From Nitrosarchaeum sp. (GTDB lineage Archaea; Thermoproteota; Nitrososphaeria; Nitrososphaerales; Nitrosopumilaceae), in NCBI GenBank assembly GCA_021414365.1, contig JAIOOR010000026.1, forward strand, positions 1 through 63,205: 63,205 nt of DNA, in the 5' to 3' direction. Shown here piece by piece: positions 1 to 63,205 of this stretch. Under the pieces are notes generated by a model. That model saw nothing but the letters and a program-made list of their open reading frames with translations, was not told where the DNA came from and did no database searches. A program made the position numbers and the translations under genes. The first letter of the stretch is position 1. Each line of letters starts with the position of its first letter.

Positions 1-198
1 CTCTTTCAAATTAATTTTATTATGTCTAGTCTAATTCAATTTAGATCTATTATTTGAATTATTCCTGATTTTGATGTCATGATGTATGATTAACTGTCCT
101 TTATGGAATACAATTAATGCAAAATTCAATCTTTTTGCTATATTCTTACTCACCGGTAAAAAATTAAACTTAATAGACCGATTTCTGATGTAAGTATA

Positions 199-360
199 AT
201 GGGACGTAGAAAAACTCAGAAAATTATACGCACAGGTCCAAAAAATGCAACAACTGGACTGTGTCCATTGTGCAAGACAATTGGTAAGGTTTTCCTTCTT
301 GGTCCACCAGGTCAAGAAAGAGGCAAATGCGAGAAATGCCGCCAAGAATTTGAATTATAG
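199..360 (+). CDS. Small zinc-ribbon protein (53 aa)
   Basis: This 53-residue ORF starts at an ATG just after a TATA-like stretch (AAACTTAATA, near 165-174), so the mRNA is probably leaderless. The product is basic at its N-terminus (MGRRKTQKI) and carries two CxxC knuckles, CPLC and CEKC, separated by a short loop containing GPPGQERGK. That is the layout of a single treble-clef or zinc-ribbon fold binding one zinc ion. No enzyme motif is visible, and nucleic-acid or protein binding is only inferred from the fold and charge. A longer ORF on the opposite strand over the same bases has no recognisable content and I regard it as a shadow. The gene is followed after 74 bp by another small ORF on the same strand. 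Confidence 0.75.
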   Translation: MGRRKTQKIIRTGPKNATTGLCPLCKTIGKVFLLGPPGQERGKCEKCRQEFEL

Positions 361-434
361 TTACAAAAAACTAACCACCCCATCAAAATATTTACCCATA
401 ACTTTTTAAGACAATTTTTTTATGATAGATAATC

Positions 435-605
435 ATGAGTTCAGAAGCTGAAACAATCTATGAAAGAGTAGCAAAACTTGAAGATGAGATTGCATTACTT
501 AGAAGCGAAGTCGATATTCTTAAAAGAGCACTACGAAACAAGATTGCCCGTCATGAAATATCTATGATCAAGAAAGGACAAGATATCAGTTCTATTATTG
601 ATTAA
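435..605 (+). CDS. Short coiled-coil protein (56 aa)
   Basis: This is a 56-residue protein that is almost entirely helical and charged. From about residue 9 to 38 hydrophobic residues fall in heptad spacing (RVAKLEDEIALL, SEVDILKRAL), which indicates a short parallel coiled coil and probable dimerisation. There are no cysteines and no membrane segment. The stop codon overlaps the stop codon of the convergent SirB1-like gene: the palindrome TTAA at 602-605 supplies TAA on both strands. I do not recognise a named family, and a role as a small scaffold or nucleic-acid-associated protein is a guess from its form. Confidence 0.7.
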   Translation: MSSEAETIYERVAKLEDEIALLRSEVDILKRALRNKIARHEISMIKKGQDISSIID

Positions 606-1420
606 TTTTTTGTCTTTATACTTCTAATTAATTCTAAAATAAAATCAACATCCTCCGCATTTGGGTTAATCTCTAGATATCTATTCAAATATTTCAAAGC
701 AACATCTGAATTCAATAATCTCTCTTCTAGTATCCCTTTGTCTCTTATGTCTTCTGGCGAATTAGGTTCTAGTGATAAAACCATATTTGTACATCTTAGT
801 GCTTTATCATAAACAAAAGACTGAACATACGAATTTTTTAGATTCCTAGCTAGTCTGACAAGAATTTGCTCATGTCCTATTTCGTCTAAAAATTCTGGTT
901 TGAATTCCAGCTCTCCTCCAAAATTCTCGTCTAGAATTTCTTGAAGATCATCTACATCTAGTAACATTCCATCATCAAATGGATCTAAAATCATCTCTTC
1001 GTTGTATTTTACCAGTACGTGACTTGGAAATCCAATTATTTTAAGATCTAACCCAATAAATTTTGCAATTTCAACATATAGTATGGAAATTGTAATTGGC
1101 AATCCTGATTTTTTATCGATTACTTCATTTAAGAAATTATTTTTGGGATTATAGTAATCATCTGTATCTCCGCTAAAACCTAAATTTTGAAAAAGATGTT
1201 CATTTAAAATTGAAATTAGATATGTGGGATTTTTTATATCGCTTATTGATTCTTTTAATGATTTTCCGATGATGGCAATTTTTTGAATATATTCTTCAAC
1301 GTTTAGATCTGGATATTCTAAAATTTGAGCAAATTTTAGACACTTTTCAACTAGATTGAAGTTTGGATTTTTAGCAAATGAAATCCATTCAGCAACTAGG
1401 GGATCAAATTTTTCTTGCAA
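602..1420 (-). CDS. SirB1/transglutaminase-like protein with TPR tail
   Basis: This 272-residue protein has the usual length of the SirB1 family. The central block around residues 95-150 carries the family hallmarks: an FLNEVIDKKSG-type motif, LPITISILY, a hydrophobic helix ending in IGLDLKIIGFPSH, and ILDPFDDG. The fold is transglutaminase-like, but no nucleophilic Cys is seen at the catalytic position, which is normal for this family, so peptidase activity should not be assumed. The last 75 residues (from about QILVRLARNL) look like two tetratricopeptide helical repeats. The start lies only 3 nt downstream of the stop of the next minus-strand gene, so the two probably form one transcript. 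The cellular role of archaeal members is unknown. Confidence 0.8.
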   Translation of the reverse strand: MQEKFDPLVAEWISFAKNPNFNLVEKCLKFAQILEYPDLNVEEYIQKIAIIGKSLKESISDIKNPTYLISILNEHLFQNLGFSGDTDDYYNPKNNFLNEVIDKKSGLPITISILYVEIAKFIGLDLKIIGFPSHVLVKYNEEMILDPFDDGMLLDVDDLQEILDENFGGELEFKPEFLDEIGHEQILVRLARNLKNSYVQSFVYDKALRCTNMVLSLEPNSPEDIRDKGILEERLLNSDVALKYLNRYLEINPNAEDVDFILELIRSIKTKN

Positions 1421-1423
1421 TTG

Positions 1424-2638
1424 TCACTGTTTTATCCTATTGAGGTATAATTGTGGATCTTTTATCTCTCTGGTGTTAGGTGGGGTTTCTATTAATTGTC
1501 TAAATGTTTTTTTACCTAATTTTTCATAAATGTTTTTTGTAAAGTCTCGTCCCATGCTTTTTCGAACCTGATATGATGAGAAATCCGTGCCCATAAAGGT
1601 AGAAAGGTAATTTTGAAAATCCTCATCCTCTTTGAGGATGTTTTCTATTGCAAATCCTGCCATTCCCTCCATTATGGTAAAAGCTGCATGGTGTTGCTGA
1701 ATTGGATTTAACCATCTTTTGTAAATATCTAATAATTGAGGAATTTTATCTGAAATTTTAGGATCTATTTCTACATGTGTAAATGTCATTACATCTGGAC
1801 CAATTTGTTCAATTAAGAAATGATCCGGATTCAAAAAGAAAAACAAGTTTGCTTTTTTTGCAAAAGGAAAATCATCTGGAACTGCCTGAAGTTGTAAATA
1901 CTCTGAAAGCTCATTTACAGTTTGATTGTCCAATTTTAAAATGATCCTTGCCAACTCCTCATTAATTAAATTGACTTGAGTTGCTGCATTTTTGTTTAGT
2001 TGCTGCAATTTTTCTTGTGCTGAGTGAATCTGTTCTTCCAATACCGTCATTTTCACTGCTCCCACATATCCTGAATTTACATTTGCAAACCTTGATTCAT
2101 ACGGCTCTCCTTGCTTGTGCAGGATAATTTGAGGATACCTGGAAAGTACGAACTTGTTTAGATAAATCACAGAATCTAGATAATCACCATATGTTGTTGA
2201 AATTTTTGAGATATACTGTATTGCATAAGTAGAGTATACCAGATACTTTGCAGTGTCTTTTTTCATCAACTCTGCAATCTTGTTTAGATCTTCGTTTGCA
2301 ACCGCATCAAATAACTCTCTTACGTATTCTTTTGATTTTTCATCTGAGAAAACCTTTTCACCTTTTAATTTTTTCAACTCTATCAATTCTGGGAACTCTA
2401 TCTTCAAATCATTTGAGATTTTAATATCCAAAAACTCTTCAACTTTGTTTTTTAATTCTGGGAAAACTTCCTGAGCAATTTTTTCTAAATCATCAAATTT
2501 TACTTTAAATGAAAGATCCTCTCTTGCTCTATCTGCTAGTCTTGCAATCTCGTTTTCTTCGTTAATTTCAACAGATAATTGCCCAAATAACGCCTCTGCA
2601 AATTCTTCAAATTCGCCCATTCCGCATAAAATCGTCAA
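1424..2638 (-). CDS. Conserved protein of unknown function (404 aa)
   Basis: This is a soluble, mostly helical, acidic protein of 404 residues with no signal peptide. I do not recognise a characterised family. A central helix contains GAVKMTVLEEQIHS (residues about 190-203), in which E-E-x-x-H resembles a zincin HExxH helix with the first histidine replaced. A second conserved-looking helix, AAFTIMEGMAGFAIE (about 315-330), resembles the ExxxG helix after the HExxH helix in F420-associated Zincin_2 proteins. A degenerate metallopeptidase relative is therefore possible but unproven. An alternative start is the second Met (residue 7, GEFEEF onward). The gene is transcribed toward the SirB1-like gene with a 3-bp gap, which suggests cotranscription. 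Confidence 0.7.
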   Translation of the reverse strand: MTILCGMGEFEEFAEALFGQLSVEINEENEIARLADRAREDLSFKVKFDDLEKIAQEVFPELKNKVEEFLDIKISNDLKIEFPELIELKKLKGEKVFSDEKSKEYVRELFDAVANEDLNKIAELMKKDTAKYLVYSTYAIQYISKISTTYGDYLDSVIYLNKFVLSRYPQIILHKQGEPYESRFANVNSGYVGAVKMTVLEEQIHSAQEKLQQLNKNAATQVNLINEELARIILKLDNQTVNELSEYLQLQAVPDDFPFAKKANLFFFLNPDHFLIEQIGPDVMTFTHVEIDPKISDKIPQLLDIYKRWLNPIQQHHAAFTIMEGMAGFAIENILKEDEDFQNYLSTFMGTDFSSYQVRKSMGRDFTKNIYEKLGKKTFRQLIETPPNTREIKDPQLYLNRIKQ

Positions 2639-2708
2639 ATACTCAATTTAACATTATTCTTTAGAATTAAAAGAAATTATTAGTTCAATTCTATTATCTT
2701 AGTATACA

Positions 2709-3581
2709 ATGCATGAGTTCAGTCTGGATTTTCTAAGGTGTGTAAGATGTGGATCTAAATTAGAACTTGAGATATTTAAAAAGGGAACAGAAATTGAGGA
2801 AGGCTTTTTGACATGCATGAACTGCTCACTGTGTTTTCCAATCATTAAAAAAATTCCTATACTGTGGGATGATTTTGCAAAATATGTATCTGAGCGTATT
2901 ATGTTGGGCGGTAAATTATTTAATTTTGTATCTCACGAAAAGATGAAAAAATTCATCAAAAATACTCTTCTTAATTCTAAACGAAACACTGATGATAGAA
3001 CAACACTTGAAGAAAGATGGAGCAAAATCTATCAAAATAGTCAGAAATCAAAATTTTACTCAATAATTAAAAATGATCTATGTGCTTTGCCTTCTTCAAA
3101 ACTTGTTTTAGAATATGGATGCTCTATTGGAACCATATCCAGATTTCTTGCAAATTCCAATCAAAATGTATTTGGGATTGACAGATCATTTAGTGCGATT
3201 AGCATTGCAAAAAAAGTACAAAAAGAAAATTTGGATTATTTCGTAGCCGATTTAATGTCTAATGTTTTTGGTAAAACAAAATTTGATTTGATTTTGGCAC
3301 TAAATGTTCTAGAATTAGTAGAGCCACAAGACTTGCTTGAGCATGTCTCCAAACAAATTCTAAAAGGCAGTTTTGTCATATCTGACCCTTATGATTTTGA
3401 CAGGGGTAAACATTCAGTAAAAAAACCCTTTGACGAGATAACTTTGCGGTCAAGTCTTGAAAATTTGGGATTTACAATTTCTACAAAAACAAAAAAACCA
3501 TCTCATTTGACTTGGAATCTAAAAATAAATTCACGCTCAACTTTGAACTACAAAGTTGATTTTATAATTGCAAAAAATTGA
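2709..3581 (+). CDS. Trm112-like zinc domain fused to SAM methyltransferase
   Basis: The 290-residue protein has two parts. Residues 1-60 form a Trm112/UPF0434-like domain with four zinc cysteines (RCVRCG and TCMNCSLCF) and the typical PIIKKIPIL stretch. Residues about 100-225 form a class I Rossmann methyltransferase: motif I is LEYGCSIGT, the acidic ribose-binding residue lies in VFGIDRS, and motif IV is DLILALNVLE. In eukaryotes and other archaea Trm112 is a separate activating subunit for tRNA, rRNA and release-factor methyltransferases, so a covalent fusion suggests a self-activated enzyme. The substrate cannot be told from sequence. The gene is monocistronic, with poly-A/T-rich flanks. 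Confidence 0.8.
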   Translation: MHEFSLDFLRCVRCGSKLELEIFKKGTEIEEGFLTCMNCSLCFPIIKKIPILWDDFAKYVSERIMLGGKLFNFVSHEKMKKFIKNTLLNSKRNTDDRTTLEERWSKIYQNSQKSKFYSIIKNDLCALPSSKLVLEYGCSIGTISRFLANSNQNVFGIDRSFSAISIAKKVQKENLDYFVADLMSNVFGKTKFDLILALNVLELVEPQDLLEHVSKQILKGSFVISDPYDFDRGKHSVKKPFDEITLRSSLENLGFTISTKTKKPSHLTWNLKINSRSTLNYKVDFIIAKN

Positions 3582-3642
3582 ATTCTGCTAAATATTTAGG
3601 CAAAATGTGTTCATCTCTATAAGCGTCATTGAGGTAATACAA

Positions 3643-3706
3643 GTACGTAGTAGTGTGAGTTTGCACATCCGTAAGGAAGGACTGAATTAACTACTCAGCT
3701 ACGTAT
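3643..3706 (+). ncRNA. Candidate structured RNA (three-way junction)
   Basis: A closing stem pairs TACGTAG (3644-3650) exactly with CTACGTA (3699-3705), extended by a G-U pair at 3643/3706. Inside it, TAGT (3651-3654) can pair with ACTA (3690-3693). Two short hairpins follow: GTG/CAC (3655-3657 with 3664-3666) and TCC/GGA (3668-3670 with 3675-3677) closed by a GTAA, that is GNRA, tetraloop. A TATA-like AAATATTTAG (about 3590-3599) lies upstream and a T-run follows at 3714-3719, so a discrete transcript of about 95 nt is plausible. It does not match tRNA, 5S, SRP or RNase P RNA as I know them. It could also be a leader element for the mini-genes downstream. The strand is inferred from the promoter-like and T-rich flanks. 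Confidence 0.4.
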
Positions 3707-3732
3707 GAAAACCATTTTTGTAAAAATCCTTG

Positions 3733-3742
3733 CCTTATATCC
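3733..3742 (+). promoter_or_regulatory. TATA box of the mini-gene operon
   Basis: CCTTATATCC is centred about 26 nt before the ATG at 3763. This is the archaeal TATA-to-start spacing for a leaderless transcript and supports expression of the three mini-genes that follow. Confidence 0.5.
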
Positions 3743-3762
3743 TAGTGAATGCCTACTTGAGT

Positions 3763-3873
3763 ATGTTAAAAAAACTATTTGCAAAATTGCAACGAAATCA
3801 AAAAAAGACATCAGATGATGTAAACGCATTCAAAGAATCTGAAAAAAAGACAATAGAGAAGGAAGAAAAATAA
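3763..3873 (+). CDS. Lysine/glutamate-rich mini-protein (36 aa)
   Basis: This ORF is too short for most gene finders. It encodes 36 residues, starting MLKKLFAKLQRNQKK and ending in a charged K/E tail (KTIEKEEK). The N-terminal third could form an amphipathic helix and the rest is hydrophilic. The evidence that it is a gene is positional: a TATA box 26 nt upstream, and a next ORF beginning one base after its stop, followed by a third with the same one-base spacing. No family is recognised. Confidence 0.45.
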   Translation: MLKKLFAKLQRNQKKTSDDVNAFKESEKKTIEKEEK

Positions 3874-3874
3874 A

Positions 3875-3982
3875 ATGAAGTACAACTGCAAGGATTGCAC
3901 TTTTCATTGGGAAGGATGGATGGATACATTTGAGAGAGTACTAGTCCATGAAAAAACTCATTTGAAAAAACCATCTGATTAG
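3875..3982 (+). CDS. C2H2 zinc-finger-like mini-protein (35 aa)
   Basis: This ORF encodes a 35-residue protein that is essentially one zinc finger: Cys5 and Cys8 (CKDC), then aromatic TFHW, a helix DTFERVLVHEKTH and a histidine pair spaced HxxxH. This matches the C2H2 consensus C-x2-C-x(12-18)-H-x(3-5)-H. Nothing flanks the finger except a basic tail (LKKPSD). Nucleic-acid or protein contact is inferred from the fold. It begins one nucleotide after the stop of the previous mini-gene. Confidence 0.55.
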   Translation: MKYNCKDCTFHWEGWMDTFERVLVHEKTHLKKPSD

Positions 3983-3983
3983 C

Positions 3984-4160
3984 ATGGCTGGATTTTTAGG
4001 TGATAAACAAGCCAATATTGTTCATCATTTAGGTAACATGAAAAAAGAATGTAAACTTGTGGAAATGAAAATTATCGACAGGCAATACTTTACTCCTGAT
4101 ACACTGGAAAACGCCAAATCCAAAAATTTTTCTTCATGCACATGGTGTATTGGAAATTAA
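3984..4160 (+). CDS. Small protein with C-terminal CxxC (58 aa)
   Basis: This 58-residue protein begins MAGFLGDKQANIVHHLG and ends in SSCTWCIGN, with the cysteine pair CTWC close to the C-terminus and one further Cys at about residue 22. A terminal CxxC may be redox-active or metal-binding. It is the third gene of the tight mini-operon, starting one base after the zinc-finger ORF. No family is recognised. Confidence 0.5.
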   Translation: MAGFLGDKQANIVHHLGNMKKECKLVEMKIIDRQYFTPDTLENAKSKNFSSCTWCIGN

Positions 4161-4226
4161 AATGATGTTTTGAGTTTCTAAAAAATTATTTGAGTAAAAA
4201 CTACTGTCAAACCCCTTACATAATCG

Positions 4227-4233
4227 TTTAATA
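4227..4233 (+). promoter_or_regulatory. TATA box of the cupredoxin gene
   Basis: TTTAATA is centred about 29 nt upstream of the ATG at 4259, giving a transcription start almost at the start codon. This indicates a leaderless mRNA. Confidence 0.5.
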
Positions 4234-4258
4234 CCATGTTGGACTAAAACAATACTGG

Positions 4259-4736
4259 ATGGCAAGCAAATCTACCACAATCGGATTAATTGCAGGGATT
4301 GTAATTGCAATAGTAATGGCATCTGCTGCACTAGTGATGCTTGCCAACATGAATGCTAAAGTCGATACTGTATTAGGACATGAAAAAGATGAAAACTTGG
4401 AAGTTGGAGCACCGGGACTTGCCAAAAACGAGTTTTACATTTTCACACAGGAATTAAACGCAGATGAGGAAAAAGCTGGAGTGCCAGTTGCAGTATTTTC
4501 ACTTACTGAAATTATAGTTCACAAAGGAGACAAAGTTACAATTCACTTTTTCAACCCAGCAGAGAATCCTGAAGACCGACATACTTTTACCATGGAATCA
4601 CCATATCAAATGAATTATGATATGGCTGGTGGGGAAAACACCACATTTACATTCACAGCCGACACGGTAGGGACTTACCTATTACTGTACATATGATTTA
4701 CCAAGCATGGTAGGTCAACTGGTAGTATTGCCATAA
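4259..4736 (+). pseudogene. Membrane-anchored cupredoxin, frameshifted near its 3' end
   Basis: The open frame runs 4259-4696 (145 aa). It has an N-terminal membrane anchor (residues 8-30) and a plastocyanin-like domain ending abnormally in GTYLLLYI, with a copper-ligand histidine at H108 (DRHTFTM). The second copper loop is missing in this frame. It lies in another frame immediately downstream: from 4680 the bases read YYCTYDLPSM and then VGQLVVLP and a stop at 4734-4736. Restoring two bases, most simply one TA of a TATA run after 4678, would fuse the halves into GTYLYYC and so on. The gene is therefore either disrupted or carries a sequencing error. Even when repaired, the position after CTY is Asp rather than the usual His ligand, so copper binding may already be weakened. 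Thaumarchaea use many such blue-copper proteins in electron transfer. Confidence 0.75.
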
Positions 4737-4918
4737 TCGTTTCTAAAAATCTAATTTGTATAACTCTGATTGATGCATTTCTTTATTTTGAATACTTTTG
4801 TCATACATTTCTCTGAATATGATTCCTATGATAATATGGAAATCTATGGAAATCTATGTACTTTACAGCAAATACCACCCTGAAGTTTATCATCTGTTTT
4901 TGATATATTGTTAGTATC

Positions 4919-5335
4919 TTGCTGTCAACACCTAGTCTGGAACAAAGTTTGGACATCTCAAAATTATGTAACAGTATTCTATCAGTAGACCACAAGATTC
5001 GTTTTTCATGTTATATAAATAGAAATGGAAGAATTGTAGAATCCAAACACTGTGATGACAGACTAGTTACAAATCTCACTAGTCAGGAATTTGAAATGTT
5101 GTGTATGCAATGCAAATTACAATCATCTATGAATAAAGAATTTGAGAAAAAATTAGGTCATCTTGATTATATGCTCAGCTGCAGAGCATCTACATTTGAT
5201 TTTATTTTTCCATTTTATGATGGAGTTATTTTAATAATCACTGATAAAGAAATCTCAATTCAAAGTTTAAGTGGACAATTCTTAGAATTGATAAACAATT
5301 TTGAATTTGACTCAAAGGATGGCTATCTTCGATAA
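4919..5335 (+). CDS. Thaumarchaeal protein of unknown function (138 aa)
   Basis: This is a soluble 138-residue protein with a TTG start and no membrane segment. The N-terminal half contains a beta hairpin-like IRFSCYINRNGRIVES and a pair of cysteines in MLCMQCK. The C-terminal half is a beta/alpha domain (FDFIFPFYDGVILIITDK). It resembles the small single-domain families (DUF6659-like, from memory) that are expanded in Nitrosopumilus genomes and sit near regulators. The upstream 180 bp hold only an imperfect TATA region and a 10-bp direct repeat. Function unknown. Confidence 0.65.
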   Translation: MLSTPSLEQSLDISKLCNSILSVDHKIRFSCYINRNGRIVESKHCDDRLVTNLTSQEFEMLCMQCKLQSSMNKEFEKKLGHLDYMLSCRASTFDFIFPFYDGVILIITDKEISIQSLSGQFLELINNFEFDSKDGYLR

Positions 5336-5351
5336 AAATGTTTGATATATC

Positions 5352-5450
5352 ATGAGTTTCAGAGAATGCGTTCATTGTGGAAGGGAATATGAAGATGTCT
5401 TTAATAGAAGAATTTGTTCAAATGAATGTTTATTTGAAATCTCCTCTTGA
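5352..5450 (+). CDS. Zinc-knuckle mini-protein (32 aa)
   Basis: This ORF encodes 32 residues with four cysteines in two pairs (CVHC at 6-9 and CSNEC at 23-27) around a GREYEDVFNRR linker. It resembles a minimal treble-clef/FYVE-like knuckle (compare YHHC or DUF2256-like mini-zinc proteins). It starts 16 bp after the previous gene on the same strand and ends back-to-back with a convergent small gene. Too short for a confident family assignment. Confidence 0.5.
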   Translation: MSFRECVHCGREYEDVFNRRICSNECLFEISS

Positions 5451-5600
5451 TTATCCTAATTTTTTAATCTCCATGCGAGTTTCCTTTAACTCTTTTTCTA
5501 ACTTTTCTTTTTCATTTTGAGGCATTGAATTATCGCATAATTTCTGTAGAATCAAGAATTCTTTGTTCTTTAATTCGGCAAGATAACTGTGTTCGCTCAT
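5451..5600 (-). CDS. Small helical protein (49 aa)
   Basis: This ORF encodes 49 residues, MSEHSYLAELKNKEF onward, predicted to be entirely alpha-helical with a charged coiled-coil second half (NEKEKLEKELKETRMEIKK). It ends exactly one base after the stop of the convergent knuckle protein and begins 14 bp after the end of the Nramp gene on the same strand, so it could be read from the transporter transcript. No family recognised. Confidence 0.5.
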   Translation of the reverse strand: MSEHSYLAELKNKEFLILQKLCDNSMPQNEKEKLEKELKETRMEIKKLG

Positions 5601-5614
5601 TGTTGTTTTAGATC

Positions 5615-6916
5615 TTAACTAAACATATAATTCAAAAGTAAAACGTTTAGTATTATTATTATTGATACGGCAATAACTGCTATGATTTTTGTGTGTGTCC
5701 TATTTACGTACTCTTTTCCCATAATCTTTTCTTTGCTTGTAAAATACACCAGTGGAATTATTGTAAATGGGAGTTGTAAACTAAGGATTACTTGACTGAT
5801 GACTAGAATGTCTAAGGTGTTTACTCCATAATAAATTGCAATTATTGCTGGAATAATTGTGATTGTTCTAATTACGATCTTTCTTTGCCATAATTTTGCT
5901 TTGAATTTTGTAAATCCCTCAAAAATTATCTGACCTGAAAGTGTAGCTACTACAGAAGATGCCAACCCTGATGCAAGCAATGCTATTCCAAATGCGGTAC
6001 TGGACACATTACCAAGCAATGGTGTGAGTGTTTCATAGGCTGCCTCAATTGATTCTATAACTATGTTATTTTGATGAAATGTTGCAGCTGACATTACAAG
6101 AATTGCACCGTTTATCAAACCTGCAACACTTAGTGCAAATATCGTATCTACCGTTGAAAATTTTATGATTCTTTTTGGATATTTTAAAATCTCAAACATG
6201 CTTTTTCTGGTTTTCATCATTGCAGAATGTAAGAAAATTGCGTGAGGCATTACCGTTGCTCCCAAAATTCCTACTGCAATAACTACACTGCCTGATTGTA
6301 ATTCAGGAACTATGGCATGGTACGCAATCTGTGTTCCATCTGGACTGGAAAGATAAATCTCTAAAAGGTATATGCTGGCAATTAGTACCATCATTCCTAC
6401 AATTATTGATTCCACTTTTCTTATGCCAATTCGTTCTAGTCCAAGAATGAGTAAAGTATCCAGTCCTGTAATTATTGCCCCATAAATCAGGGGAATTCCA
6501 AATAACAAGTAAAATGCAATTGCTGCCCCTACAACTTCTGCTAAATCAGTTGCAATAATTGCAATCTCAGCTGTAATCCAAAGGAAGAATGATTTTGATT
6601 TTGATAAATTATCCCTGCAATTTTCAGCCAGACTAAAACCTGTAATTATTCCAAGCTTTGAAGAAAGATACTGCATAAACATCCCAATGACGTTGCTCAT
6701 CACTACAACCCACAACAGAGAATACCCGAATTTTGAGCCTGCAGCAATATCTGTGCCCCAATTTCCAGGGTCGATATATGCAACTCCTACCACTAGTCCC
6801 AAACCTGAAAATCTGATAAAATAAAACATCCTCTGACGTCTTGTCATGGCTGAATACTCTTTTGACAATGCTACATATTGTAATGCTGGATATAATAATT
6901 TAGTGTACTGCAACAA
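5615..6916 (-). CDS. mntH: Nramp-family divalent metal transporter
   Basis: This 433-residue membrane protein has about eleven hydrophobic helices. The two Nramp metal-site signatures are present: the unwound TM1 motif DPGNWGTD (residues 49-56) and the TM6 motif MPHAIFLHS (about 223-231). Together they select Mn2+ or Fe2+ in a proton-coupled importer of the plasma membrane. The start is uncertain: TTG at 6916 gives 433 aa, while an ATG at residue 24 (MTRRQRM) gives a more usual N-terminus. A TATA-like CTTATAAAG on the minus strand near 6934-6942 would place the transcript start at about 6914, compatible with the second TTG. Iron or manganese uptake fits the metal-rich ammonia-oxidation machinery of this lineage. 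Confidence 0.9.
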   Translation of the reverse strand: MLQYTKLLYPALQYVALSKEYSAMTRRQRMFYFIRFSGLGLVVGVAYIDPGNWGTDIAAGSKFGYSLLWVVVMSNVIGMFMQYLSSKLGIITGFSLAENCRDNLSKSKSFFLWITAEIAIIATDLAEVVGAAIAFYLLFGIPLIYGAIITGLDTLLILGLERIGIRKVESIIVGMMVLIASIYLLEIYLSSPDGTQIAYHAIVPELQSGSVVIAVGILGATVMPHAIFLHSAMMKTRKSMFEILKYPKRIIKFSTVDTIFALSVAGLINGAILVMSAATFHQNNIVIESIEAAYETLTPLLGNVSSTAFGIALLASGLASSVVATLSGQIIFEGFTKFKAKLWQRKIVIRTITIIPAIIAIYYGVNTLDILVISQVILSLQLPFTIIPLVYFTSKEKIMGKEYVNRTHTKIIAVIAVSIIIILNVLLLNYMFS

Positions 6917-7026
6917 ATTTTGCCCAAGCTAACTTTATAAGATAAATTCAAAATTGTTTAATATGTGAAATCCACAAACTTTTTTCTTAAAACTTAATTT
7001 AACATAAAATTTAGGTAAATCATAAT

Positions 7027-8475
7027 ATGAAAATTTTAGCACTTCATAAATCATTAAAAAATATTATTTCAGGAGACGTATTCTGGGATAAAGAAATTTT
7101 AAATTATTATTCTGTTGATGCGAGTTCTTATCAAATAATTCCAAAGGCGGTGGTAATCGCAAAAAATGAACAAGACGTGATAAATGTAATTAAAATTGCA
7201 AAAAAATACAAAATATCAGTCACTGCAAGAGGAACAGGAACTAGTTTGGTTGGAAATTCGCTAAACACTGGAATTATCTTAGATTTAAAAAAATTTGATT
7301 CAATAAAAAGTAAAGATAATCATGTCATGGTAGGTTCTGGAACTATCAAAGGCAAACTGGATAATGAATTAAAAAAAAATGGGAAATTTTTTCCACCTAA
7401 TCCATCTATTGGCTCATATTGCTCAATTGGAGGTATGATTGGGAATAATGCTTCTGGAAGTAGAAGTTTGAAATATGGAAGTACGATTGATAATATTGAA
7501 AAAATTACATTCGTTGATGGCAATGGTAAAAAAATAACATTGCCAGGAAATAAAAAAGCAGGTATGAAAATTTTCAAATATGCAAAAAGAATTGAATCTC
7601 ACAAATTCCCCAAAGTCTCAAAAAATTCTTCTGGATACAGACTAGATTTAATTAAATCAATTAAAGACACCCACAAAATTATTGTTGGTTCTGAGGGAAC
7701 TTTGGGCATAGTGCTATCAGCTAAGTTTAGAATAAAACCTATTCCAAAAAAAAGAGTTCTTTTTGTAATAGGATATCAATCAGAAAATGATGCTGCGATA
7801 AACTGTACAAAAATTCTGACTACCTCTCCTGCGGCAGTGGAATTTGTGGATAAGACAACAATGAAACATATCAATCACAAATTTAATAAAAAAACCAGTT
7901 GCTTGTTTTTTGTGGAATATGATTCCGAACTAGAAAATATCCAATCAAGAATGAACAAAGTAGTCACGGGAAAAATTTTAAAAACCATCCATAATGACTC
8001 AGAAATTCAACGCTGGTGGAAATTTAGAGATTCTTCGTTATATTACAGCTCAAAATCCATTAAACACAAAACACTTCATGTTATAGAGGATGCCGCTGTT
8101 CCAGTAGAACATCTTCCAAAATTATTTTCGATAATTAATAAAATCAATCAAAAATTCCATACAAAATCCATTATGTATGGACATGCTGGTAATGGTAATA
8201 TTCATGTCCGATTAATTTTAGATCAAAACAAGTTCAATGATATCAAAAAAATTGCTGATGAGTATTTTGACAATGTCATTAAGATTGGAGGAACTATTAC
8301 TGGTGAGCATGGAGATGGCTTGGCAAGGTCAGAATATGTCAAAAAACAATACGGTCCAGTAAATTATGGAATTTTCAAGGAATTAAAAAGCCAGTTTGAT
8401 CCTGATAACATTCTGAATCCTGGAAAAATCATCTCCCATAAAAGTATCATCACAAAAAATCTATCTCATTTTTGA
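7027..8475 (+). CDS. FAD-binding oxidase, GlcD/D-lactate dehydrogenase type
   Basis: This 482-residue flavoprotein belongs to the vanillyl-alcohol-oxidase fold. The N-terminal PP-loop FAD domain shows RGTGTSLVGNS (about 69-79), GGMIGNNASGSRS (about 137-149) and GSEGTLGIV (about 221-229). The C-terminal FAD-oxidase domain ends with YGHAGNGNIHVR, GEHGDGLAR and FDPDNILNPGKI, which supply the active-site histidines and the tail of GlcD/DLD enzymes. It probably oxidises a 2-hydroxy acid such as lactate or glycolate. No Fe-S partner (GlcF) or electron-transfer subunit lies nearby, so the electron acceptor is unknown. It is divergent from the Nramp gene across 110 bp. Confidence 0.88.
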   Translation: MKILALHKSLKNIISGDVFWDKEILNYYSVDASSYQIIPKAVVIAKNEQDVINVIKIAKKYKISVTARGTGTSLVGNSLNTGIILDLKKFDSIKSKDNHVMVGSGTIKGKLDNELKKNGKFFPPNPSIGSYCSIGGMIGNNASGSRSLKYGSTIDNIEKITFVDGNGKKITLPGNKKAGMKIFKYAKRIESHKFPKVSKNSSGYRLDLIKSIKDTHKIIVGSEGTLGIVLSAKFRIKPIPKKRVLFVIGYQSENDAAINCTKILTTSPAAVEFVDKTTMKHINHKFNKKTSCLFFVEYDSELENIQSRMNKVVTGKILKTIHNDSEIQRWWKFRDSSLYYSSKSIKHKTLHVIEDAAVPVEHLPKLFSIINKINQKFHTKSIMYGHAGNGNIHVRLILDQNKFNDIKKIADEYFDNVIKIGGTITGEHGDGLARSEYVKKQYGPVNYGIFKELKSQFDPDNILNPGKIISHKSIITKNLSHF

Positions 8476-8554
8476 ATGATATTTTTTAATTGAATTCATT
8501 AAAGTCAATCATAAAACAAGAATTGAATCTAAAATTACTTTGCTAAATTATGTA

Positions 8555-8669
8555 TGCCGGGGATGGGTTTCGAACCCACGACCTCCAGATTATGAGTATT
8601 GCCTTTTTTGGAAGAACCGGTAGAGTTTACCAATTAACTGGCACTCTAACCAGGCTGAGCTACCCCGGC
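8555..8669 (-). tRNA. tRNA-Met (CAU), elongator, with a 40-nt intron
   Basis: On the minus strand a complete cloverleaf is present: acceptor GCCGGGG/CCCCGGC with discriminator A (8555), D-arm GCTC/GAGT, anticodon loop CTCATAA, a 5-nt variable loop and T-arm GTGGG-TTCGAAA-CCCAT. The anticodon CAU is at 8592-8594. The anticodon stem closes only if about 40 nt (8598-8637) are removed between positions 30 and 31, one base pair below the loop and not at the canonical 37/38 site. The mature tRNA is then 75 nt. Noncanonical introns are common in thaumarchaeal tRNAs and are cut by the splicing endonuclease at a bulge-helix-bulge. The body resembles archaeal elongator Met rather than initiator (no extra GC-rich anticodon stem). 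An agmatidine-modified tRNA-Ile2 is the alternative. Confidence 0.88.
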
Positions 8670-8748
8670 ATGATGTATTCCAGATTATTTGAGAAATTAA
8701 ATGCTACGTATACTAATTTAGATGACTGATCATTTTTAAATGAAATTT

Positions 8749-10416
8749 TTATTGTTTTGCTAATTCTGGCCAACTAACTTTTTCGTTTTGAACCCACAGG
8801 AATTTTTTCTGCAATGCCGCAGTGTATAGTTTCTCCCATTCTACTCCTACCTCACTAGTCCATGCCTTGAAAACACGCGGATCTATGTAATTTCTCAATG
8901 ATGTTCCAAGATTGTAATCTTTGGTTTTTTCAGACAAGTCAATTTGTAACTGTAATTTTTCAACTCTTTCTTTGTGTTTTTCTTTTTGCTTTTTGATTTG
9001 TTCGTTTAATGTCTTGATCTTTTTTGCTTTATTCTTTTTTTGTGCATCTGTTTTTGCTTCCATCGCCTCTGATTTTTTTAATGCCTCCAAAGTTTTCATC
9101 CAGGGTTGCTCCTTGCTGATACTTTTTAGTGTCTGTCTTTTATTTTCAAGTGTATCTTCATACGTTTTTGGAATCGTTCTTTTGTGATTACACATTATAG
9201 CTGCTTCCAAATTTGCTAATTTTGCATGATATAATTTCTCATTTGGTGTTTTCCCCTTCATGTTGTCATGTTCTTTGAGATAGTTTTTTACCATTGTAGT
9301 AGCAAGATATGTTCTGAAAACTTTGGCAGTCAATCCATTTACTATGCTAGAATAATATGCATTAACATGTCTTGATGTTATATCTTCAAAAATCTCATCT
9401 TTTGGTTTTTTGTTTTGAATTAACTTTTTGAGGTTCTCTTGGAATTGTTTGTCATTGCCTTCTGCTTTTACCGTCTCTTGCCATCTTACACTGTCTTTTC
9501 CCAAGAAATCAAACTCTATTGCATTCTCTGTAATGTTGATGTGTTCTTTTCTTAATGTGGTTGCACCTACAGTATCTGCCTCATCAGGATCTTTTTCGTC
9601 TCCCACCCTCATTGCGGTTCTATAAATTAAATAACACACAGTTGAAATTCTGCTAATTTTTGGATCTTTATTTTTCATATCTTTTACTATTCTGTCTTTT
9701 ATCTTCTCAATTTCTTTTGATAGCTTTACTGCCTTTTCGTATTTTGCCTTGTCTCTGTCTTGTTTTAATCCCGCAGTATCTGCAAGCCATACGTACTTTC
9801 TTTTTTCAGTAAGATAGTCTGTCCATCCTGCCAACCACATTGAATCATTATCGTGAACGATTTTACCCCAGTTTCCTTCTGGGATTTTTGCTTCTTTACC
9901 TAGATTTAGTGTGACATCTTTTGCTGTGATGCGAGGTTTCCATCTTCCTCTAAGTGGATGATCCCCTCTTCCAATAAAAATTCCTGGAGGTTCTGCCATG
10001 TAATTTGCAACATCTACTTCTTTCCCATCCATGATTGCTTTACCGTATTTTTGTACTAATTTTTCTCGCAATTCTTTTCGTTTAATGGCCAGTGCCTTTT
10101 TTTCCTCTTTTGTCATCATTTCTCTGAGATCTTTTTCCTTGTCGACTATTTTGTAAGCATGTGAAAAATCAATATCTTGGTATGATGTATTTTTAAATTT
10201 AGCTGGAAGTGTCTTGGCAAAATCACCTGTGAAATTTTTCTGAAAAACTTTGTCTTGAGCATACGGTGTATCTTTCTTTTTTGCCCACTGGTATACCATC
10301 TCTTCTTGATTCAAATCAAGATCTACGTTTTCTTCATTGATCTTTATCTTTATTCCATGTGCTTCGTAAGCAGGAGGAAACAAGATTCCATTATGTTGTA
10401 GTGTTTTCCATTTCAT
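8749..10416 (-). CDS. top1B: DNA topoisomerase IB, eukaryote type
   Basis: This 555-residue enzyme is collinear with the core, linker and C-terminal domains of eukaryotic Top1. Recognisable blocks are the N-terminal WKTLQHNGILFPPAYE, GIFIGRGDHPLRG (about 149-161), the catalytic-domain TAMRVGDEKD, a long charged coiled-coil linker (about 440-500), and the nucleophile Tyr510 in LRNYIDPR. The enzyme relaxes both supercoil signs by transient single-strand cleavage through a 3'-phosphotyrosine. Among archaea, Top1B is a known hallmark of Thaumarchaeota, which makes this gene the strongest single taxonomic marker in the window. It is preceded on the same strand by an SDR gene but separated by 75 bp, and is probably independently transcribed. 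Confidence 0.95.
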   Translation of the reverse strand: MKWKTLQHNGILFPPAYEAHGIKIKINEENVDLDLNQEEMVYQWAKKKDTPYAQDKVFQKNFTGDFAKTLPAKFKNTSYQDIDFSHAYKIVDKEKDLREMMTKEEKKALAIKRKELREKLVQKYGKAIMDGKEVDVANYMAEPPGIFIGRGDHPLRGRWKPRITAKDVTLNLGKEAKIPEGNWGKIVHDNDSMWLAGWTDYLTEKRKYVWLADTAGLKQDRDKAKYEKAVKLSKEIEKIKDRIVKDMKNKDPKISRISTVCYLIYRTAMRVGDEKDPDEADTVGATTLRKEHINITENAIEFDFLGKDSVRWQETVKAEGNDKQFQENLKKLIQNKKPKDEIFEDITSRHVNAYYSSIVNGLTAKVFRTYLATTMVKNYLKEHDNMKGKTPNEKLYHAKLANLEAAIMCNHKRTIPKTYEDTLENKRQTLKSISKEQPWMKTLEALKKSEAMEAKTDAQKKNKAKKIKTLNEQIKKQKEKHKERVEKLQLQIDLSEKTKDYNLGTSLRNYIDPRVFKAWTSEVGVEWEKLYTAALQKKFLWVQNEKVSWPELAKQ

Positions 10417-10491
10417 TTTTCATCATCTAAAATTGCGGACTTTGACAAAAACTCTATTCTATGTGTATATCAATTTAACGTAGTTCTGGTT

Positions 10492-11322
10492 TTAACTTGG
10501 AAAAAGTTCTTTTTTGAGATAATTCTCAAATTCTGCATCTGTTTTTGACTTTTTTGCTTCTAAAAACATCTGTGCGTCATTACCTACAATATACCTTGGT
10601 CTCGGGTTTTCTTCTTTAACTGCGTTCAAAATCACCTTTGCAACTTCTGATGGAAGTGTTCCAAGTTCTGCCATCATCTTTACTCCCATGATTACTCTTT
10701 CAGTAATTTCCTTGTATGGGGAATCTGGTTTTGGCTCTGCAATCTTCATTGATGAGAAAAAGTTTGTCTTGACAACTCCCGGTTCAATTATTACAACTTT
10801 AACCCCAAACTGCCCCAATTCGTATCTTAATGATTCAGATAATCCTTCTAATGCAAATTTTGAGCTAATGTATGCCGGTGACCCTGGAAAACCAATTCTT
10901 CCAGCAACTGAACTAACATTTACAATTACACCTGTTCCTTGCTTTCTCATGATTGGTGCCACTTTCTGAATAATGCTAATAATTCCAAAGAAATTAGTTT
11001 CAAACTGTGCCCTGAAATCTTTTAATGGAACATCTTCAACGCTGCCAAACAAACCCCACCCTGCATTATTTACTAAAACATCAATACGTTTTTTCTTTGA
11101 AAGAATTTTTTCAATTGCTGCACTAATTGATTTTTCATTATCCATATCCAATTCGACTATTTCTATATTCAATTTTTCTTTTTTTGCAACTTGTAAGATT
11201 TTTTCAGCTTTTTTGGGATTTCTTACTGTAGCAAATGTATAAAATCCATCTCTTGCAAGTGCCAACGAAGTTTCATATCCCATGCCAGATGAACTTCCTG
11301 TCACAATTGCTACTTTTTCCAC
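10492..11322 (-). CDS. Short-chain dehydrogenase/reductase
   Basis: This classical SDR is 276 residues long. The Rossmann glycine motif TGSSSGMGYE (8-17), the NNAG motif (about 87-90), the catalytic Ser in VNVSSVAG and the Tyr-x-x-x-Lys pair in YISSK (about 152-156) are all present. The C-terminal part (GVVKTNFFSS) is of the type found in 17-beta-HSD/retinol-dehydrogenase-like SDRs. The acidic or basic residue after the glycine motif does not decide between NADH and NADPH. The substrate is unknown. It sits between the repair helicase and topoisomerase genes, all on the minus strand, with 40-75 bp spacers. Confidence 0.85.
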   Translation of the reverse strand: MEKVAIVTGSSSGMGYETSLALARDGFYTFATVRNPKKAEKILQVAKKEKLNIEIVELDMDNEKSISAAIEKILSKKKRIDVLVNNAGWGLFGSVEDVPLKDFRAQFETNFFGIISIIQKVAPIMRKQGTGVIVNVSSVAGRIGFPGSPAYISSKFALEGLSESLRYELGQFGVKVVIIEPGVVKTNFFSSMKIAEPKPDSPYKEITERVIMGVKMMAELGTLPSEVAKVILNAVKEENPRPRYIVGNDAQMFLEAKKSKTDAEFENYLKKELFPS

Positions 11323-11362
11323 ACACTTAATAGAAATTTGTCATATTTATCCCATTTTGATT

Positions 11363-13870
11363 TTAAACTAGTGGCCTATCTCCTTCAGTAGGTTCTATTA
11401 TTTCGGTTTCTTCACCGTCGTTAATTCTTTGAAGGATCTCTAATGATGAATACTTGTGTAAGAATTCATTATTGTTTCCACATCTATATGAGAATGTGCA
11501 ACGTGGGCAACCTGCCTCATTTTTGCATGGACATTCTTTTACTATGAACATGCTTCTCTCAAGTGCGCTTTCAAATCTATCAAACAGTGCTTTACTTGCA
11601 CCATTTCCTCCAATTGCACCATCATAAATGAAAATTAGGCCTGAAGTTCCCAAAGATATTCCTCCAAGATCTTGAGATACTCCTCCTGTTATCATATTGC
11701 TCCCTTCAATTACCACATGTTCTGTTGCATGATAACCACTTGCTTCGGTATAGTCCTCGTCTTCAGATTTCTTGATCTCCATTATTGGTCTTGGTGCATG
11801 AAACACAATTCCCTTTGTGATAAAGTCATACTCTAAGGGACTATCAAGTAATACTTTTTGCCCCTGTGCGATTTCTTGTCCTAGTTCGATGTTGACATAA
11901 CCGTAGACTTTCTTTTGTATGTGTAATTTACAAAATGCAACTTCTATCCCGAATACTTTTCTTCTTTCAAAAACAGTTTCAATTGTAGGCCATTCTTCAG
12001 TTAGTGCTTTAGTATAATATGGATAATCTCTGGAAATTCTTTCCAGTTTTGCAAAATTTTTCTGAGGATATCCGAATTCTTTTACTCTGTATCTAGTTCC
12101 TGCAAGAAAATAGATTGCATCTTTATGAAGTTCTTCTAAAGCAATTGGTAAAACTCTGTCTCCTACTTTTCTCTCATTTAAGAAAATATCTATTGATTTT
12201 CCAATTCCTCTTATACTATAATTATTTAACAAAGAAGAGATTTTATCAAAATTTGCTATTATCCTATTATTCTGGACTACTAAATTTCCTTCCTTGAGAT
12301 GCTGATTAATCACCTCATCATGTTCTTTTAGCTCATGTTTGGAGATTGGTCTGTCACATGCCATTGCCAATACCTGAAATTCCTCTACAAATGGATTCTT
12401 GGGATCAATGTATGTTTTTTCAACATCTTCAAAATAATCATCAGGATGATTCTTGTAATATTGTGAAATTGGATCATTTCCAAGTGCCAAAAATGCGTAT
12501 CCGCGCTGTCCTTTTCTTGCAGCCCTGCCAATTCTTTGAATTAATCTGTTAATTGGAATGGTAGATGAGATAACACAATCGACATTTCCAACATCTATTC
12601 CAAGCTCTAGCGTAGGAGTGCATGAAATGGCTTGCAGTTTATCGTCTTTGAATTCCTGCTCAACTGACTTTCTGTAGTTTGCCATTAAACCCGCCCTGTG
12701 AACTTTGATGTTGATTTTCTGTTTTCTTGCCTGTATTGCTAAAAGTTCTGAATTAAGATGCGAATTATTGAAGATCATTGTTTTATGATTTTTTTCAGTC
12801 ATTGTTTTTGTTAGATCAACCATCAGTGCTCTCTGAGTTCTAAGTGACGGAAAAAGCATTACAAAGTCTGTCTGTCCTTTTTTGCCTGAACCGTGAATTA
12901 TTTTCATGGTGACTCCAAATAATTGCTCACAAAAGTTTTTTGCATCTTCAAGAGTTGCAGATGCTGCAATAAACTGGATTTTATTACTACAAATTCTCTT
13001 TAATCTCTTAATGATGTAATGTACATTAGATCCAAATATTCCAGAGTATACGTGTGCTTCATCCACCACCAAAATTCTCACTGCTGAAAGCAATGATGAA
13101 AATTTTGTTTGATGCCATAGATGGTAATGTAAAACATCGAAATTTGTAATCAATATCTGTGGAGGATTATCTAAAATTTCTCTTCGCTCTATCTGATTTG
13201 TATCCCCATCAAATACTCGTACGTCTATGCCCATTTTTTCTGCTAACTTTAAGATTTTTGGATGTTGGTCTCGTGATAGTGCTTTTGTTGGATAGACAAA
13301 TAATGCAAATACTCTAAAGGTAGATTCTTTTTTGATCTTTTGAATCACTGGAATCAAAAATGCTTCCGTTTTACCTGAAGCTGTAGGAGCTTCAATTACT
13401 ACATTTTCTCCAAATAATACATCTTTAATTGATTCTTCCTGAAATTTGTAAAACTGTTCTATTCCAATTTCTTTCAAGTGGTTGCTTATTGACTGATCTA
13501 ATCCTAAATCTTCCACATTGCTACCTATTTTGGGTTCAGGATTTTTGAGAACCTTGTACTGTGAAATGTAGTCTTTTTTTGAGAAAAGAATTGATTCTGT
13601 AGTTTTATCTGGATTGTTTTTTTCAATCATTTCTTTGATTTCTTTTTCATCTCTGATGATCCCCTCGTCTTTTAGGCTATCTGAGATTCCTTTTTTTGTA
13701 ACTAATCCTTCATCAAATCTAGAAAGAAATCCCAAGAATACCTCGTCTATATTTTTTGAAAATTCAAGTAAATCCTCAATACCGCATTTGTCACATGAGA
13801 TGTGTATTTTTTTGTTGAATGTTTTTTGTATTTCTAATTTCGATTTACACTTGGGACATGAAAATTTCAA
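11363..13870 (-). CDS. MrfA/Hrq1-type DEAH helicase with C-terminal Cys cluster
   Basis: This 835-residue superfamily 2 helicase starts with a zinc ribbon (Cys5, 8, 26, 29). Walker A is APTASGKT (161-168), motif II is DEAH (270-273), SATLED is motif III, and the second RecA domain carries HRAGL, LELGIDVG and QRIGRAARKG. Downstream lies a DUF1998/MZB-type domain ending in a four-cysteine cluster (CPCKNEAGCPRC), as in bacterial MrfA and fungal Hrq1, 3'-5' helicases acting in crosslink and UV-type repair. The domain set is complete in one chain, unlike phage-defence systems in which the helicase and DUF1998 parts are separate. It is divergent from the DNA methyltransferase. Confidence 0.88.
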   Translation of the reverse strand: MKFSCPKCKSKLEIQKTFNKKIHISCDKCGIEDLLEFSKNIDEVFLGFLSRFDEGLVTKKGISDSLKDEGIIRDEKEIKEMIEKNNPDKTTESILFSKKDYISQYKVLKNPEPKIGSNVEDLGLDQSISNHLKEIGIEQFYKFQEESIKDVLFGENVVIEAPTASGKTEAFLIPVIQKIKKESTFRVFALFVYPTKALSRDQHPKILKLAEKMGIDVRVFDGDTNQIERREILDNPPQILITNFDVLHYHLWHQTKFSSLLSAVRILVVDEAHVYSGIFGSNVHYIIKRLKRICSNKIQFIAASATLEDAKNFCEQLFGVTMKIIHGSGKKGQTDFVMLFPSLRTQRALMVDLTKTMTEKNHKTMIFNNSHLNSELLAIQARKQKINIKVHRAGLMANYRKSVEQEFKDDKLQAISCTPTLELGIDVGNVDCVISSTIPINRLIQRIGRAARKGQRGYAFLALGNDPISQYYKNHPDDYFEDVEKTYIDPKNPFVEEFQVLAMACDRPISKHELKEHDEVINQHLKEGNLVVQNNRIIANFDKISSLLNNYSIRGIGKSIDIFLNERKVGDRVLPIALEELHKDAIYFLAGTRYRVKEFGYPQKNFAKLERISRDYPYYTKALTEEWPTIETVFERRKVFGIEVAFCKLHIQKKVYGYVNIELGQEIAQGQKVLLDSPLEYDFITKGIVFHAPRPIMEIKKSEDEDYTEASGYHATEHVVIEGSNMITGGVSQDLGGISLGTSGLIFIYDGAIGGNGASKALFDRFESALERSMFIVKECPCKNEAGCPRCTFSYRCGNNNEFLHKYSSLEILQRINDGEETEIIEPTEGDRPLV

Positions 13871-13976
13871 GTTATCCTTGATCGAATGTTTCTAGATTTA
13901 TTGGTTGACTGCAAATTTTGATAAATTACTCCATTCCACGACATTATTAAAAGAGGAAACAGTCTTGATTTTAAAA

Positions 13977-14753
13977 ATGAAAAAAATTGAAATTAACAAA
14001 ATTTACAACATAAATTGCATTGATGGTATGAAATTAATTCCTAAAAATAAAATTGATTTGATCATCACCGATCCCCCATTTGCTATTAATTTTAAGGCTA
14101 CAAAGGCAAATTATAATAGAATTTCTTCAAGAGTGATGCAGGGATATAATGAAATCAAAGCTGTGGATTACTATGATTTTACACTTGATTGGATGACAGA
14201 GGCATTCCGTATTCTCAAAGAATCTGGAAGCATGTATGTTTTTTCAGGTTGGAATAATCTCAAAGATATTCTAAGGGCGTTAGATGATGTTGGATTCATT
14301 ACTATAAATCATATAATTTGGAAATATCAGTTTGGGGTTGTAACAAAAAGGAAATTTGTTACATCTCATTACCACTGTCTTTATGTTTGTAAAGATGATA
14401 AACAGAGAAAGTTTTTTCCATTTTCTAGATTTGAAAAAAATTCTAAAACAGACAAAGGACGCAGTCTACATTATAAAGACAAAGAAGATGTCTGGGAAAT
14501 TAAACGCGAGTACTGGACTGGTGATGAAAAAACTCCAACAAAACTTCCTGCTGAATTGATTGAAAAATTATTACATTATTCTAGTGAGAAAAAGGATATC
14601 GTTTTTGATCCCTTTTTGGGTTCTGGGCAAGTTGCAGTTGTCAGCAAATACATGGATAGAAAATATCTGGGATTTGAAATTGTGCCTGATTACTATAAAT
14701 TCGCCAAAAAAAGACTAGATAAAAATCTCTATCGTATGAAAAAATCTGAATAG
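13977..14753 (+). CDS. Orphan beta-class DNA methyltransferase (adenine-N6 type)
   Basis: From the ATG at 13977 this is 258 residues; a TTG at 13905 would add 24 poorly conserved-looking residues. The order of motifs is catalytic TDPPF (31-35) first and the SAM-binding FDPFLGSGQ near the C-terminus, with a target-recognition stretch between. That order defines the beta class, which includes CcrM. DPPF favours N6-adenine over N4-cytosine. No restriction endonuclease or specificity subunit is adjacent, so this looks like a solitary regulatory or housekeeping methylase. The target sequence cannot be read from the protein. The gene ends 2 bp before the convergent tatA stop. Confidence 0.85.
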   Translation: MKKIEINKIYNINCIDGMKLIPKNKIDLIITDPPFAINFKATKANYNRISSRVMQGYNEIKAVDYYDFTLDWMTEAFRILKESGSMYVFSGWNNLKDILRALDDVGFITINHIIWKYQFGVVTKRKFVTSHYHCLYVCKDDKQRKFFPFSRFEKNSKTDKGRSLHYKDKEDVWEIKREYWTGDEKTPTKLPAELIEKLLHYSSEKKDIVFDPFLGSGQVAVVSKYMDRKYLGFEIVPDYYKFAKKRLDKNLYRMKKSE

Positions 14754-14755
14754 TT

Positions 14756-15100
14756 CTAAGTCTTACTTTCTGGTTCATCTGTTTTTTGTCCTATCCTATT
14801 AGCGATTATTTTCCGAAGCTCCTCATCAGATTTTTCTTCAACACTGACTCCAAGTGATTTTACCATAGTCTCTAGTTTTTGCCTTTCAGTTTCTACAGGG
14901 GCAGATATGTTTGGTGTTGTCTCTGAAATGTTTTTCATTTGACTCTGAACCTCATTTTTTGCTTTATTGAATTCATATGCTATTTTTCCCAATTTTCTTG
15001 CGGCATTAGGAAGCTGATTTGTTCCCAAAATCAATACTAATGCAACAAAAATTATGATGATCCATTCATTTCCTAATATGTCCAATGAATAATCAAACAT
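14756..15100 (-). CDS. tatA: Twin-arginine translocase subunit TatA/TatB-like
   Basis: This 114-residue protein begins with a short extracytoplasmic stretch, one hydrophobic helix (WIIIIFVALVLILG, about 13-26) and then the hinge and amphipathic helix NQLPNAARKLGKIAYEFNKAK typical of TatA/TatB/TatE. A long acidic, disordered tail follows. The product would form or gate the pore that exports folded, cofactor-containing proteins, fitting a lineage with many exported copper proteins. No tatC is in this window. It is convergent with the methyltransferase gene and divergent from the PII-like gene. Confidence 0.88.
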   Translation of the reverse strand: MFDYSLDILGNEWIIIIFVALVLILGTNQLPNAARKLGKIAYEFNKAKNEVQSQMKNISETTPNISAPVETERQKLETMVKSLGVSVEEKSDEELRKIIANRIGQKTDEPESKT

Positions 15101-15234
15101 AGAGTGGAATCTGCTTATTTGAAATTAAATGTAATGTTTTTAGAATTTTTACTTGATGATTTTCATTCCAATACTGAAAATCAACTTCGAGAATATCCCT
15201 ATTGTTTTAAAAAACATTCATTTTGATTGTATTT

Positions 15235-15549
15235 ATGAAAAAAATTGAAGTAATTGTTAGACCTGAATTAAAAGACAAAACTGTGAGTGCAATCAAAAAG
15301 GTTGGCGTTGGAGGAGTAACTCTTTTTCATGTTCAAGGTCAGGGTTCTGAAAATCCGCCACTAGTTGGGCAGTATTTCTCTAAAGACATGATCGTCTGTG
15401 TTGTTGAAGATCCAAAATTAGATGATATCTTAAATGCAATTGCAAACACTGCATGCACTGGAACAAAAGGCGATGGTAAAGTCTTTGTCACTACAGTAGA
15501 AGATGCACTTGATATTTGCACAAAAAAGCGTGGAACAACTTCAATCTAA
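15235..15549 (+). CDS. PII-family nitrogen regulator with atypical T-loop
   Basis: This is a 104-residue PII-fold protein using the ATG at 15235 (a GTG/ATG four codons upstream is possible). The trimer-forming beta strands are clear: MKKIEVIVRPE, the B-loop TGTKGDGKVFVTTVEDA and a C-terminal C-loop. The T-loop (about 35-52, VQGQGSENPPLVGQYF) lacks the usual RGAEY uridylylation tyrosine motif and the conserved Gln-39 context, so classic uridylylation control is unlikely. PII proteins bind ATP/ADP and 2-oxoglutarate and control ammonium transporters and glutamine synthetase. No amtB or glnA is adjacent here. A TATA-like TTTTAAAAAA lies about 28 nt before the ATG. Confidence 0.85.
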   Translation: MKKIEVIVRPELKDKTVSAIKKVGVGGVTLFHVQGQGSENPPLVGQYFSKDMIVCVVEDPKLDDILNAIANTACTGTKGDGKVFVTTVEDALDICTKKRGTTSI

Positions 15550-15590
15550 TTTTTTTATAATTATATTTTTATTTGAACTATGATCAAACT

Positions 15591-16748
15591 CTAAAAATTT
15601 TGCATCCTTTTTGGTTCTAATTTTTTTCTATATTTGATTGCTAAAACTGTAATTACGATACCTATGAAAGAAAATACCATGTAGGGTGATTGATTGCCAA
15701 ATGATTGCGACATTGGCCCCCCAAGAGTTGGCCCTATTGCCCAACCAATTCCAAAAATTGTCTCATAAGCTCCTATTATTTTTCCTGATATCTCTTTACT
15801 TGTTTTACTCAAAATTATTTCAAGAGTCAAAGGGAAAAATATGCTAAACCCAAATCCCATTGATATTAATGCTATCGCAAACATGATGAATGAATCTGAA
15901 ATAGCAGAAATGGCCAGCCCAACTGAAATGGCTATGGTAGCTGCAATCAATGTCTGACTGGTCTTTCTTGAAAATTTGCCAGCTAACACTAGTGAGATTA
16001 CTCGTGAAATTCCAAAAGCAAAATACAACAATAAAATATTTGAATCTGACATTCCTCGGTCATTTAAAAATGCAGGATAAATTGATATGATTATTCCAAA
16101 AGCTGATGTAGAAAAAATTAACATTATTATTGCTTCTGGAAATTTTTTCATCTCTTTAATTGAGGAAAATGAAAATCTTTGATTGTGATTTGTGATGCTT
16201 TTTCTAGAAATCAAAATAGCACAAATCATTGAACTGGCCAAAATGAATGCCGCAATCTGAAATAGGATTCTATATGTGATGTCAAGACCTTCAAGAAATA
16301 CTGTTCCTAATAGAGGACCAATCATAAATCCCATCACAAAAAACATTGTAAACCATGAAATGTTTCTGACTCTGTTTTGTTCATTGCTCTGATTAGAAAT
16401 TATGGCTTGACATGGTGGCCAGAAAAATGCGTGAGCTATTCCAGTCATGATTCTAAATCCCATTATTTCTGGGACCGATTGAGCTATTGAAAGAAGATAG
16501 ATTGATGTAGAATTGATTGCTGTGCCTATGGCGAGGAGATATCCGTTATTGAACCTGTCAAGAAGAATTCCTACAAATATGGGAATGAACATGTATGGAA
16601 TAAAATTTGCTAATCCGATAAAACCTAGATCAGAGTATGTTGCTCCGATAATATTTTTTGCAAATAGTGGAAGTATTGGACCGTGCAGTCCATACGAAAT
16701 TCCTATGATTAAACCGGTGATGTTTACAAGTGCCAGTATTCTGTTCAT
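15591..16748 (-). CDS. Major facilitator superfamily transporter
   Basis: This 385-residue integral membrane protein has twelve predicted helices and the MFS loop 2-3 signature in degenerate form (GILLDRFNNGYLL, about 60-72), repeated at loop 8-9 as AGKFSRKTSQTL. It belongs to the drug/efflux-like DHA group by general appearance, but the substrate is not deducible. Its start overlaps by 4 nt (ATGA) the stop of the upstream UbiE-like methyltransferase gene, so the two proteins are translationally coupled and may act on the same compound. Confidence 0.82.
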   Translation of the reverse strand: MNRILALVNITGLIIGISYGLHGPILPLFAKNIIGATYSDLGFIGLANFIPYMFIPIFVGILLDRFNNGYLLAIGTAINSTSIYLLSIAQSVPEIMGFRIMTGIAHAFFWPPCQAIISNQSNEQNRVRNISWFTMFFVMGFMIGPLLGTVFLEGLDITYRILFQIAAFILASSMICAILISRKSITNHNQRFSFSSIKEMKKFPEAIIMLIFSTSAFGIIISIYPAFLNDRGMSDSNILLLYFAFGISRVISLVLAGKFSRKTSQTLIAATIAISVGLAISAISDSFIMFAIALISMGFGFSIFFPLTLEIILSKTSKEISGKIIGAYETIFGIGWAIGPTLGGPMSQSFGNQSPYMVFSFIGIVITVLAIKYRKKLEPKRMQNF

Positions 16749-17434
16749 TTGTATGCGGCAACCATTATTGCCCCACCCATAAGATCTTTCTCAAACTCTA
16801 CTCTGGAAAATTTCTCTAGCAAAAGTTTTTCCAACTTTTTGTTCTGTGGCCATCTTTTGTAAGTGCCATAAAGTGTACCGAATTTCAATCCCAATCTTCC
16901 ACCTGCAATTAATGCCAATATTGGAAGAATGCATCTAAGGTAAAATGATACTCCAAATCTAATTACTGCCTCGTCTGGTTTTCCTAAATCTACAATTACA
17001 AACCTGCCTTCATTTTTTAACACCCTGTGAATCTCTGAAATTGCAATTCTCAAATTAATGGCATCTCTAAGGGAATATCCGCACAAGACTGCATCAAACT
17101 CTTCATCCTTAAATGGAATATGCTCAAAAACACCATTTATCAAATCTGGAGTTTTTTCAAAATATGTGCCAGTATTTTTTAACATTGGCACAAGGGGATC
17201 ATAAAGTGTAATTGATATTTTTCCATCACATAATTTCAAAGCTGTTTTAGACATGTTTCCAAAACCTGATCCTGCATCAAGAATTTTATTTCCTGTAAAT
17301 ACTCTGCCTGATATTCCTCTACTTCTATGCTCTACATCCTTACCAAGTGATATGTATGAATTTACTTTATCATAAACTGGTATGATTTCACGAAGTACTT
17401 CAATGACTTCTCCCCAATAACTTCCTAATCCCAT
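16745..17434 (-). CDS. UbiE/MenG-like SAM-dependent methyltransferase
   Basis: The protein has 229 residues. SAM motif I is ILDAGSGFGN (about 51-60), motif II contains LYDPLVPML, and the DAVLCGYSLRDA and FVIVDLGKPDE blocks match the UbiE/COQ5 family that C-methylates quinone precursors. Thaumarchaea use menaquinones (MK6), so quinone methylation is plausible but unproven. The family N-terminal region with the tyrosine-rich YDKVNSYISLG is also present. A 4-nt overlap with the downstream MFS gene indicates coupling. Confidence 0.78.
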   Translation of the reverse strand: MGLGSYWGEVIEVLREIIPVYDKVNSYISLGKDVEHRSRGISGRVFTGNKILDAGSGFGNMSKTALKLCDGKISITLYDPLVPMLKNTGTYFEKTPDLINGVFEHIPFKDEEFDAVLCGYSLRDAINLRIAISEIHRVLKNEGRFVIVDLGKPDEAVIRFGVSFYLRCILPILALIAGGRLGLKFGTLYGTYKRWPQNKKLEKLLLEKFSRVEFEKDLMGGAIMVAAYK

Positions 17435-17472
17435 GTTTATCGTCTAGTTTGAATGGTTTTCAAATCTAAATT

Positions 17473-18201
17473 TCAACTTGATGTTGTAAATTTAGATGCA
17501 TTTTTAGAATAATTTTGTAAATCTGATTCTGATACTTTTTCAAATATTTTTTTACCTGAAGTGACTTTGGCCATTTTGATGTGATTCACTCCCTCTTTTT
17601 GTTCCACTTTAAGATTAATTGCTGCAATTGCTAGAGATGCTGCATCACTCAAACTCATATCTGCTCTGTAATGTTTTTCCAAAAATGAGTTTACTTCATC
17701 AGACCCTGCACCTATTGCAATTGCTGCATATTGTACATAAGTTCCACTAGGATCTGTGACATAGATTGATTCTCCCTTTTGGTCAACTCCTGCTATAATC
17801 AGGGCAACTCCATTTGGACGCACTCCTGAATACTGTGTAAATTGATGAGATTGATCCGCTAAATGTTTAGCAACAGTTGCAACTTCGACTGATTCGTCAT
17901 AAGTCATTTTATTTCCCTGTGAAAATAATCTGGCATTGTCTACTTGAACACGAGCATCTGGGATGTATCCGGCAGCTGCTACTCCGATATGATAATCAAC
18001 TTGAAAGATTTTTTGAGTTACGTTTGAAGTTTGTAATGCTCGTGGTTTTTCCTCTACTGCCATGATCACTCCTTCTTTACTACGAATTCCAATAGCCAAT
18101 GTGCCTCTTTTTACTGTCTCAATGGCATATTCTACTTGGTAAATTCTACCATCAGGAGAATACATTGTTGGGGTCATATCATAACCACGAGATGCCATCA
18201 T
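17473..18201 (-). CDS. psmA: Proteasome subunit alpha
   Basis: The 242-residue product has the alpha-subunit signature at its N-terminus, RGYDMTPTMYSPDGRIYQVEYA (residues 5-26, split here by function: gate residues YDM-P then the SPDGR helix H0). It lacks the N-terminal catalytic Thr of beta subunits. The body contains GVIMAVEEKP and DPSGTY, as in other archaeal alpha subunits. Seven copies form each outer ring of the 20S proteasome, docking the ATPase PAN. Two adjacent ATGs (18201 and 18198) can serve as start. It lies 38 bp upstream of the methyltransferase gene on the same strand. Confidence 0.96.
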   Translation of the reverse strand: MMASRGYDMTPTMYSPDGRIYQVEYAIETVKRGTLAIGIRSKEGVIMAVEEKPRALQTSNVTQKIFQVDYHIGVAAAGYIPDARVQVDNARLFSQGNKMTYDESVEVATVAKHLADQSHQFTQYSGVRPNGVALIIAGVDQKGESIYVTDPSGTYVQYAAIAIGAGSDEVNSFLEKHYRADMSLSDAASLAIAAINLKVEQKEGVNHIKMAKVTSGKKIFEKVSESDLQNYSKNASKFTTSS

Positions 18202-18320
18202 GTTATCACAAGTCCTCCTTCAGTCAATTTAAGGGTAATTGTCCCTCAAATATGTAATAGATATGGAATAGATCTGGAAATAGTGTTTTAAGTAAATTTC
18301 TCCCATTATGTTTAAGGAAC

Positions 18321-18701
18321 ATGACTCAATCACAATTACTCCAATTCAAGGAAATTTTGAAATCCCGAACAGAAATACGAAAACCAGACAAACATACTGG
18401 TAAGCTGCTATTTTATTTATTTACTAGCACGAGAGGCGGTTTTACAAGACTTCGAATAATAATGCTCTTGCTTGATAAATCATATAATACACATCAATTG
18501 GCACAAGAACTTCAGTTAGATTACAAGGCTGTACAACATCACATGAAAGTTCTGGAAAAAAACAACATGATCATCAAAATCGGTGAAAAATATGGTGCTG
18601 TATTCCATCTATCTACATTTTTGGAAGTAAATATTGGTGCACTTGACATGGCAATTGATAAATTAAATCAAAAAATGAATCAAAAAAAGGTCTATCTTTA
18701 A
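18321..18701 (+). CDS. Winged-helix transcriptional regulator
   Basis: This is a 126-residue ArsR-like winged helix protein. After a basic N-terminal stretch, residues 38-100 form the HTH: a first helix TRLRIIMLLLD, the turn KSYNTHQLAQELQLDYKAVQHHMKVLEKN with the recognition helix DYKAVQHHMKVL, and a wing IKIGEKYGAVFHLS. No metal-binding cysteines are seen. It lies divergent from psmA and 79 bp upstream of glutamate dehydrogenase on the same strand, which has its own TATA box. It could regulate either gene. Confidence 0.8.
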   Translation: MTQSQLLQFKEILKSRTEIRKPDKHTGKLLFYLFTSTRGGFTRLRIIMLLLDKSYNTHQLAQELQLDYKAVQHHMKVLEKNNMIIKIGEKYGAVFHLSTFLEVNIGALDMAIDKLNQKMNQKKVYL

Positions 18702-18747
18702 TTCATTCATAATTGCATAATCCGCGATCTATTTTTTTGAAATAAAC

Positions 18748-18758
18748 TTAATATATTA
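18748..18758 (+). promoter_or_regulatory. TATA box of gdhA
   Basis: TTAATATATTA is centred about 27 nt before the TTG start at 18780, the expected distance for a leaderless archaeal transcript. It supports TTG as the start codon. Confidence 0.55.
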
Positions 18759-18779
18759 TGATATTTCAAAGTCGTCATC

Positions 18780-20054
18780 TTGGTAAAACTAGATCCTTTT
18801 GCAAATGCAACACAACAAGTCAATGATGCATGCGATGTTCTTGGAATTAAGGACAAGGGTCTACGTGAATATCTAGCAACACCAAACAAAGTTTTGAGAG
18901 TAAAAATTCCAGTAAGAATGGATAATGGGCAAATTAGAATTTTTACTGGTTTTAGAAGTCAACATAATAATGATAGAGGTCCATACAAAGGTGGAATCCG
19001 TTACTTTAATCCTGAAGGTGGAGTTGAATACATGGAACGTGAAGTTATGGCACTGTCTTCTTGGATGACATGGAAATGTGCAATTGTTGATATTCCATTG
19101 GGAGGTGGTAAAGGTGGAGTTTACGTCAATCCAAAAACTGAGAAACTCAGTGATGGTGAATTAGAAAGAATAACCAGGGGATTTGCATTTAAAATATCTG
19201 AAATTATTGGACCTGGTAAAGATATTCCTGCACCAGATGTTTACACCACTGGTAGAGAGATGACACAAATCATGGATACCTATAACAAACTTCATGGAAA
19301 TATTTCCACACCTGGTGTGATTACTGGCAAACCACTTTCAATGGGCGGTTCTCTTGCAAGAAATGTTGCAACCGGATTAGGTGTAGCATACTGTGTAAGG
19401 GAAGCTGCAAAAGCTTTGAAACTTAATCTAAAAGGTGCCAAAATTGTTTTACAAGGATTTGGTAATGCATCTACATTTGCTGGTGAATACTTGGAAAAAA
19501 TGGGTTCTAAAATTATTGGCGTGAGTGATTCTAAAGGTTCCATCTCAATTCCCAGTGGAGCTAAAATCAGTAAATTAATTGAATTTAAAACAAAAACAGG
19601 CTCTGTTGTTGGATTCCCTGGAAGTAAGAAAATTTCCACCGAGGAATTACTAACAACAAAATGTGATGTTTTGGTTCCAGCCGCATTGGAGAATCAGATT
19701 AATGCAAAGATTGCACAGAATCTCAAATGTAAAATAATAGCTGAAGCTGCAAACGGTCCAACACTACCTGAAGCAGATCCTATAATTTTTAAAAAGAAAA
19801 TTTTAGTAATTCCAGATATTCTGGCAAACTCTGGTGGTGTGTGCATTTCATATTTGGAATGGGTGCAAAATAATATGGGTTACTATTGGACTTTTGATGA
19901 AGTTGCAAATAAGATGGAAGGCAACATTACAAAAGGTTTCAAAGATGCATATGCATTAGCAAACAAACACAAAATTGACATGAGACGAGCTACTATGGCT
20001 CTGGCTGTAGGTAGAGTTGTTGAAGCCTTTAACCAAAAAGGTATCTGGCCTTAA
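18780..20054 (+). CDS. gdhA: Glutamate dehydrogenase
   Basis: This is a 424-residue hexameric-type Glu/Leu/Phe/Val dehydrogenase. The substrate lysine is in RGPYKGGIR (Lys70) and the catalytic lysine in PLGGGKGGV (Lys111). The dinucleotide domain begins with VLQGFGNAS, and ILANSGGV is also present. The enzyme interconverts 2-oxoglutarate plus ammonium with glutamate and is the likely entry point of ammonium-N into amino acids alongside glutamine synthetase. The TTG start is supported by a TATA box 27 nt upstream. The stop codon TAA overlaps the convergent Toprim gene's stop in the palindrome TTAA (20051-20054). Confidence 0.94.
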   Translation: MVKLDPFANATQQVNDACDVLGIKDKGLREYLATPNKVLRVKIPVRMDNGQIRIFTGFRSQHNNDRGPYKGGIRYFNPEGGVEYMEREVMALSSWMTWKCAIVDIPLGGGKGGVYVNPKTEKLSDGELERITRGFAFKISEIIGPGKDIPAPDVYTTGREMTQIMDTYNKLHGNISTPGVITGKPLSMGGSLARNVATGLGVAYCVREAAKALKLNLKGAKIVLQGFGNASTFAGEYLEKMGSKIIGVSDSKGSISIPSGAKISKLIEFKTKTGSVVGFPGSKKISTEELLTTKCDVLVPAALENQINAKIAQNLKCKIIAEAANGPTLPEADPIIFKKKILVIPDILANSGGVCISYLEWVQNNMGYYWTFDEVANKMEGNITKGFKDAYALANKHKIDMRRATMALAVGRVVEAFNQKGIWP

Positions 20055-20428
20055 GCTAAATACGATTCATAACAAACTAACTGCTCTGTAAATCTTATCT
20101 TTCCCTTGGTAATTGTTGCAAGTTTTCTTTTAAAAGAAAGATCGATTTTTGTTCTACGTTGTAAAAGCTGAATTGTCTTTTCTGTAAGATATCTCCCTTT
20201 TCTATCTCTGTCAAAAAGAATGATTAATTTTTCATATTTTGCAACAGAATCTGCAAAATTTACAATTCCTCCAAATTTATGAAATTCAATTACTTGACCT
20301 GAGAATCCCAATTTCTTTAATGCTGATGTGTCTCTTTTTCCCTCTACTACAACTACACAATCTTTCATTGAATTTAATTGAAGTACAAATTTTTTTATCT
20401 CATGAATCTCTTGCTCTGTTACAAGCAC
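20051..20428 (-). CDS. Small Toprim-domain protein
   Basis: This is a single Toprim domain of 125 residues with a GTG start. The metal-binding glutamate is Glu29 in VVEGKRD and the acidic pair is Asp73/Asp75 in FDRDRKG. Small stand-alone Toprim proteins of this kind are widespread in archaea and resemble the catalytic module of RNase M5, DnaG and OLD nucleases, so a metal-dependent nuclease or nucleotidyl-transfer role is likely. The substrate is unknown. It is convergent with gdhA and divergent from the amidotransferase gene. Confidence 0.78.
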   Translation of the reverse strand: MLVTEQEIHEIKKFVLQLNSMKDCVVVVEGKRDTSALKKLGFSGQVIEFHKFGGIVNFADSVAKYEKLIILFDRDRKGRYLTEKTIQLLQRRTKIDLSFKRKLATITKGKIRFTEQLVCYESYLA

Positions 20429-20477
20429 GACATTATACTTGCTTTAACATATTAATCGCTTTTGCTAAAAATTAATC

Positions 20478-21161
20478 ATGTCTGATGTTCTAATTGTTCA
20501 CAATACACGAATAGAAGGGTCTGGACATTTAGGTGAACTTCTAAACAATGACGGATTTAACATTCATTCGGTACATGCAAAACATGAGAAACTTCCAGAA
20601 AAAAAATACTCACTTGTAGTAATTTTGGGTGCCCCAGAAAGTGCTAATGACGATTTACCTTATTTACAAGCAGAGCAAAAACTGATTAAAAAAACAGTGG
20701 ATGCTGATATTCCATTACTTGGAATTTGTTTAGGCTCACAATTAATCGCAAAAACTTTTGGAGGTAAAGTGTACCAGGGACCAAAAAAAGAAATCGGATT
20801 TTACCATGATCTTATTGCTGATAATAATTCCAAACTGTTTTCTGGATTTACAAACCCTTTCACTGTTTTTCATTGGCATGGAGATACTTTTGATTTACCT
20901 AAAAATGCAAATAGATTAGTACACTCTGAAAATTATCAAAATCAAGCATTTCAAATTGGCAGTGCCGTTGGATTACAATTTCACATGGAAGTAAATGAAG
21001 AAATGATTAATCTTTGGCTTGATAAGACTCAAGAAAAACTGCAACAAACACCATACATCGATCCTCAAAAAATTCGTTTAGATATTGATGAAAATATTTC
21101 AATTGTTAAAAACAATATGGAGAATTTTTACAATAATTTCAAATTATCATTTCATCTTTGA
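20478..21161 (+). CDS. Class I glutamine amidotransferase-like protein
   Basis: This 227-residue protein has the triad of class I glutaminases: the nucleophile Cys in LGICLGSQL (about 76-84) and His-x-Glu in LQFHMEV (about 168-174). A second histidine-rich motif FHWHGDTFDLP is typical of the GMP-synthase-like stand-alone amidotransferases (YfeJ/TM1158 group), which can hydrolyse glutamine or gamma-glutamyl bonds. No synthetase partner is fused or adjacent. The reaction in vivo is unknown. Confidence 0.82.
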   Translation: MSDVLIVHNTRIEGSGHLGELLNNDGFNIHSVHAKHEKLPEKKYSLVVILGAPESANDDLPYLQAEQKLIKKTVDADIPLLGICLGSQLIAKTFGGKVYQGPKKEIGFYHDLIADNNSKLFSGFTNPFTVFHWHGDTFDLPKNANRLVHSENYQNQAFQIGSAVGLQFHMEVNEEMINLWLDKTQEKLQQTPYIDPQKIRLDIDENISIVKNNMENFYNNFKLSFHL

Positions 21162-21167
21162 CCAAAG

Positions 21168-21176
21168 TTTAATATA
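21168..21176 (+). promoter_or_regulatory. TATA box of the ADP-forming acyl-CoA synthetase gene
   Basis: TTTAATATA is centred about 32 nt before the ATG at 21204, directly after the stop of the preceding gene. The synthetase gene therefore has its own promoter and a leader of only a few nucleotides. Confidence 0.55.
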
Positions 21177-21203
21177 CAGAGTTTTTGATTCATCGATTTA
21201 TCC

Positions 21204-23321
21204 ATGAGTGCTGTGAAAAAAATCTTTGAGGAAACAATTCAAACCGATCATAAAGTCATCACAGAAGAATTATCAAAATCTATTCTCAAAACATATGGTG
21301 TTAAAGTTCCACCTTTTGCACTAGCTACTTCTGCTGAAGAAGCAGCCAAACAAGCAAAAAAGCTTGGATTTCCACTTGTAATGAAAGTCGTATCACCACA
21401 AATTTTACATAAAACTGATGTTGGTGGTGTTAAAGTTGGATTAGATAATGTCAATGATGTAAAAAAGACATTCAAAGACATGTATGGTAGATTATCTAAA
21501 AAGAAAGGAGTTGAAGTAAAAGGAATTCTTTTGGAAAAGATGGTTCCAAAAGGCGTTGAACTAATTGTCGGTATTCAAAACGATCCACAGTTTGGTCCAG
21601 TAATTATGGTTGGACTGGGTGGAATTATGACTGAAGTTATGAAAGATGTCGCATTCAGAATGTTGCCTATTTCAACCTCAGATGCAAAATCTATGCTTAA
21701 TGAACTAAAAGGTGCGGCACTTCTCAAAGGATTCAGAGGTAGTGAACCAATTGATACAAACATGGTTGCAAAAATGCTTGTACAAATTGGAAAATTAGGC
21801 GTGGAAAATGCAGATTATGTCAACAGCATTGACTTTAACCCCGTAATTGTTTATCCAAAATCTCACTTTGTAGTTGATGCAAAAATCATTCTCAATAAGG
21901 AAATTAAAAAGAATTCAATCTCAAAAGATAAACCAAACATTGAATCCATGGAGACATTTTTTACTCCAGAATCTGTTGCACTAGTAGGTGCATCTGCAAC
22001 ACCTGGAAAGATTGGTAATTCTGTACTAGTTGCACTTGGAAAACAAGATTATAAAGGTAAAGTATATCCAATTAATCCTAAACAAGAATCAATTCTTGGA
22101 ATCAAATGTTATCCATCATTAGATGCAATTACTGAAAAGGTTGACTTGGTTGTTGTTTGTATTGATCTTTCAGAATGTGGACCTATTATGGAAACATGTG
22201 CTAAGAAAGGAATTCATAATGTTGTAATTGTTTCAGGTGGAGGAAAAGAGCTCGGTGGTGACCGAGCCACAATGGAATCTAAAATAAAAGAATTATCTCT
22301 AAAACACAAAATCCGTGTAATTGGTCCAAACTGTATTGGAATGTTTAATGCTGCAAATAGACTTGATTGTGCATTCCAAGGACAAGAAAGAATGATACGT
22401 TCAAAATTAGGAAATGTTGCATTTTTCTCACAAAGTGGAACCATGGGAATTAGTATGTTAGAAAGCGCTGATGTATTTGGCTTATCTAAGATGATTAGTT
22501 TTGGTAATCGTTCTGATGTCGATGAAGCAGATATGATATGGTATGCTGCAAATGATCCTCAAACTAATGTAATTGGATTATACGTTGAAGGATTTGGTGA
22601 TGGTAGAAAATTCATTGAAACTGCCAAACGTGTAATGAAAGAGAAACACAAACCAATTGTTATTTGGAAGAGTGGAAGAACTGCAGCTGGTGCAAAACAA
22701 GCTGCATCACATACTGGTTCTCTTGGTGGTTCTAACGCAATTATCATGGGGGCATTCAAACAAGCAGGAATTATTTCAGTTGATAGCTATCAAGAACTAG
22801 TTGGAGTCTTAAAGGCACTAGCCTGGCAACCACCTGCAAAGGGAAATCGTGTTGCCATGACAAGTAATGGTGCAGGTCCAATGATTGGTGGAATTGATCA
22901 ATTAGAAAGATTAGGTCTTACTATTGGAAAGTTGTCACCTGAACTTCTCAAAAAAATGAAGGAACGCTTCCCACCAACTGTTCCAATTCATAATGGTAAT
23001 CCCGCAGATGTGGGTGGCGGTGCAAATGCAGATGATTATAGATTTGTCATCCAGCAATTTCTTGACGAAAATAATATCGATATTGCTATGCCTTGGTTTG
23101 TTTTCCAAGATGATCCACTTGAAGAAACAATAGTTGGATATCTAGATGAATTATCAAAGAAAAAACAGAAACCAATTCTTGCTGGAGGTAATGGCGGTCC
23201 ATACACTGAAAAAATGATAAAATTGATTGAGGCAAACAATGTTCCAGTTTACCAAGATCTTCGAACTTGGGTTGCAGCTGCATCTGCATTAGCTCAATGG
23301 GGCAAAGTACTCGGAAAATAG
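21204..23321 (+). CDS. 3-Hydroxypropionyl-CoA synthetase (ADP-forming), HP/HB cycle
   Basis: This 705-residue ADP-forming acyl-CoA synthetase has beta and alpha parts fused: an ATP-grasp domain first (residues 20-235; [16 protein letters not shown]), then a CoA-binding Rossmann domain ([21 protein letters not shown] split around residue 255) and ligase domains with the phospho-histidine His503 in ASHTGSLGG. In N. maritimus two such enzymes activate 3-hydroxypropionate and 4-hydroxybutyrate at the cost of one ATP to ADP, the energy saving that distinguishes the thaumarchaeal cycle. Because a crotonase follows immediately, as for Nmar_1309/Nmar_1308 in memory, I favour the 3-hydroxypropionate enzyme. 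The 4-hydroxybutyrate paralogue or acetyl-CoA synthetase activity remain alternatives. Confidence 0.82.
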
Positions 23322-24119
<798 letters not shown>

Positions 24120-24209
24120 GCTATCCCTAACCTTTTTCTTATTTTCTTGAATTACTAGTAGGTTCGGTATGAAAAGCTTATTATAATTTGAAACACCATT
24201 TGTATCATT

Positions 24210-24560
24210 ATGGCATCTGAACAAACACAGAAAATGATCACTGTTACACCAAAAGCAGCTGAAAAAATCAAAGAGTTCATGAAAGAAGAAGCAGAAAATC
24301 CTCAATACCTTAGAGTTTATGTCCAAGGTGGCGGTTGTTCTGGTCTATCTTATGGAATGGGCTTTGAGAAATCACCAGAAGAGGATGACTTGGTCATGGA
24401 AGAAACTGGTATCAAACTATTAGTTGATAGCTACAGCGTTGATCATCTAAAAGGTGCAAACGTAGACTATATTGAAAGCCTAATGGGTTCTGGATTTAAA
24501 ATTAATAATCCAAACGTTACAAAATCCTGTTCATGTGGTCATTCATTTAGCACTGAATAA
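24210..24560 (+). CDS. A-type Fe-S cluster carrier (IscA/HesB family)
   Basis: The product has 116 residues with the three conserved cysteines of A-type carriers: GGGCSG (Cys at about 47) and the C-terminal SCSCGHSF pair. A conserved LRVYVQGGG strand precedes the first. It would hold a [2Fe-2S] or [4Fe-4S] cluster and hand it to apoproteins such as aconitase-type dehydratases, ferredoxins or radical SAM enzymes. The gene is monocistronic. An AT-rich 150-bp spacer separates it from dnaG. Confidence 0.92.
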   Translation: MASEQTQKMITVTPKAAEKIKEFMKEEAENPQYLRVYVQGGGCSGLSYGMGFEKSPEEDDLVMEETGIKLLVDSYSVDHLKGANVDYIESLMGSGFKINNPNVTKSCSCGHSFSTE

Positions 24561-24713
24561 ATAACATCATTTTTCATTTTTATATTTTAATGTAAACTAT
24601 ATTACTCGAGCACAATTTTTGCAAATTTTTTTGCTTTATTGAAAATTCTTGCGATACCCTCATATATCGAGAATAAAAACCCAATTTATGATAATTAAGG
24701 AGATGAAGAAAGT

Positions 24714-25859
24714 ATGTCCAATAAATCAGGAATTGTCAAATATCATGTTAAACTTTCCTTTGAAGTTGACGGACTTGTCGAACGAGCAGATATAATCGGG
24801 GCTATCTTCGGTCAAACCGAAGGACTGTTAGGCCCAGAGATGAATCTGAACGAGCTTCAACGAGTTTCTAAAGTAGGTCGTATAGAAGTAAATACAAAAT
24901 CTACTTCAAATACAACAAACGGTGACGCGCTAATTCCAATGAGTACTGATATTGATACATGTGCATTAATTGCAGCTGGAATAGAAAGCATTGACAAAGT
25001 TGGTCCATTTGATTGTGTCTTCAAATTAGAAGCAATTGATGATGTAAGAGCCGCAAAAAAAGATGACATTGTAAGACGTGCTAAAGAAATCAAACAACGT
25101 TGGGCTACCAAAACTGTCAGTGAGGGAGAAAGTATGCTAAAAGATGTTCATGAAGGTGATTCTAAAAGACTATCAACTTACGGTCCCTCTAAACTTACAT
25201 GTAGTTCTGGTGTATTTGACTCACCTTGGATAATTTTAGTTGAGGGCAGAGCAGATGTAATCAATCTTCTCAGAGCTGGTTACGATAATGCAATTGCAAT
25301 AGAAGGTGCAAAAATTGATGAATCTATCAAAGAACTATGTGCATCTAAAAGTACTGTAGTTGCATTCATTGATGGTGATAGAGCAGGAGGATTCATACTA
25401 AAAGAACTGACGTCTGTTGTAAAAATTGATTATGAATTAAGAGCAGATACAGGAGTTGAAGTTGAAGAGTTGTCTCCACAAAGAATTGATGAAATTCTAA
25501 GACCGATAGCTGATGAAATTAAAACTGGAAAAACTGCACCTATTCTTAAAAGTTCAGATGATAAACCAATTGCTGAAATAGCATCTAGGATTTTCCCAAA
25601 TCTCAATGAAACACTTGAAGCTGTAGCATTAGATGAAAATGAAAAAGAAATTTTCAAAGTTCCAATTAGTGAAGTAGTTAGTAAACTCTCAACACAGTCT
25701 GGAATCAAATATCTCCTATTGGATGGTATTATCACTCAGAGACTTTTAGAAGGTGCCAAAAATGCTGGAATTGAATGTGTCATTGGACATCGCGTTGCAA
25801 AGTTGACAAACTCTGAAGGACTAAATCTAAAAACATTCGGTGACCTAGGCGTAGCATAG
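24714..25859 (+). CDS. dnaG: Archaeal DnaG primase-like protein
   Basis: This 381-residue protein is of standard archaeal DnaG length. The N-terminal domain starts IVKYHVKLSFEVDGLVERAD and contains IFGQTEGLLG. The central Toprim domain has the catalytic Glu in ILVEGRADV and the DxD in FIDGDRAGG. Archaeal DnaG lacks the zinc-binding and helicase-binding domains of bacterial DnaG; it has been found both with primase activity and as an exosome subunit that aids poly(A)-rich RNA degradation. A purine-rich AAGGAG sits 13 nt before the ATG and may be a Shine-Dalgarno site. Seven to nine bp separate it from ribK. Confidence 0.93.
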   Translation: MSNKSGIVKYHVKLSFEVDGLVERADIIGAIFGQTEGLLGPEMNLNELQRVSKVGRIEVNTKSTSNTTNGDALIPMSTDIDTCALIAAGIESIDKVGPFDCVFKLEAIDDVRAAKKDDIVRRAKEIKQRWATKTVSEGESMLKDVHEGDSKRLSTYGPSKLTCSSGVFDSPWIILVEGRADVINLLRAGYDNAIAIEGAKIDESIKELCASKSTVVAFIDGDRAGGFILKELTSVVKIDYELRADTGVEVEELSPQRIDEILRPIADEIKTGKTAPILKSSDDKPIAEIASRIFPNLNETLEAVALDENEKEIFKVPISEVVSKLSTQSGIKYLLLDGIITQRLLEGAKNAGIECVIGHRVAKLTNSEGLNLKTFGDLGVA

Positions 25860-25868
25860 GGTTCATTG

Positions 25869-26552
25869 ATGACTGAACTAAAAATTCAGCACATCTTAAC
25901 TCTCGCTCATCTTCTCTCTAAAGGTGCAAAGCATAATTTTGTAACATTAACTACTGATTCTTTGGGCAAGAATATAAAAAAATCACAGCAAGCAGCATCA
26001 AAACATCTACTTGAATTAGAAAATAACCAATTCATTGAGCGGATAATTAGTGGAAGAAATATTTCTATAAAAATTACCTCTAAAGGATTTTCAGAAATGG
26101 TAAAACTATCTGCCGCTCTTCAAAAAAGTCTTGATTCATCTCCATCTGTTGTTGAGCTGAAAGGGACTTTGGTTTCTGGCATGGGTGAGGGAGCATATTA
26201 TATGTCACTAAAAGGATACACAAAACAATTCAAAACTAAAATTGGATACATTCCTTTTCCTGGAACACTAAATGTAAGATTGGATAAAAAAATACATCAA
26301 GAAACAATAAAACAATTTGAAAATCTGAATGGAATTACAGTTGAGAGTTTCTCAGATGGTAAAAGAACATATGGTTGGGTAAAATGCTTTCATGCAAAAA
26401 TCAATCAATCAATTGACTGTGAATTGATAATTCTTGAGAGAACACATCATGACAGTTCTATAATTGAGCTGATCTCTGATGTATGTATCAAAAAATCAGG
26501 AAAACTAAAAAATGGCTCTCAAGTTACAATCACAATTCCAATTCAGCCATAA
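25869..26552 (+). CDS. ribK: CTP-dependent riboflavin kinase with HTH domain
   Basis: From ATG 25869 (a TTG one codon earlier is possible) this is 227 residues. Residues 1-85 form a winged helix (NIKKSQQAASKHLLELE) and residues about 98-225 form the archaeal kinase domain with GTLVSGMGEGAYYM and PFPGTLNVRLD. Archaeal RibK phosphorylates riboflavin to FMN using CTP. The N-terminal HTH probably makes it a regulator as well, as in RbkR proteins that bind their own promoters. The next gene, facing it, encodes the FAD-forming enzyme, so the two last steps of flavin cofactor synthesis sit tail to tail. Confidence 0.9.
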   Translation: MTELKIQHILTLAHLLSKGAKHNFVTLTTDSLGKNIKKSQQAASKHLLELENNQFIERIISGRNISIKITSKGFSEMVKLSAALQKSLDSSPSVVELKGTLVSGMGEGAYYMSLKGYTKQFKTKIGYIPFPGTLNVRLDKKIHQETIKQFENLNGITVESFSDGKRTYGWVKCFHAKINQSIDCELIILERTHHDSSIIELISDVCIKKSGKLKNGSQVTITIPIQP

Positions 26553-26572
26553 TTTTCTTGTATTGCTTAAAA

Positions 26573-27190
26573 TTAAATTCCGTGAATAGATTCCCCATAC
26601 TCTTTTTCAATTTTAGAGCTGGAACTTTCTGGAATTGGTGATTGCAGTCTTGCAACTGTTGCATCCAATTCCATTTTTTTGCATCCGTCTATGATGAATT
26701 TTTCTTGATGAATTTGATCATATCCTAATGCGATAATTTGTGGTTTTACGAGGTTGACTGTTTTGAAGATGTCGCCTTCTTGTCCTATGAGACAAAGATC
26801 TACCATTATTAGTGAATTAACCAATTCTTGTCTCTGTTCTTTACTGTGTAATGGTCGTCTTTTTTTCATTTTTACAGCAGTATTATCAGTAGCTACGACT
26901 ACTATCAAAACATCTCCTAATGATTTTGCTGCATTGAGAGTATAGATATGTCCTGGATGGATTATGTCAAAAACACCTCCAGCTAAAACGACACGAAGAG
27001 ATGATCTTCCAAACTCAGTTAATGTGGTTCTGTCTTCTTTTACTAACTTATTTTTTACAAGTTCATCAATCTTTGAATTAATGGTGTTGTCTGTGAACCC
27101 TCTTTTTGTTTTGAGATTGTTTATGGGTGATTTGCCAGTTATTCCAGCAAGATACATTTCAATTAAAATTGATTTTTCTATTAATTCCAA
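26573..27190 (-). CDS. ribL: FAD synthase RibL-like nucleotidyltransferase with HTH
   Basis: This 205-residue protein has an N-terminal winged-helix-like region (1-65) and a cytidylyltransferase fold: GGVFDIIHPGHIYTL carries the HxGH nucleotide-binding motif. The ISSSxxR-like end motif appears as PESSSSKI. Archaeal RibL adenylates FMN to FAD in an air-sensitive reaction. Family members without the HTH also include glycerol-3-phosphate cytidylyltransferases, but the convergent ribK (20 bp away) makes FAD synthase most likely. Both proteins carry a DNA-binding-like N-terminus, hinting at flavin-linked feedback. Confidence 0.83.
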   Translation of the reverse strand: MELIEKSILIEMYLAGITGKSPINNLKTKRGFTDNTINSKIDELVKNKLVKEDRTTLTEFGRSSLRVVLAGGVFDIIHPGHIYTLNAAKSLGDVLIVVVATDNTAVKMKKRRPLHSKEQRQELVNSLIMVDLCLIGQEGDIFKTVNLVKPQIIALGYDQIHQEKFIIDGCKKMELDATVARLQSPIPESSSSKIEKEYGESIHGI

Positions 27191-27233
27191 TAATCTTTTC
27201 TTAAACTACTCTCACTTTAATTCATCGAAAATA

Positions 27234-28271
27234 TTACATTTTTGGCTCAAGGCCCTTTGCCAATCTAAGTGCATCTACCAAACCATCTGCGTATCCTATG
27301 CTCAATATTGCAACTTCATCTTGACCATCCTCTAGAAATTTTTCTGCATCTTGAATATACAATTCAGCATTTTCAAGAATCACATTGAATTCTTTTTGAT
27401 CTTTGTAGTATGGTGTAATCTCTTCTAATGCCTCTCTTACCATTGGAACATATTTTTTCATCATTTGGACTGAAATCTTTTTTGTTTTTTCTGAATTGTC
27501 TTGCGGTTCATCTAAACACCTTCCAAGTATTTTTAGTGCATCTGATTCAGTAAAATGAAGTCTTCCTGTGATGATTATTGTGTGTGGCGGTTTACCAAAG
27601 TCAATTTTTTTTAGACTGGAAATTTTTCCTGATATGATTGATTGATCTTTGAATCCTACTCTTGATGCAACTATTGCATATGTTGACAAATCTATCACGT
27701 TTCTTTTTTGTCCTTTCTCAGTTTCTATTAATCCTGTCAAAGCATCTTTTGGATTCATGAAAAAATCCTTGTCTTGATTATACTCTAATAGTAATACTGT
27801 ATGGTTTCCTTCTATGACATTTTTGTAGATTACATAGTATGGAGTCGTTAGCGATTTCATTTCACTCATTATGGTTGCAATTCTTCCAATTTTGTAAAAG
27901 TGAAGACCGCATTCTCCTATCATTGAAGTTAAAGAGGATGACGCATGAATTGAATACGTCTTTATTTTTTCTTGAATTGCTCTAGTTCTTAATTCAATAT
28001 GGGTAGTTGCAATGTATGGATCTCCATAAGAGAGTAACACAACTTTTTTTGTTTTCGCATTTTTTAAGATCTCATTTCCATCTTCAACTAGCCATCTTTT
28101 ACCTTGCTTGAATTCGCCTTTGGTCATTTTTTTGATTTTTAGAATATCTGATTTTCCAATTGGACTGGTAAATTGTTCAAGATACACAATATCTGCTTTT
28201 GATAAAACTTGTACAGCTTCAACAGGTATTGAATTTGAACCTGAAATTCCTAAACCTACAAACCAAAGCAT
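27234..28271 (-). CDS. dphB: Diphthine synthase fused to a DUF357-like domain
   Basis: Residues 1-255 are a tetrapyrrole-methylase-fold diphthine synthase: MLWFVGLGISG at the start, LLSYGDPYIATTH (about 87-99) and IHASSSLTSMIGECGLH (split here by function, SAM site) are family motifs. The enzyme trimethylates the modified histidine of elongation factor 2 in diphthamide synthesis. Residues about 265-345 (KKYVPMVREALEEITPY to DALRLAKGLE) form a helical hairpin like the archaeal DUF357 domain, normally a separate protein, so the chain is about 80 residues longer than typical DphB. Its ATG overlaps the stop of lysK (TAATG), so it is read from the lysine operon. Confidence 0.88.
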   Translation of the reverse strand: MLWFVGLGISGSNSIPVEAVQVLSKADIVYLEQFTSPIGKSDILKIKKMTKGEFKQGKRWLVEDGNEILKNAKTKKVVLLSYGDPYIATTHIELRTRAIQEKIKTYSIHASSSLTSMIGECGLHFYKIGRIATIMSEMKSLTTPYYVIYKNVIEGNHTVLLLEYNQDKDFFMNPKDALTGLIETEKGQKRNVIDLSTYAIVASRVGFKDQSIISGKISSLKKIDFGKPPHTIIITGRLHFTESDALKILGRCLDEPQDNSEKTKKISVQMMKKYVPMVREALEEITPYYKDQKEFNVILENAELYIQDAEKFLEDGQDEVAILSIGYADGLVDALRLAKGLEPKM

Positions 28272-29398
28272 TACTGCAAATTTTTATCGTGAAGTCTTTT
28301 TAAATGATGTATCATTCGTTTTAAAATTTCAATTCCTCTTAGATATTCATCTATTGATACTTTTTCATCTATTGTGTGAGCTTGATGGGGATCACCTGGG
28401 CCGTATGTTACTACAGGAATCTTCCACTGATTTCCTATCACATTCATGTCTCCGGTTCCAGTTTTTCTAATCAATGTTGGTCTTGTGTGCTCTACATCCA
28501 TAACTCCTAAAGTAAATGCTCTGACTATGGCAGAATCATGTGGTGCTTCAAAAGGCTCTGTTTCATCTATGATTGAATAATATGCCTCCACTTTTCTTCT
28601 CTGGGCAATTTCATTTACTAGTACGGATATTTTCTGTTCAATTATTTTGCAATTCGTATCTACAGGAACTCTTATGTCAAAAGTGGAAACACATTCTTTT
28701 GGTGTAACGTTATGACTTGTTCCTCCTGTAATTTCAGTTAGTGTTGCAGTTAACAGCATTCCTTTACTTCTTTTATCTTGATCTGATTCTAAACCTTCTT
28801 TGAGTTCTTTTGCAAAGATCATTGTTTCTTCAATGGCATTTTTTGAAAGCCAAGGTGCACTTGCATGAGCGCTGTCATCTACACTTACTTTAAGATTGAT
28901 AGCTAATCTTCCTTTGTAAGCAATTGTCACTTGTTTTATTCCGCTTGGTTCCCCAAACACTGCATAATCTACATCGATGTGATTTTTGACTAAATTTTTT
29001 ACGCCAGTTGCATTTCCTTCTTCATCTACGGTACCAACAAAAATTACAGTGCCATTATTGTTTTGAACTGACGCTGCTGCAAATAACATTGCCATTAATG
29101 GTGCTTTTGCATCTGATGCACCTCTGCCATAAAGTGAATCTCCTTCTTTTCTAACTTTGACTTTTCCGGGAACTACATCCATGTGTCCACAAAGTAATAT
29201 TTTCGGTGAACCCGTTCCTTTTTTTGCAATGACGTTGCCTACTTCGTCTATGTGTATGTCTTCAAATCCCAAATCATCGCATTTATCTGCTAAAAATTCA
29301 GCCATTGATTTTTCATTTAGTGAAGGTGTGTACAATCTAAGTGCTTTTTCAAGCATCTTCACGGCAAATCTTGGTGTAACTGTAAATGTTGTTTCCAA
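28271..29398 (-). CDS. lysK: [LysW]-lysine/ornithine hydrolase
   Basis: This is an M20-family metallohydrolase of 375 residues. Metal-binding motifs are CGHMDVVPG (about 71-79), GRGASDAKAP, DEEGNATG and the C-terminal PGDPHQAHT. LysK releases lysine (and in the arginine branch ornithine) from the C-terminal residue of the carrier LysW, the final step of both branches. Here it is the only M20 enzyme in the cluster, so it presumably serves both. It overlaps dphB downstream by one base and follows lysX by 3 bp. Confidence 0.88.
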   Translation of the reverse strand: METTFTVTPRFAVKMLEKALRLYTPSLNEKSMAEFLADKCDDLGFEDIHIDEVGNVIAKKGTGSPKILLCGHMDVVPGKVKVRKEGDSLYGRGASDAKAPLMAMLFAAASVQNNNGTVIFVGTVDEEGNATGVKNLVKNHIDVDYAVFGEPSGIKQVTIAYKGRLAINLKVSVDDSAHASAPWLSKNAIEETMIFAKELKEGLESDQDKRSKGMLLTATLTEITGGTSHNVTPKECVSTFDIRVPVDTNCKIIEQKISVLVNEIAQRRKVEAYYSIIDETEPFEAPHDSAIVRAFTLGVMDVEHTRPTLIRKTGTGDMNVIGNQWKIPVVTYGPGDPHQAHTIDEKVSIDEYLRGIEILKRMIHHLKRLHDKNLQ

Positions 29399-29401
29399 TT
29401 C

Positions 29402-30250
29402 TCACTTTTTATTTTTCATTGCGTAATCAATCATTAATGAAGGTATGTCTACGCCACATACTCTTACTGTATTTTTATATTCAGTTGTATTGTTAACCTC
29501 GTGAACTACTAATCCACGTTCTTTACTTTCCATCAAATCTACTCCGACTATGTCTCCTTGAACAGCTTTTTTTGCTTTAATACACATTTCCTCCATTTCT
29601 GGTGTTACTTTGCATGGTTCTGCAGTTCCGCCTAGAGCCATGTTTGTTTTCCAATTTCCATTTCCTGAAGTTCTATAAATTGCTGCAACAATTTTATCTC
29701 CTACCATTATTGCTCTGATGTCTCTTGGTGGTCTGTTGACAAATTCTTCTAAATAATGAACTTGATAGATTGGATACATGCTTTCTCTACTTTCGATAAT
29801 TCCTTCTGCTGAATCTTTATCATTTAATTTTGAAATTAGTCTGCCCCAACTACCAACAGTTGGTTTGATCACTTTTGGATATCCACTAGTTTCAAGATGT
29901 TCAATTGCAGCTTCTTTTGAAAATGCAACGGTTGCATATGGTGTTGGAACTCCATATTTTTTTAATAGCATATGTGTGAATAATTTATTTCCTGCAAAAA
30001 TTCCAGTGTTTAAGCAATTAATTACATTAACACCCATTCCTTCAAGAGCTGCAGTAGAATGTAAATTTCTGTAATAGCTTACACATCTCTGAATAACTGG
30101 TCCATAATCTTCTGGTTTTTTTTCTAATTCTAAAGCTAAATTCTTACAATCAACCATTTGGATGTTGATGTTCTTTTTTTTGCCAGCTTCTAGCAGAGCT
30201 TTTTCTTCCCAACGAATTGTATCATAAAGAATTGTAACGTCTGTACTCAC
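29402..30250 (-). CDS. lysX: LysX, alpha-aminoadipate--LysW ligase
   Basis: This ATP-grasp ligase of the RimK family, about 282 residues, most likely starts at GTG 30250, which overlaps the lysW1 stop (GTGA); a TTG at 30259 is the longest start. The ATP site shows KPTVGSWGRL and the metal site EVNNTTEY. The C-terminal EYKNTVRVCGVDIP carries the Asn-Thr pair that, as I recall, marks LysX (2-aminoadipate-specific) as opposed to Gly-Phe in ArgX. The substrate carrier should be the adjacent LysW1, which is unusual in ending with Gln. Gene order lysS-lysW1-lysX-lysK supports a lysine-dedicated half operon. Confidence 0.85.
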   Translation of the reverse strand: MSTDVTILYDTIRWEEKALLEAGKKKNINIQMVDCKNLALELEKKPEDYGPVIQRCVSYYRNLHSTAALEGMGVNVINCLNTGIFAGNKLFTHMLLKKYGVPTPYATVAFSKEAAIEHLETSGYPKVIKPTVGSWGRLISKLNDKDSAEGIIESRESMYPIYQVHYLEEFVNRPPRDIRAIMVGDKIVAAIYRTSGNGNWKTNMALGGTAEPCKVTPEMEEMCIKAKKAVQGDIVGVDLMESKERGLVVHEVNNTTEYKNTVRVCGVDIPSLMIDYAMKNKK

Positions 30251-30414
30251 TGCCCCCAATCCTCGCCAACCGTTTGGGCAGGCTTTAATTGGAAACCGTT
30301 TGAGCCTTTTGTTAATTCAAAACTTGCGCCACATTCCGGACATGTTACAATTTCTCCTTCCATAGCATCTTTAGGAATGGAAATCTCTGCATCACATTCT
30401 TCACATTTTGACAT
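30247..30414 (-). CDS. lysW: LysW1, amino-group carrier protein with C-terminal EDWGQ
   Basis: This 55-residue acidic carrier has four zinc cysteines in two knuckles (CEEC at 4-7 and CPEC at 25-28) and the LysW tail TVGEDWGQ. The last codons read GAG GAT TGG GGG CAG TGA, so the final residue is Gln. In characterised LysW the terminal residue is Glu, whose gamma-carboxyl is ligated to aminoadipate or glutamate. The stop TGA overlaps the GTG start of lysX. Paired with the LysX-type ligase, it is either attached through another carboxylate, deamidated first, or a carrier whose chemistry differs. See the second carrier at 36036-36203. Confidence 0.9.
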   Translation of the reverse strand: MSKCEECDAEISIPKDAMEGEIVTCPECGASFELTKGSNGFQLKPAQTVGEDWGQ

Positions 30415-30436
30415 GTTTTTTCTTCACTTTCACTCT

Positions 30437-31603
30437 CTATTTATCGTTAATTATCTTTTTTTCAAGCCTGTCTGCTAGTGGAATCTCAATTAAATCTCCC
30501 ATTCTGAGCTCTTTGAGACCTAGGGCTACTGCTTTTGCGCCCTCATCGTCTTTTTGAAGACCTAAAATCGACATCAAATAAGCAGCACCAGTTTTTCCTG
30601 CCAATTCTCCAAAGACAATCCTTCTTGTATTTCCAACGGCTCTTGGTGGAATTGGTTCATAGGCTGCAGGATTTCGCAGAATTGCAGCAAGATGTGTTCC
30701 AGCCTTGTGTTTGTATGCAGAAGAACCAACTAGTGGTTTTGAATCATATGGTTTAATTGAAGTATAGTTTTCAATCAATCTAGACAAGTCTAACAACATA
30801 TCTAATCTGAAATCATTTGGCGACTTGTACAGATATGTCAATGCTACGGCAACCTCTGCAAGAGGAGGAATTCCTGTTCGTTCGCCTATGCCGTCGATTG
30901 TTGTATGTATTTGATCCACTCCTGCATCACATGCAGCAAATGCGTTAGCTACTGCAAAACCAATGTCATTGTGAACATGTGCATCAAGTGGAACATCGAT
31001 TACATTTCTTACAGTTTTAACAAAATTATACATGCCGATTGGTCTCATGATTCCTACTGTGTCTGGCAAACTTATCCTATCTACACCTGCTTCTTCAATT
31101 GCCTTGCACACTTTTAACAAAAATTCTGGCTCTGCCCTACTTCCATCTTCTACGGTAAATCTAATTTTAAGTCCATGTGATTTTGCATATTCTACTGTCT
31201 CAACTGCTCGGTTCAATGCTTCTTCTCTTGAAATTCTTAACTTGTCTTTAAGATGAATATCTGAAATTCCAAGATATGCTGCACACCATTTTGCATCAAC
31301 GCTCAATGAAATGTCAATGTCTTCTTTGAGAGCTCTTCCGTGAGATACAATGTCTGCTTTTAGTCCTTGTTTGATAATTGTTTTAGTTGCTTCTTTGTGA
31401 TCACTGGAAACAACTGGTGAAATTTCTATTTGATCTACTCCAAAATAATCTAACATCCATGCAATTTGGATTCGTTGTTTATTTGTAAATGAAACTCCTG
31501 GATGTTGTTCACCTTCTCTTAAAGTGCTGTCTAACACTTTGATCTTCTTTGGATTTTTATCATATGCATTGTATATGTCTGCATAGTAATTCGGATCTTT
31601 CAT
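30437..31603 (-). CDS. lysS: Homocitrate synthase
   Basis: This is a 388-residue member of the DRE-TIM metallolyase family. The N-terminal motif VLDSTLREGEQHPGV contains the catalytic Arg-Glu, the metal HxH is in DAHVHNDIG, and GIGERTGIPPL with the C-terminal GSSAYKHKAGTH follow the homocitrate synthase pattern. It condenses 2-oxoglutarate with acetyl-CoA, the first step of the aminoadipate route. Isopropylmalate or citramalate synthase is less likely because the C-terminal LeuA regulatory domain is absent and lysW/lysX follow 22 bp downstream. Confidence 0.88.
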   Translation of the reverse strand: MKDPNYYADIYNAYDKNPKKIKVLDSTLREGEQHPGVSFTNKQRIQIAWMLDYFGVDQIEISPVVSSDHKEATKTIIKQGLKADIVSHGRALKEDIDISLSVDAKWCAAYLGISDIHLKDKLRISREEALNRAVETVEYAKSHGLKIRFTVEDGSRAEPEFLLKVCKAIEEAGVDRISLPDTVGIMRPIGMYNFVKTVRNVIDVPLDAHVHNDIGFAVANAFAACDAGVDQIHTTIDGIGERTGIPPLAEVAVALTYLYKSPNDFRLDMLLDLSRLIENYTSIKPYDSKPLVGSSAYKHKAGTHLAAILRNPAAYEPIPPRAVGNTRRIVFGELAGKTGAAYLMSILGLQKDDEGAKAVALGLKELRMGDLIEIPLADRLEKKIINDK

Positions 31604-31630
31604 TACAGAAAACGTTCACATAAATTGAGA

Positions 31631-31637
31631 ATATAAA
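31631..31637 (-). promoter_or_regulatory. TATA box before homocitrate synthase
   Basis: TTTATAT on the minus strand is centred about 31 nt upstream of the lysS ATG (31603). It shows that lysS-lysW1-lysX-lysK-dphB is a second transcription unit, separate from argG-to-lysM, with lysM's 3' end just upstream. Confidence 0.5.
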
Positions 31638-31718
31638 TATATTCGTACTAGTTTCGCTGAAAACTACTTGTATTGATCCTAATTTAGGCAACTATAGAAA
31701 TTATGCACCGAAAGTCGT

Positions 31719-32138
31719 TTATGCTACTTTTCTTAAAATAATTACTGTATTGGTGTCTATGACGCCTGGAATTTTTCTTAATGCATCAATGCTGTTGTTT
31801 ATTTCAGATATGTTTGAGGCACTAATTATTGTAGTAATATCATACTGACCGGTAATCTCGTAGACTGTTTTGACTCCTTCTAATTTTACTAGTTTTTCTG
31901 AAACTTTTGCAGTGTCTGTTGCAGAATCTACAGATATCAAAACAATGGCACTTGTTGCGTTCTCCTCTCCTATCTCAACTGTGAATCTTTTGATAGTTCC
32001 ACTGTCTACAAGGTTTTTCACTCTTCTTCTGACAGCTGATTCTGATAATTTTAGTTTCTTTCCAATATCTACAAAAGACTCTCTAGAATCTTCTTTGAGA
32101 AAATTTATTATTTTTTCATCGATTTTATCTTTATACAT
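31719..32138 (-). CDS. lysM: Lrp/AsnC-family regulator (LysM-like)
   Basis: This 139-residue protein has an N-terminal HTH (FVDIGKKLKLSESAVRRRV) and a C-terminal RAM ligand domain (VYEITGQYDITTII). Archaeal LysM responds to lysine and binds the lys-cluster promoter. Its position at the end of the arg/lys operon and directly upstream of the lysS promoter agrees with that role. The start overlaps the end of lysJ by 8 nt, indicating coupled translation. A binding site cannot be proven, but the 115-bp gap to lysS is the obvious candidate. Confidence 0.87.
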   Translation of the reverse strand: MYKDKIDEKIINFLKEDSRESFVDIGKKLKLSESAVRRRVKNLVDSGTIKRFTVEIGEENATSAIVLISVDSATDTAKVSEKLVKLEGVKTVYEITGQYDITTIISASNISEINNSIDALRKIPGVIDTNTVIILRKVA

Positions 32139-33306
32139 TGATTTTTTGCTCCTCTATAGTTAGTACCTTATCTAGGGTTTCTAAAACTTTTGTTATGTCT
32201 TCTTTAGATATTACCAACGGTGGTAAAATTCTTAGGATGTTTCTTCCTGAATATAGCATTAGGACTCCTTCTTTCATGAGATTCATTAGAATATCTTTTA
32301 CCTCAAATTTCAATTCCACGCCTATCATCAACCCTTTTCCTCTGATCTCTCTAATTATGGGGTGCTTTTCTTTTAATTTCTCCAACCCTTCTCTGAAAAA
32401 CTCTCCCATCTTTTCAGAATTTTCAATCAAACCATCTTGAGTGAGTGCTTGCAGTGTTGCTATTCCTGCAGCACATGAAAGTGGGTTTCCCCCAAAGGTT
32501 GATGAGTGTTCTCCTTTGCTCATTGAAGCAAGAATGTCTGGTCTTACCAAAGTTGCACCCATTGGAACTCCTCCGGCAATTCCTTTTGCAAGACATAAAA
32601 TGTCTGGTGCAGTATTCCAATGCTCACATGCCCATAATCGTCCTGTCCTGCCAAGTCCTGCTTGTATTTCGTCAAAAATTAGCAGAATCCCTTTTTCATT
32701 GCAAACCTTTCTTACTTCTTGTAAAAATCCGTCTGGTGCAACATTGATTCCACTCTCACCTTGAATTGGTTCTAAAATAACAAATGCTGTGTCCTCATCA
32801 ATAGTGGAACGAAGTGATTCAATATCTCCAAATGTCGCAAAAGAAACTTTTTCAACTAATGGCTCAAACGCTTTTTTGTATTTTGGATTAAATGTTAATG
32901 ATAATGCACCTAGAGATTTTCCGTGATATGATCCTTTCATTGCCACCATTCCTTTTTTGCCTGTAAACTTTCTTGCAAATTTTATTGCAGCTTCTATTGC
33001 TTCTGCACCGCTATTGTTCAGATGAACTTGAGTTAGTCCCTTTGGTGCAAGTCCGATAAGTGTTTTGAGAAACTCTTCTCTAGTTTTATTGTATAGAGAA
33101 CTGTGAACTGTAATTATTTTATCAACTTGATCTTTGATTGCTTTTACTACTCTTTTATTTTGATGTCCAACAATTGCTACACCATATCCTCCCATACAGT
33201 CAATGTACTCTTTTCCATTGATATCCCAAACATGAGCTCCGATTCCTTTTTCAATTGTAACAGGGAATCTCTGATACAAACCTCCCATAAAGTCGTCTTC
33301 AGTCAT
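32131..33306 (-). CDS. lysJ: [LysW]-semialdehyde aminotransferase
   Basis: This is a 391-residue class III PLP aminotransferase. The PLP lysine lies in CLAKGIAGGVPMG (about 237-249), the phosphate/ring contacts in GSYHGKSLGAL and the aspartate in FDEIQAGLGRTG. LysJ (also acting as ArgD) transfers an amino group to LysW-bound aminoadipate or glutamate semialdehyde. It overlaps lysZ (upstream) and lysM (downstream) by 8 nt each, so the three are tightly coupled. Confidence 0.9.
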   Translation of the reverse strand: MTEDDFMGGLYQRFPVTIEKGIGAHVWDINGKEYIDCMGGYGVAIVGHQNKRVVKAIKDQVDKIITVHSSLYNKTREEFLKTLIGLAPKGLTQVHLNNSGAEAIEAAIKFARKFTGKKGMVAMKGSYHGKSLGALSLTFNPKYKKAFEPLVEKVSFATFGDIESLRSTIDEDTAFVILEPIQGESGINVAPDGFLQEVRKVCNEKGILLIFDEIQAGLGRTGRLWACEHWNTAPDILCLAKGIAGGVPMGATLVRPDILASMSKGEHSSTFGGNPLSCAAGIATLQALTQDGLIENSEKMGEFFREGLEKLKEKHPIIREIRGKGLMIGVELKFEVKDILMNLMKEGVLMLYSGRNILRILPPLVISKEDITKVLETLDKVLTIEEQKINV

Positions 33307-34102
33307 TTCTAATCACCGTACAGTTATCGTGTGCTATTGCCGATGATATAGGATTTTCTCTTTGGCCATTTGCAATGAGTGCTTCTTTTACTCCCATATC
33401 TAGTGCTTCAGTGGATGCAAGAATCTTCTTTTCCATACCTGGACCTATCTTTGGTCTGATCTCCTTTGCTTCTGCTAGGGTTAATTTAGTTACGAGTTTG
33501 TCATCCATTAGTAATCCATCCACATTTGTTATGAATAACACTTTATCGCAACCAACACTTCCTGCTACATATGCTGCGGCTCTGTCTCCATCTACATTTA
33601 GAAATTCTGATTCTTCACTTATTGCGATTGGTGAAATTACAGGCGTCAAACCCTGCTCTAATAGCAATTTAATTAAATTTGAATTGACTTTGGTGATTTT
33701 ACCTGTATACCCACCATCAATTGCTTGCTTTCGACCTTTTTCATTAATTATTAGCAGTGTCTTTTTTCTTTCCGCTTGAATTATTCTTGCATCAACACCT
33801 GAAAGTCCAATTGCATTGATTCCATTTTTTTGAAGCATTTGAACAATTGTTTTGTTTATACGTCCGGATATTACCATTGTAAAAATTTCTGCAGTTTCTT
33901 TGTCTGTGTATCTGCTCTTTATTCCGCTAGGTGATGTTACAAATCTGGGTTCTTTTCCAAGTTGCTCGCAAACTTTTGTGACTTCTTTTCCTCCACCATG
34001 AACGATGATTAATCCTTCTGTCTCTGCAACTTTTTTCATATCTGAAATAGTCGATGGATGTAAATTATCTACTACACTCCCGCCGATTTTGATTGTGATC
34101 AT
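33299..34102 (-). CDS. lysZ: [LysW]-aminoadipate/glutamate kinase
   Basis: This 267-residue amino-acid kinase shows KIGGSVVD at the N-terminus, VHGGGKEV (about 35-42), the nucleotide-contact region LNVDGDRAAAYVA and the C-terminal GPGMEKKI. It phosphorylates the side chain of the LysW-linked substrate, as NAGK does for acetylglutamate. It is the only kinase of this type in the cluster, supporting bifunctional use in lysine and arginine synthesis. The coding region begins 2 bp after lysY. Confidence 0.9.
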   Translation of the reverse strand: MITIKIGGSVVDNLHPSTISDMKKVAETEGLIIVHGGGKEVTKVCEQLGKEPRFVTSPSGIKSRYTDKETAEIFTMVISGRINKTIVQMLQKNGINAIGLSGVDARIIQAERKKTLLIINEKGRKQAIDGGYTGKITKVNSNLIKLLLEQGLTPVISPIAISEESEFLNVDGDRAAAYVAGSVGCDKVLFITNVDGLLMDDKLVTKLTLAEAKEIRPKIGPGMEKKILASTEALDMGVKEALIANGQRENPISSAIAHDNCTVIRND

Positions 34103-34104
34103 TT

Positions 34105-35151
34105 CTATACTGGAGTAAGTGGAGTGTATCTCAAACCATCCATTTCATCAAAGCCACACATAACATTCATGTTTTGTATTGCAGAACCTGCTGCGCCTTT
34201 CATTAGGTTATCTGATGCTGACATTACAATCAATCTGTGATTTTCTTCATCTATGTCAAAACCTATATCACAAAAGTTTGAACCAACCACAAATTTTGGA
34301 TCTGGGAATTTATACAATCCTTTTTTATCTCGAATTAATCGAATAAATCTCTCTTCACCATAAGCTTCACGAAATATTTTCCATAATTCTTTTTCATCCA
34401 TATCTTTTTTCATAAATGTGTGATTTGTACATAAGATTCCTCTAACTACATCTACTGCATGTGGACTCATTGAAACATGAATTTTCTTTCCTGCAATTTC
34501 GCTTAGCTCTTGTTCTATTTCTCCAGTGTGTCTGTGTTTTGCTGGCTTGTATGGTCTGATGACTCCTGCTCTCATTGCATGTGCAGTTCCTGAACCAGAG
34601 CCTGCACCTGATGAACCAATCTTTGAATCTACAATGATGTGGTCAATATCAATTAAATCATGTCTGATTAATGGCGCAAGTGCTAAAGTGGAAGTTACCG
34701 CCATGCATCCAGGACAAGAAACTAGCTGTGCTTTTTTGATTGCCTCTCTGTGAAATTCTGGAACTCCAAATACTGATTTTGACAAATAATCCGGATGTGG
34801 GTGTTCCCATCCATACCATTTACCATAATCTGCAGGATTGTGTAATCTATAATCTGCACTCAAATCAATAACTTTCAAACCTCTGTCATACAATGCTTTT
34901 ACAATTTCAGTTGCTGTTCCATGTGGAACTGCAGTAAATACAATGTCACATTTATCCGTCATTTTATCATAATCTAATTCCGAAAAAGTCAGATCGGTAA
35001 ATCCTTTCAAACTTGGTTGAATTCTATGAAGATATTCTCCAACATGTTGTCTTGATGTAACCATTGCGATCTCTACATCTGGGTGATTTACTAAAAGACG
35101 AAGTGTTTCTCCTCCGACATAACCTGATGCTCCAACAACGCCAACTTTCAT
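34105..35151 (-). CDS. lysY: [LysW]-aminoadipyl/glutamyl phosphate reductase
   Basis: This 348-residue semialdehyde dehydrogenase of the ArgC family has an NADP-binding start VGVVGASGYVGGETLRLL (residues 2-19) and the catalytic Cys in LVSCPGCMAV (about 143-152), with a His in SPHAVDVVRG further on. It reduces the acyl-phosphate on the carrier to the semialdehyde. It starts 27 bp after the end of argX; CTCC-rich bases (AGGAG on the minus strand) just before its ATG may be a ribosome-binding site. Confidence 0.9.
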   Translation of the reverse strand: MKVGVVGASGYVGGETLRLLVNHPDVEIAMVTSRQHVGEYLHRIQPSLKGFTDLTFSELDYDKMTDKCDIVFTAVPHGTATEIVKALYDRGLKVIDLSADYRLHNPADYGKWYGWEHPHPDYLSKSVFGVPEFHREAIKKAQLVSCPGCMAVTSTLALAPLIRHDLIDIDHIIVDSKIGSSGAGSGSGTAHAMRAGVIRPYKPAKHRHTGEIEQELSEIAGKKIHVSMSPHAVDVVRGILCTNHTFMKKDMDEKELWKIFREAYGEERFIRLIRDKKGLYKFPDPKFVVGSNFCDIGFDIDEENHRLIVMSASDNLMKGAAGSAIQNMNVMCGFDEMDGLRYTPLTPV

Positions 35152-35178
35152 GATACTCCTCCCGCAAGGAACTATAAT

Positions 35179-36036
35179 TTATTTCCTAACATATCTTAAG
35201 GCATATTCTACCATTTCTTTGGGAATATTTCGGCGTGAAACTTTTGAAAGTCCCTTAAACTCGACAGTATTGTTAACCTCATGTACTACCAATCCTCTCT
35301 TCTGATCTTCCATAATGTCAATCCCTAAAATTCCTCCTCCCATAGCTTTTGATGCTTTTGTAGATATCTCTTCGATCTCTTTTGTGATCTCACATAATTC
35401 AGGATCTGCTCCAAGTGCTATGTTTGTCTTAAAACCTCCTGACGATTTTCTATACATGGCAGCTATTGGTTCATCACCAATAGTAATAACTCGAATATCT
35501 CTTGGTGGTCTATTGATTACTTCTTGAAGGTAAAAGATTCTGTCATGTGGGCTATCTGTAATGTCTCTTATCTCAAATAATGCATCAGCTGTATCTTTGT
35601 CTTTTAGTTGCATCACGCCTCTTCCCCAGCTTCCAATGACTGGCTTTATCACTAGAGGATACCCAACTTTTTCTATATTTTCTGAGGCACTCTCACTTGA
35701 GAATGAAAAGTACGTTTTTGGTGTAGGTACATTATATTTTTTTAAAATTAAAGTCATGAACATTTTATTTCCGCACAGATTTGCAACTTGAAATTTGTTG
35801 AGTACTGGCACATCCATAAATTCAAGACAAGAAGTAAAATGGAGACCTCTAAAATAACTTACACATCTCTCTAAAACTACGTCTCCAAAATCAAAATCAT
35901 CTTTTTTGCTGTCTGTATTGATCTGTGTAATCTTGGCATCTTGCATCACTGCCTGGTGCCCTAGATTCAATGCCTCTTTTTCAAGCATCTTCTCTTCCGT
36001 CCTTAGACGGTCAAATACAATACAGATCTTTGACAT
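35179..36036 (-). CDS. argX: ArgX, glutamate--LysW ligase
   Basis: This 285-residue ATP-grasp enzyme is paralogous to the LysX at 29402-30250. The ATP and metal motifs KPVIGSWGRG and EVNNTVEF are conserved. Where LysX has FKN[TS], this protein has EFKGLSKV; Gly-Leu is close to the Gly-Phe signature I recall for ArgX, so glutamate is the likely substrate and the product enters ornithine/arginine synthesis. Location between argG-lysW2 and lysY supports this. Its ATG overlaps the lysW2 stop (TAATG). Confidence 0.82.
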   Translation of the reverse strand: MSKICIVFDRLRTEEKMLEKEALNLGHQAVMQDAKITQINTDSKKDDFDFGDVVLERCVSYFRGLHFTSCLEFMDVPVLNKFQVANLCGNKMFMTLILKKYNVPTPKTYFSFSSESASENIEKVGYPLVIKPVIGSWGRGVMQLKDKDTADALFEIRDITDSPHDRIFYLQEVINRPPRDIRVITIGDEPIAAMYRKSSGGFKTNIALGADPELCEITKEIEEISTKASKAMGGGILGIDIMEDQKRGLVVHEVNNTVEFKGLSKVSRRNIPKEMVEYALRYVRK

Positions 36037-36203
36037 TACTCTCCCCAGTCTTCGCCTACAGTTTCTGCTTGTTTTAGCTCAACTACAGATCCATTTTTTT
36101 TTGCGATCTCAAAGTCGGCACCACAATCAGAACAAGAGATTATCTCTCCAACAGAGGCATCGTCTGGGATGTTAAGAGTTGCATCACATTCTTGACATTT
36201 CAT
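36036..36203 (-). CDS. lysW: LysW2, amino-group carrier protein with C-terminal EDWGE
   Basis: This is a 55-residue carrier with cysteine knuckles CQEC (3-6) and CSDC (25-28) and the canonical tail TVGEDWGE, the terminal Glu being the attachment residue. It shares length and architecture with LysW1 but differs in many surface positions. It overlaps argG by 4 nt upstream and argX by 1 nt downstream, so this copy is physically tied to the arginine half of the cluster. Confidence 0.92.
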   Translation of the reverse strand: MKCQECDATLNIPDDASVGEIISCSDCGADFEIAKKNGSVVELKQAETVGEDWGE

Positions 36204-37399
36204 ATTTTTGTTGACCTTTTCTTTTGTAATTTATTAGCTTCTGTTGACTGAATTCCCCACAATTCTACAAATCCTTTTGCCATTTTTTGATCAAAAGTTG
36301 ATTCTGAACCATATGTGGCGATCTTGTGACTATATAGTGAATACTCTGACTTTCTTCCAACCACTCTCATGCTTCCTTTGAATAGTTTTAGTTTTACCGT
36401 TCCTGATACTGGTTTTTGTGATGTTTCAATAAATGCATCTAGATCTTGTTTTAGAGGATCTTGCCATAATCCTGAATATGCAAGATATGCCCATTCATCA
36501 TCAATAATTGATTTGAATTTATTTTCATGTTTTGTGTGAACCATTTTTTCTAAATCTGAATGAGCTTCAATTAGGCATAATGCACCTGGAGTCTCATAAA
36601 CCTCGCGCGATTTTATCCCAACCACTCTGTCTTCAATATGATCAATAATTCCAACTCCTGCATCACCTGCTTTTTTGTTTACATACTCGATTAATTTTAT
36701 TGGTTCAAGACTTTTTCCATCTACTGCAACAGGAATCCCTTTTTCAAATTTAATTTCAATGTATGTTGGTTTGTCTGGTAAGTTTTTTGTTTTTACCCAA
36801 ATGAATGCATCATCAGGAGGTTCACTGTAAGGGTCTTCTAAAACTCCGCCTTCAATTGCACGGCCCCACAAGTTTTGATCAATACTGAATCTTTTTGCTA
36901 CTGAATCAATTTCAATTCCATGTTTTTTTGCAAATGCTAATTCTGTTACTCTGTCTAAATTCTTGTCTCTAATTGGTGCAATGATTGGTAAATCAGAACC
37001 TGAACGCAATGTGATGTCAAATCTAACTTGATCATTTCCTTTACCTGAACATCCATGAGCTAGTGATGTCACTTTTTCTTTTTTTGCAATTTCTAAAACT
37101 TTTTCTGCAATTAGTGGTCTGGCCAATGCTGTTGCCAAACAATATTTCTTTTGATAAAGTGCATTTGCTTTAATTGATGGGAAAATAAATTTTTCAACAA
37201 ACTCTTTTCTTGCATCAATGTTGTAGTGCTTTATCACTCCAAGCTTTTTTGCTTTGGCCTCAATTTTTTTCTGATCATCACCTTGACCTACATCTACAGT
37301 TACTGTTATGACATCCATGTTGTATTCTTCTTGAAGATATTTTACCACAACTGATGTATCTAGTCCACCAGAAAATGCAAGAATTCCTTTTTCAGCCAT
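36200..37399 (-). CDS. argG: Argininosuccinate synthase
   Basis: From ATG 37399 this is 399 residues, the usual ArgG length (an upstream ATG at 37408 adds three residues). The PP-loop ATP motif LAFSGGLDTSV is at the start, and GCSGKGNDQVRF and the EGGVLEDPYSEPP substrate region follow. It joins citrulline and aspartate in arginine synthesis. It heads the operon, so arginine and lysine genes are co-transcribed. No argH is visible in the window. Confidence 0.95.
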   Translation of the reverse strand: MAEKGILAFSGGLDTSVVVKYLQEEYNMDVITVTVDVGQGDDQKKIEAKAKKLGVIKHYNIDARKEFVEKFIFPSIKANALYQKKYCLATALARPLIAEKVLEIAKKEKVTSLAHGCSGKGNDQVRFDITLRSGSDLPIIAPIRDKNLDRVTELAFAKKHGIEIDSVAKRFSIDQNLWGRAIEGGVLEDPYSEPPDDAFIWVKTKNLPDKPTYIEIKFEKGIPVAVDGKSLEPIKLIEYVNKKAGDAGVGIIDHIEDRVVGIKSREVYETPGALCLIEAHSDLEKMVHTKHENKFKSIIDDEWAYLAYSGLWQDPLKQDLDAFIETSQKPVSGTVKLKLFKGSMRVVGRKSEYSLYSHKIATYGSESTFDQKMAKGFVELWGIQSTEANKLQKKRSTKI

Positions 37400-37502
37400 A
37401 AAACACATTTTCCCGTTGTATTTTGGAATTTATCTTTTGTGATGCACTGAAAATTAAAAATCTCTTTCAACTCTTTCTAACTAGCTTGAGCTAAAATTCG
37501 AT

Positions 37503-37511
37503 GATTATTTA
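37503..37511 (+). promoter_or_regulatory. TATA-like element of the ABC importer operon
   Basis: GATTATTTAAC overlaps this position, about 29 nt before the ATG at 37536, in the intergenic region divergent from argG. Confidence 0.4.
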
Positions 37512-37535
37512 ACAGTCAAAATATAACGCTGTTTT

Positions 37536-38567
37536 ATGAAAATGCGATCAATAATTTTGGCAGGAATTGTTGGCATTTCTCTGATACTTGCTGTGGGAAT
37601 CATAGTAAAATCTGATAGAACTGCACCTGAAAACAAGATCAGAGTGGCATATTTTCCCAACTTAACACATGCAGTTCCAATCATTGGAATGGAAAGAGGA
37701 ACATTTGCACAACAAATTGGAAATTACACTGTAATTGAACCCGTATTGTTTGATTCTGGACCTCAGGTGATTGAATCTATTTTTGCCGGTTCTGTGGATA
37801 TTGCATATGTTGGTCCCGGACCTGCAATTAACGGATTTTTAAAATCTGAACATCATGATGTAAAAATTTTATCTGGCGCTGCAAGTGGTGGTGTTAGCTT
37901 TATTGTTCATCCAAATTCTAAAATTAATTCTGTTGCTGATTTTAACGGAAAAAAAATTGCAGCACCGCAAATTGGAAACACTCAAGATATCTCATTGAGA
38001 ACATATCTTTCTGAGAACGGATTAAAACCAGCTGAAAAAGGTGGTTCAGTTATTGTTTTGAATGTACCAAATTCTGATATCTACACATTATTTGCAAAAG
38101 GTGATATTGATGCTGCGTGGGTTCCTGAACCCACTGCTACTCTATTAGTACAAAAATTAAACGGTACAAGATTATTTAATGAAGAAGATATTTGGCCTGA
38201 ACATAGATTTGCATCCGTTTTGTTAATTGCTAGAGAAGAATATGTGAATCAACATCCTCAAATTATCCACAAATGGCTTGAAGCAAATCAACAAACAATA
38301 GACTGGATAAACTCTAATCCAGAACAGACTAGAATTCTTTTTAATCAATTTCTTAAAAGAGAACTGGGTAAATCTCTTTCTGATAATTTAATTGATGAAT
38401 CATTATCTAATTTAGAAATTACATCTGATCCTGTTGTTAATTCTATTGAGACCTTTGCTAAAAGGGCAGATTCACTTGGTTATTTGGGAAGACATGGTTA
38501 TGATCTGAATGGAATTTTCTTTGACATAAATTCAAATTCCCAATTACAGGAGGTTTTGTTACATTGA
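37536..38567 (+). CDS. NitT/TauT-type ABC transporter substrate-binding protein
   Basis: This 343-residue protein has an N-terminal hydrophobic anchor (residues 5-24) followed by a SsuA/TauA-like two-lobed domain: RVAYFPNLTHAVPIIGMERG, GPGPAING and WVPEPTATLL. Family members bind nitrate, taurine, alkanesulfonates, thiamine precursors or bicarbonate. There is no lipobox cysteine, so it is probably held by the uncleaved helix at the outer face of the membrane. The stop overlaps the ATPase gene by 4 nt. The ligand is not deducible from sequence. Confidence 0.85.
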   Translation: MKMRSIILAGIVGISLILAVGIIVKSDRTAPENKIRVAYFPNLTHAVPIIGMERGTFAQQIGNYTVIEPVLFDSGPQVIESIFAGSVDIAYVGPGPAINGFLKSEHHDVKILSGAASGGVSFIVHPNSKINSVADFNGKKIAAPQIGNTQDISLRTYLSENGLKPAEKGGSVIVLNVPNSDIYTLFAKGDIDAAWVPEPTATLLVQKLNGTRLFNEEDIWPEHRFASVLLIAREEYVNQHPQIIHKWLEANQQTIDWINSNPEQTRILFNQFLKRELGKSLSDNLIDESLSNLEITSDPVVNSIETFAKRADSLGYLGRHGYDLNGIFFDINSNSQLQEVLLH

Positions 38568-39325
38568 CAAAACTTGAGGCTAAAAACATTGTAAAATATT
38601 TCAAACATGACAGCCATCGTCTAAAGGCGTTGGGTGGAATAAATCTACAAATTGAAGACGGTGAATTTGTCTGCTTAGTTGGACCTTCTGGATGTGGCAA
38701 GTCAACTTTTTTGCGAATTGTTGCAGGTTTGGAAACTCCTGATGAAGGTGAAATTCTATTTGATGGAAAACCTGTCACCACTACTGGTCCTGAAAGAATC
38801 ATAGTTTTTCAAGAGGGTGCATTGTTTCCTTGGTTGAAAGTACAAGATAATGTGGAATTTGGTTTGAAGATGGCGGGAATTCCAAAAGAAGAACGTTCAC
38901 AGATATCAAAAAGATACTTGGATATGATGCAATTGACAAAATTCGCTGATTCATACACATACCAACTTTCAACTGGAATGAAGCAGAGAGTAGCGATAGC
39001 TAGAGCACTTGTTATGGATCCTGATGTGTTACTAATGGATGAGCCTTTTGCAGCACTTGATGCACAAACAAGAGACTTGCTATTAGTGGAAATGCAATTG
39101 ATATGGGAAAAAACAAAAAAGACGATTCTGTTTGTAACTCATAATGTTGCAGAAGCTACAGTGCTTGGAACTAAGATTGCAATATTTAGCAATAGACCCT
39201 CTACGATTAAAAAAATAATTGGTGTTGACTATAAACGACCAAGACTTGTCGAGGATCAAAATCTATTACCACTTCAACAAGAAATTTTATCGGAATTACG
39301 GCCTGAGGTAAAGAAAAACCTGTGA
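38564..39325 (+). CDS. ABC transporter ATP-binding protein (NitT/TauT type)
   Basis: The product has 253 residues with TTG start and complete ATPase motifs: Walker A GPSGCGKST (about 45-53), Q-loop VFQEGALFPW, signature LSTGMKQR, Walker B VLLMDEPFAALD and the H-switch FVTHNVAEA. It is of the SsuB/TauB size and energises uptake with the adjacent permease. The order is binding protein, ATPase, permease, with a 4-nt overlap and a 4-bp gap, a compact operon. Confidence 0.92.
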   Translation: MTKLEAKNIVKYFKHDSHRLKALGGINLQIEDGEFVCLVGPSGCGKSTFLRIVAGLETPDEGEILFDGKPVTTTGPERIIVFQEGALFPWLKVQDNVEFGLKMAGIPKEERSQISKRYLDMMQLTKFADSYTYQLSTGMKQRVAIARALVMDPDVLLMDEPFAALDAQTRDLLLVEMQLIWEKTKKTILFVTHNVAEATVLGTKIAIFSNRPSTIKKIIGVDYKRPRLVEDQNLLPLQQEILSELRPEVKKNL

Positions 39326-39329
39326 TATT

Positions 39330-40088
39330 ATGAAAAAAAATACTTTGATGAAGCAAATTATCTTTTATGTTTCACTTGTAATTGTTTGGCAGATTATTTC
39401 AATGACGAATCTGTGGCCTAACAATCTTTTTCCTTCACCATATGAGGTGGCTGAAGATCTTGTGTATACTGCAGCAGATGGAAGTTTGTTCTATGGAATA
39501 GCAACCAGTCTTTTGAGATTGATAATTGGATTGACAATTTCGATAGTTGGTGGAATGCTGCTTGGAATTCTTATGGCAAGAGTGGAAACTGTAAACCAGA
39601 CTATTGGCTCATTGATTCTAGGATTACAATCAATTCCATCAGTTGCATGGGTGCCACTTGCAATACTCTGGTTCGGATTGACAGATGGTGGAATTATCTT
39701 TGTTACTGCAATTGGTTCAATGTTTGCTGTGACTATCTCTACTTACACAGGTGTCAAAAACATCAATCCGCACTACATTGAGGCTGCAAGAAACATGGGT
39801 GCGAAAGGTACTCAATTGGCTACATATGTCTTAATTCCTGCTGCATTTCCATATCTGATTTCTGGTTTCAAACAAGGATGGGCTTTTGCATGGAGAGGAG
39901 TGATAGGTGCTGAGTTGTTATTTTCATTTTTAGGATTAGGATTTTTGCTCAATGTTGGACGACAGCTAAATGACATCTCTCAAGTGTTTGCAATAATGTT
40001 AGTAATCATGATGGTTGGAATTGCAATTGATGGAATAATTTTCAAGAGACTTGAAAATAAAGTCATGTCTAGATGGGGACTCCGTTAA
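39330..40088 (+). CDS. ABC transporter permease (NitT/TauT type)
   Basis: The 252-residue permease has six hydrophobic helices. The EAA-type cytoplasmic loop is EAARNMGAKGTQLATYVLIPAAFP (coupling helix, about 147-170 split by function) and the end GVIGAELLFSFLGLGFLL is typical of SsuC/TauC. It completes a three-gene importer. The next gene, an MFS transporter, is convergent with only 3 bp between. Confidence 0.9.
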   Translation: MKKNTLMKQIIFYVSLVIVWQIISMTNLWPNNLFPSPYEVAEDLVYTAADGSLFYGIATSLLRLIIGLTISIVGGMLLGILMARVETVNQTIGSLILGLQSIPSVAWVPLAILWFGLTDGGIIFVTAIGSMFAVTISTYTGVKNINPHYIEAARNMGAKGTQLATYVLIPAAFPYLISGFKQGWAFAWRGVIGAELLFSFLGLGFLLNVGRQLNDISQVFAIMLVIMMVGIAIDGIIFKRLENKVMSRWGLR

Positions 40089-40091
40089 GTT

Positions 40092-41192
40092 TCAGTTTTT
40101 TATTTTTAGTGATACTGCAAATGCGACAATGATTATTGCAACTGCAAAATACATTACAGATACATAATCAAACATAAATGCAATAATGCCTGCAATAAAA
40201 GGTCCTATAACTGTGGCAATTGATATTGTAGAGCTAAAGATTCCAGTTGATGTAGAACGTGGATTGTTATCCATCAGATGAAAGTTACCTGCAATAAACA
40301 ATAGCCCCCATGTAGCTCCTACAAGTGCCATAAATGGCATTGCCATCCACCATTCTGTGATAAATGCCAATCCTACAAAGACAAATGCTGTACATCCAAT
40401 CCCAATTTTGAATTTTGTTATATTTGTATGATTGAATTTGCTTGCCATCAAATTCATTATGACAAATGCAGTCAACGTATTTGCAACATACACAATTGAT
40501 ATCTGATAAAGCTCAGCACCTAATTTCTCCATTAGCATCAATGGAAATATTGTCCAAACAGCTGTAGCCCCAATATGTCTTAAAAGTAACGACAAGAAAA
40601 GAAATCTATTTTTTGAAATTATTTTTTTTGTAGTTTCTGGACGTATCTCTTTTTCTTGTAATGTGTTTGGCAACTTGATTGTAAAGATTAGTCCCATAAG
40701 AAATGAAGCTGCACTAATCAAAAAAACTATCTTGAGATCATTTGCAAGTCCGGCAGCTGCGATTCCTGCAAGCCACCCCAATGCTTGAAATGAAAATACT
40801 GTGGCGGCTCTCTTTTTTTCAATATTTGCCTCATAAGTGTAGGCAATCATTGCTGGAATCATGATTCCACTTGCAACACCGGCTGCAATTCTTACTAGTA
40901 GTAACAAAGTGATATCATTTGCAAAATAATGCAAGCCAAAAGCTGCAGCACATCCAATGAACCCGATTCTGATGAATTTGAGCCTGGTTCCTTTCTTGTC
41001 TGAATGTCTTCCAAAATAAATCTCAGATAAAATCTGGGCAAAACTAAAGGATGCAACAATCAACCCGACCTCAAAGATGGACTTTGTAACTCCCCTTGCA
41101 ATTAAAGGCATGAAAACAAATACCATGGAGATTCCGGCATGTTGAAAAAAGGTTGCGCTACGAACTAGGTTGTTTACTTGAATCTTTTGCAT
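40092..41192 (-). CDS. Major facilitator superfamily transporter
   Basis: This 366-residue protein has about eleven to twelve membrane helices. The loop 2-3 motif reads YFGRHSDKKGTRLKF, close to the MFS consensus GxxxDRxGRR. The family resembles TsgA/sugar-efflux-like MFS proteins with no clear substrate. It is convergent with the ABC permease and divergent from the methionine synthase genes. Confidence 0.8.
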   Translation of the reverse strand: MQKIQVNNLVRSATFFQHAGISMVFVFMPLIARGVTKSIFEVGLIVASFSFAQILSEIYFGRHSDKKGTRLKFIRIGFIGCAAAFGLHYFANDITLLLLVRIAAGVASGIMIPAMIAYTYEANIEKKRAATVFSFQALGWLAGIAAAGLANDLKIVFLISAASFLMGLIFTIKLPNTLQEKEIRPETTKKIISKNRFLFLSLLLRHIGATAVWTIFPLMLMEKLGAELYQISIVYVANTLTAFVIMNLMASKFNHTNITKFKIGIGCTAFVFVGLAFITEWWMAMPFMALVGATWGLLFIAGNFHLMDNNPRSTSTGIFSSTISIATVIGPFIAGIIAFMFDYVSVMYFAVAIIIVAFAVSLKIKN

Positions 41193-41295
41193 AAATGTAC
41201 ATAAAACTCCTTTTACCTAATTTCAATATACGTATCAATACTATGTAGTTTCTTCTCAAAAGAGTTAAACAATCTAGAAACACTCTAAAAATAAA

Positions 41296-42258
41296 TTGGT
41301 ACAAAAAGAACCATTCCTTACTGCACTACAAAATAGAATCTTGCTTTTTGATGGTGCAATGGGAACTGAAATTCAAAAATATGATCCAAAGCCTGAAGAT
41401 TTTCCAAATAATCAAGATGGTTTTAACGACGGTTTGGTAATAACTCATCCAGAATGGATAAAACAAATTCATAGGAATTATTTAGATGCAGGTGCTGATT
41501 GTATTGAAACTAATTCTTTTGGTTCAAACAAAATAAAATTAGATGAATACGGCTTTGGTGATCAAACAGTAGAGTTTAACAAAAAAATAGCACAACTTGC
41601 AGTAGATGTCTGTTCAGAATATTCTGATAGGCCTAGATATGTAATTGGTTCAATGGGACCGTCAGGTTATCTTCCAAGTTCAAATGATCCTGATTTGGGA
41701 CAAAAACCTCTTAATGAAATTAAAGATGCTTTTGAATTACAATCTGAAGGTCTAATTCTTGGTGGCGTTGATGCTTTACTAATTGAGACGAGTCAGGATA
41801 TTTTGGAAGTAAAACTTGTCATTGAAGCATGTCATGATGCCATGAAAAAGACTGGGAAAAAAATTCCAATCATTGCAAATACAACTTTGGATCAGTATGG
41901 AAAAATGCTACTTGGGACAAACATTCAAGCTGCATACACCACAGTATCTGATATGGGAATTGACGTTTTTGGTCTTAACTGCTCCACTGGTCCGTCTGAA
42001 ATGATTCCAAGTGTTAGATGGCTTGATGAGCAAAATGAACATAACATATTGGTAGTTCCAAACGCAGGTATGCCTGAAAATCAGGGTGGACATGCAATAT
42101 ACAAAATGACTCCTGAAAAAATGGGTGAAGTGCTAGGTGATTTTCTTAAACAGTACAAAAAAGTTCGAATAATTGGTGGTTGTTGTGGGACAAATCCTCA
42201 ACATATTGCTGCATTAAGAAAAGTAATTGACGAAAAAGACTATTCTATCAAGGGTTAG
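41296..42258 (+). CDS. metH: Homocysteine-binding subunit of methionine synthase
   Basis: This 320-residue protein (TTG start) is the homocysteine S-methyltransferase domain. LLFDGAMGTEIQ starts the barrel, TNSFGSNKIKLDEY is the substrate region, and the zinc ligands are Cys in FGLNCSTGP and the paired Cys in GGCCGTNPQHI. It corresponds to the first module of bacterial MetH. The other modules are encoded by the next gene 31 bp downstream, so the enzyme is split in two polypeptides. A stand-alone S-methylmethionine-dependent enzyme is the alternative, but the neighbour argues against it. Confidence 0.88.
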   Translation: MVQKEPFLTALQNRILLFDGAMGTEIQKYDPKPEDFPNNQDGFNDGLVITHPEWIKQIHRNYLDAGADCIETNSFGSNKIKLDEYGFGDQTVEFNKKIAQLAVDVCSEYSDRPRYVIGSMGPSGYLPSSNDPDLGQKPLNEIKDAFELQSEGLILGGVDALLIETSQDILEVKLVIEACHDAMKKTGKKIPIIANTTLDQYGKMLLGTNIQAAYTTVSDMGIDVFGLNCSTGPSEMIPSVRWLDEQNEHNILVVPNAGMPENQGGHAIYKMTPEKMGEVLGDFLKQYKKVRIIGGCCGTNPQHIAALRKVIDEKDYSIKG

Positions 42259-42289
42259 GTTTTTAGAAAAATGAGGAGAATGTAACATA

Positions 42290-44785
42290 TTGATTCCTAG
42301 AGTTAGTTCAGCACTAAAAGCAGTTGATTTGAAACAATTACCTCCTCCTCTGATAATTGGGGAGAGAATAAACACACAGGGTTCAAAAAAAGCAAAGCAG
42401 CTAGTACTCAATGATGATTATGATGGGTTAGTTGATTTAGCAAGAGTCCAGGTAGAAGATGGGGCACATTGCCTTGATGTCTGTGTTGCAACCACTGAAC
42501 GATCCGATGAACACAAGTTTATGGTAAACCTTGTAAAAAAATTAAGTTTAGAAATTGATGCTCCATTAGTAATTGATTCTACAGATCCAGATGTGATAAA
42601 ATCAGCTGTCGAACAAATTCCTGGTAGACCAATAATTAACTCAATTAATTTGGAAGGAGATGGAAGTAGATTTGAAAAACTTGCCCCAATAATGGCAAAA
42701 TATGGTTTACCTGCAATTGCATTGTGTATTGGACCAAAAGGCATGGCAAAGACTCCTCAAGAGAAAGTTGAAACCGCGGAACTACTTTATGAGACAGGAA
42801 AAAAATATGGATTACAAATTGAGCAATTTATTTTTGATGTCTTAACTTTTACACTTGCTACTGGAGAAGACGAGTTCTTAGATGCAGGAAAAAATACTTT
42901 GGAAGGCATACGACTGGTAAAAGAAAAATTTCCAAAATCCTTTACCACTTTGGGATTGAGCAACATCAGTTTTGGATTGGTTCCATATGCAAGAAAAGTT
43001 CTTAATTCTGTATTTTTGTATCACGCAGTAAAATCTGGATTGGATACTGCAATTGTTAATGCAAAAGAAATAATTCCATATGGGGAAATTGATGAAAAAG
43101 AAAAAAAATTAGCCGAAGATTTAATCTACAACACTCATCCAAACGCGTTATCTGAATTAATTATTTATTTTGAAAAGGCAGGTTCCCAAGATGACAATAC
43201 TTCAAAAAAAATGGATGTGGATCCTACATGGTCTCCTGGGAAACGTGCATACTTTAGAATTTTAAATAGATTAAAAGATGGAATTCAAAACGATGTTGTT
43301 TCTGCTATTGCTGAAAAAGTAGGTAAAGATGACATCATTGAAGATCATGATGGTATCCTTTCTCTAAATGCTCCGCAAACAATTACACATGATGGAGCAA
43401 TTAGGACACTCAATGAAGACTTACTTCCTGCAATGAAGGAGGTAGGTGACAAATTTGGTTCTGGTGAATTAATTCTACCATTTGTTCTAAAGTCTGCTGA
43501 GTGCATGAAGGCAGCAGTTGGGGAATTAGAAAAATATCTAGTTAAAGAAGAAGGCACATCTAAAGGAAAACTCGTACTTGGAACTGTCTATGGCGATGTA
43601 CATGATATTGGAAAGAATTTGGTAAAAACAATTTTTCAAAATAATGGTTACACAGTTTATGACCTTGGAAAGCAAGTACCCTTGCAAAAATTCTTGGAAA
43701 AAATAGATGAAGTAAAACCTGATGCACTTGGGCTATCTGCACTCTTGGTATCTACATCAAAGCAGATGCAATATTTTGTTGAACATGCAAGAAAAAACAA
43801 CATGAATATTCCAATTTTATGCGGTGGTGCTGCAATCAACAGCAATTACATCAACAGAATTGCAAAAGAAGGAAGTATCTACGAATCTGGAGTGTTTTAC
43901 TGCAATACCATGTTTGAGGGTTTGAAAACAATGGACACATTGGTATCAGATGAAAAACCAAAATTTTTGGCGCAGTGGAGGGAGAAACTAGAGAATTGGA
44001 AAGAAAAATCTACTGCAGTAGTTGACACTGCAAATCTTCCAAAAAGTAACATCAAACCTGTAACTCCTCCGACTCCTCAAATAATTGGAGAGCCAATCAG
44101 ATTGAAATCTGATCAAATTAAGATGAATGAGGTTTGGGAATTAATTGATAAAAAATCTCTCTTCAAGTTATCTTGGGGTCTGCGTGGAAAATCGGGCTCA
44201 GAACAAGAGGCGGATCATGAAATATTGCTAAATCAATGGAAGATTCGAATAATTAGAGAAAAATTATTTGAACCTGAAATTGTATATGGTTTTTTTAAAT
44301 GCCACAACAAAGACGGAAAGCTAATAGTCGATAATCCAAGTGGTAAAAGTGAAGAATTTGACTTTCCACGTTCCTCAAAAGCCAGTCATCTTTGCCTTAC
44401 TGATTATTTTGGAGATGATGATATTGTTGCATTTCAGGCAGTCACAGTTGGAAACAGAGTTTCAGATGTTATAGAAAAATGGAATAAAGAAGACAAGTAC
44501 ACTGATGCTTACTATTTGCATGGTTTGGCAGTTGAAGTAGCTGAGGCATTAGCAGAATGGATTAACAGGAAAATAAAATCTGAACTAAAACTTGAGACAG
44601 GAGGACTGCGGTATAGTTGGGGATTTCCAAGCTGCCCTGATGTTTCACAACATAATTTAGTTTGGAATTTACTGCATCCAGAAAAATCTGGCATGACGTT
44701 GACTGAATCTGGGCAAATCATTCCAGAGCAATCTACTGCGGCAATTGTAGTACATCATCCTGAATCGCAGTACTTTGTTCTTTAG
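42290..44785 (+). CDS. metH: B12-dependent methionine synthase, folate/B12/activation modules
   Basis: This 831-residue protein (TTG start) holds the remaining MetH modules in order: pterin-binding barrel (GERINTQGSKKAKQL, about 24-38, to about 280), a helical cap, the cobalamin domain with DVHDIGKNLV (about 438-447; His is the lower cobalt ligand) and GLSALLVSTSKQM, and a C-terminal SAM-dependent reactivation domain with GGLRYSWGFPSCPD (about 767-780). Presence of the reactivation domain means a full cobalamin-dependent enzyme. AOA make cobalamin and are thought to supply it to other plankton; this gene shows an internal use. The final 4 bases overlap the convergent metF-like gene. Confidence 0.92.
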   Translation: MIPRVSSALKAVDLKQLPPPLIIGERINTQGSKKAKQLVLNDDYDGLVDLARVQVEDGAHCLDVCVATTERSDEHKFMVNLVKKLSLEIDAPLVIDSTDPDVIKSAVEQIPGRPIINSINLEGDGSRFEKLAPIMAKYGLPAIALCIGPKGMAKTPQEKVETAELLYETGKKYGLQIEQFIFDVLTFTLATGEDEFLDAGKNTLEGIRLVKEKFPKSFTTLGLSNISFGLVPYARKVLNSVFLYHAVKSGLDTAIVNAKEIIPYGEIDEKEKKLAEDLIYNTHPNALSELIIYFEKAGSQDDNTSKKMDVDPTWSPGKRAYFRILNRLKDGIQNDVVSAIAEKVGKDDIIEDHDGILSLNAPQTITHDGAIRTLNEDLLPAMKEVGDKFGSGELILPFVLKSAECMKAAVGELEKYLVKEEGTSKGKLVLGTVYGDVHDIGKNLVKTIFQNNGYTVYDLGKQVPLQKFLEKIDEVKPDALGLSALLVSTSKQMQYFVEHARKNNMNIPILCGGAAINSNYINRIAKEGSIYESGVFYCNTMFEGLKTMDTLVSDEKPKFLAQWREKLENWKEKSTAVVDTANLPKSNIKPVTPPTPQIIGEPIRLKSDQIKMNEVWELIDKKSLFKLSWGLRGKSGSEQEADHEILLNQWKIRIIREKLFEPEIVYGFFKCHNKDGKLIVDNPSGKSEEFDFPRSSKASHLCLTDYFGDDDIVAFQAVTVGNRVSDVIEKWNKEDKYTDAYYLHGLAVEVAEALAEWINRKIKSELKLETGGLRYSWGFPSCPDVSQHNLVWNLLHPEKSGMTLTESGQIIPEQSTAAIVVHHPESQYFVL

Positions 44786-45534
44786 ATTTTCTTTAATGTC
44801 TCTTTTGCAAATGCAAAGTCGTTAGGCGATGTAATTAGAACATCCCCTGATATGCTGTGAACTTGTTTGATGAAATTGGCAGGATTTTCTTTATATCCTG
44901 ACCAATCCAATTCCAAAAACTTTGCCGAGTTTTCATTTTTTTCTGTTGGAAGCAAAATACATGGAATAATTCTAAATCCGTTTGGTCTTAGTTTATCTGA
45001 AATTCTTTGCACTTGTTCTACTGAATGAATTACCTGAGTCATAAAACCTCTTGGTGCTGCGGCGATTTTTTTTTGAATTTTTTCAAAGTTTGGGTTACTA
45101 GGCAAAGACAAGAAAAAATCTGTCTTTTTTCCGAATCCTAATTCCATTAATTGCTTAACTACGAGACTTGGGATCAAACCCGAATCTCCTGGATTTTCTT
45201 TTGATGGATCCCCTTTCAAAACGAGTATTCCATCCAATTTCAAATCTATTGATTCTTGCACAATTTTTTTAATCAAATTCATGTCTTTGTCCCTTACACG
45301 CATACTGATTGTAATTTGCAAATTAGGATGATTTTCCTTCAATAATTTTCCTGCTACTAAAGCTGAAATCCGTCTAGTTCCTAAAACAGAATCTGTAACA
45401 TGAATGCCGTCACACAGTGTACTAATGTCTGAAACTTTTTCTAAAAGTTTTGATAATAATGAATTTATTTCCTCAGGTGTTACATTATCTGGAATCTTTG
45501 GAGGATTTATCTCGTAAATTATTGCCATAAACAA
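44782..45534 (-). CDS. metF: MetF-like methylenetetrahydrofolate reductase
   Basis: This 250-residue TIM-barrel protein begins IIYEINPPKIPD, with the catalytic-type Glu, and contains ISMRVRDKD, GILVLKGDP (folate-binding loop) and RIIPCILLPTE. It is shorter than bacterial MetF (about 290) but fits archaeal versions. It would supply methyl-tetrahydrofolate or methyl-tetrahydropterin to the MetH pair whose 3' end it overlaps. Start could be ATG 45534 or the in-frame ATG at 45528. Flavin binding is inferred from family only. Confidence 0.82.
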   Translation of the reverse strand: MFMAIIYEINPPKIPDNVTPEEINSLLSKLLEKVSDISTLCDGIHVTDSVLGTRRISALVAGKLLKENHPNLQITISMRVRDKDMNLIKKIVQESIDLKLDGILVLKGDPSKENPGDSGLIPSLVVKQLMELGFGKKTDFFLSLPSNPNFEKIQKKIAAAPRGFMTQVIHSVEQVQRISDKLRPNGFRIIPCILLPTEKNENSAKFLELDWSGYKENPANFIKQVHSISGDVLITSPNDFAFAKETLKKI

Positions 45535-45602
45535 TCTGAAATTTAACTTGGTTAAAACCTTTAAACGGAAACTCCATAAAATAGATAACTCCTATAATCT
45601 CT

Positions 45603-46151
45603 GTGGATTTAAAATTACTAAAATCTTCACTATCAAGTAAAATCAATCCTGTTTTAGAGAACAACGGTTCAAACAAACTTGCATCAATACTGGTTGTAAT
45701 TTATGGTAAGGAACCCCTTATTGTTATGACTGAAAAACCAGAACATCTAAAGTTTCATGCAGGAGAAATTTCATTTCCTGGTGGAAAACTTGATCCGAGT
45801 GATTCTGATCTTTTAGAAACTGCATTGCGTGAAACTCAAGAAGAAATCGGTTTGAGTATTTCAAAAAATCAAGTAATAGGCCAACTAAAACCTGTAATGA
45901 CTCTGAATTCTGGTTTTACTATTTTGCCTTTTGTTTCAATTGTAGATGAGATTGCATCGCTTTCTGCAAATTCTGAGGTAAAGACAATCTTTCACATTCC
46001 TCTGATGCCTTTTTTGAAAACAATGACAAATGATCCTAATCCGTCACATAACATTATTCAGGAAATGTATACATTTGAATTTGAAAATAAAATTGTCTGG
46101 GGTGCCTCTGCAAGAATCCTAAAACAAATAGTGAATCGCCTAAATTCCTGA
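45603..46151 (+). CDS. NUDIX hydrolase, CoA-pyrophosphatase-like
   Basis: This 182-residue protein has a GTG start. The Nudix box GGKLDPSDSDLLETALRETQEEIGL (about 58-82; REtQEEIG is the metal site, given here as G-x5-E-x-REtQEE) is complete, with one insertion in the linker. An LLTKRS-like upstream pattern is replaced by LIVMTEKPEHLKFHAGEISFPGG, which contains the UPF0035 motif found in CoA pyrophosphatases (NudL type). It would clear oxidised or free CoA derivatives. Divergent from metF across 68 bp and upstream of L39e. Confidence 0.83.
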   Translation: MDLKLLKSSLSSKINPVLENNGSNKLASILVVIYGKEPLIVMTEKPEHLKFHAGEISFPGGKLDPSDSDLLETALRETQEEIGLSISKNQVIGQLKPVMTLNSGFTILPFVSIVDEIASLSANSEVKTIFHIPLMPFLKTMTNDPNPSHNIIQEMYTFEFENKIVWGASARILKQIVNRLNS

Positions 46152-46187
46152 GATTCATTTAAAAAGAGCTCTTCGTGCCTGAAAATT

Positions 46188-46346
46188 ATGGCTGCACGAA
46201 AGTCATCCCCAAGAAAAATACGTCTGTTAAAAAAGACTAGACAAGCTTCACCTGTACCAGCTTGGATTATTCTAAGGACAAAGAGAACTGTCAGATCAAA
46301 TCCAAAACGTAGAGCTTGGAGATCAACTGATGTGGAGGTTGGATAG
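46188..46346 (+). CDS. rpl39e: Ribosomal protein L39e
   Basis: This 52-residue, very basic protein starts MAARKSSPRKIRLLKK and contains the L39e blocks PVPAWIILRTKR and NPKRRAWRST. L39e lines the peptide exit tunnel of archaeal and eukaryotic ribosomes. It is followed with no gap by the L31e gene, a pairing conserved in many archaea. It is missed by length-limited ORF searches. Confidence 0.95.
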   Translation: MAARKSSPRKIRLLKKTRQASPVPAWIILRTKRTVRSNPKRRAWRSTDVEVG

Positions 46347-46796
46347 TTGTCTCAAGAATTAGAAAGAGTATACACTATCAATTTGGGCAAAGTTTTACTT
46401 TCCGTAGACACACATCGTGCACCACGAGCTATTAACATGATTAAAGAATTTGCTCGACATCATATGAAAACAGAAGAAATCAAAATTGAGGAAGATCTTG
46501 CTCACATAATTTGGTCAAAAGGAGTTCGTAGTCCTCCAAGAAAAATCAGAGTAAGAATGAGTAAAACTGATGAAGGATATGTCCTTGTGTCTCCATATGT
46601 AGATGAAAAAGAAACAAAGAAAGAATCTAAAGAAACAAAGAAAGAATCTAAAGAAGTAAAAGATGAACCTGTAAAAGAAACTCCAGCAAAAGAAGTAAAG
46701 AAAGAAGCTCCTAAAGAAGTAAAGAAAGAAACTCCATCTAAAGCAAAGAAAGATGCACCAGCAAAGAAAAGCACACCATCTAAAAAATCAAAATAG
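46347..46796 (+). CDS. rpl31e: Ribosomal protein L31e with long Lys/Glu tail
   Basis: The first 85 residues (TTG start immediately after the L39e stop) are a complete L31e: RVYTINLGKVL, APRAINMIKEFARHHMKTEEI and IWSKGVRSPPRKIRVRMSK. Normal archaeal L31e ends here. A 60-residue low-complexity extension follows, built of KETKKESK and KKEAPKEV-like repeats and ending KKSTPSKKSK. It resembles tails of some halo- and thaumarchaeal ribosomal proteins and histone-like tails, and could contact rRNA. The tail contains an exact 21-nt tandem repeat (46611-46652). Confidence 0.93.
   Translation: MSQELERVYTINLGKVLLSVDTHRAPRAINMIKEFARHHMKTEEIKIEEDLAHIIWSKGVRSPPRKIRVRMSKTDEGYVLVSPYVDEKETKKESKETKKESKEVKDEPVKETPAKEVKKEAPKEVKKETPSKAKKDAPAKKSTPSKKSK
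46611..46652 (+). repeat. 21-nt exact tandem repeat in the L31e tail
   Basis: Two copies of a 21-nt unit encode ETKKESK twice. The unit preserves the frame, so copy-number change would only alter the length of the charged tail. Confidence 0.85.
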
Positions 46797-46834
46797 AAAA
46801 TTTCAAAGTTAAAAATAAAAAATTATCTAAAAAT

Positions 46835-47782
46835 TTATTCTAATTGGTATAAATCCAGTTTATAGTCGATGCTACAATCTGGTTGTGCCCAATCTAATGT
46901 GTTTTCTTGTGGAATGACTCCAAGTGGATCATATTTTTCGAATTTTGTCATTCCTTGAATTGAAGATAGCATTACTATTTTAGATTCGTTTGAAGATACC
47001 ATGTCTACTTGTGAACTGCTTTCACCGAGTATTCCGTTGGTTAGATTTGTAATTGAATTAATGACTCCAACTGGAATATTGTTTCCACCAACAACGTATA
47101 GCATTGAGCGCTTTACCGCATTTGGTGTTGTATTATCATATAGCATTTTGAGTGAGTCTCTTAGTGATTCTTCCATGTTTTGTCCGTTTTTACTTGTAGT
47201 TAGGATGTTTGTTTGATTTGGTATTTCAGAAGAATGCAAGGAACTAACTACGTGCATAATGGCATTATTTGCAATACTATAACATGTATTTGGGCTCAAA
47301 TCTGGATTGCTTTCTAAAAGTGAATCATTATCCAAAACAATAGTGCACTCTGAATTTGCTCTCACTCTTTTTAGTGAAATACCTGAATTGAAAATTCTGT
47401 CTTTTTCATATTTGAATGGCATTATGGCAAATGAGATTAGCCCCTTGTCTGATTCTTTACAAATTTCTGAAACTACTGGAGATATTGCAGAGCCTGTCTT
47501 TCCTGCCAAATTTGTCATAAGAATAATTGTAGAATATTTTGAAATTTTTGACCTTATTTGATCTGCTTCTTTGTATGCAGCGCCTCTGATTAATTGAACT
47601 GATGGATTTATGACTGAATCTGTTGATACTTTGATTGAATCATTGCCTGATTGAATATCTTTTTGATCATTGCTAATAATTAGACAGTCTGAATTCAAAA
47701 CGTCTTTAGCCTGTATTGCTAATTTTGAGCCTGCACCGCCTAAGCCAATAACTAAGATCGGTTCTTTTACTTGAAAACTCAT
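46835..47782 (-). CDS. ftsZ: Divergent FtsZ/tubulin-like GTPase
   Basis: This 315-residue protein starts with the FtsZ-type nucleotide loop IGLGGAGSKLAIQA (13-26), followed by an NDQKDI equivalent of the T2 region and a sheet-helix alternation like FtsZ. The tubulin signature GGGTGTG is replaced by NLAGKTGSA (91-99), and no NxDxxD catalytic loop is recognisable in the T7 region. GTP hydrolysis on polymerisation is therefore doubtful. Thaumarchaea divide with Cdv proteins and their FtsZ homologue is reported not to localise as a division ring. The gene is about 60 residues shorter than bacterial FtsZ. Confidence 0.75.
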   Translation of the reverse strand: MSFQVKEPILVIGLGGAGSKLAIQAKDVLNSDCLIISNDQKDIQSGNDSIKVSTDSVINPSVQLIRGAAYKEADQIRSKISKYSTIILMTNLAGKTGSAISPVVSEICKESDKGLISFAIMPFKYEKDRIFNSGISLKRVRANSECTIVLDNDSLLESNPDLSPNTCYSIANNAIMHVVSSLHSSEIPNQTNILTTSKNGQNMEESLRDSLKMLYDNTTPNAVKRSMLYVVGGNNIPVGVINSITNLTNGILGESSSQVDMVSSNESKIVMLSSIQGMTKFEKYDPLGVIPQENTLDWAQPDCSIDYKLDLYQLE

Positions 47783-47855
47783 TTCAAATGTTATTCTCAG
47801 ATTTAGATAAAAAACCTTCTTACGTAATTTTAATCAAATTTTCAATCTAAAAAAT

Positions 47856-49124
47856 TTAGCTTGTGATCTCTCCGATGATACTGTGTGTAGTAGCACTAGT
47901 GATCTTCACTATGTGTGTCTGACCGATCTTGATCTCATCTTTTACAAATACTGACTTGTATGCAAAGTTTCTTCCCTTGATGCCTTTCTCAGTCTTCTCA
48001 TCAAACAAAACTTTGCCTTTCCAGCCGATCCATTTTTGATTATTTTCCAATGATATTTTGTTTATCTGATTAAAGATTATCTTGCTTCTTCTTTTTACTT
48101 CTGCAGCATCTATCTGATCCCACTCTGCAGCCTCAGTACCTGGCCTTGCGCTATATCTTGAAAGATTCACGATATCTGGGCGTGTCTCATCTAAGAGTTC
48201 AAATGTTTTCTCAAAATCTTCTCTAGTTTCTGATGGAAATCCTACTATGACATCTGTGGAAATTGTAAAGTCTGTAAATTGCTCTTTTGCTTTTTTGATT
48301 ACTTCTCTGAATATTTTTACAGTATGCCCACGTTTCATGTCTTTTAGGACTTTGTCGCTACCACTCTGTACTGGTATGTGCAGAAATTTGTATACTTTGT
48401 CACTTTCAAAAGATTGTATCAGTTCATTTTTTATTTTTGGCATGTACATTGGATTCATCATGCCTACACGTATCATGAAATCTTGTGGAATTTCAGAGAC
48501 TGCTTTTACCAAAGTAGGCAAATCTGTTTTGATATCAAAGCCATAACATCCATTATCTGTAGATGTTAGCCAGATTTCTTTGCATCCTTCGCTGATTTCA
48601 GTTTCAACTTGTCTTACAATATCTCCAATTCTGTAGCTTTTGAGATCCCCTTTTGCTAATTTGGTCTGACAAAAAGTGCATTCGCTAAGACATCCACTGG
48701 CAATCTCCACAATCCCGACAACCTCGTTTAGTCTTACTTTTGGTAATCCGACTTTTGATAGATCCGAGTCTTCTAATGCAACGAATCTTGTTCCTCTCAA
48801 TGTCGAGTTTATTACCTGCAGTGTCTTTCCAAGTGAATTCGGTCCTAACAAACTGGCTTTTTTTGTGATTTTTTCAACAGAATCTAACTCTGCTTTTGGA
48901 AGACATCCTGCAACAACAAGAGGTTTTGATTTTAATGATTTGATTCGGTGCATCATTTTGTTTGCAGTAGAATCTTTAACAGAGCAAGTTACCACGATAT
49001 TCAAATCCGACTCTGATGAATTTTTAGCAAGAGTATGTCCACCGTTTACAATTAATCCTGAGATCATTTCGGAATCTGCAAAACTAGCAGAACACCCGTA
49101 TGCTTCTACGAAAATCTTTGCCAT
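47856..49124 (-). CDS. tRNA t6A37 methylthiotransferase (MtaB/CDKAL1 type)
   Basis: The 422-residue radical SAM enzyme has the MiaB-family UPF0004 domain with three cluster cysteines (Cys11, Cys47, Cys73) and the radical SAM triad ASGCLSECTFC (Cys145, 149, 152), followed by a TRAM domain at the C-terminus (EKGIKGRNFAYKSVFV region). Archaeal and eukaryotic members (e-MtaB) convert t6A37 to ms2t6A37 in ANN-decoding tRNAs, stabilising anticodon pairing. It lies 3 bp before the fumarase/aspartase gene on the same strand, likely one transcript. Confidence 0.9.
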   Translation of the reverse strand: MAKIFVEAYGCSASFADSEMISGLIVNGGHTLAKNSSESDLNIVVTCSVKDSTANKMMHRIKSLKSKPLVVAGCLPKAELDSVEKITKKASLLGPNSLGKTLQVINSTLRGTRFVALEDSDLSKVGLPKVRLNEVVGIVEIASGCLSECTFCQTKLAKGDLKSYRIGDIVRQVETEISEGCKEIWLTSTDNGCYGFDIKTDLPTLVKAVSEIPQDFMIRVGMMNPMYMPKIKNELIQSFESDKVYKFLHIPVQSGSDKVLKDMKRGHTVKIFREVIKKAKEQFTDFTISTDVIVGFPSETREDFEKTFELLDETRPDIVNLSRYSARPGTEAAEWDQIDAAEVKRRSKIIFNQINKISLENNQKWIGWKGKVLFDEKTEKGIKGRNFAYKSVFVKDEIKIGQTHIVKITSATTHSIIGEITS

Positions 49125-49127
49125 GAT

Positions 49128-50489
49128 TTATCCGAACAGTGCATCAATTTCTTTATTGCTCATCAATTTCTTTGATGTTACTAATTCTCGAATGGTTTTT
49201 CCAGTTTTCAGAGATTCTTTGAATAACTCTGCAGATTTCTGGTATCCTATTTTTGGTGTAAGAAGCGTTACAATGACTGGACTATTTTCAATATTGCTTC
49301 TGAGTTTTTCCTTGTTTGCAGTTAATCCGTTTATTAGATTTGCAGAAAATATTGGCAAGAAATTTTTTAACATGTCTGTGGATTCTAACATACACTTTAG
49401 CATGCCGGGCATCATTACGTTTAGCTCAAACTGTCCGCTTTGTGCTGCAAAAGATACGGCTGTGTCATTTCCAATTATGTTAAAACAAATCATGTTCATA
49501 CATTCTGCTAATGATGGGTTTACTTTACCTGGCATTATAGATGAGCCTGCATGAACAGCAGGTATTCCAAGTTCTGCCAATCCTGCAATTGGACCTGATG
49601 CCATTAATCTGATGTCGTTTGCAAGTTTACCGATCTCAAGTGCCAAATTACGTAAAGATCCAGAAAGATTTGCAACTGCAAATTTACTTTGCAAAGAGTA
49701 TTGCATGTCTTTTTCTGGCACTAGTGGTAATTTTGAAATTTTTCCAAGTTCTGCAATTGCAATTTTTCTATATCCTTTTGGTGTGTTTGCGCCAGTACCT
49801 ACCGCGGTTCCTCCCAATGCAATGTTTTGTAATTCTTTTTGAGACGAAACTATGGCATTTCGTGCTTTAGTAATCGATGTGACATAAGCTGCAAATTCAC
49901 TTCCAAGAGTTACAGGAAGTGCATCCATAAGATGGGTTCTTCCAATTTTTTTAAATGAAGAAAATTCCTTTGCTTTTTTTGTAAGTGAGTTGATTAATTT
50001 ATCAATTGCAGGAATTGTATCTTCAAGATTAATTAGAATTGCAACATGCATTGCAGTTGGATATGTATCATTGCTTGATTGTGACATGTTTACATGATCA
50101 TTTGGATGAAGTTCTTGGTACTGACCTTTCTTTTTGTGTAAAATTTCTAGTGCAACATTTGCAATGACCTCATTTGTGTTCATGTTAAATGCAGTTCCTG
50201 CACCTGAATTGATCATATCAATTACAAACTGGTCGATGTACTTTCCTGACAATATTTTATCACATGCTGCAACTATGGCGTTTCCACGTTTTGCATCAAT
50301 CGACTTTGTTCTCATATTTGCTATTGCAGCAGATCGTTTTATCATGACAAACGATTTTATCAAATTCGCATGCGCTTTATTTCCAGTTACATGATACTGC
50401 TCAATGGCTCTTCCTGTAAATGCTCCATAGTATGCATCAGAGGGAATTTTGATTTTTCCAAGAGAATCCTCATCTAGTCTAAATTTCAA
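49128..50489 (-). CDS. Class II fumarase/aspartase-family lyase
   Basis: The 453-residue lyase contains the superfamily signature GSSIMPGKVNP (about 316-326), QSSNDTYPTAMH (about 136-147) and GRTHLMDALPVTLG. The start DEDSLGKIKIPSDAYYG and length match both class II fumarate hydratase and aspartate ammonia-lyase. HLMDA, QSSND and MPGKVNP lean to fumarase; overall spacing leans to aspartase. As fumarase it would serve the incomplete TCA/HP-HB pathways; as aspartase it would link aspartate and ammonium. I favour fumarase at about 60:40. Confidence 0.85.
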   Translation of the reverse strand: MKFRLDEDSLGKIKIPSDAYYGAFTGRAIEQYHVTGNKAHANLIKSFVMIKRSAAIANMRTKSIDAKRGNAIVAACDKILSGKYIDQFVIDMINSGAGTAFNMNTNEVIANVALEILHKKKGQYQELHPNDHVNMSQSSNDTYPTAMHVAILINLEDTIPAIDKLINSLTKKAKEFSSFKKIGRTHLMDALPVTLGSEFAAYVTSITKARNAIVSSQKELQNIALGGTAVGTGANTPKGYRKIAIAELGKISKLPLVPEKDMQYSLQSKFAVANLSGSLRNLALEIGKLANDIRLMASGPIAGLAELGIPAVHAGSSIMPGKVNPSLAECMNMICFNIIGNDTAVSFAAQSGQFELNVMMPGMLKCMLESTDMLKNFLPIFSANLINGLTANKEKLRSNIENSPVIVTLLTPKIGYQKSAELFKESLKTGKTIRELVTSKKLMSNKEIDALFG

Positions 50490-50566
50490 ATCAATTCTGT
50501 CTTTAATTTCCTATTATTCATTCTTTTTCTGCTGTTTTTATGATCTTAATTTACGATTAATGGGAA

Positions 50567-50576
50567 TTATTATATA
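50567..50576 (+). promoter_or_regulatory. TATA box of nirK
   Basis: TTATTATATA is centred about 28 nt before the nirK ATG at 50600, a strong, near-consensus TATA element that would produce a leaderless mRNA. nirK is known to be one of the most abundant AOA transcripts. Confidence 0.65.
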
Positions 50577-50599
50577 GGAATCCATAGTCACGTTGCGTA

Positions 50600-52012
50600 A
50601 TGAATAAGCGTCTAAGTATGCTCTTTACCATTACAGCAGTAGCTGTTTTGGGAGCAACGCTATTCGGAAGCACATACACACAAACCCAAATGAATGGACA
50701 ATCAATTGATCTTTCCAAAATGGATGTCAACGTGATTGATCAAATCCATCAAATGGGCGGTTTACAGCTTGTAATGCCAGAGGCATTCGCAGTAACTGAT
50801 TGTGGCGCATTGTCAAGTTCAGGACGAAACGTCGTCGACTTTAACTTGACTGGTGAAAGTGTTAAACTTCCAATTATGGGAGGAAAGACATACAATGCAA
50901 TGACCTTTAGTGGACAAGTCCCAGGACCAACACTAAGAGTCACTCAAGGTGATGTCGTAAAAATGACACTGACAATTCCAGCAAGTGAAGTTACCGGACA
51001 CGGTAATGATATGCATGCATCACAAATGTCTGCAGGAAACTTTGATTCCATCAATCCAGGTGAATCAAAGACATACTGCTATGTTGCTAATGTAGCTGGT
51101 ACTTTCAAATACCATTGTTCTGGTGTACACCTAATTGGAATGGATCAACACGTTCTTTCCGGCATGTACGGAATTGCAATTGTTGACCCACTCGATGGTT
51201 ACAACAAATTAATGGTCGAGAAAACAGCAGTTAACAACGGCAAAGTAACTCTAGACAGACAGTTCTACGATCCTGATGCATTAGAGTTCCAACTCCAATA
51301 CAATCAATTGTACCTAACACCTGACGGCAACTATGATGCAGGAGCAATGTTCATGCATCACAACACTGCAACAGTTGTTAACGGAATGCAATTCGGTTAT
51401 GTACCAAACGGTGTTCACAACTTGCTCATTAAAGGTGATGCAAACAAGAACATCTTCGTTGCACAACCATGGAATGGACTTGATCTAAAGCAATACCAAT
51501 CACAACTCTTGTTTGTTGAAAACAATCAACATGTGAGACTCTTTGTTGAAAACCACGGTAACGAACCAGTATTTTTCCACATTGTTGGAGAAATCTTGGA
51601 TAGAGTTACACAAGGCAACAGAGTTCAAGCACAAGGTACCGAAACATGGTTACTAGGTGGCTCACAAGGCATGATTGCTGATGTGGTATTTGATGAACCA
51701 GGTGTCTACGTGGCAGTTAATCACGACTATGCAGCAATTTACACAGGTGCCGCTTCAGTATTTGTAGCAGGTGATCCATTTGGATTGAATCCAAGATTGG
51801 TTAGTGCAGGAGTAATTCCAGCACCAGTACCATCATATGCTTATGCATTGGGTAACCCAAGCGATGCTGTACCACCAATGGGAATGAATAGTATCAAACA
51901 CCCAGCAGTAAATGTTCACGGTCTATACACTGATGACGTAGCTTCCGCAAAAATAGCAGACGGTGCACTTGCCCTATGGGACGTTGTACCAACACTACCA
52001 CCAATACCTTAG
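50600..52012 (+). CDS. nirK: Copper-containing nitrite reductase NirK
   Basis: This 470-residue two-domain multicopper protein has a signal/anchor sequence (residues 5-25). All ligands are visible: type 1 copper His134, Cys173, His184, Met189; type 2 copper His139, His172 and His327 (PVFFHIVGE). The spacing H-x4-H in VTGHGNDMHA and the HC pair with ...HVLSGM follow AOA NirK. It reduces nitrite to NO, an intermediate required for archaeal ammonia oxidation, and sits outside the membrane. A proline-rich tail (ending VVPTLPPIP) follows the second domain. The gene is codon-optimised relative to neighbours (few rare AT-only runs) and has a strong TATA box. Confidence 0.94.
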   Translation: MNKRLSMLFTITAVAVLGATLFGSTYTQTQMNGQSIDLSKMDVNVIDQIHQMGGLQLVMPEAFAVTDCGALSSSGRNVVDFNLTGESVKLPIMGGKTYNAMTFSGQVPGPTLRVTQGDVVKMTLTIPASEVTGHGNDMHASQMSAGNFDSINPGESKTYCYVANVAGTFKYHCSGVHLIGMDQHVLSGMYGIAIVDPLDGYNKLMVEKTAVNNGKVTLDRQFYDPDALEFQLQYNQLYLTPDGNYDAGAMFMHHNTATVVNGMQFGYVPNGVHNLLIKGDANKNIFVAQPWNGLDLKQYQSQLLFVENNQHVRLFVENHGNEPVFFHIVGEILDRVTQGNRVQAQGTETWLLGGSQGMIADVVFDEPGVYVAVNHDYAAIYTGAASVFVAGDPFGLNPRLVSAGVIPAPVPSYAYALGNPSDAVPPMGMNSIKHPAVNVHGLYTDDVASAKIADGALALWDVVPTLPPIP

Positions 52013-52026
52013 GTAGTAACACCCTA

Positions 52027-52041
52027 TCTTTTTCTATTTTT
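52027..52041 (+). terminator. Poly-T terminator after nirK
   Basis: TCTTTTTCTATTTTT lies 15-29 nt after the nirK stop. Archaeal RNA polymerase terminates on such T-runs without a hairpin; this one would end the highly expressed nirK transcript. Confidence 0.5.
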
Positions 52042-52084
52042 CAATTATTAATGAATTATATTCTATAGATTTTTTCTTACTTGC

Positions 52085-53017
52085 ATGGGATTTGATGATT
52101 CTGTTTTGATATGTGATGAAGTAGATCCCGTTTTAAATAAAATATTACAAGACAATGGCTTGAATGTTTCATATGAGCCAAAAATCACTCCTGAGCAAAT
52201 TAAAGAAAAAATTTCTAGTTTCAACATTGTAATTGTTAGAAGCAGAACTACTCTGACTAGAGAGATTATTGAAAAGGCTGACAAGTGTAAAATTATTGCA
52301 CGCGTTGGAGTTGGACTGGATAATGTTGATCAAGTTGCCGCCAAAGAAAAAAACATTCGTGTAATCAATGCTGCAGAAGGTGCAATGAATGCAGTAGCAG
52401 AACTTGTTTTGGGATTCATGTTGTCTTTGGCAAGACAAACCGCAAGAGGAGATAGGGAGATTAGAAACGGAAAATGGCTGAAAAATGAATTGAAGGGAAC
52501 AGAATTACGAGGAAAATATCTTGGAATTATAGGACTAGGAAATATTGGAAAAAGATTGGGACGACTCGCAAGAGCACTAAACATGAATATCATTGGGTAT
52601 GATGTTGTTCCAATTGACGAGGAATTTGCAAAAGAAGTAGGACTGATGAAAGCTGACCTGGATACATTACTGCAAAGCTCTGATTACATCTCAATTCATG
52701 TTCCTTTGTTGGACTCTACATATCATTTGATTAATGCTCAAAAAATGTCTACAATGAAAAAGACTGCAAAAATCATCAACACTTCAAGAGGAGGTGTAGT
52801 TGATGAAGATGCTTTGTATGATGCTCTCAAAAATGGCAACTTGGGCGGGGCTGCACTAGATGTATTTGAAAAAGAACCTGCAATAGGAAACAAACTGGCA
52901 GAACTGGACAATGTAATTCTAACACCTCACATTGGTGCCCAGACAAAAGAAGCACAGTCTTTGGCTGCCAACATCACTGGAGAGAAGATTATTCAAATTC
53001 TCCGAGGCGTAATCTGA
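52085..53017 (+). CDS. serA: D-3-phosphoglycerate dehydrogenase-like
   Basis: This 310-residue D-2-hydroxyacid dehydrogenase has the NAD motif GIIGLGNIGKRLG (about 139-151), the substrate/catalytic residues Arg in NTSRGGVVDE and Glu/His in LTPHIGAQTKEAQ. Length without the C-terminal ACT domain corresponds to the short SerA type, starting serine synthesis. Other 2-hydroxyacid substrates cannot be excluded. It is 72 bp behind nirK after a T-run and is probably transcribed alone. Confidence 0.87.
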   Translation: MGFDDSVLICDEVDPVLNKILQDNGLNVSYEPKITPEQIKEKISSFNIVIVRSRTTLTREIIEKADKCKIIARVGVGLDNVDQVAAKEKNIRVINAAEGAMNAVAELVLGFMLSLARQTARGDREIRNGKWLKNELKGTELRGKYLGIIGLGNIGKRLGRLARALNMNIIGYDVVPIDEEFAKEVGLMKADLDTLLQSSDYISIHVPLLDSTYHLINAQKMSTMKKTAKIINTSRGGVVDEDALYDALKNGNLGGAALDVFEKEPAIGNKLAELDNVILTPHIGAQTKEAQSLAANITGEKIIQILRGVI

Positions 53018-53119
53018 GCCAATTTTCCGCACAAATTACGAATAACCAAAAAAAGCTTGACTGAAACGTGATTAAATCTCGTCTAATTCTTTTTAAGATT
53101 GGTTTAAAAGGTAATCTTC

Positions 53120-53914
53120 GTGCAGAAAATACTGGATATGACTATCGAATCTGAAAGACTAGGGAGAAATCTACCTAGTATTCGTTCATTAATCATACTA
53201 TCTGTAGGATTGATACTTGTTGCAATTCTTACATCTGCATTTGTTTATGCCGAGACTAGTTCAGTCGATATAGGTGGCACATCTTACAATGTTCAATATG
53301 TCGGAAATGGTGTCGCAGTATTGGGGATTACTGCCTATCTTGACTTTAAATCTTTGATTCTTAATGTTGATGTCACTGGCTCTCCAGGAACTTTGGAAAT
53401 TACACTAGATAGAAGTTATTTTGATTCAACATTTCAAGGAAGCGATGATAGTTTTATTGTATTAGCAGACGGCGATGAGCCAAAATTCTCTGAAATTCAA
53501 ACTACTTCTCAAAGTAGAACTCTGAGTATAGAATTACCTGCAGGAACACAAGAAGTAGAAATTATTGGCTCTGTTATTGGCACATCAGAAACTCAACCAA
53601 CACCAACTGAAACACCAACAGAGCAAACACCAACTGAAACACCAACAACTGAAACACCAACAACTGAAAAACCAAAAACTGAATGCGGACCTGGAACAAT
53701 ACTCAAAAATGGAGTATGTGTTTTAGATGAAAGATGCGGACCTGGAACCGTTCTAAAAGACGGTACATGTGTTGCAGAACCTGTCACTGAAACTGGACCT
53801 GAAAGAAGTTCTGGAACACAGTTAGTTATTGCAGTAGTTGCTTCCTTTGTTATTGCAGGAATTGTTGGAGTTGTATTGGCTATAATGTCAAAAGCAAGTA
53901 AGAGCAAAAACTAA
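53120..53914 (+). CDS. Two-TM surface protein with TPTE linker and Cys repeats
   Basis: This is a 264-residue protein (GTG start; ATG at 53138 possible). Residues about 24-46 form one membrane helix or signal peptide, followed by a beta domain (65-160), a Thr/Pro/Glu linker (TPTETPTEQ repeated, about 163-190), two copies of CGPGTxLKxGxCV (about 191-220) and a C-terminal helix ending SKASKSKN. The topology is an extracytoplasmic domain with helices at both ends, like PEFG-CTERM-type thaumarchaeal surface proteins. The repeated knots may bind calcium or be disulfide-bonded. The last 4 bases overlap a convergent gene. Confidence 0.75.
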   Translation: MQKILDMTIESERLGRNLPSIRSLIILSVGLILVAILTSAFVYAETSSVDIGGTSYNVQYVGNGVAVLGITAYLDFKSLILNVDVTGSPGTLEITLDRSYFDSTFQGSDDSFIVLADGDEPKFSEIQTTSQSRTLSIELPAGTQEVEIIGSVIGTSETQPTPTETPTEQTPTETPTTETPTTEKPKTECGPGTILKNGVCVLDERCGPGTVLKDGTCVAEPVTETGPERSSGTQLVIAVVASFVIAGIVGVVLAIMSKASKSKN

Positions 53915-54426
53915 TTACAATCTGAATTTTTGTCATTCATAATATTGTACAAGTCAAATCCTGAATATTGAACAGTTGTCGTATATGGAATCACTCCTAT
54001 GATTGGAGTGTCAATGTTTACCAGCGTATACAACTTGTTAGGGTCTACTCTAATTTCACCGCCATTGAATTCAAAATCTAACTGCATAAACAAATACTGT
54101 GCCTCTGTGAAATCTTCAGAATGAAAAGTTCCTTTTTGAACGGCATACGATGATGGGTTTATTACAAGTGGCTCCACAGTAAATTTTCCAATACTGTTCA
54201 AATCATAAAATGTGTTTATCTCAAATTTTTTAAAACTCATCCAATATGGCATCGCATTGCAAAATTTCACATTACCGTTATTTGATAATTCAAAAAAACT
54301 AAATTTTTTTTGATCACCCCAACTATAGTGTAATTGTTGTGCACCATAGATGTTCATAGCAGAATATGCAAATGGAATTATTATGGCAATTATTGCAACT
54401 ATTGATATCTTTGAATATTTGTTCAT
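53911..54426 (-). CDS. Signal-anchored exported protein (171 aa)
   Basis: This is a 171-residue protein with an N-terminal hydrophobic segment (8-28) and a beta-rich domain containing YSWGDQKKFSFFELSNNG, ending NDKNSDCN. Two cysteines (FCNA and the last residue region SDC) may pair. I recognise only a general resemblance to the exported hypothetical proteins common in Nitrosopumilus. It is 3 bp downstream of the next minus-strand exported gene and probably co-expressed with it. Confidence 0.6.
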   Translation of the reverse strand: MNKYSKISIVAIIAIIIPFAYSAMNIYGAQQLHYSWGDQKKFSFFELSNNGNVKFCNAMPYWMSFKKFEINTFYDLNSIGKFTVEPLVINPSSYAVQKGTFHSEDFTEAQYLFMQLDFEFNGGEIRVDPNKLYTLVNIDTPIIGVIPYTTTVQYSGFDLYNIMNDKNSDCN

Positions 54427-54429
54427 ATT

Positions 54430-55074
54430 TTAAATTACAATAATTCCTTTGTTGATAAGATATTGAATTGCGTTTGAGAATTCATCATCTGAAATTCCAT
54501 CACTTAGCCACCACCCTGCTGTATTTTTTACCCATTTTGGAATGTGCACTGCATCAAAATTTTTCTCTTTAATTTTATCTGGTACTGTGATCAAGTTCTT
54601 GTCTACAAATTTATTTATCGAATCTATGAAAAACCCATCTGATATTTGTTCATTGACCCAACTATATGCAATTTGTTTCATCCCAAATGGAATGCATATA
54701 TTTTCTGAATCAACTAAATCAAATTCTGCACTGTTTTGTGCACCTGAATACTCTATGTCAATGAAATATTTTCCCAGTGGAAATGTGTCTGCTTCAAAGG
54801 GAAATGCTGAAGGAATTGGATTCTCCAAGTTAGTTATTGGAATGGGAATGGCATTGCTTTTTTTACCTGTTTGGTCTCTGATGTGAATAATTGCGGAATC
54901 CCATGTGACCTCTGAGACTTTAATTGTGTAAAATAACTTCTCACAGTATTTGTATGTGCTTTTTTCCATTATGATATCCACTGTTGGTGTGGCAAAAACA
55001 CTTGGCAGCAACGCAACACTGAAAACACCTAGAACAATGATGAGCAGGAAATATTTTGCCTCCATAGGCAGCAC
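54430..55074 (-). CDS. Exported protein with two WWxxGxI-type repeats
   Basis: The 214-residue product has a signal peptide (LLIIVLGVFSVALLPSVFA), an immunoglobulin-like beta domain (30-120), then two copies of a helical repeat. Copy 1 is AYSWVNEQISDGFFIDSIN with LITVP; copy 2 is WVKNTAGWWLSDGISDDEF with AIQYLINKGIIVI at the C-terminus. This repeat, with W-x-K-N-x-A-x-WW, recurs in many thaumarchaeal surface proteins and probably mediates cell-envelope interaction. It forms a two-gene unit with the next gene. Confidence 0.75.
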   Translation of the reverse strand: MLPMEAKYFLLIIVLGVFSVALLPSVFATPTVDIIMEKSTYKYCEKLFYTIKVSEVTWDSAIIHIRDQTGKKSNAIPIPITNLENPIPSAFPFEADTFPLGKYFIDIEYSGAQNSAEFDLVDSENICIPFGMKQIAYSWVNEQISDGFFIDSINKFVDKNLITVPDKIKEKNFDAVHIPKWVKNTAGWWLSDGISDDEFSNAIQYLINKGIIVI

Positions 55075-55152
55075 TCTTCAATTGCATAATAAAAATCTCA
55101 AATCTATGCTCAGGAATGCTTTTTAATAACTTGACATAATCCCAATTATCGA

Positions 55153-55205
55153 GTTTTCTGCGGAGACTAAACTTTGAGTGTGTGGCTGAAAATGCCCCCT
55201 CAAAG
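55153..55205 (+). ncRNA. Candidate structured RNA of two adjacent hairpins
   Basis: In this 250-bp spacer without an ORF, two stems lie side by side. The first is GTTT-TCT (55153-55159)/AGA-ct-AAAC (55164-55172) with a GCGG loop. The second is CTTTGAG (55172-55178) pairing exactly with CTCAAAG (55199-55205), with an inner GGC/GCC (55184-55186, 55194-55196). A TATA-like TTTTAATAAC at 55121-55130 lies about 25-30 nt before the first stem. No tRNA, snoRNA box or known riboswitch is recognised. Strand is inferred from the TATA element. Confidence 0.35.
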
Positions 55206-55331
55206 AAATTTTAATTCCTGACGGACCTATGTATTTTACATTAAAATGCATGCTTTGTTTTCTAATGTTTTATTACATGTTGTAATTACTATGACAAGAT
55301 TAAAATATTGTTTTTATGATTTATTGTGATA

Positions 55332-55532
55332 ATGCAGCAATCCGTGCTTGCCAGTGAGCATGCCAAGCCCAGAGCCCAACGACAAGTAACATACTTTTGC
55401 AGATTATGCAGAAACTATGGAATAAAGACAAGAAAGGCTCATCTTCAAAACTATCATAATGCTACTAGAGATACTGTAACTAAGCGAAGTAATAGTGATT
55501 TGGTGGATATTATCTTCGTAGAGTCAAAATAA
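55332..55532 (+). CDS. C2H2 zinc-finger-like protein (66 aa)
   Basis: This ORF uses ATG 55332 (GTG 55326 is possible). A single finger lies at residues about 22-46: CRLC, then twelve residues, then HLQNYH with paired histidines. The flanks are basic and serine-rich, as expected of a nucleic-acid-binding protein. The upstream AT-rich spacer also hosts a putative structured RNA. It precedes the ribosomal L15e gene by 46 bp. Function is inferred only. Confidence 0.65.
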   Translation: MQQSVLASEHAKPRAQRQVTYFCRLCRNYGIKTRKAHLQNYHNATRDTVTKRSNSDLVDIIFVESK

Positions 55533-55578
55533 TCATCATAGCATTTCAGTTATTAAAGGGGAATTTATCAAAATCGAT

Positions 55579-56037
55579 ATGCCCAGCATACAAGACAAAA
55601 CTTGGATTAGACTATGGCAAGAGAACACTCCTGAAATAAGGGAGAGAGTAGTTCAATGGCGTAAAGAAAATGCCATTACAAGAATAGATAGACCAAGTCG
55701 TTTGCAAAGAGCCAGAAGATTAGGCTACAAAGCAAAACAGGGCATAGTTGTTGTTAGAATGAGAGTCGGTACTGGTGGTATGCGAAAACAACGACCAGTA
55801 GCTGGTAGAAGACCAAAGCATCTTGGTGTTACAAGAATCAAGGCAGATGACGACATGAAAACAGTTGCAACAAGAAGAGCTCTTGAAAGATATCCTAACA
55901 TGAAACTTTTGGGTTCATACTTTGTCTACAAAGACGGTATGCATTATTGGTTTGAAGTAATAATGGCAGATCCAATGCATAAACGAATTGCACAAGACAA
56001 AGAATTACGACAAAGAATTCCTCAAATAACTGCATAA
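55579..56037 (+). CDS. rpl15e: Ribosomal protein L15e
   Basis: This 152-residue basic protein has the L15e blocks RPSRLQRARRLGYKAKQG, VVVRMRVGTGGMRKQRP and RRPKHLGVTRIK (each less than 20 residues), and a conserved LLGSYFVYKDGMHYWFEV region. It is of slightly shorter than eukaryotic L15e (about 200) but of archaeal length. The next ORF, an exported protein, starts 1 bp after its stop, so the transcript may be longer than the ribosomal gene. Confidence 0.95.
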   Translation: MPSIQDKTWIRLWQENTPEIRERVVQWRKENAITRIDRPSRLQRARRLGYKAKQGIVVVRMRVGTGGMRKQRPVAGRRPKHLGVTRIKADDDMKTVATRRALERYPNMKLLGSYFVYKDGMHYWFEVIMADPMHKRIAQDKELRQRIPQITA

Positions 56038-56038
56038 C

Positions 56039-56890
56039 TTGAAAACGATATTATTTGTTTCACTTGTTTTACTTTTAGTGTTTATTCCAGCATATGGTAT
56101 TCCACTATCTGATAGAACTGGACTGGTAAACAACCTAGATGTAAAGACAGATGGATATTCATTTGAAATTGAAACTGTTGCAAATTTTGATATTACAAAT
56201 TTTGAATTTGATTCAGGGGAGAAACGCTTGACACTTGACATTAACAGTGGTCTTGAAAATAATTTAGCAGAGATGTATATGCCAAAAGATCTTTTGAGTG
56301 GAAATTTTACTTTTTTCATTAATGGTACAGAATTTTTTCCAAAAGTAAAGGACAATGCTGACATTTCATTTATCACACTAAACTTTACAGGAGCAGGTGA
56401 TTCCAAGATCGACATTATTGCAACTGAATATCTACATGAGATGAATGTCACATCTAAACCAACTGAATTGCCAACTGAAAACAAATCACCAGAAAAAGGT
56501 GGAGGATGTTTAATTGCAACTGCAACTTATGGTAGTGAACTGGTACCACAAGTACAACAATTACGAGAACTGCGTGATGGGAAATTACTTCAAACAGAAT
56601 CTGGCACTTCATTTATGAATTCATTTAATGCATTCTACTATTCATTTAGTCCAACAATAGCGGACTGGGAAAGAGAATCTCCAATGTTTAAAGAAACAGT
56701 AAAGATAACTCTTACACCGTTGATTAGTTCCCTGTCTATTTTGAATTATGTAGATATGGATTCTGATGTATCTGTACTTGGATATGGCATATCTCTGATT
56801 TTGCTTAATGTGGGAATGTATTTTGTAGCACCCGTTGTGGTGATTCACAAAGTCAGGAAAATGGACTTTACGAAATTAAATAATCTTTAG
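56039..56890 (+). CDS. CFI-box C-terminal-domain exported protein
   Basis: This 283-residue protein (TTG start one base after the L15e stop) has a signal peptide (2-19), a beta-sandwich domain (25-130), a Pro/Thr linker and then the CFI-box: GGGCLIATATYGSELVPQV, with a characteristic LRELRDGKL. The tail (from about 205) has helices and one membrane segment. The CFI-box is associated with surface proteins of bacteria and archaea and often precedes a sorting-like tail. Its functional partner is unknown. Co-location with L15e is probably coincidental read-through. Confidence 0.78.
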   Translation: MKTILFVSLVLLLVFIPAYGIPLSDRTGLVNNLDVKTDGYSFEIETVANFDITNFEFDSGEKRLTLDINSGLENNLAEMYMPKDLLSGNFTFFINGTEFFPKVKDNADISFITLNFTGAGDSKIDIIATEYLHEMNVTSKPTELPTENKSPEKGGGCLIATATYGSELVPQVQQLRELRDGKLLQTESGTSFMNSFNAFYYSFSPTIADWERESPMFKETVKITLTPLISSLSILNYVDMDSDVSVLGYGISLILLNVGMYFVAPVVVIHKVRKMDFTKLNNL

Positions 56891-56975
56891 TAGGTTCTAG
56901 TCCAAACTTTTAGTATGGGCATATTTTTGAATTTGATAAATGACAACACCCTTAATCTCATATTGATATGAAAAA

Positions 56976-57167
56976 ATGAGTACAATGAATCTTAAAGGAG
57001 TAATTTTTGGAATCATTCTGATCGTTTCTGGATTGCCTATGGTATTTTGGGGGTTTACCACCTTTGCAGATGATGGTTTTAATTTTTGGCTACAGTTTGG
57101 ATTGACAGATCTAACTTTTGGAATTGGCATACTAGTTATGATCAAATTTTGGAATAAAAGAAAATAA
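56976..57167 (+). CDS. Small two-helix membrane protein (63 aa)
   Basis: This 63-residue protein has two hydrophobic segments (GVIFGIILIVSGLPMVFWGF and LTFGIGILVMIKFW) joined by a short polar loop FADDGFNF, ending NKRK. This is a hairpin membrane protein of unknown function. It starts 85 bp after the CFI-box gene. No named family. Confidence 0.6.
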   Translation: MSTMNLKGVIFGIILIVSGLPMVFWGFTTFADDGFNFWLQFGLTDLTFGIGILVMIKFWNKRK

Positions 57168-57289
57168 ACTCAGATCTACATAATCTAATTTTTCAAAACA
57201 CTATACTCACAAATTTCAATGCTGATTTTATTTCAACTATGGTATGATTTGGATAAATGGTTTAATAATTTTCTAATGATCAGGCTACA

Positions 57290-58633
57290 ATGATAAAAAC
57301 AATACACAGTGACATTCTAAAAATCACATCACTAGTACTTGGAATATTGCTACTAGGCGTTGTTCCAACGTATAATGCAGAAGCAAAGATGCAGACTCTT
57401 TCTGATACCAACCTTCCATTAAAAATTCCATTGACTATGGGTTATGCTGATGGAAATGAAGTGTATTACATCTCTACTGAGGCATCAGTAAAAGATGTAG
57501 CTGATCACCTGACTGATATTACGGGATTCAGAGTAGCATATACTCCTTCATTGCAAAACGCACCAAAGGAATCGCTGGCAGACATATACGCTTTCACCAA
57601 TGGCATAAAAGGCTCTGGCGCATTTGGATTTCAACCCCAAGTAGCTGATTCTCAACCTCCTAATCCTGATTACAGTCCTCTGTGGTTAGTCCACGCAGTT
57701 ACATGGAATGATAATGCAATTCCAAGAGAACTAAAATCAGAACAGTCTGTAATGGATGCAAAAAACAATGGTGAGTTAACAATTGCAGATACAGGAGTGG
57801 TTGTAAACTGTCCATTTGTTCAATGGAAAAATGGTCACTTGCCAATTAGAGTAGACAAAAATCTCACTGATCAAACACCATACGGTGGAGGTCAAGTATT
57901 GGATATTGACATCAAAAATAAAGTTGTGACTTTTGTTGCACATAGAGGAATTGCACCAAACGGTGATACTGTTTACTATATCGCAACAGATGCATCATCA
58001 CCTGATGTTGCACAAGCCCTTGGTGTAATACATGTTCCAAAAACATCTGAAACACTTGCAACATCTGCCTCATCTGATTTGTACGTGTTTACAAACGGAT
58101 TGGATGGAAACGGTCCAATGGGATTTCAAGCTAGTATTGGTTCTACAACAGTAGGAGGCCAATATTACAGCCCAATGTGGAGAATTCAAACTGCTACGTG
58201 GGCAAATCCGGATGATTCATCATTTGTTAAATCAATTGAAGAATTGCAAAGTTTTGCAAAAGACAAAATGATTTCAACTGCTCTTGCCGGGTTTATTGTA
58301 AACTGTCCTTTCGTAGAAGTACAAGCTATGATGCAAGACTCCATGAAAGATGACACCATGATGAAAGATGACACCATGATGAAAGATTCCATGATGAAAA
58401 GTTCCATGATTGATGAAAACTTTAGACCTCTAATGATGTTGAAGGATTTGAAGATGATTGGCGGTCATCAGTATTCTCCAGATATGCAAGTTAGCAATGG
58501 CATTGGTCCTTCAGATGTTATCTGCAAGACAGGTTTTGAATTACTCATGAGAGTTTCCACTGGAGATGCTATCTGTGTAAAACAATCATCAGTTGAGAAT
58601 CTTCTGTTAATTGGATTTGCAGATTATTTCTAA
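57290..58633 (+). CDS. Exported protein with duplicated domain and Met-rich repeat
   Basis: This 447-residue protein has a signal peptide (14-32). Two homologous domains follow, about 45-180 and 215-345. Each contains a YYI(S/A)T(E/D)AS block, LYVFTNG/IYAFTNG, GFQ, a YSPxW motif and the ending VNCPFV with one cysteine. A linker of tandem MKDDTM units (18-nt DNA repeat at 58343-58378) follows. The C-terminal 70 residues contain CKTGFELLMRVSTGDAICV. Methionines in the linker and paired Cys might bind copper, but no ligand set is proven. The domain resembles families of unknown function (possibly DUF7482, from memory). Confidence 0.7.
   Translation: MIKTIHSDILKITSLVLGILLLGVVPTYNAEAKMQTLSDTNLPLKIPLTMGYADGNEVYYISTEASVKDVADHLTDITGFRVAYTPSLQNAPKESLADIYAFTNGIKGSGAFGFQPQVADSQPPNPDYSPLWLVHAVTWNDNAIPRELKSEQSVMDAKNNGELTIADTGVVVNCPFVQWKNGHLPIRVDKNLTDQTPYGGGQVLDIDIKNKVVTFVAHRGIAPNGDTVYYIATDASSPDVAQALGVIHVPKTSETLATSASSDLYVFTNGLDGNGPMGFQASIGSTTVGGQYYSPMWRIQTATWANPDDSSFVKSIEELQSFAKDKMISTALAGFIVNCPFVEVQAMMQDSMKDDTMMKDDTMMKDSMMKSSMIDENFRPLMMLKDLKMIGGHQYSPDMQVSNGIGPSDVICKTGFELLMRVSTGDAICVKQSSVENLLLIGFADYF
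58343..58393 (+). repeat. Tandem 18-nt repeat encoding MKDDTM
   Basis: Two exact copies of an 18-nt unit (58343-58360, 58361-58378) are followed by a shortened third (ATGAAAGATTCCATG). The repeat preserves frame and lies in the linker of the exported protein, producing Met/Asp-rich sequence. Confidence 0.85.
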
Positions 58634-58642
58634 AATCCACCC

Positions 58643-58655
58643 TTTTTTTATTTTT
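58643..58655 (+). terminator. Poly-T terminator after the exported-protein gene
   Basis: CCTTTTTTTATTTTT lies 8-22 nt after the stop at 58633, a T-run of the type that ends archaeal transcripts. Confidence 0.45.
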
Positions 58656-58717
58656 AAAAATTATACAAAGTTAGACTATTCTAAATCCTTAAGTTTTACA
58701 AAAATTTTAAAAAATTA

Positions 58718-59257
58718 TTGAAACTTTTCACTGTAATTCTAATAGCCATTTCTATAGTCGCAGTAATTGGCGCCTTGATTGGATTTCAACAAATTGTGAC
58801 TTGGCAAGCACAGGTTGCCTTTGAGCAATACAATTCGGGAATTCAGTCTAAAGTAAATGAAACGCCTGTTATTGAAGAACCGCATTTACCGCAATGTATT
58901 GGAAGTGCCAGGTGTATCACTGGAATCGTAACTGAAGTAATTGACGGTGATACCATCAAAGTTGACGAACAATCAATTAGATTTGCATTAGCATCAGCAC
59001 CTGAACTAAGTGACCCAGAAGGAATCATCGCTAAAGATTTCATTGATGGTATGTGTCCTATTGGCTCTACTGCAATAGTGGACGAAGATGACGGACAAAC
59101 AAAAGGAAGCTATGATAGAATTCTTGGAGTGATTTACTGTAATGGAAAAAATCTAAATGAACAACTAGTGGAATCTGGTTACGGATACTTGAGTAAAGAA
59201 TTTTGTTCTGTCAGCGAGTTTTCAAATAATACCTGGGCAAAAAAATATGGTTGCTAA
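58718..59257 (+). CDS. Membrane-anchored staphylococcal-nuclease-like protein
   Basis: The 179-residue protein (TTG start) has an N-terminal helix (4-26) and an SNase domain (about 65-179). Conserved: DGDT in VIDGDTIKV, the first catalytic Arg in RFALASAPE with Glu, and the second Arg in SYDRILGVIY followed by LNEQLVESGYG. Compared with staphylococcal nuclease, the calcium ligand Asp40 (VDTPE) is replaced (ASAPE). Two extra cysteines and a C-terminal Cys suggest disulfides. It is likely an extracytoplasmic nuclease or a binding-only homologue, perhaps for DNA scavenging. Confidence 0.8.
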   Translation: MKLFTVILIAISIVAVIGALIGFQQIVTWQAQVAFEQYNSGIQSKVNETPVIEEPHLPQCIGSARCITGIVTEVIDGDTIKVDEQSIRFALASAPELSDPEGIIAKDFIDGMCPIGSTAIVDEDDGQTKGSYDRILGVIYCNGKNLNEQLVESGYGYLSKEFCSVSEFSNNTWAKKYGC

Positions 59258-59289
59258 ATCCTTAAGTTTTGTTATGCTGTGATACATTT

Positions 59290-59391
59290 GTGAAAAAATC
59301 TACAAAGTTGATAATACTTTTAGCTGCAAGCATTGTATCATTTTATGGAATAATGATTGCACTTGTTAATAGCAACTTTTGGGGTTCATAA
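59290..59391 (+). CDS. Single-TM peptide (33 aa)
   Basis: This ORF starts at GTG (59290) and encodes one hydrophobic helix (LIILLAASIVSFYGIMIALV) preceded by MKKSTK and followed by NSNFWGS. It is the first of two tandem single-helix ORFs, both with GTG starts. It may be a subunit of a membrane complex; small single-helix subunits are common in thaumarchaeal respiratory and ammonia-oxidising complexes. Confidence 0.4.
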   Translation: MKKSTKLIILLAASIVSFYGIMIALVNSNFWGS

Positions 59392-59436
59392 ATCTGATTT
59401 AGATTTGTTTTTATTTTATTTGTGTAAATAACACAT

Positions 59437-59517
59437 GTGAATAATGCTAAAGTTGCATTAACAGCTGGATTTTGCATCGTTGCAGCTTTGTCTGTAATTC
59501 TTTATTTTATTCGTTAA
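59437..59517 (+). CDS. Single-TM peptide (26 aa)
   Basis: This ORF starts at GTG 59437, 46 bp after the previous one, and encodes 26 residues with one helix (VALTAGFCIVAALSVILYF). It resembles the previous mini-protein in architecture. Being so short, coding potential alone is weak evidence. Confidence 0.35.
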   Translation: MNNAKVALTAGFCIVAALSVILYFIR

Positions 59518-59552
59518 ATTAAACACAAAATCATGATGTGCTGAAAAGATTT

Positions 59553-60215
59553 CTATTCTTTTAGCAATTTCTGAATCATTGCTTCGACGTTTCCTGACTG
59601 CCCAAATGACACGTTTCGTAAAACTCCCTTCCTATCTACCAAAATCATAGATGGTGTTCCCTGTAAAGCAAACTTTTCAAATGTCTCTGCAGAATACTCT
59701 TTTGTTTTCATGTAATCTTTGACTCGCTGAATGATCTGTTTTCTATAATCTTCTGGTTGAGAATCAAACTCTGGAATTTGTCCGTAAATAAATTGCATAA
59801 CTTTTTCATCACTAATCATTCCATCTGTCTTTGTTAGCTTGTCCATTGCAAGTGGAAATGGTATCTTGTATGATAGTTTGTTGCCTTTTTCTAATTGGCC
59901 GTACATTGATAGGGCTTCTTTTGTATCTCCGACTACTTCGCCAGTCTCTGCTAGCATCTTGAGATTGTCCAAAGTATTTTTGTCATAATCCTCAAATGCT
60001 GTTGCTAGTCCGATTACTCGCACCCCGTCATCTTTGTATTTGTTGTAGATGCTAATTGCCTCTGGTAGTGCATGCATAAAGCAGCCAGGACAATTTACCT
60101 GAAATACCTCTACTAGTACAATGTGATCTTTTTCCTGATCAAAGTTTGTAGGGGCGCCTTGAACCCATTCAGATACTGCAAAATTTGGTGCTTTTTGTCC
60201 TATTATTGCACTCAT
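59553..60215 (-). CDS. TlpA-like thioredoxin-fold redoxin (220 aa)
   Basis: This 220-residue protein has the AhpC-TSA/redoxin core: GQKAPNFAVSEW at the start, NCPGC (Cys42, Cys45) as active site, and the cis-Pro loop LQGTPSMILVDRKG near the end. A helical insertion of about 90 residues lies between, as in TlpA-like or SCO-like proteins. There is no signal peptide, so it would act in the cytoplasm as a peroxiredoxin or disulfide reductase. It is divergent from the HEAT-repeat gene with 103 bp between. Confidence 0.82.
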   Translation of the reverse strand: MSAIIGQKAPNFAVSEWVQGAPTNFDQEKDHIVLVEVFQVNCPGCFMHALPEAISIYNKYKDDGVRVIGLATAFEDYDKNTLDNLKMLAETGEVVGDTKEALSMYGQLEKGNKLSYKIPFPLAMDKLTKTDGMISDEKVMQFIYGQIPEFDSQPEDYRKQIIQRVKDYMKTKEYSAETFEKFALQGTPSMILVDRKGVLRNVSFGQSGNVEAMIQKLLKE

Positions 60216-60318
60216 TGTTCATTATTGATTTTTTTTCTATTAAATAGATAACGCATATGCAAAATGTTGTAAATATTTCGGGTAACCTAATATAGGATAT
60301 AAAAAACCTCAAAACAAA

Positions 60319-60807
60319 ATGCAGGCAGTAACTGAGGACAGACTAGGTCTTTTTGCAGAGATGGAATCAAAGTATGAAAAAAAAGACACTGCATATTTTG
60401 TAAAACTTTTGACTCATCCGGATTTTGTAGTAAGGACTAGAGCAACTTGCATTTTAGTAGATTTTGGCGGAGAAGACAAAGTTCCACATGTCGCTAAAGT
60501 TTTAAAAAATGACTCTAATGAATTGGTAAGACACGAAGCTGCTTTCTCTTTGGGGCAGATGTGCCTTTCAAGTTGCATTCCGCCACTAGCAGATGCCACA
60601 TTACATGACCCTAGCATGTTTGTAAGACACGAAGCAGCAATAGCCCTTGGTGTAATTGGCTCAAAGGAAGCAAAGGCAGTTTTAGAAAAAGCATTAAACG
60701 ACCCTGATTTACCAGTAGTAGAGTCTGCCGTGGTTGCATTATCAAATATTGAATTTATGGAAAAATTAAGCAAGAATGCAAAGTTTGCAAAACTAACAGG
60801 TGGATAA
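60319..60807 (+). CDS. HEAT-repeat protein resembling half of deoxyhypusine hydroxylase
   Basis: This 162-residue protein has three to four HEAT repeats. Two consecutive repeats carry the metal-site dipeptide of DOHH: His72-Glu73 in [13 protein letters not shown] and His104-Glu105 in [14 protein letters not shown]. The spacing of 32 residues matches one half of eukaryotic DOHH, in which two such halves hold a diiron centre. Here only one half is encoded; a homodimer could form the full site. DOHH is not established in archaea, so function remains inference; plain PBS lyase HEAT proteins are the alternative. It is 1 bp from the next gene. Confidence 0.72.
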
Positions 60808-60808
60808 G

Positions 60809-62572
60809 ATGAATTTCACAGTTGGAATTATTGCCGCAGTTGGTGTCTTGGTTGCAATTAGCTTGGTGTTTATTTCAATGGATCCTGGATTTATCATTGA
60901 ACCCAAAGTAAAACCAGTTGCATGTACACTAGAGTATGCACCAGTCTGTGGAGTTGATGGAATCACTTATGGAAACTCGTGTATGTTAAATGCTGCAAAA
61001 GTTGAATCTGCTCACACTGGAGAATGCGTTGTTGAAAAACCACTCAAAGAAGGTTGGACTAGAATCACATCTGTACAAGATCCGGGAATTGGACATGAAT
61101 CACACCAACTTGCATTAATCTTGCCACCATCTGACAAAGTTTATTCTGGAACATTATACTATGATGCATCTGAAACAGTTCAACTAGTGACATTACACGG
61201 TCCTCTAAAAGAAGGAGATGAGAAAGGTCAACCAGTATGGACTGCAGATGGTAAAACAAAATATGCCCTAACTTTAGTTAATCTAAATAATACTAGTGGC
61301 GAGTGGAAGTTTTCTGGAAATGCACTTGCAATTCACACAAAAAAGACAACTCCGTTTACAGCTGATTACATGGTAGATTATACCGAACTTCCAGTCTCTG
61401 ATGTTATCAAGACTGGCACAATAACATCTGTCACAGACCCAGGAATGGGACATGAAGGACATCAATTAGCAATTATCTTGGCACCATCAAGTGATCTTTA
61501 TTCTGGAATCGTTTCATATTCTGCATCCGAGCCAATTCAGCTAGTTGCACTAAAAGGTCCAATAGGTCCTGATGATCATCCTGCAAAGACTTGGAGTGTT
61601 GATGGCAAAACCGTCTATGAATTGATATTTGTTGATCCTGCAAACTCTATGGGTTCTTGGGAGTTTTCTGGCAACGCACTTGCAATTCACACAAAAAACA
61701 CCACACCATTTACTGTAAGTTACTCTGTCAGTGCTACTGCTGAAGGTACGATGCCTTCACCAATAGGTGCAATGCCAATAGCACCAAAGACTGTAACTGT
61801 TTCAATTCCAAAAGGTGTATCATCACCTGGCTGTGAGACTACGTCTACTTGCTTTTCTCCTGATTCAGTAGAGATTCAAGTTGATGACACTGTCATGTGG
61901 AAAAATGATGATACTGCAGCACACACTGTTACAAGTGGAAAAGATGTAACACCTGACGGTACATTTGATTCTAGTTTGTTTATGTCTGGAAATACTTTTG
62001 AATTTACATTTGATAAAGCAGGAACATATCCTTACTTTTGCATGGTTCATCCTTGGATGACCGGAGAAATCATTGTACATGAAAAGTTCAATGAACTCAA
62101 CATTGCAGTAGGTGAGCCAAATCCAACTGCACCAGTTGAATCACCACCAGTTGTACAGACACCGCCAGTAGAGCCAACTCCATCTGTAGAGCCAACTCCA
62201 CCAGTTGATGAATCCAAAGTTGAACCAGCACCAACTCCAGAGACAACACCATCTGAACCAACTGAGAGACGTTCTGGTCCACTAGAGGTAACAATTGCTC
62301 AAGGCGCATCTTCACCTGGGTGTGAAAGCACCAATGAATGCTTTCTTCCTTATCAAGCTGAAATTGATTCCGGAGAGACCATAGTCTGGACAAACACTGA
62401 TTCTGCTGCACACACTGTCACCAGTGGAAAAGATGCAACATCAGATGGAATATTTGATTCAGGAATGATCACACCAAAGAACACATGGGAGTTTACATTT
62501 GAGAATCCTGGTGAATATGATTACTATTGCATGCTGCATCCTTGGATGACAGGCAAAGTCATTGTAAAATAA
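60809..62572 (+). CDS. Kazal/duplicated-domain/double-cupredoxin surface protein
   Basis: This is a 587-residue exported protein (GTG at 60800 would add three residues). Residues 4-24 form the anchor. A Kazal-like knot follows (Cys39, 47, 58, 73; motif [14 protein letters not shown]). Then come two repeats of about 115 residues (each DPGxGHExHQLALIL, [21 protein letters not shown]). Finally two plastocyanin-like domains are separated by a Pro/Thr/Glu linker: ligands His in AAHTVTSG, then C-x2-H-x2-M as FCMVHPWM and YCMLHPWM. Both copper sites are intact. The fusion would anchor two blue-copper centres on the cell surface. Confidence 0.85.
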
Positions 62573-62739
62573 ATAATATTTTTGACCTAGATTCAGAATT
62601 ATTAACTTGATTATTCTCAAAATGAATACTGTGTTTTTTATGACTCCTCTTGGGATTTTTTGAGTCTGTTTTACAATAACTGTGATTGTTTATTTTGTTG
62701 AAACAGGGATACTTAATGTAATTTTTTCATAATATACTC

Positions 62740-63153
62740 ATGAATCCAAGCGTAATTCTAATTGATGATTGTTCGGATTTAATCGAAGTATTTTCAGAGT
62801 TTCTTGCACTCAGATCGATTGATGTTTTGGCTACTGGTTCCAATGGAAAAGAAGCAGTAGAACTGTATCAAAGATATTCTCCAGATGCTGTGATAATGGA
62901 TTATTCAATGCCGAACTATGATGGATTGTATGGACTCAAAAATATTTTAAAAATAAACCCTGATGCTAAAATTATCATGTTTACAGGTAGTGCAGATTCC
63001 GGTCTATTTGATAAATTTAAAGAATCAGGAGCTGCGTTAATAGTAGAAAAACCAGGCGATTTTGACAGTGTAGTTAAGATGATTAGCATGATATCAAATC
63101 AACATCATTCAGCCAAAACAGATGTCATAACTATGAAAATTAATTCTGATTGA
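62740..63153 (+). CDS. CheY-like response-regulator receiver protein
   Basis: This 137-residue single receiver domain has the acidic pair Asp9-Asp10 (LIDD), phospho-acceptor Asp54 (VIMDYSMP), Thr82 in MFTGSAD and Lys104 in VEKPG. No output domain is present, so it works through protein contact, as CheY does. A TATA-like ACTTAATGTA (about 62711-62720) precedes the ATG by about 28 nt. No histidine kinase is in the window. Thaumarchaea have several such stand-alone receivers. Confidence 0.88.
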   Translation: MNPSVILIDDCSDLIEVFSEFLALRSIDVLATGSNGKEAVELYQRYSPDAVIMDYSMPNYDGLYGLKNILKINPDAKIIMFTGSADSGLFDKFKESGAALIVEKPGDFDSVVKMISMISNQHHSAKTDVITMKINSD

Positions 63154-63205
63154 TGGAAAATTATTAAAAAACAGATTATGATTTCAAAGTAATACTGATG
63201 TGAAA

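Follow-up and report, generated by a model that had tools for sequence, protein, structure and literature searches.

The C-terminal residue of the LysW amino-group carriers in ammonia-oxidising archaea has been swapped many times between glutamine and glutamate, which suggests, by analogy with Pup, that the Gln form is first converted to the Glu form. We incline narrowly to the view that Gln-ended carriers are pro-carriers that would be deamidated to Glu before loading, most likely by the hydrolase LysK. According to published work, LysW chemistry depends on the free carboxyl of a terminal Glu. A Gln that is encoded in a large and abundant archaeal group, and repeatedly exchanged with Glu, points either to an unrecognised maturation step or to an attachment site that is not universal. 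For annotation, EDWGE is unsafe as a requirement for a working carrier.

Two carriers in one gene cluster

The window, a stretch of 63,205 nucleotides from a Nitrosarchaeum genome, carries two LysW genes on its minus strand, each linked to a LysX or ArgX ligase and to LysZ, LysY, LysJ, and LysK. The order of transcription is argG, lysW2, argX, lysY, lysZ, lysJ, an AsnC-type regulator, a homocitrate-synthase-like gene, lysW1, lysX, and lysK, with the following features.

36200..37408, minus strand: argG, argininosuccinate synthase, upstream of lysW2 (NF001770, 527 bits)
36036..36203, minus strand: LysW2, ArgX-side carrier, C-terminus EDWGE by translation (NCBIfam NF041070, 91 bits; cut-off 75)
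35179..36036, minus strand: ArgX, arginine-branch ATP-grasp ligase of the RimK/LysX family with a Gly-type signature, adjoining argG and related to 3vpb/3vpc
35248..35262, minus strand: EFKGL signature of ArgX, read from the sequence
34105..35151, minus strand: LysY/ArgC reductase (TIGR01850, 416 bits; cut-off 234)
33299..34102, minus strand: LysZ, [LysW]-aminoadipate/[LysW]-glutamate kinase, single copy (NF010662, 298 bits; cut-off 194)
32131..33306, minus strand: LysJ aminotransferase (TIGR00707, 443 bits; cut-off 410)
31719..32138, minus strand: Lrp/AsnC-type regulator within the cluster (Pfam PF13404, PF01037)
30437..31603, minus strand: gene of the homocitrate/isopropylmalate synthase family, upstream of lysW1; top matches lie under the curated cut-offs, and homocitrate synthase is assigned by context
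30247..30414, minus strand: LysW1, LysX-side amino-group carrier, C-terminus EDWGQ by translation (NCBIfam NF041070, 89 bits; cut-off 75; Pfam PF21344)
30250..30252, minus strand: Gln codon CAG, the last of LysW1, read from the sequence and kept in relatives
29402..30250, minus strand: LysX, lysine-branch ATP-grasp ligase, probably starting with a GTG that shares bases with the stop of LysW1 (NCBIfam TIGR02144, 328 bits; cut-off 276)
29468..29482, minus strand: EYKNT substrate-signature residues of LysX, read from the sequence
28271..29398, minus strand: LysK, M20 hydrolase releasing Lys/Orn from LysW, candidate LysW-Gln deamidase, single copy (profile scores; relative 5xoy)

Both carriers have the four-cysteine zinc-ribbon body and score above the family cut-offs (NF041070, PF21344). 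The terminal Glu expected of the family is encoded in LysW2 and replaced by Gln in LysW1. The LysW1 tail reads VGEDWGQ, with CAG at positions 30252 to 30250 followed by TGA; LysX probably starts at the GTG at 30250, its start and the LysW1 stop overlapping as GTGA. The LysW2 tail reads VGEDWGE, with GAG followed by TAA, and ArgX starts at the ATG at 36036. Translation thus confirmed the arrangement described in the first-pass annotation, an EDWGQ carrier overlapping a LysX-type ligase and an EDWGE carrier overlapping an ArgX-type ligase. LysX carries the Asn-Thr signature EYKNT and scores above the TIGR02144 cut-off, while ArgX has the Gly-type EFKGL beside argG and glutamate as its predicted substrate. 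These signatures agree with the Asn-Thr versus Gly-Phe swap that distinguishes LysX from ArgX specificity in Sulfolobus (PMC10433800). The genome (26 contigs, 99.9% complete) holds these two LysW copies only, and searches of the LysK and LysZ families yielded one member of each.

A terminal site with two states

The EDWGQ-stop pattern was present in 263 of 400 genomes of the class, in which a reversed control pattern gave no matches, and in 87 of 398 genomes of a phylum sample, in which the control gave three. Among relatives, Gln is encoded by either CAG or CAA, followed by any of the three stop codons. A sequencing error at 30250 to 30252, which would have undone the original reading, is ruled out, since Gln is kept across species with both codons. 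Constraint at the DNA level by the GTGA overlap is likewise ruled out because Gln also precedes TAA and TAG stops. Named records with the EDWGQ tail include Nitrosopumilus, Nitrosarchaeum, Nitrosotenuis, Nitrosotalea, Nitrosopelagicus, Cenarchaeum, and Nitrososphaera. A second pattern match in genome G070 and one in G427 proved not to be carriers, and a genome-wide scan found no carrier among the bacterial matches listed (L190, L207, L222, L240, and L241).

Among the best 30 LysX-side loci in the 400 genomes of the class, 29 had the EDWGQ tail, and the Gln beside LysX is conserved in the Nitrosopumilaceae. Gln is retained nearly throughout this family and is, for that reason, not simply neutral there; one might speculate that a precursor inert until LysK is present could be one benefit. 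No mention of EDWGQ was found in the open-access literature, to which the search was confined, and passages of a metabolic model paper on Nitrosopumilus maritimus name a single LysW gene (PMC6038301).

Carriers were read in about 60 genomes of the class, and every combination of LysX-side and ArgX-side endings was found. Most of family f1, together with f2 g23 and f3 g26, has Gln on the LysX side and Glu on the ArgX side. Both sides end in Gln in f3 g28, g25, g46, and g48, and the reverse arrangement, Glu beside LysX and Gln beside ArgX, in f3 g30 and g36. Glu occupies both sides in f5, f2 g31, and one f1 g6 clade, and it is found throughout the deeper families sampled (f4, f6 to f18, and f20 to f22). 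The carriers of lysine and arginine synthesis in ammonia-oxidising archaea are often Gln-ended, not Glu-ended. Beyond the ammonia oxidisers, Gln carriers lie beside LysX-type ligases in f32 and f37 and beside Gly-type ligases in f58 and f55. The single-contig genomes G070, G093, and G100 of f3 g24 have both ligases, with argG running directly into argX and no carrier between. Their sole carrier genome-wide, by alignment search in G070 and G093 and by protein search in G100, is Gln-ended and lies beside LysX; the ArgX-side carrier has been lost from this clade, which keeps one Gln carrier with both ligases. Gln carriers must therefore work. Ammonia oxidisers are generally autotrophs, so these Gln-only genomes presumably still make both lysine and arginine.

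All 372 carrier open reading frames recovered by profile search, across all loci read, ended in EDWGQ (243) or EDWGE (129) and in nothing else; these counts are not frequencies, as loci partly overlap, pattern-seeded loci inflate Gln, and exceptions were sampled on purpose. Before the terminal residue, E, D, W, and G are invariant in all carriers. From GAG, Gln represents about 1 in 7 of the single-base steps that change the amino acid, and the terminal changes were always between Gln and Glu. Parsimony placed 10 such changes on an 87-row LysX tree, where well-supported branches force 5, and 5 on a 67-row ArgX tree, where they force 4; both are quick trees with some long branches. On a LysW tree of the class, the ligase side changed twice and the tail 11 times; the tree is weak, having 50 columns and two very long rows that are probably badly extracted. 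Judged from sequence, LysX-side and ArgX-side carriers are separate ancient lineages, each dedicated to its own ligase, and given the 2 side changes against 11 tail changes this pairing is old and appears to predate the Gln tail.

Ligase sequence does not follow the tail. In the closest pair of loci, L025 (Glu) and L012 (Gln), the carriers are identical over the aligned 50 residues save the last, and the LysX proteins are 95.3% identical. Only LysX positions 2, 3, and 279 set the Glu clade apart, and none of them falls in a conserved active-site column. All 184 LysX sequences share GSWGR without variation, and this motif and about 40 other LysX columns show little or no variation on both the Gln and Glu sides. 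The EDWGE tail is reportedly recognised by GSWGR (PMC10433800), and the invariance of EDWG in the carriers and of GSWGR in LysX is consistent with such recognition here. As far as these alignments tell, the ligases have not been re-tooled between Gln and Glu carriers.

Proposed deamidation and the alternatives to it

In Thermus, Sulfolobus, and Thermococcus, loading is reported to occur at the gamma-carboxyl of the terminal Glu, as PMC10433800 summarises, and arginine auxotrophy of a Natrinema argW(E54A) mutant indicates that this side chain is important (PMC10433800). Such chemistry cannot load a Gln amide, and on that conflict the first-pass annotation was right. We infer that post-translational conversion of Gln to Glu is the simplest account, since the Gln-only genomes presumably make both amino acids and Gln swaps with Glu alone. 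LysW1 would then be a functional amino-group carrier that is synthesised as a Gln-ended precursor; its terminal Gln would be hydrolysed to Glu, and LysX would load the gamma-carboxyl of that Glu with alpha-aminoadipate in the usual way.

LysK hydrolyses the gamma-amide between the terminal Glu of LysW and lysine or ornithine, and deamidation by it would be the same bond cleavage with ammonia replacing the amino acid. Because its normal reaction cleaves a gamma-amide at this very residue, and because it was detected in all of the 20 genomes tested and as a sole copy in the window's genome, it is the prime candidate, with less certainty than attaches to deamidation itself. Its best NCBIfam match is NF003367, [LysW]-lysine hydrolase, under that model's cut-off, while TIGR01902 scores above its own; the solved relative 5xoy matches with an E value of 2e-50, and the M20 catalytic residues H72, D74, D96, E126/E127, E150, and H341 are intact in the aligned members. 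The pathway includes LysK where carriers are Glu-ended as well, so LysK by itself leaves the restriction of Gln to some lineages unaccounted for; either its tolerance differs between Gln and Glu lineages or something else must be involved. Maturation by a different enzyme, an unrecognised amidohydrolase that Gln-bearing lineages might share, would meet this difficulty, yet the window's cluster holds no extra gene beside the Gln carrier. The Dop/PafA family (PF03136) was found in 0 of 10 genomes, with a control matching in Corynebacterium, and CheD in 2 of 10, the window's genome not among them; these families do not account for Gln maturation, and we regard a deamidase other than LysK as unlikely.

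A different way around the conflict would be for the ligases to load the backbone alpha-carboxyl of the last residue, so that Gln and Glu would be equivalent and the side chain only a fitting piece. RimK is thought to use the alpha-carboxyl on ribosomal protein S6, and LysX is in the RimK alpha-L-glutamate ligase family. Ligases unchanged between Gln and Glu, and a site restricted to two isosteric residues, fit the use of a group common to both, provided that the shape of the side chain is needed. Against this stand the gamma-carboxyl reports from the three genera, the constancy of terminal Glu in the deeper families sampled, and the new geometry that LysZ, LysY, LysJ, and LysK would all need at each switch. 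Of these two routes, both raised in the first-pass annotation, deamidation would fit the evolutionary pattern better than alpha-carboxyl use, which we hold to be improbable. We know of no ATP-grasp precedent for a ligase that activates a Gln amide. Attack of the side-chain amide oxygen on ATP has been proposed for PupQ in Dop (PMC8599861), and LysX could in principle activate the amide oxygen in this way and let the incoming amino acid displace ammonia, with no separate deamidation. No active-site residue of the ligase tracks Gln, however, and we give this route little credence. The least probable reading, which we consider very doubtful, is that a Gln ending identifies a carrier reserved for lysine and keeps lysine synthesis insulated from that of arginine. 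Gln does lie on the LysX side and Glu on the ArgX side in the window and in most Nitrosopumilaceae, but LysX-linked carriers ending in Glu, which the first-pass annotation itself named as a refutation, occur in several lineages and Gln-ended ArgX-side carriers in others; there are also double-Gln, double-Glu, and single-carrier genomes, and the tail has changed far more often than the ligase side. Of the first-pass proposal of branch-dedicated carriers, the dedication to separate ligases therefore stands, while the use of Gln or Glu as the separator does not.

Returning to deamidation by LysK, a broader claim, which we advance only tentatively, is that ammonia-oxidising archaea may have a second, independently evolved glutamine pro-carrier system, with the synthesis of lysine, and of arginine too in some clades, proceeding on carriers that LysK would deamidate. 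If this is true, LysK has a double role, activating the new carrier and unloading the used one.

Comparison with known carrier systems

The LysW proteins of Sulfolobus, Thermus, and Thermococcus (3vpb, 3wwl, 5k2m) resemble those in the window in their zinc-ribbon body, EDWG tail, GSWGR ATP-grasp partner, and shared LysZ, LysY, LysJ, and LysK set. They end in Glu, the reported attachment residue, whereas the LysW1 gene encodes Gln; moreover, Sulfolobus has one common carrier and the window's genome has two. The ArgW of Natrinema gari has the same EDWG tail with an essential terminal residue, as the E54A auxotroph demonstrates, but unlike LysW1 it is Glu-ended and serves arginine only (PMC10433800). 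The closest parallel to a Gln ending is Pup, which some actinobacteria encode as PupQ and which Dop both deamidates and cleaves from its isopeptide linkage (PMC8599861). Like LysW, Pup is a small carrier whose C-terminal residue is Gln or Glu according to species, and the interchange of the two endings among relatives recurs here. LysK would by analogy be the counterpart of Dop, the isopeptide-cleaving enzyme that deamidates PupQ, although a dedicated deamidase of the Dop/PafA family was not found in the 10 genomes searched. Pup and LysW are unrelated proteins, the one a proteasome tag and the other a carrier in biosynthesis, and the PupQ system is thus an analogue of LysW1, which is not itself a member of it.

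Linker and branch

The linker that precedes the C-terminal tail reads mostly A-Q-x-V-GEDWG in the LysX-side carriers of ammonia oxidisers, LysW1 (30247-30414) and its relatives, and A-E-x-V/I-GEDWG in the ArgX-side carriers, LysW2 (36036-36203) and its relatives. In contrast to the terminal Gln or Glu, the Gln or Glu of the linker largely tracks the branch. In the genomes of one clade of the class (f3 g24; loci L172-L177), argG is followed directly by argX with no lysW between them; the ArgX-side lysW is lost, and two ligases are left with one remaining carrier.

Other genes of the window

The first two genes listed here belong to the lysine/arginine cluster.

30437-31603, minus strand: presumed homocitrate synthase
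31719-32138, minus strand: Lrp/AsnC regulator
41296-42258, plus strand: homocysteine methyltransferase part of methionine synthase
42290-44785, plus strand: pterin/B12/activation part of methionine synthase
46835-47782, minus strand: divergent tubulin/FtsZ-family protein, 315 amino acids

The NCBIfam relatives that match the first gene best have curated cut-offs higher than its score, so its substrate is assigned from genomic context only. The regulator gene, which overlaps lysJ by a few bases, may encode a lysine or arginine sensor. Methionine synthase is split over two neighbouring genes (41296-44785).

Zinc motif of the f32 carriers

In f32, a family outside the ammonia oxidisers, the Gln tail of the carriers (L310-L317) accompanies a degenerate second zinc motif, with HEECGA or HDECGA replacing CxxCGA. 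The second zinc motif of the Sulfolobus carrier is likewise degenerate (EHECGA).
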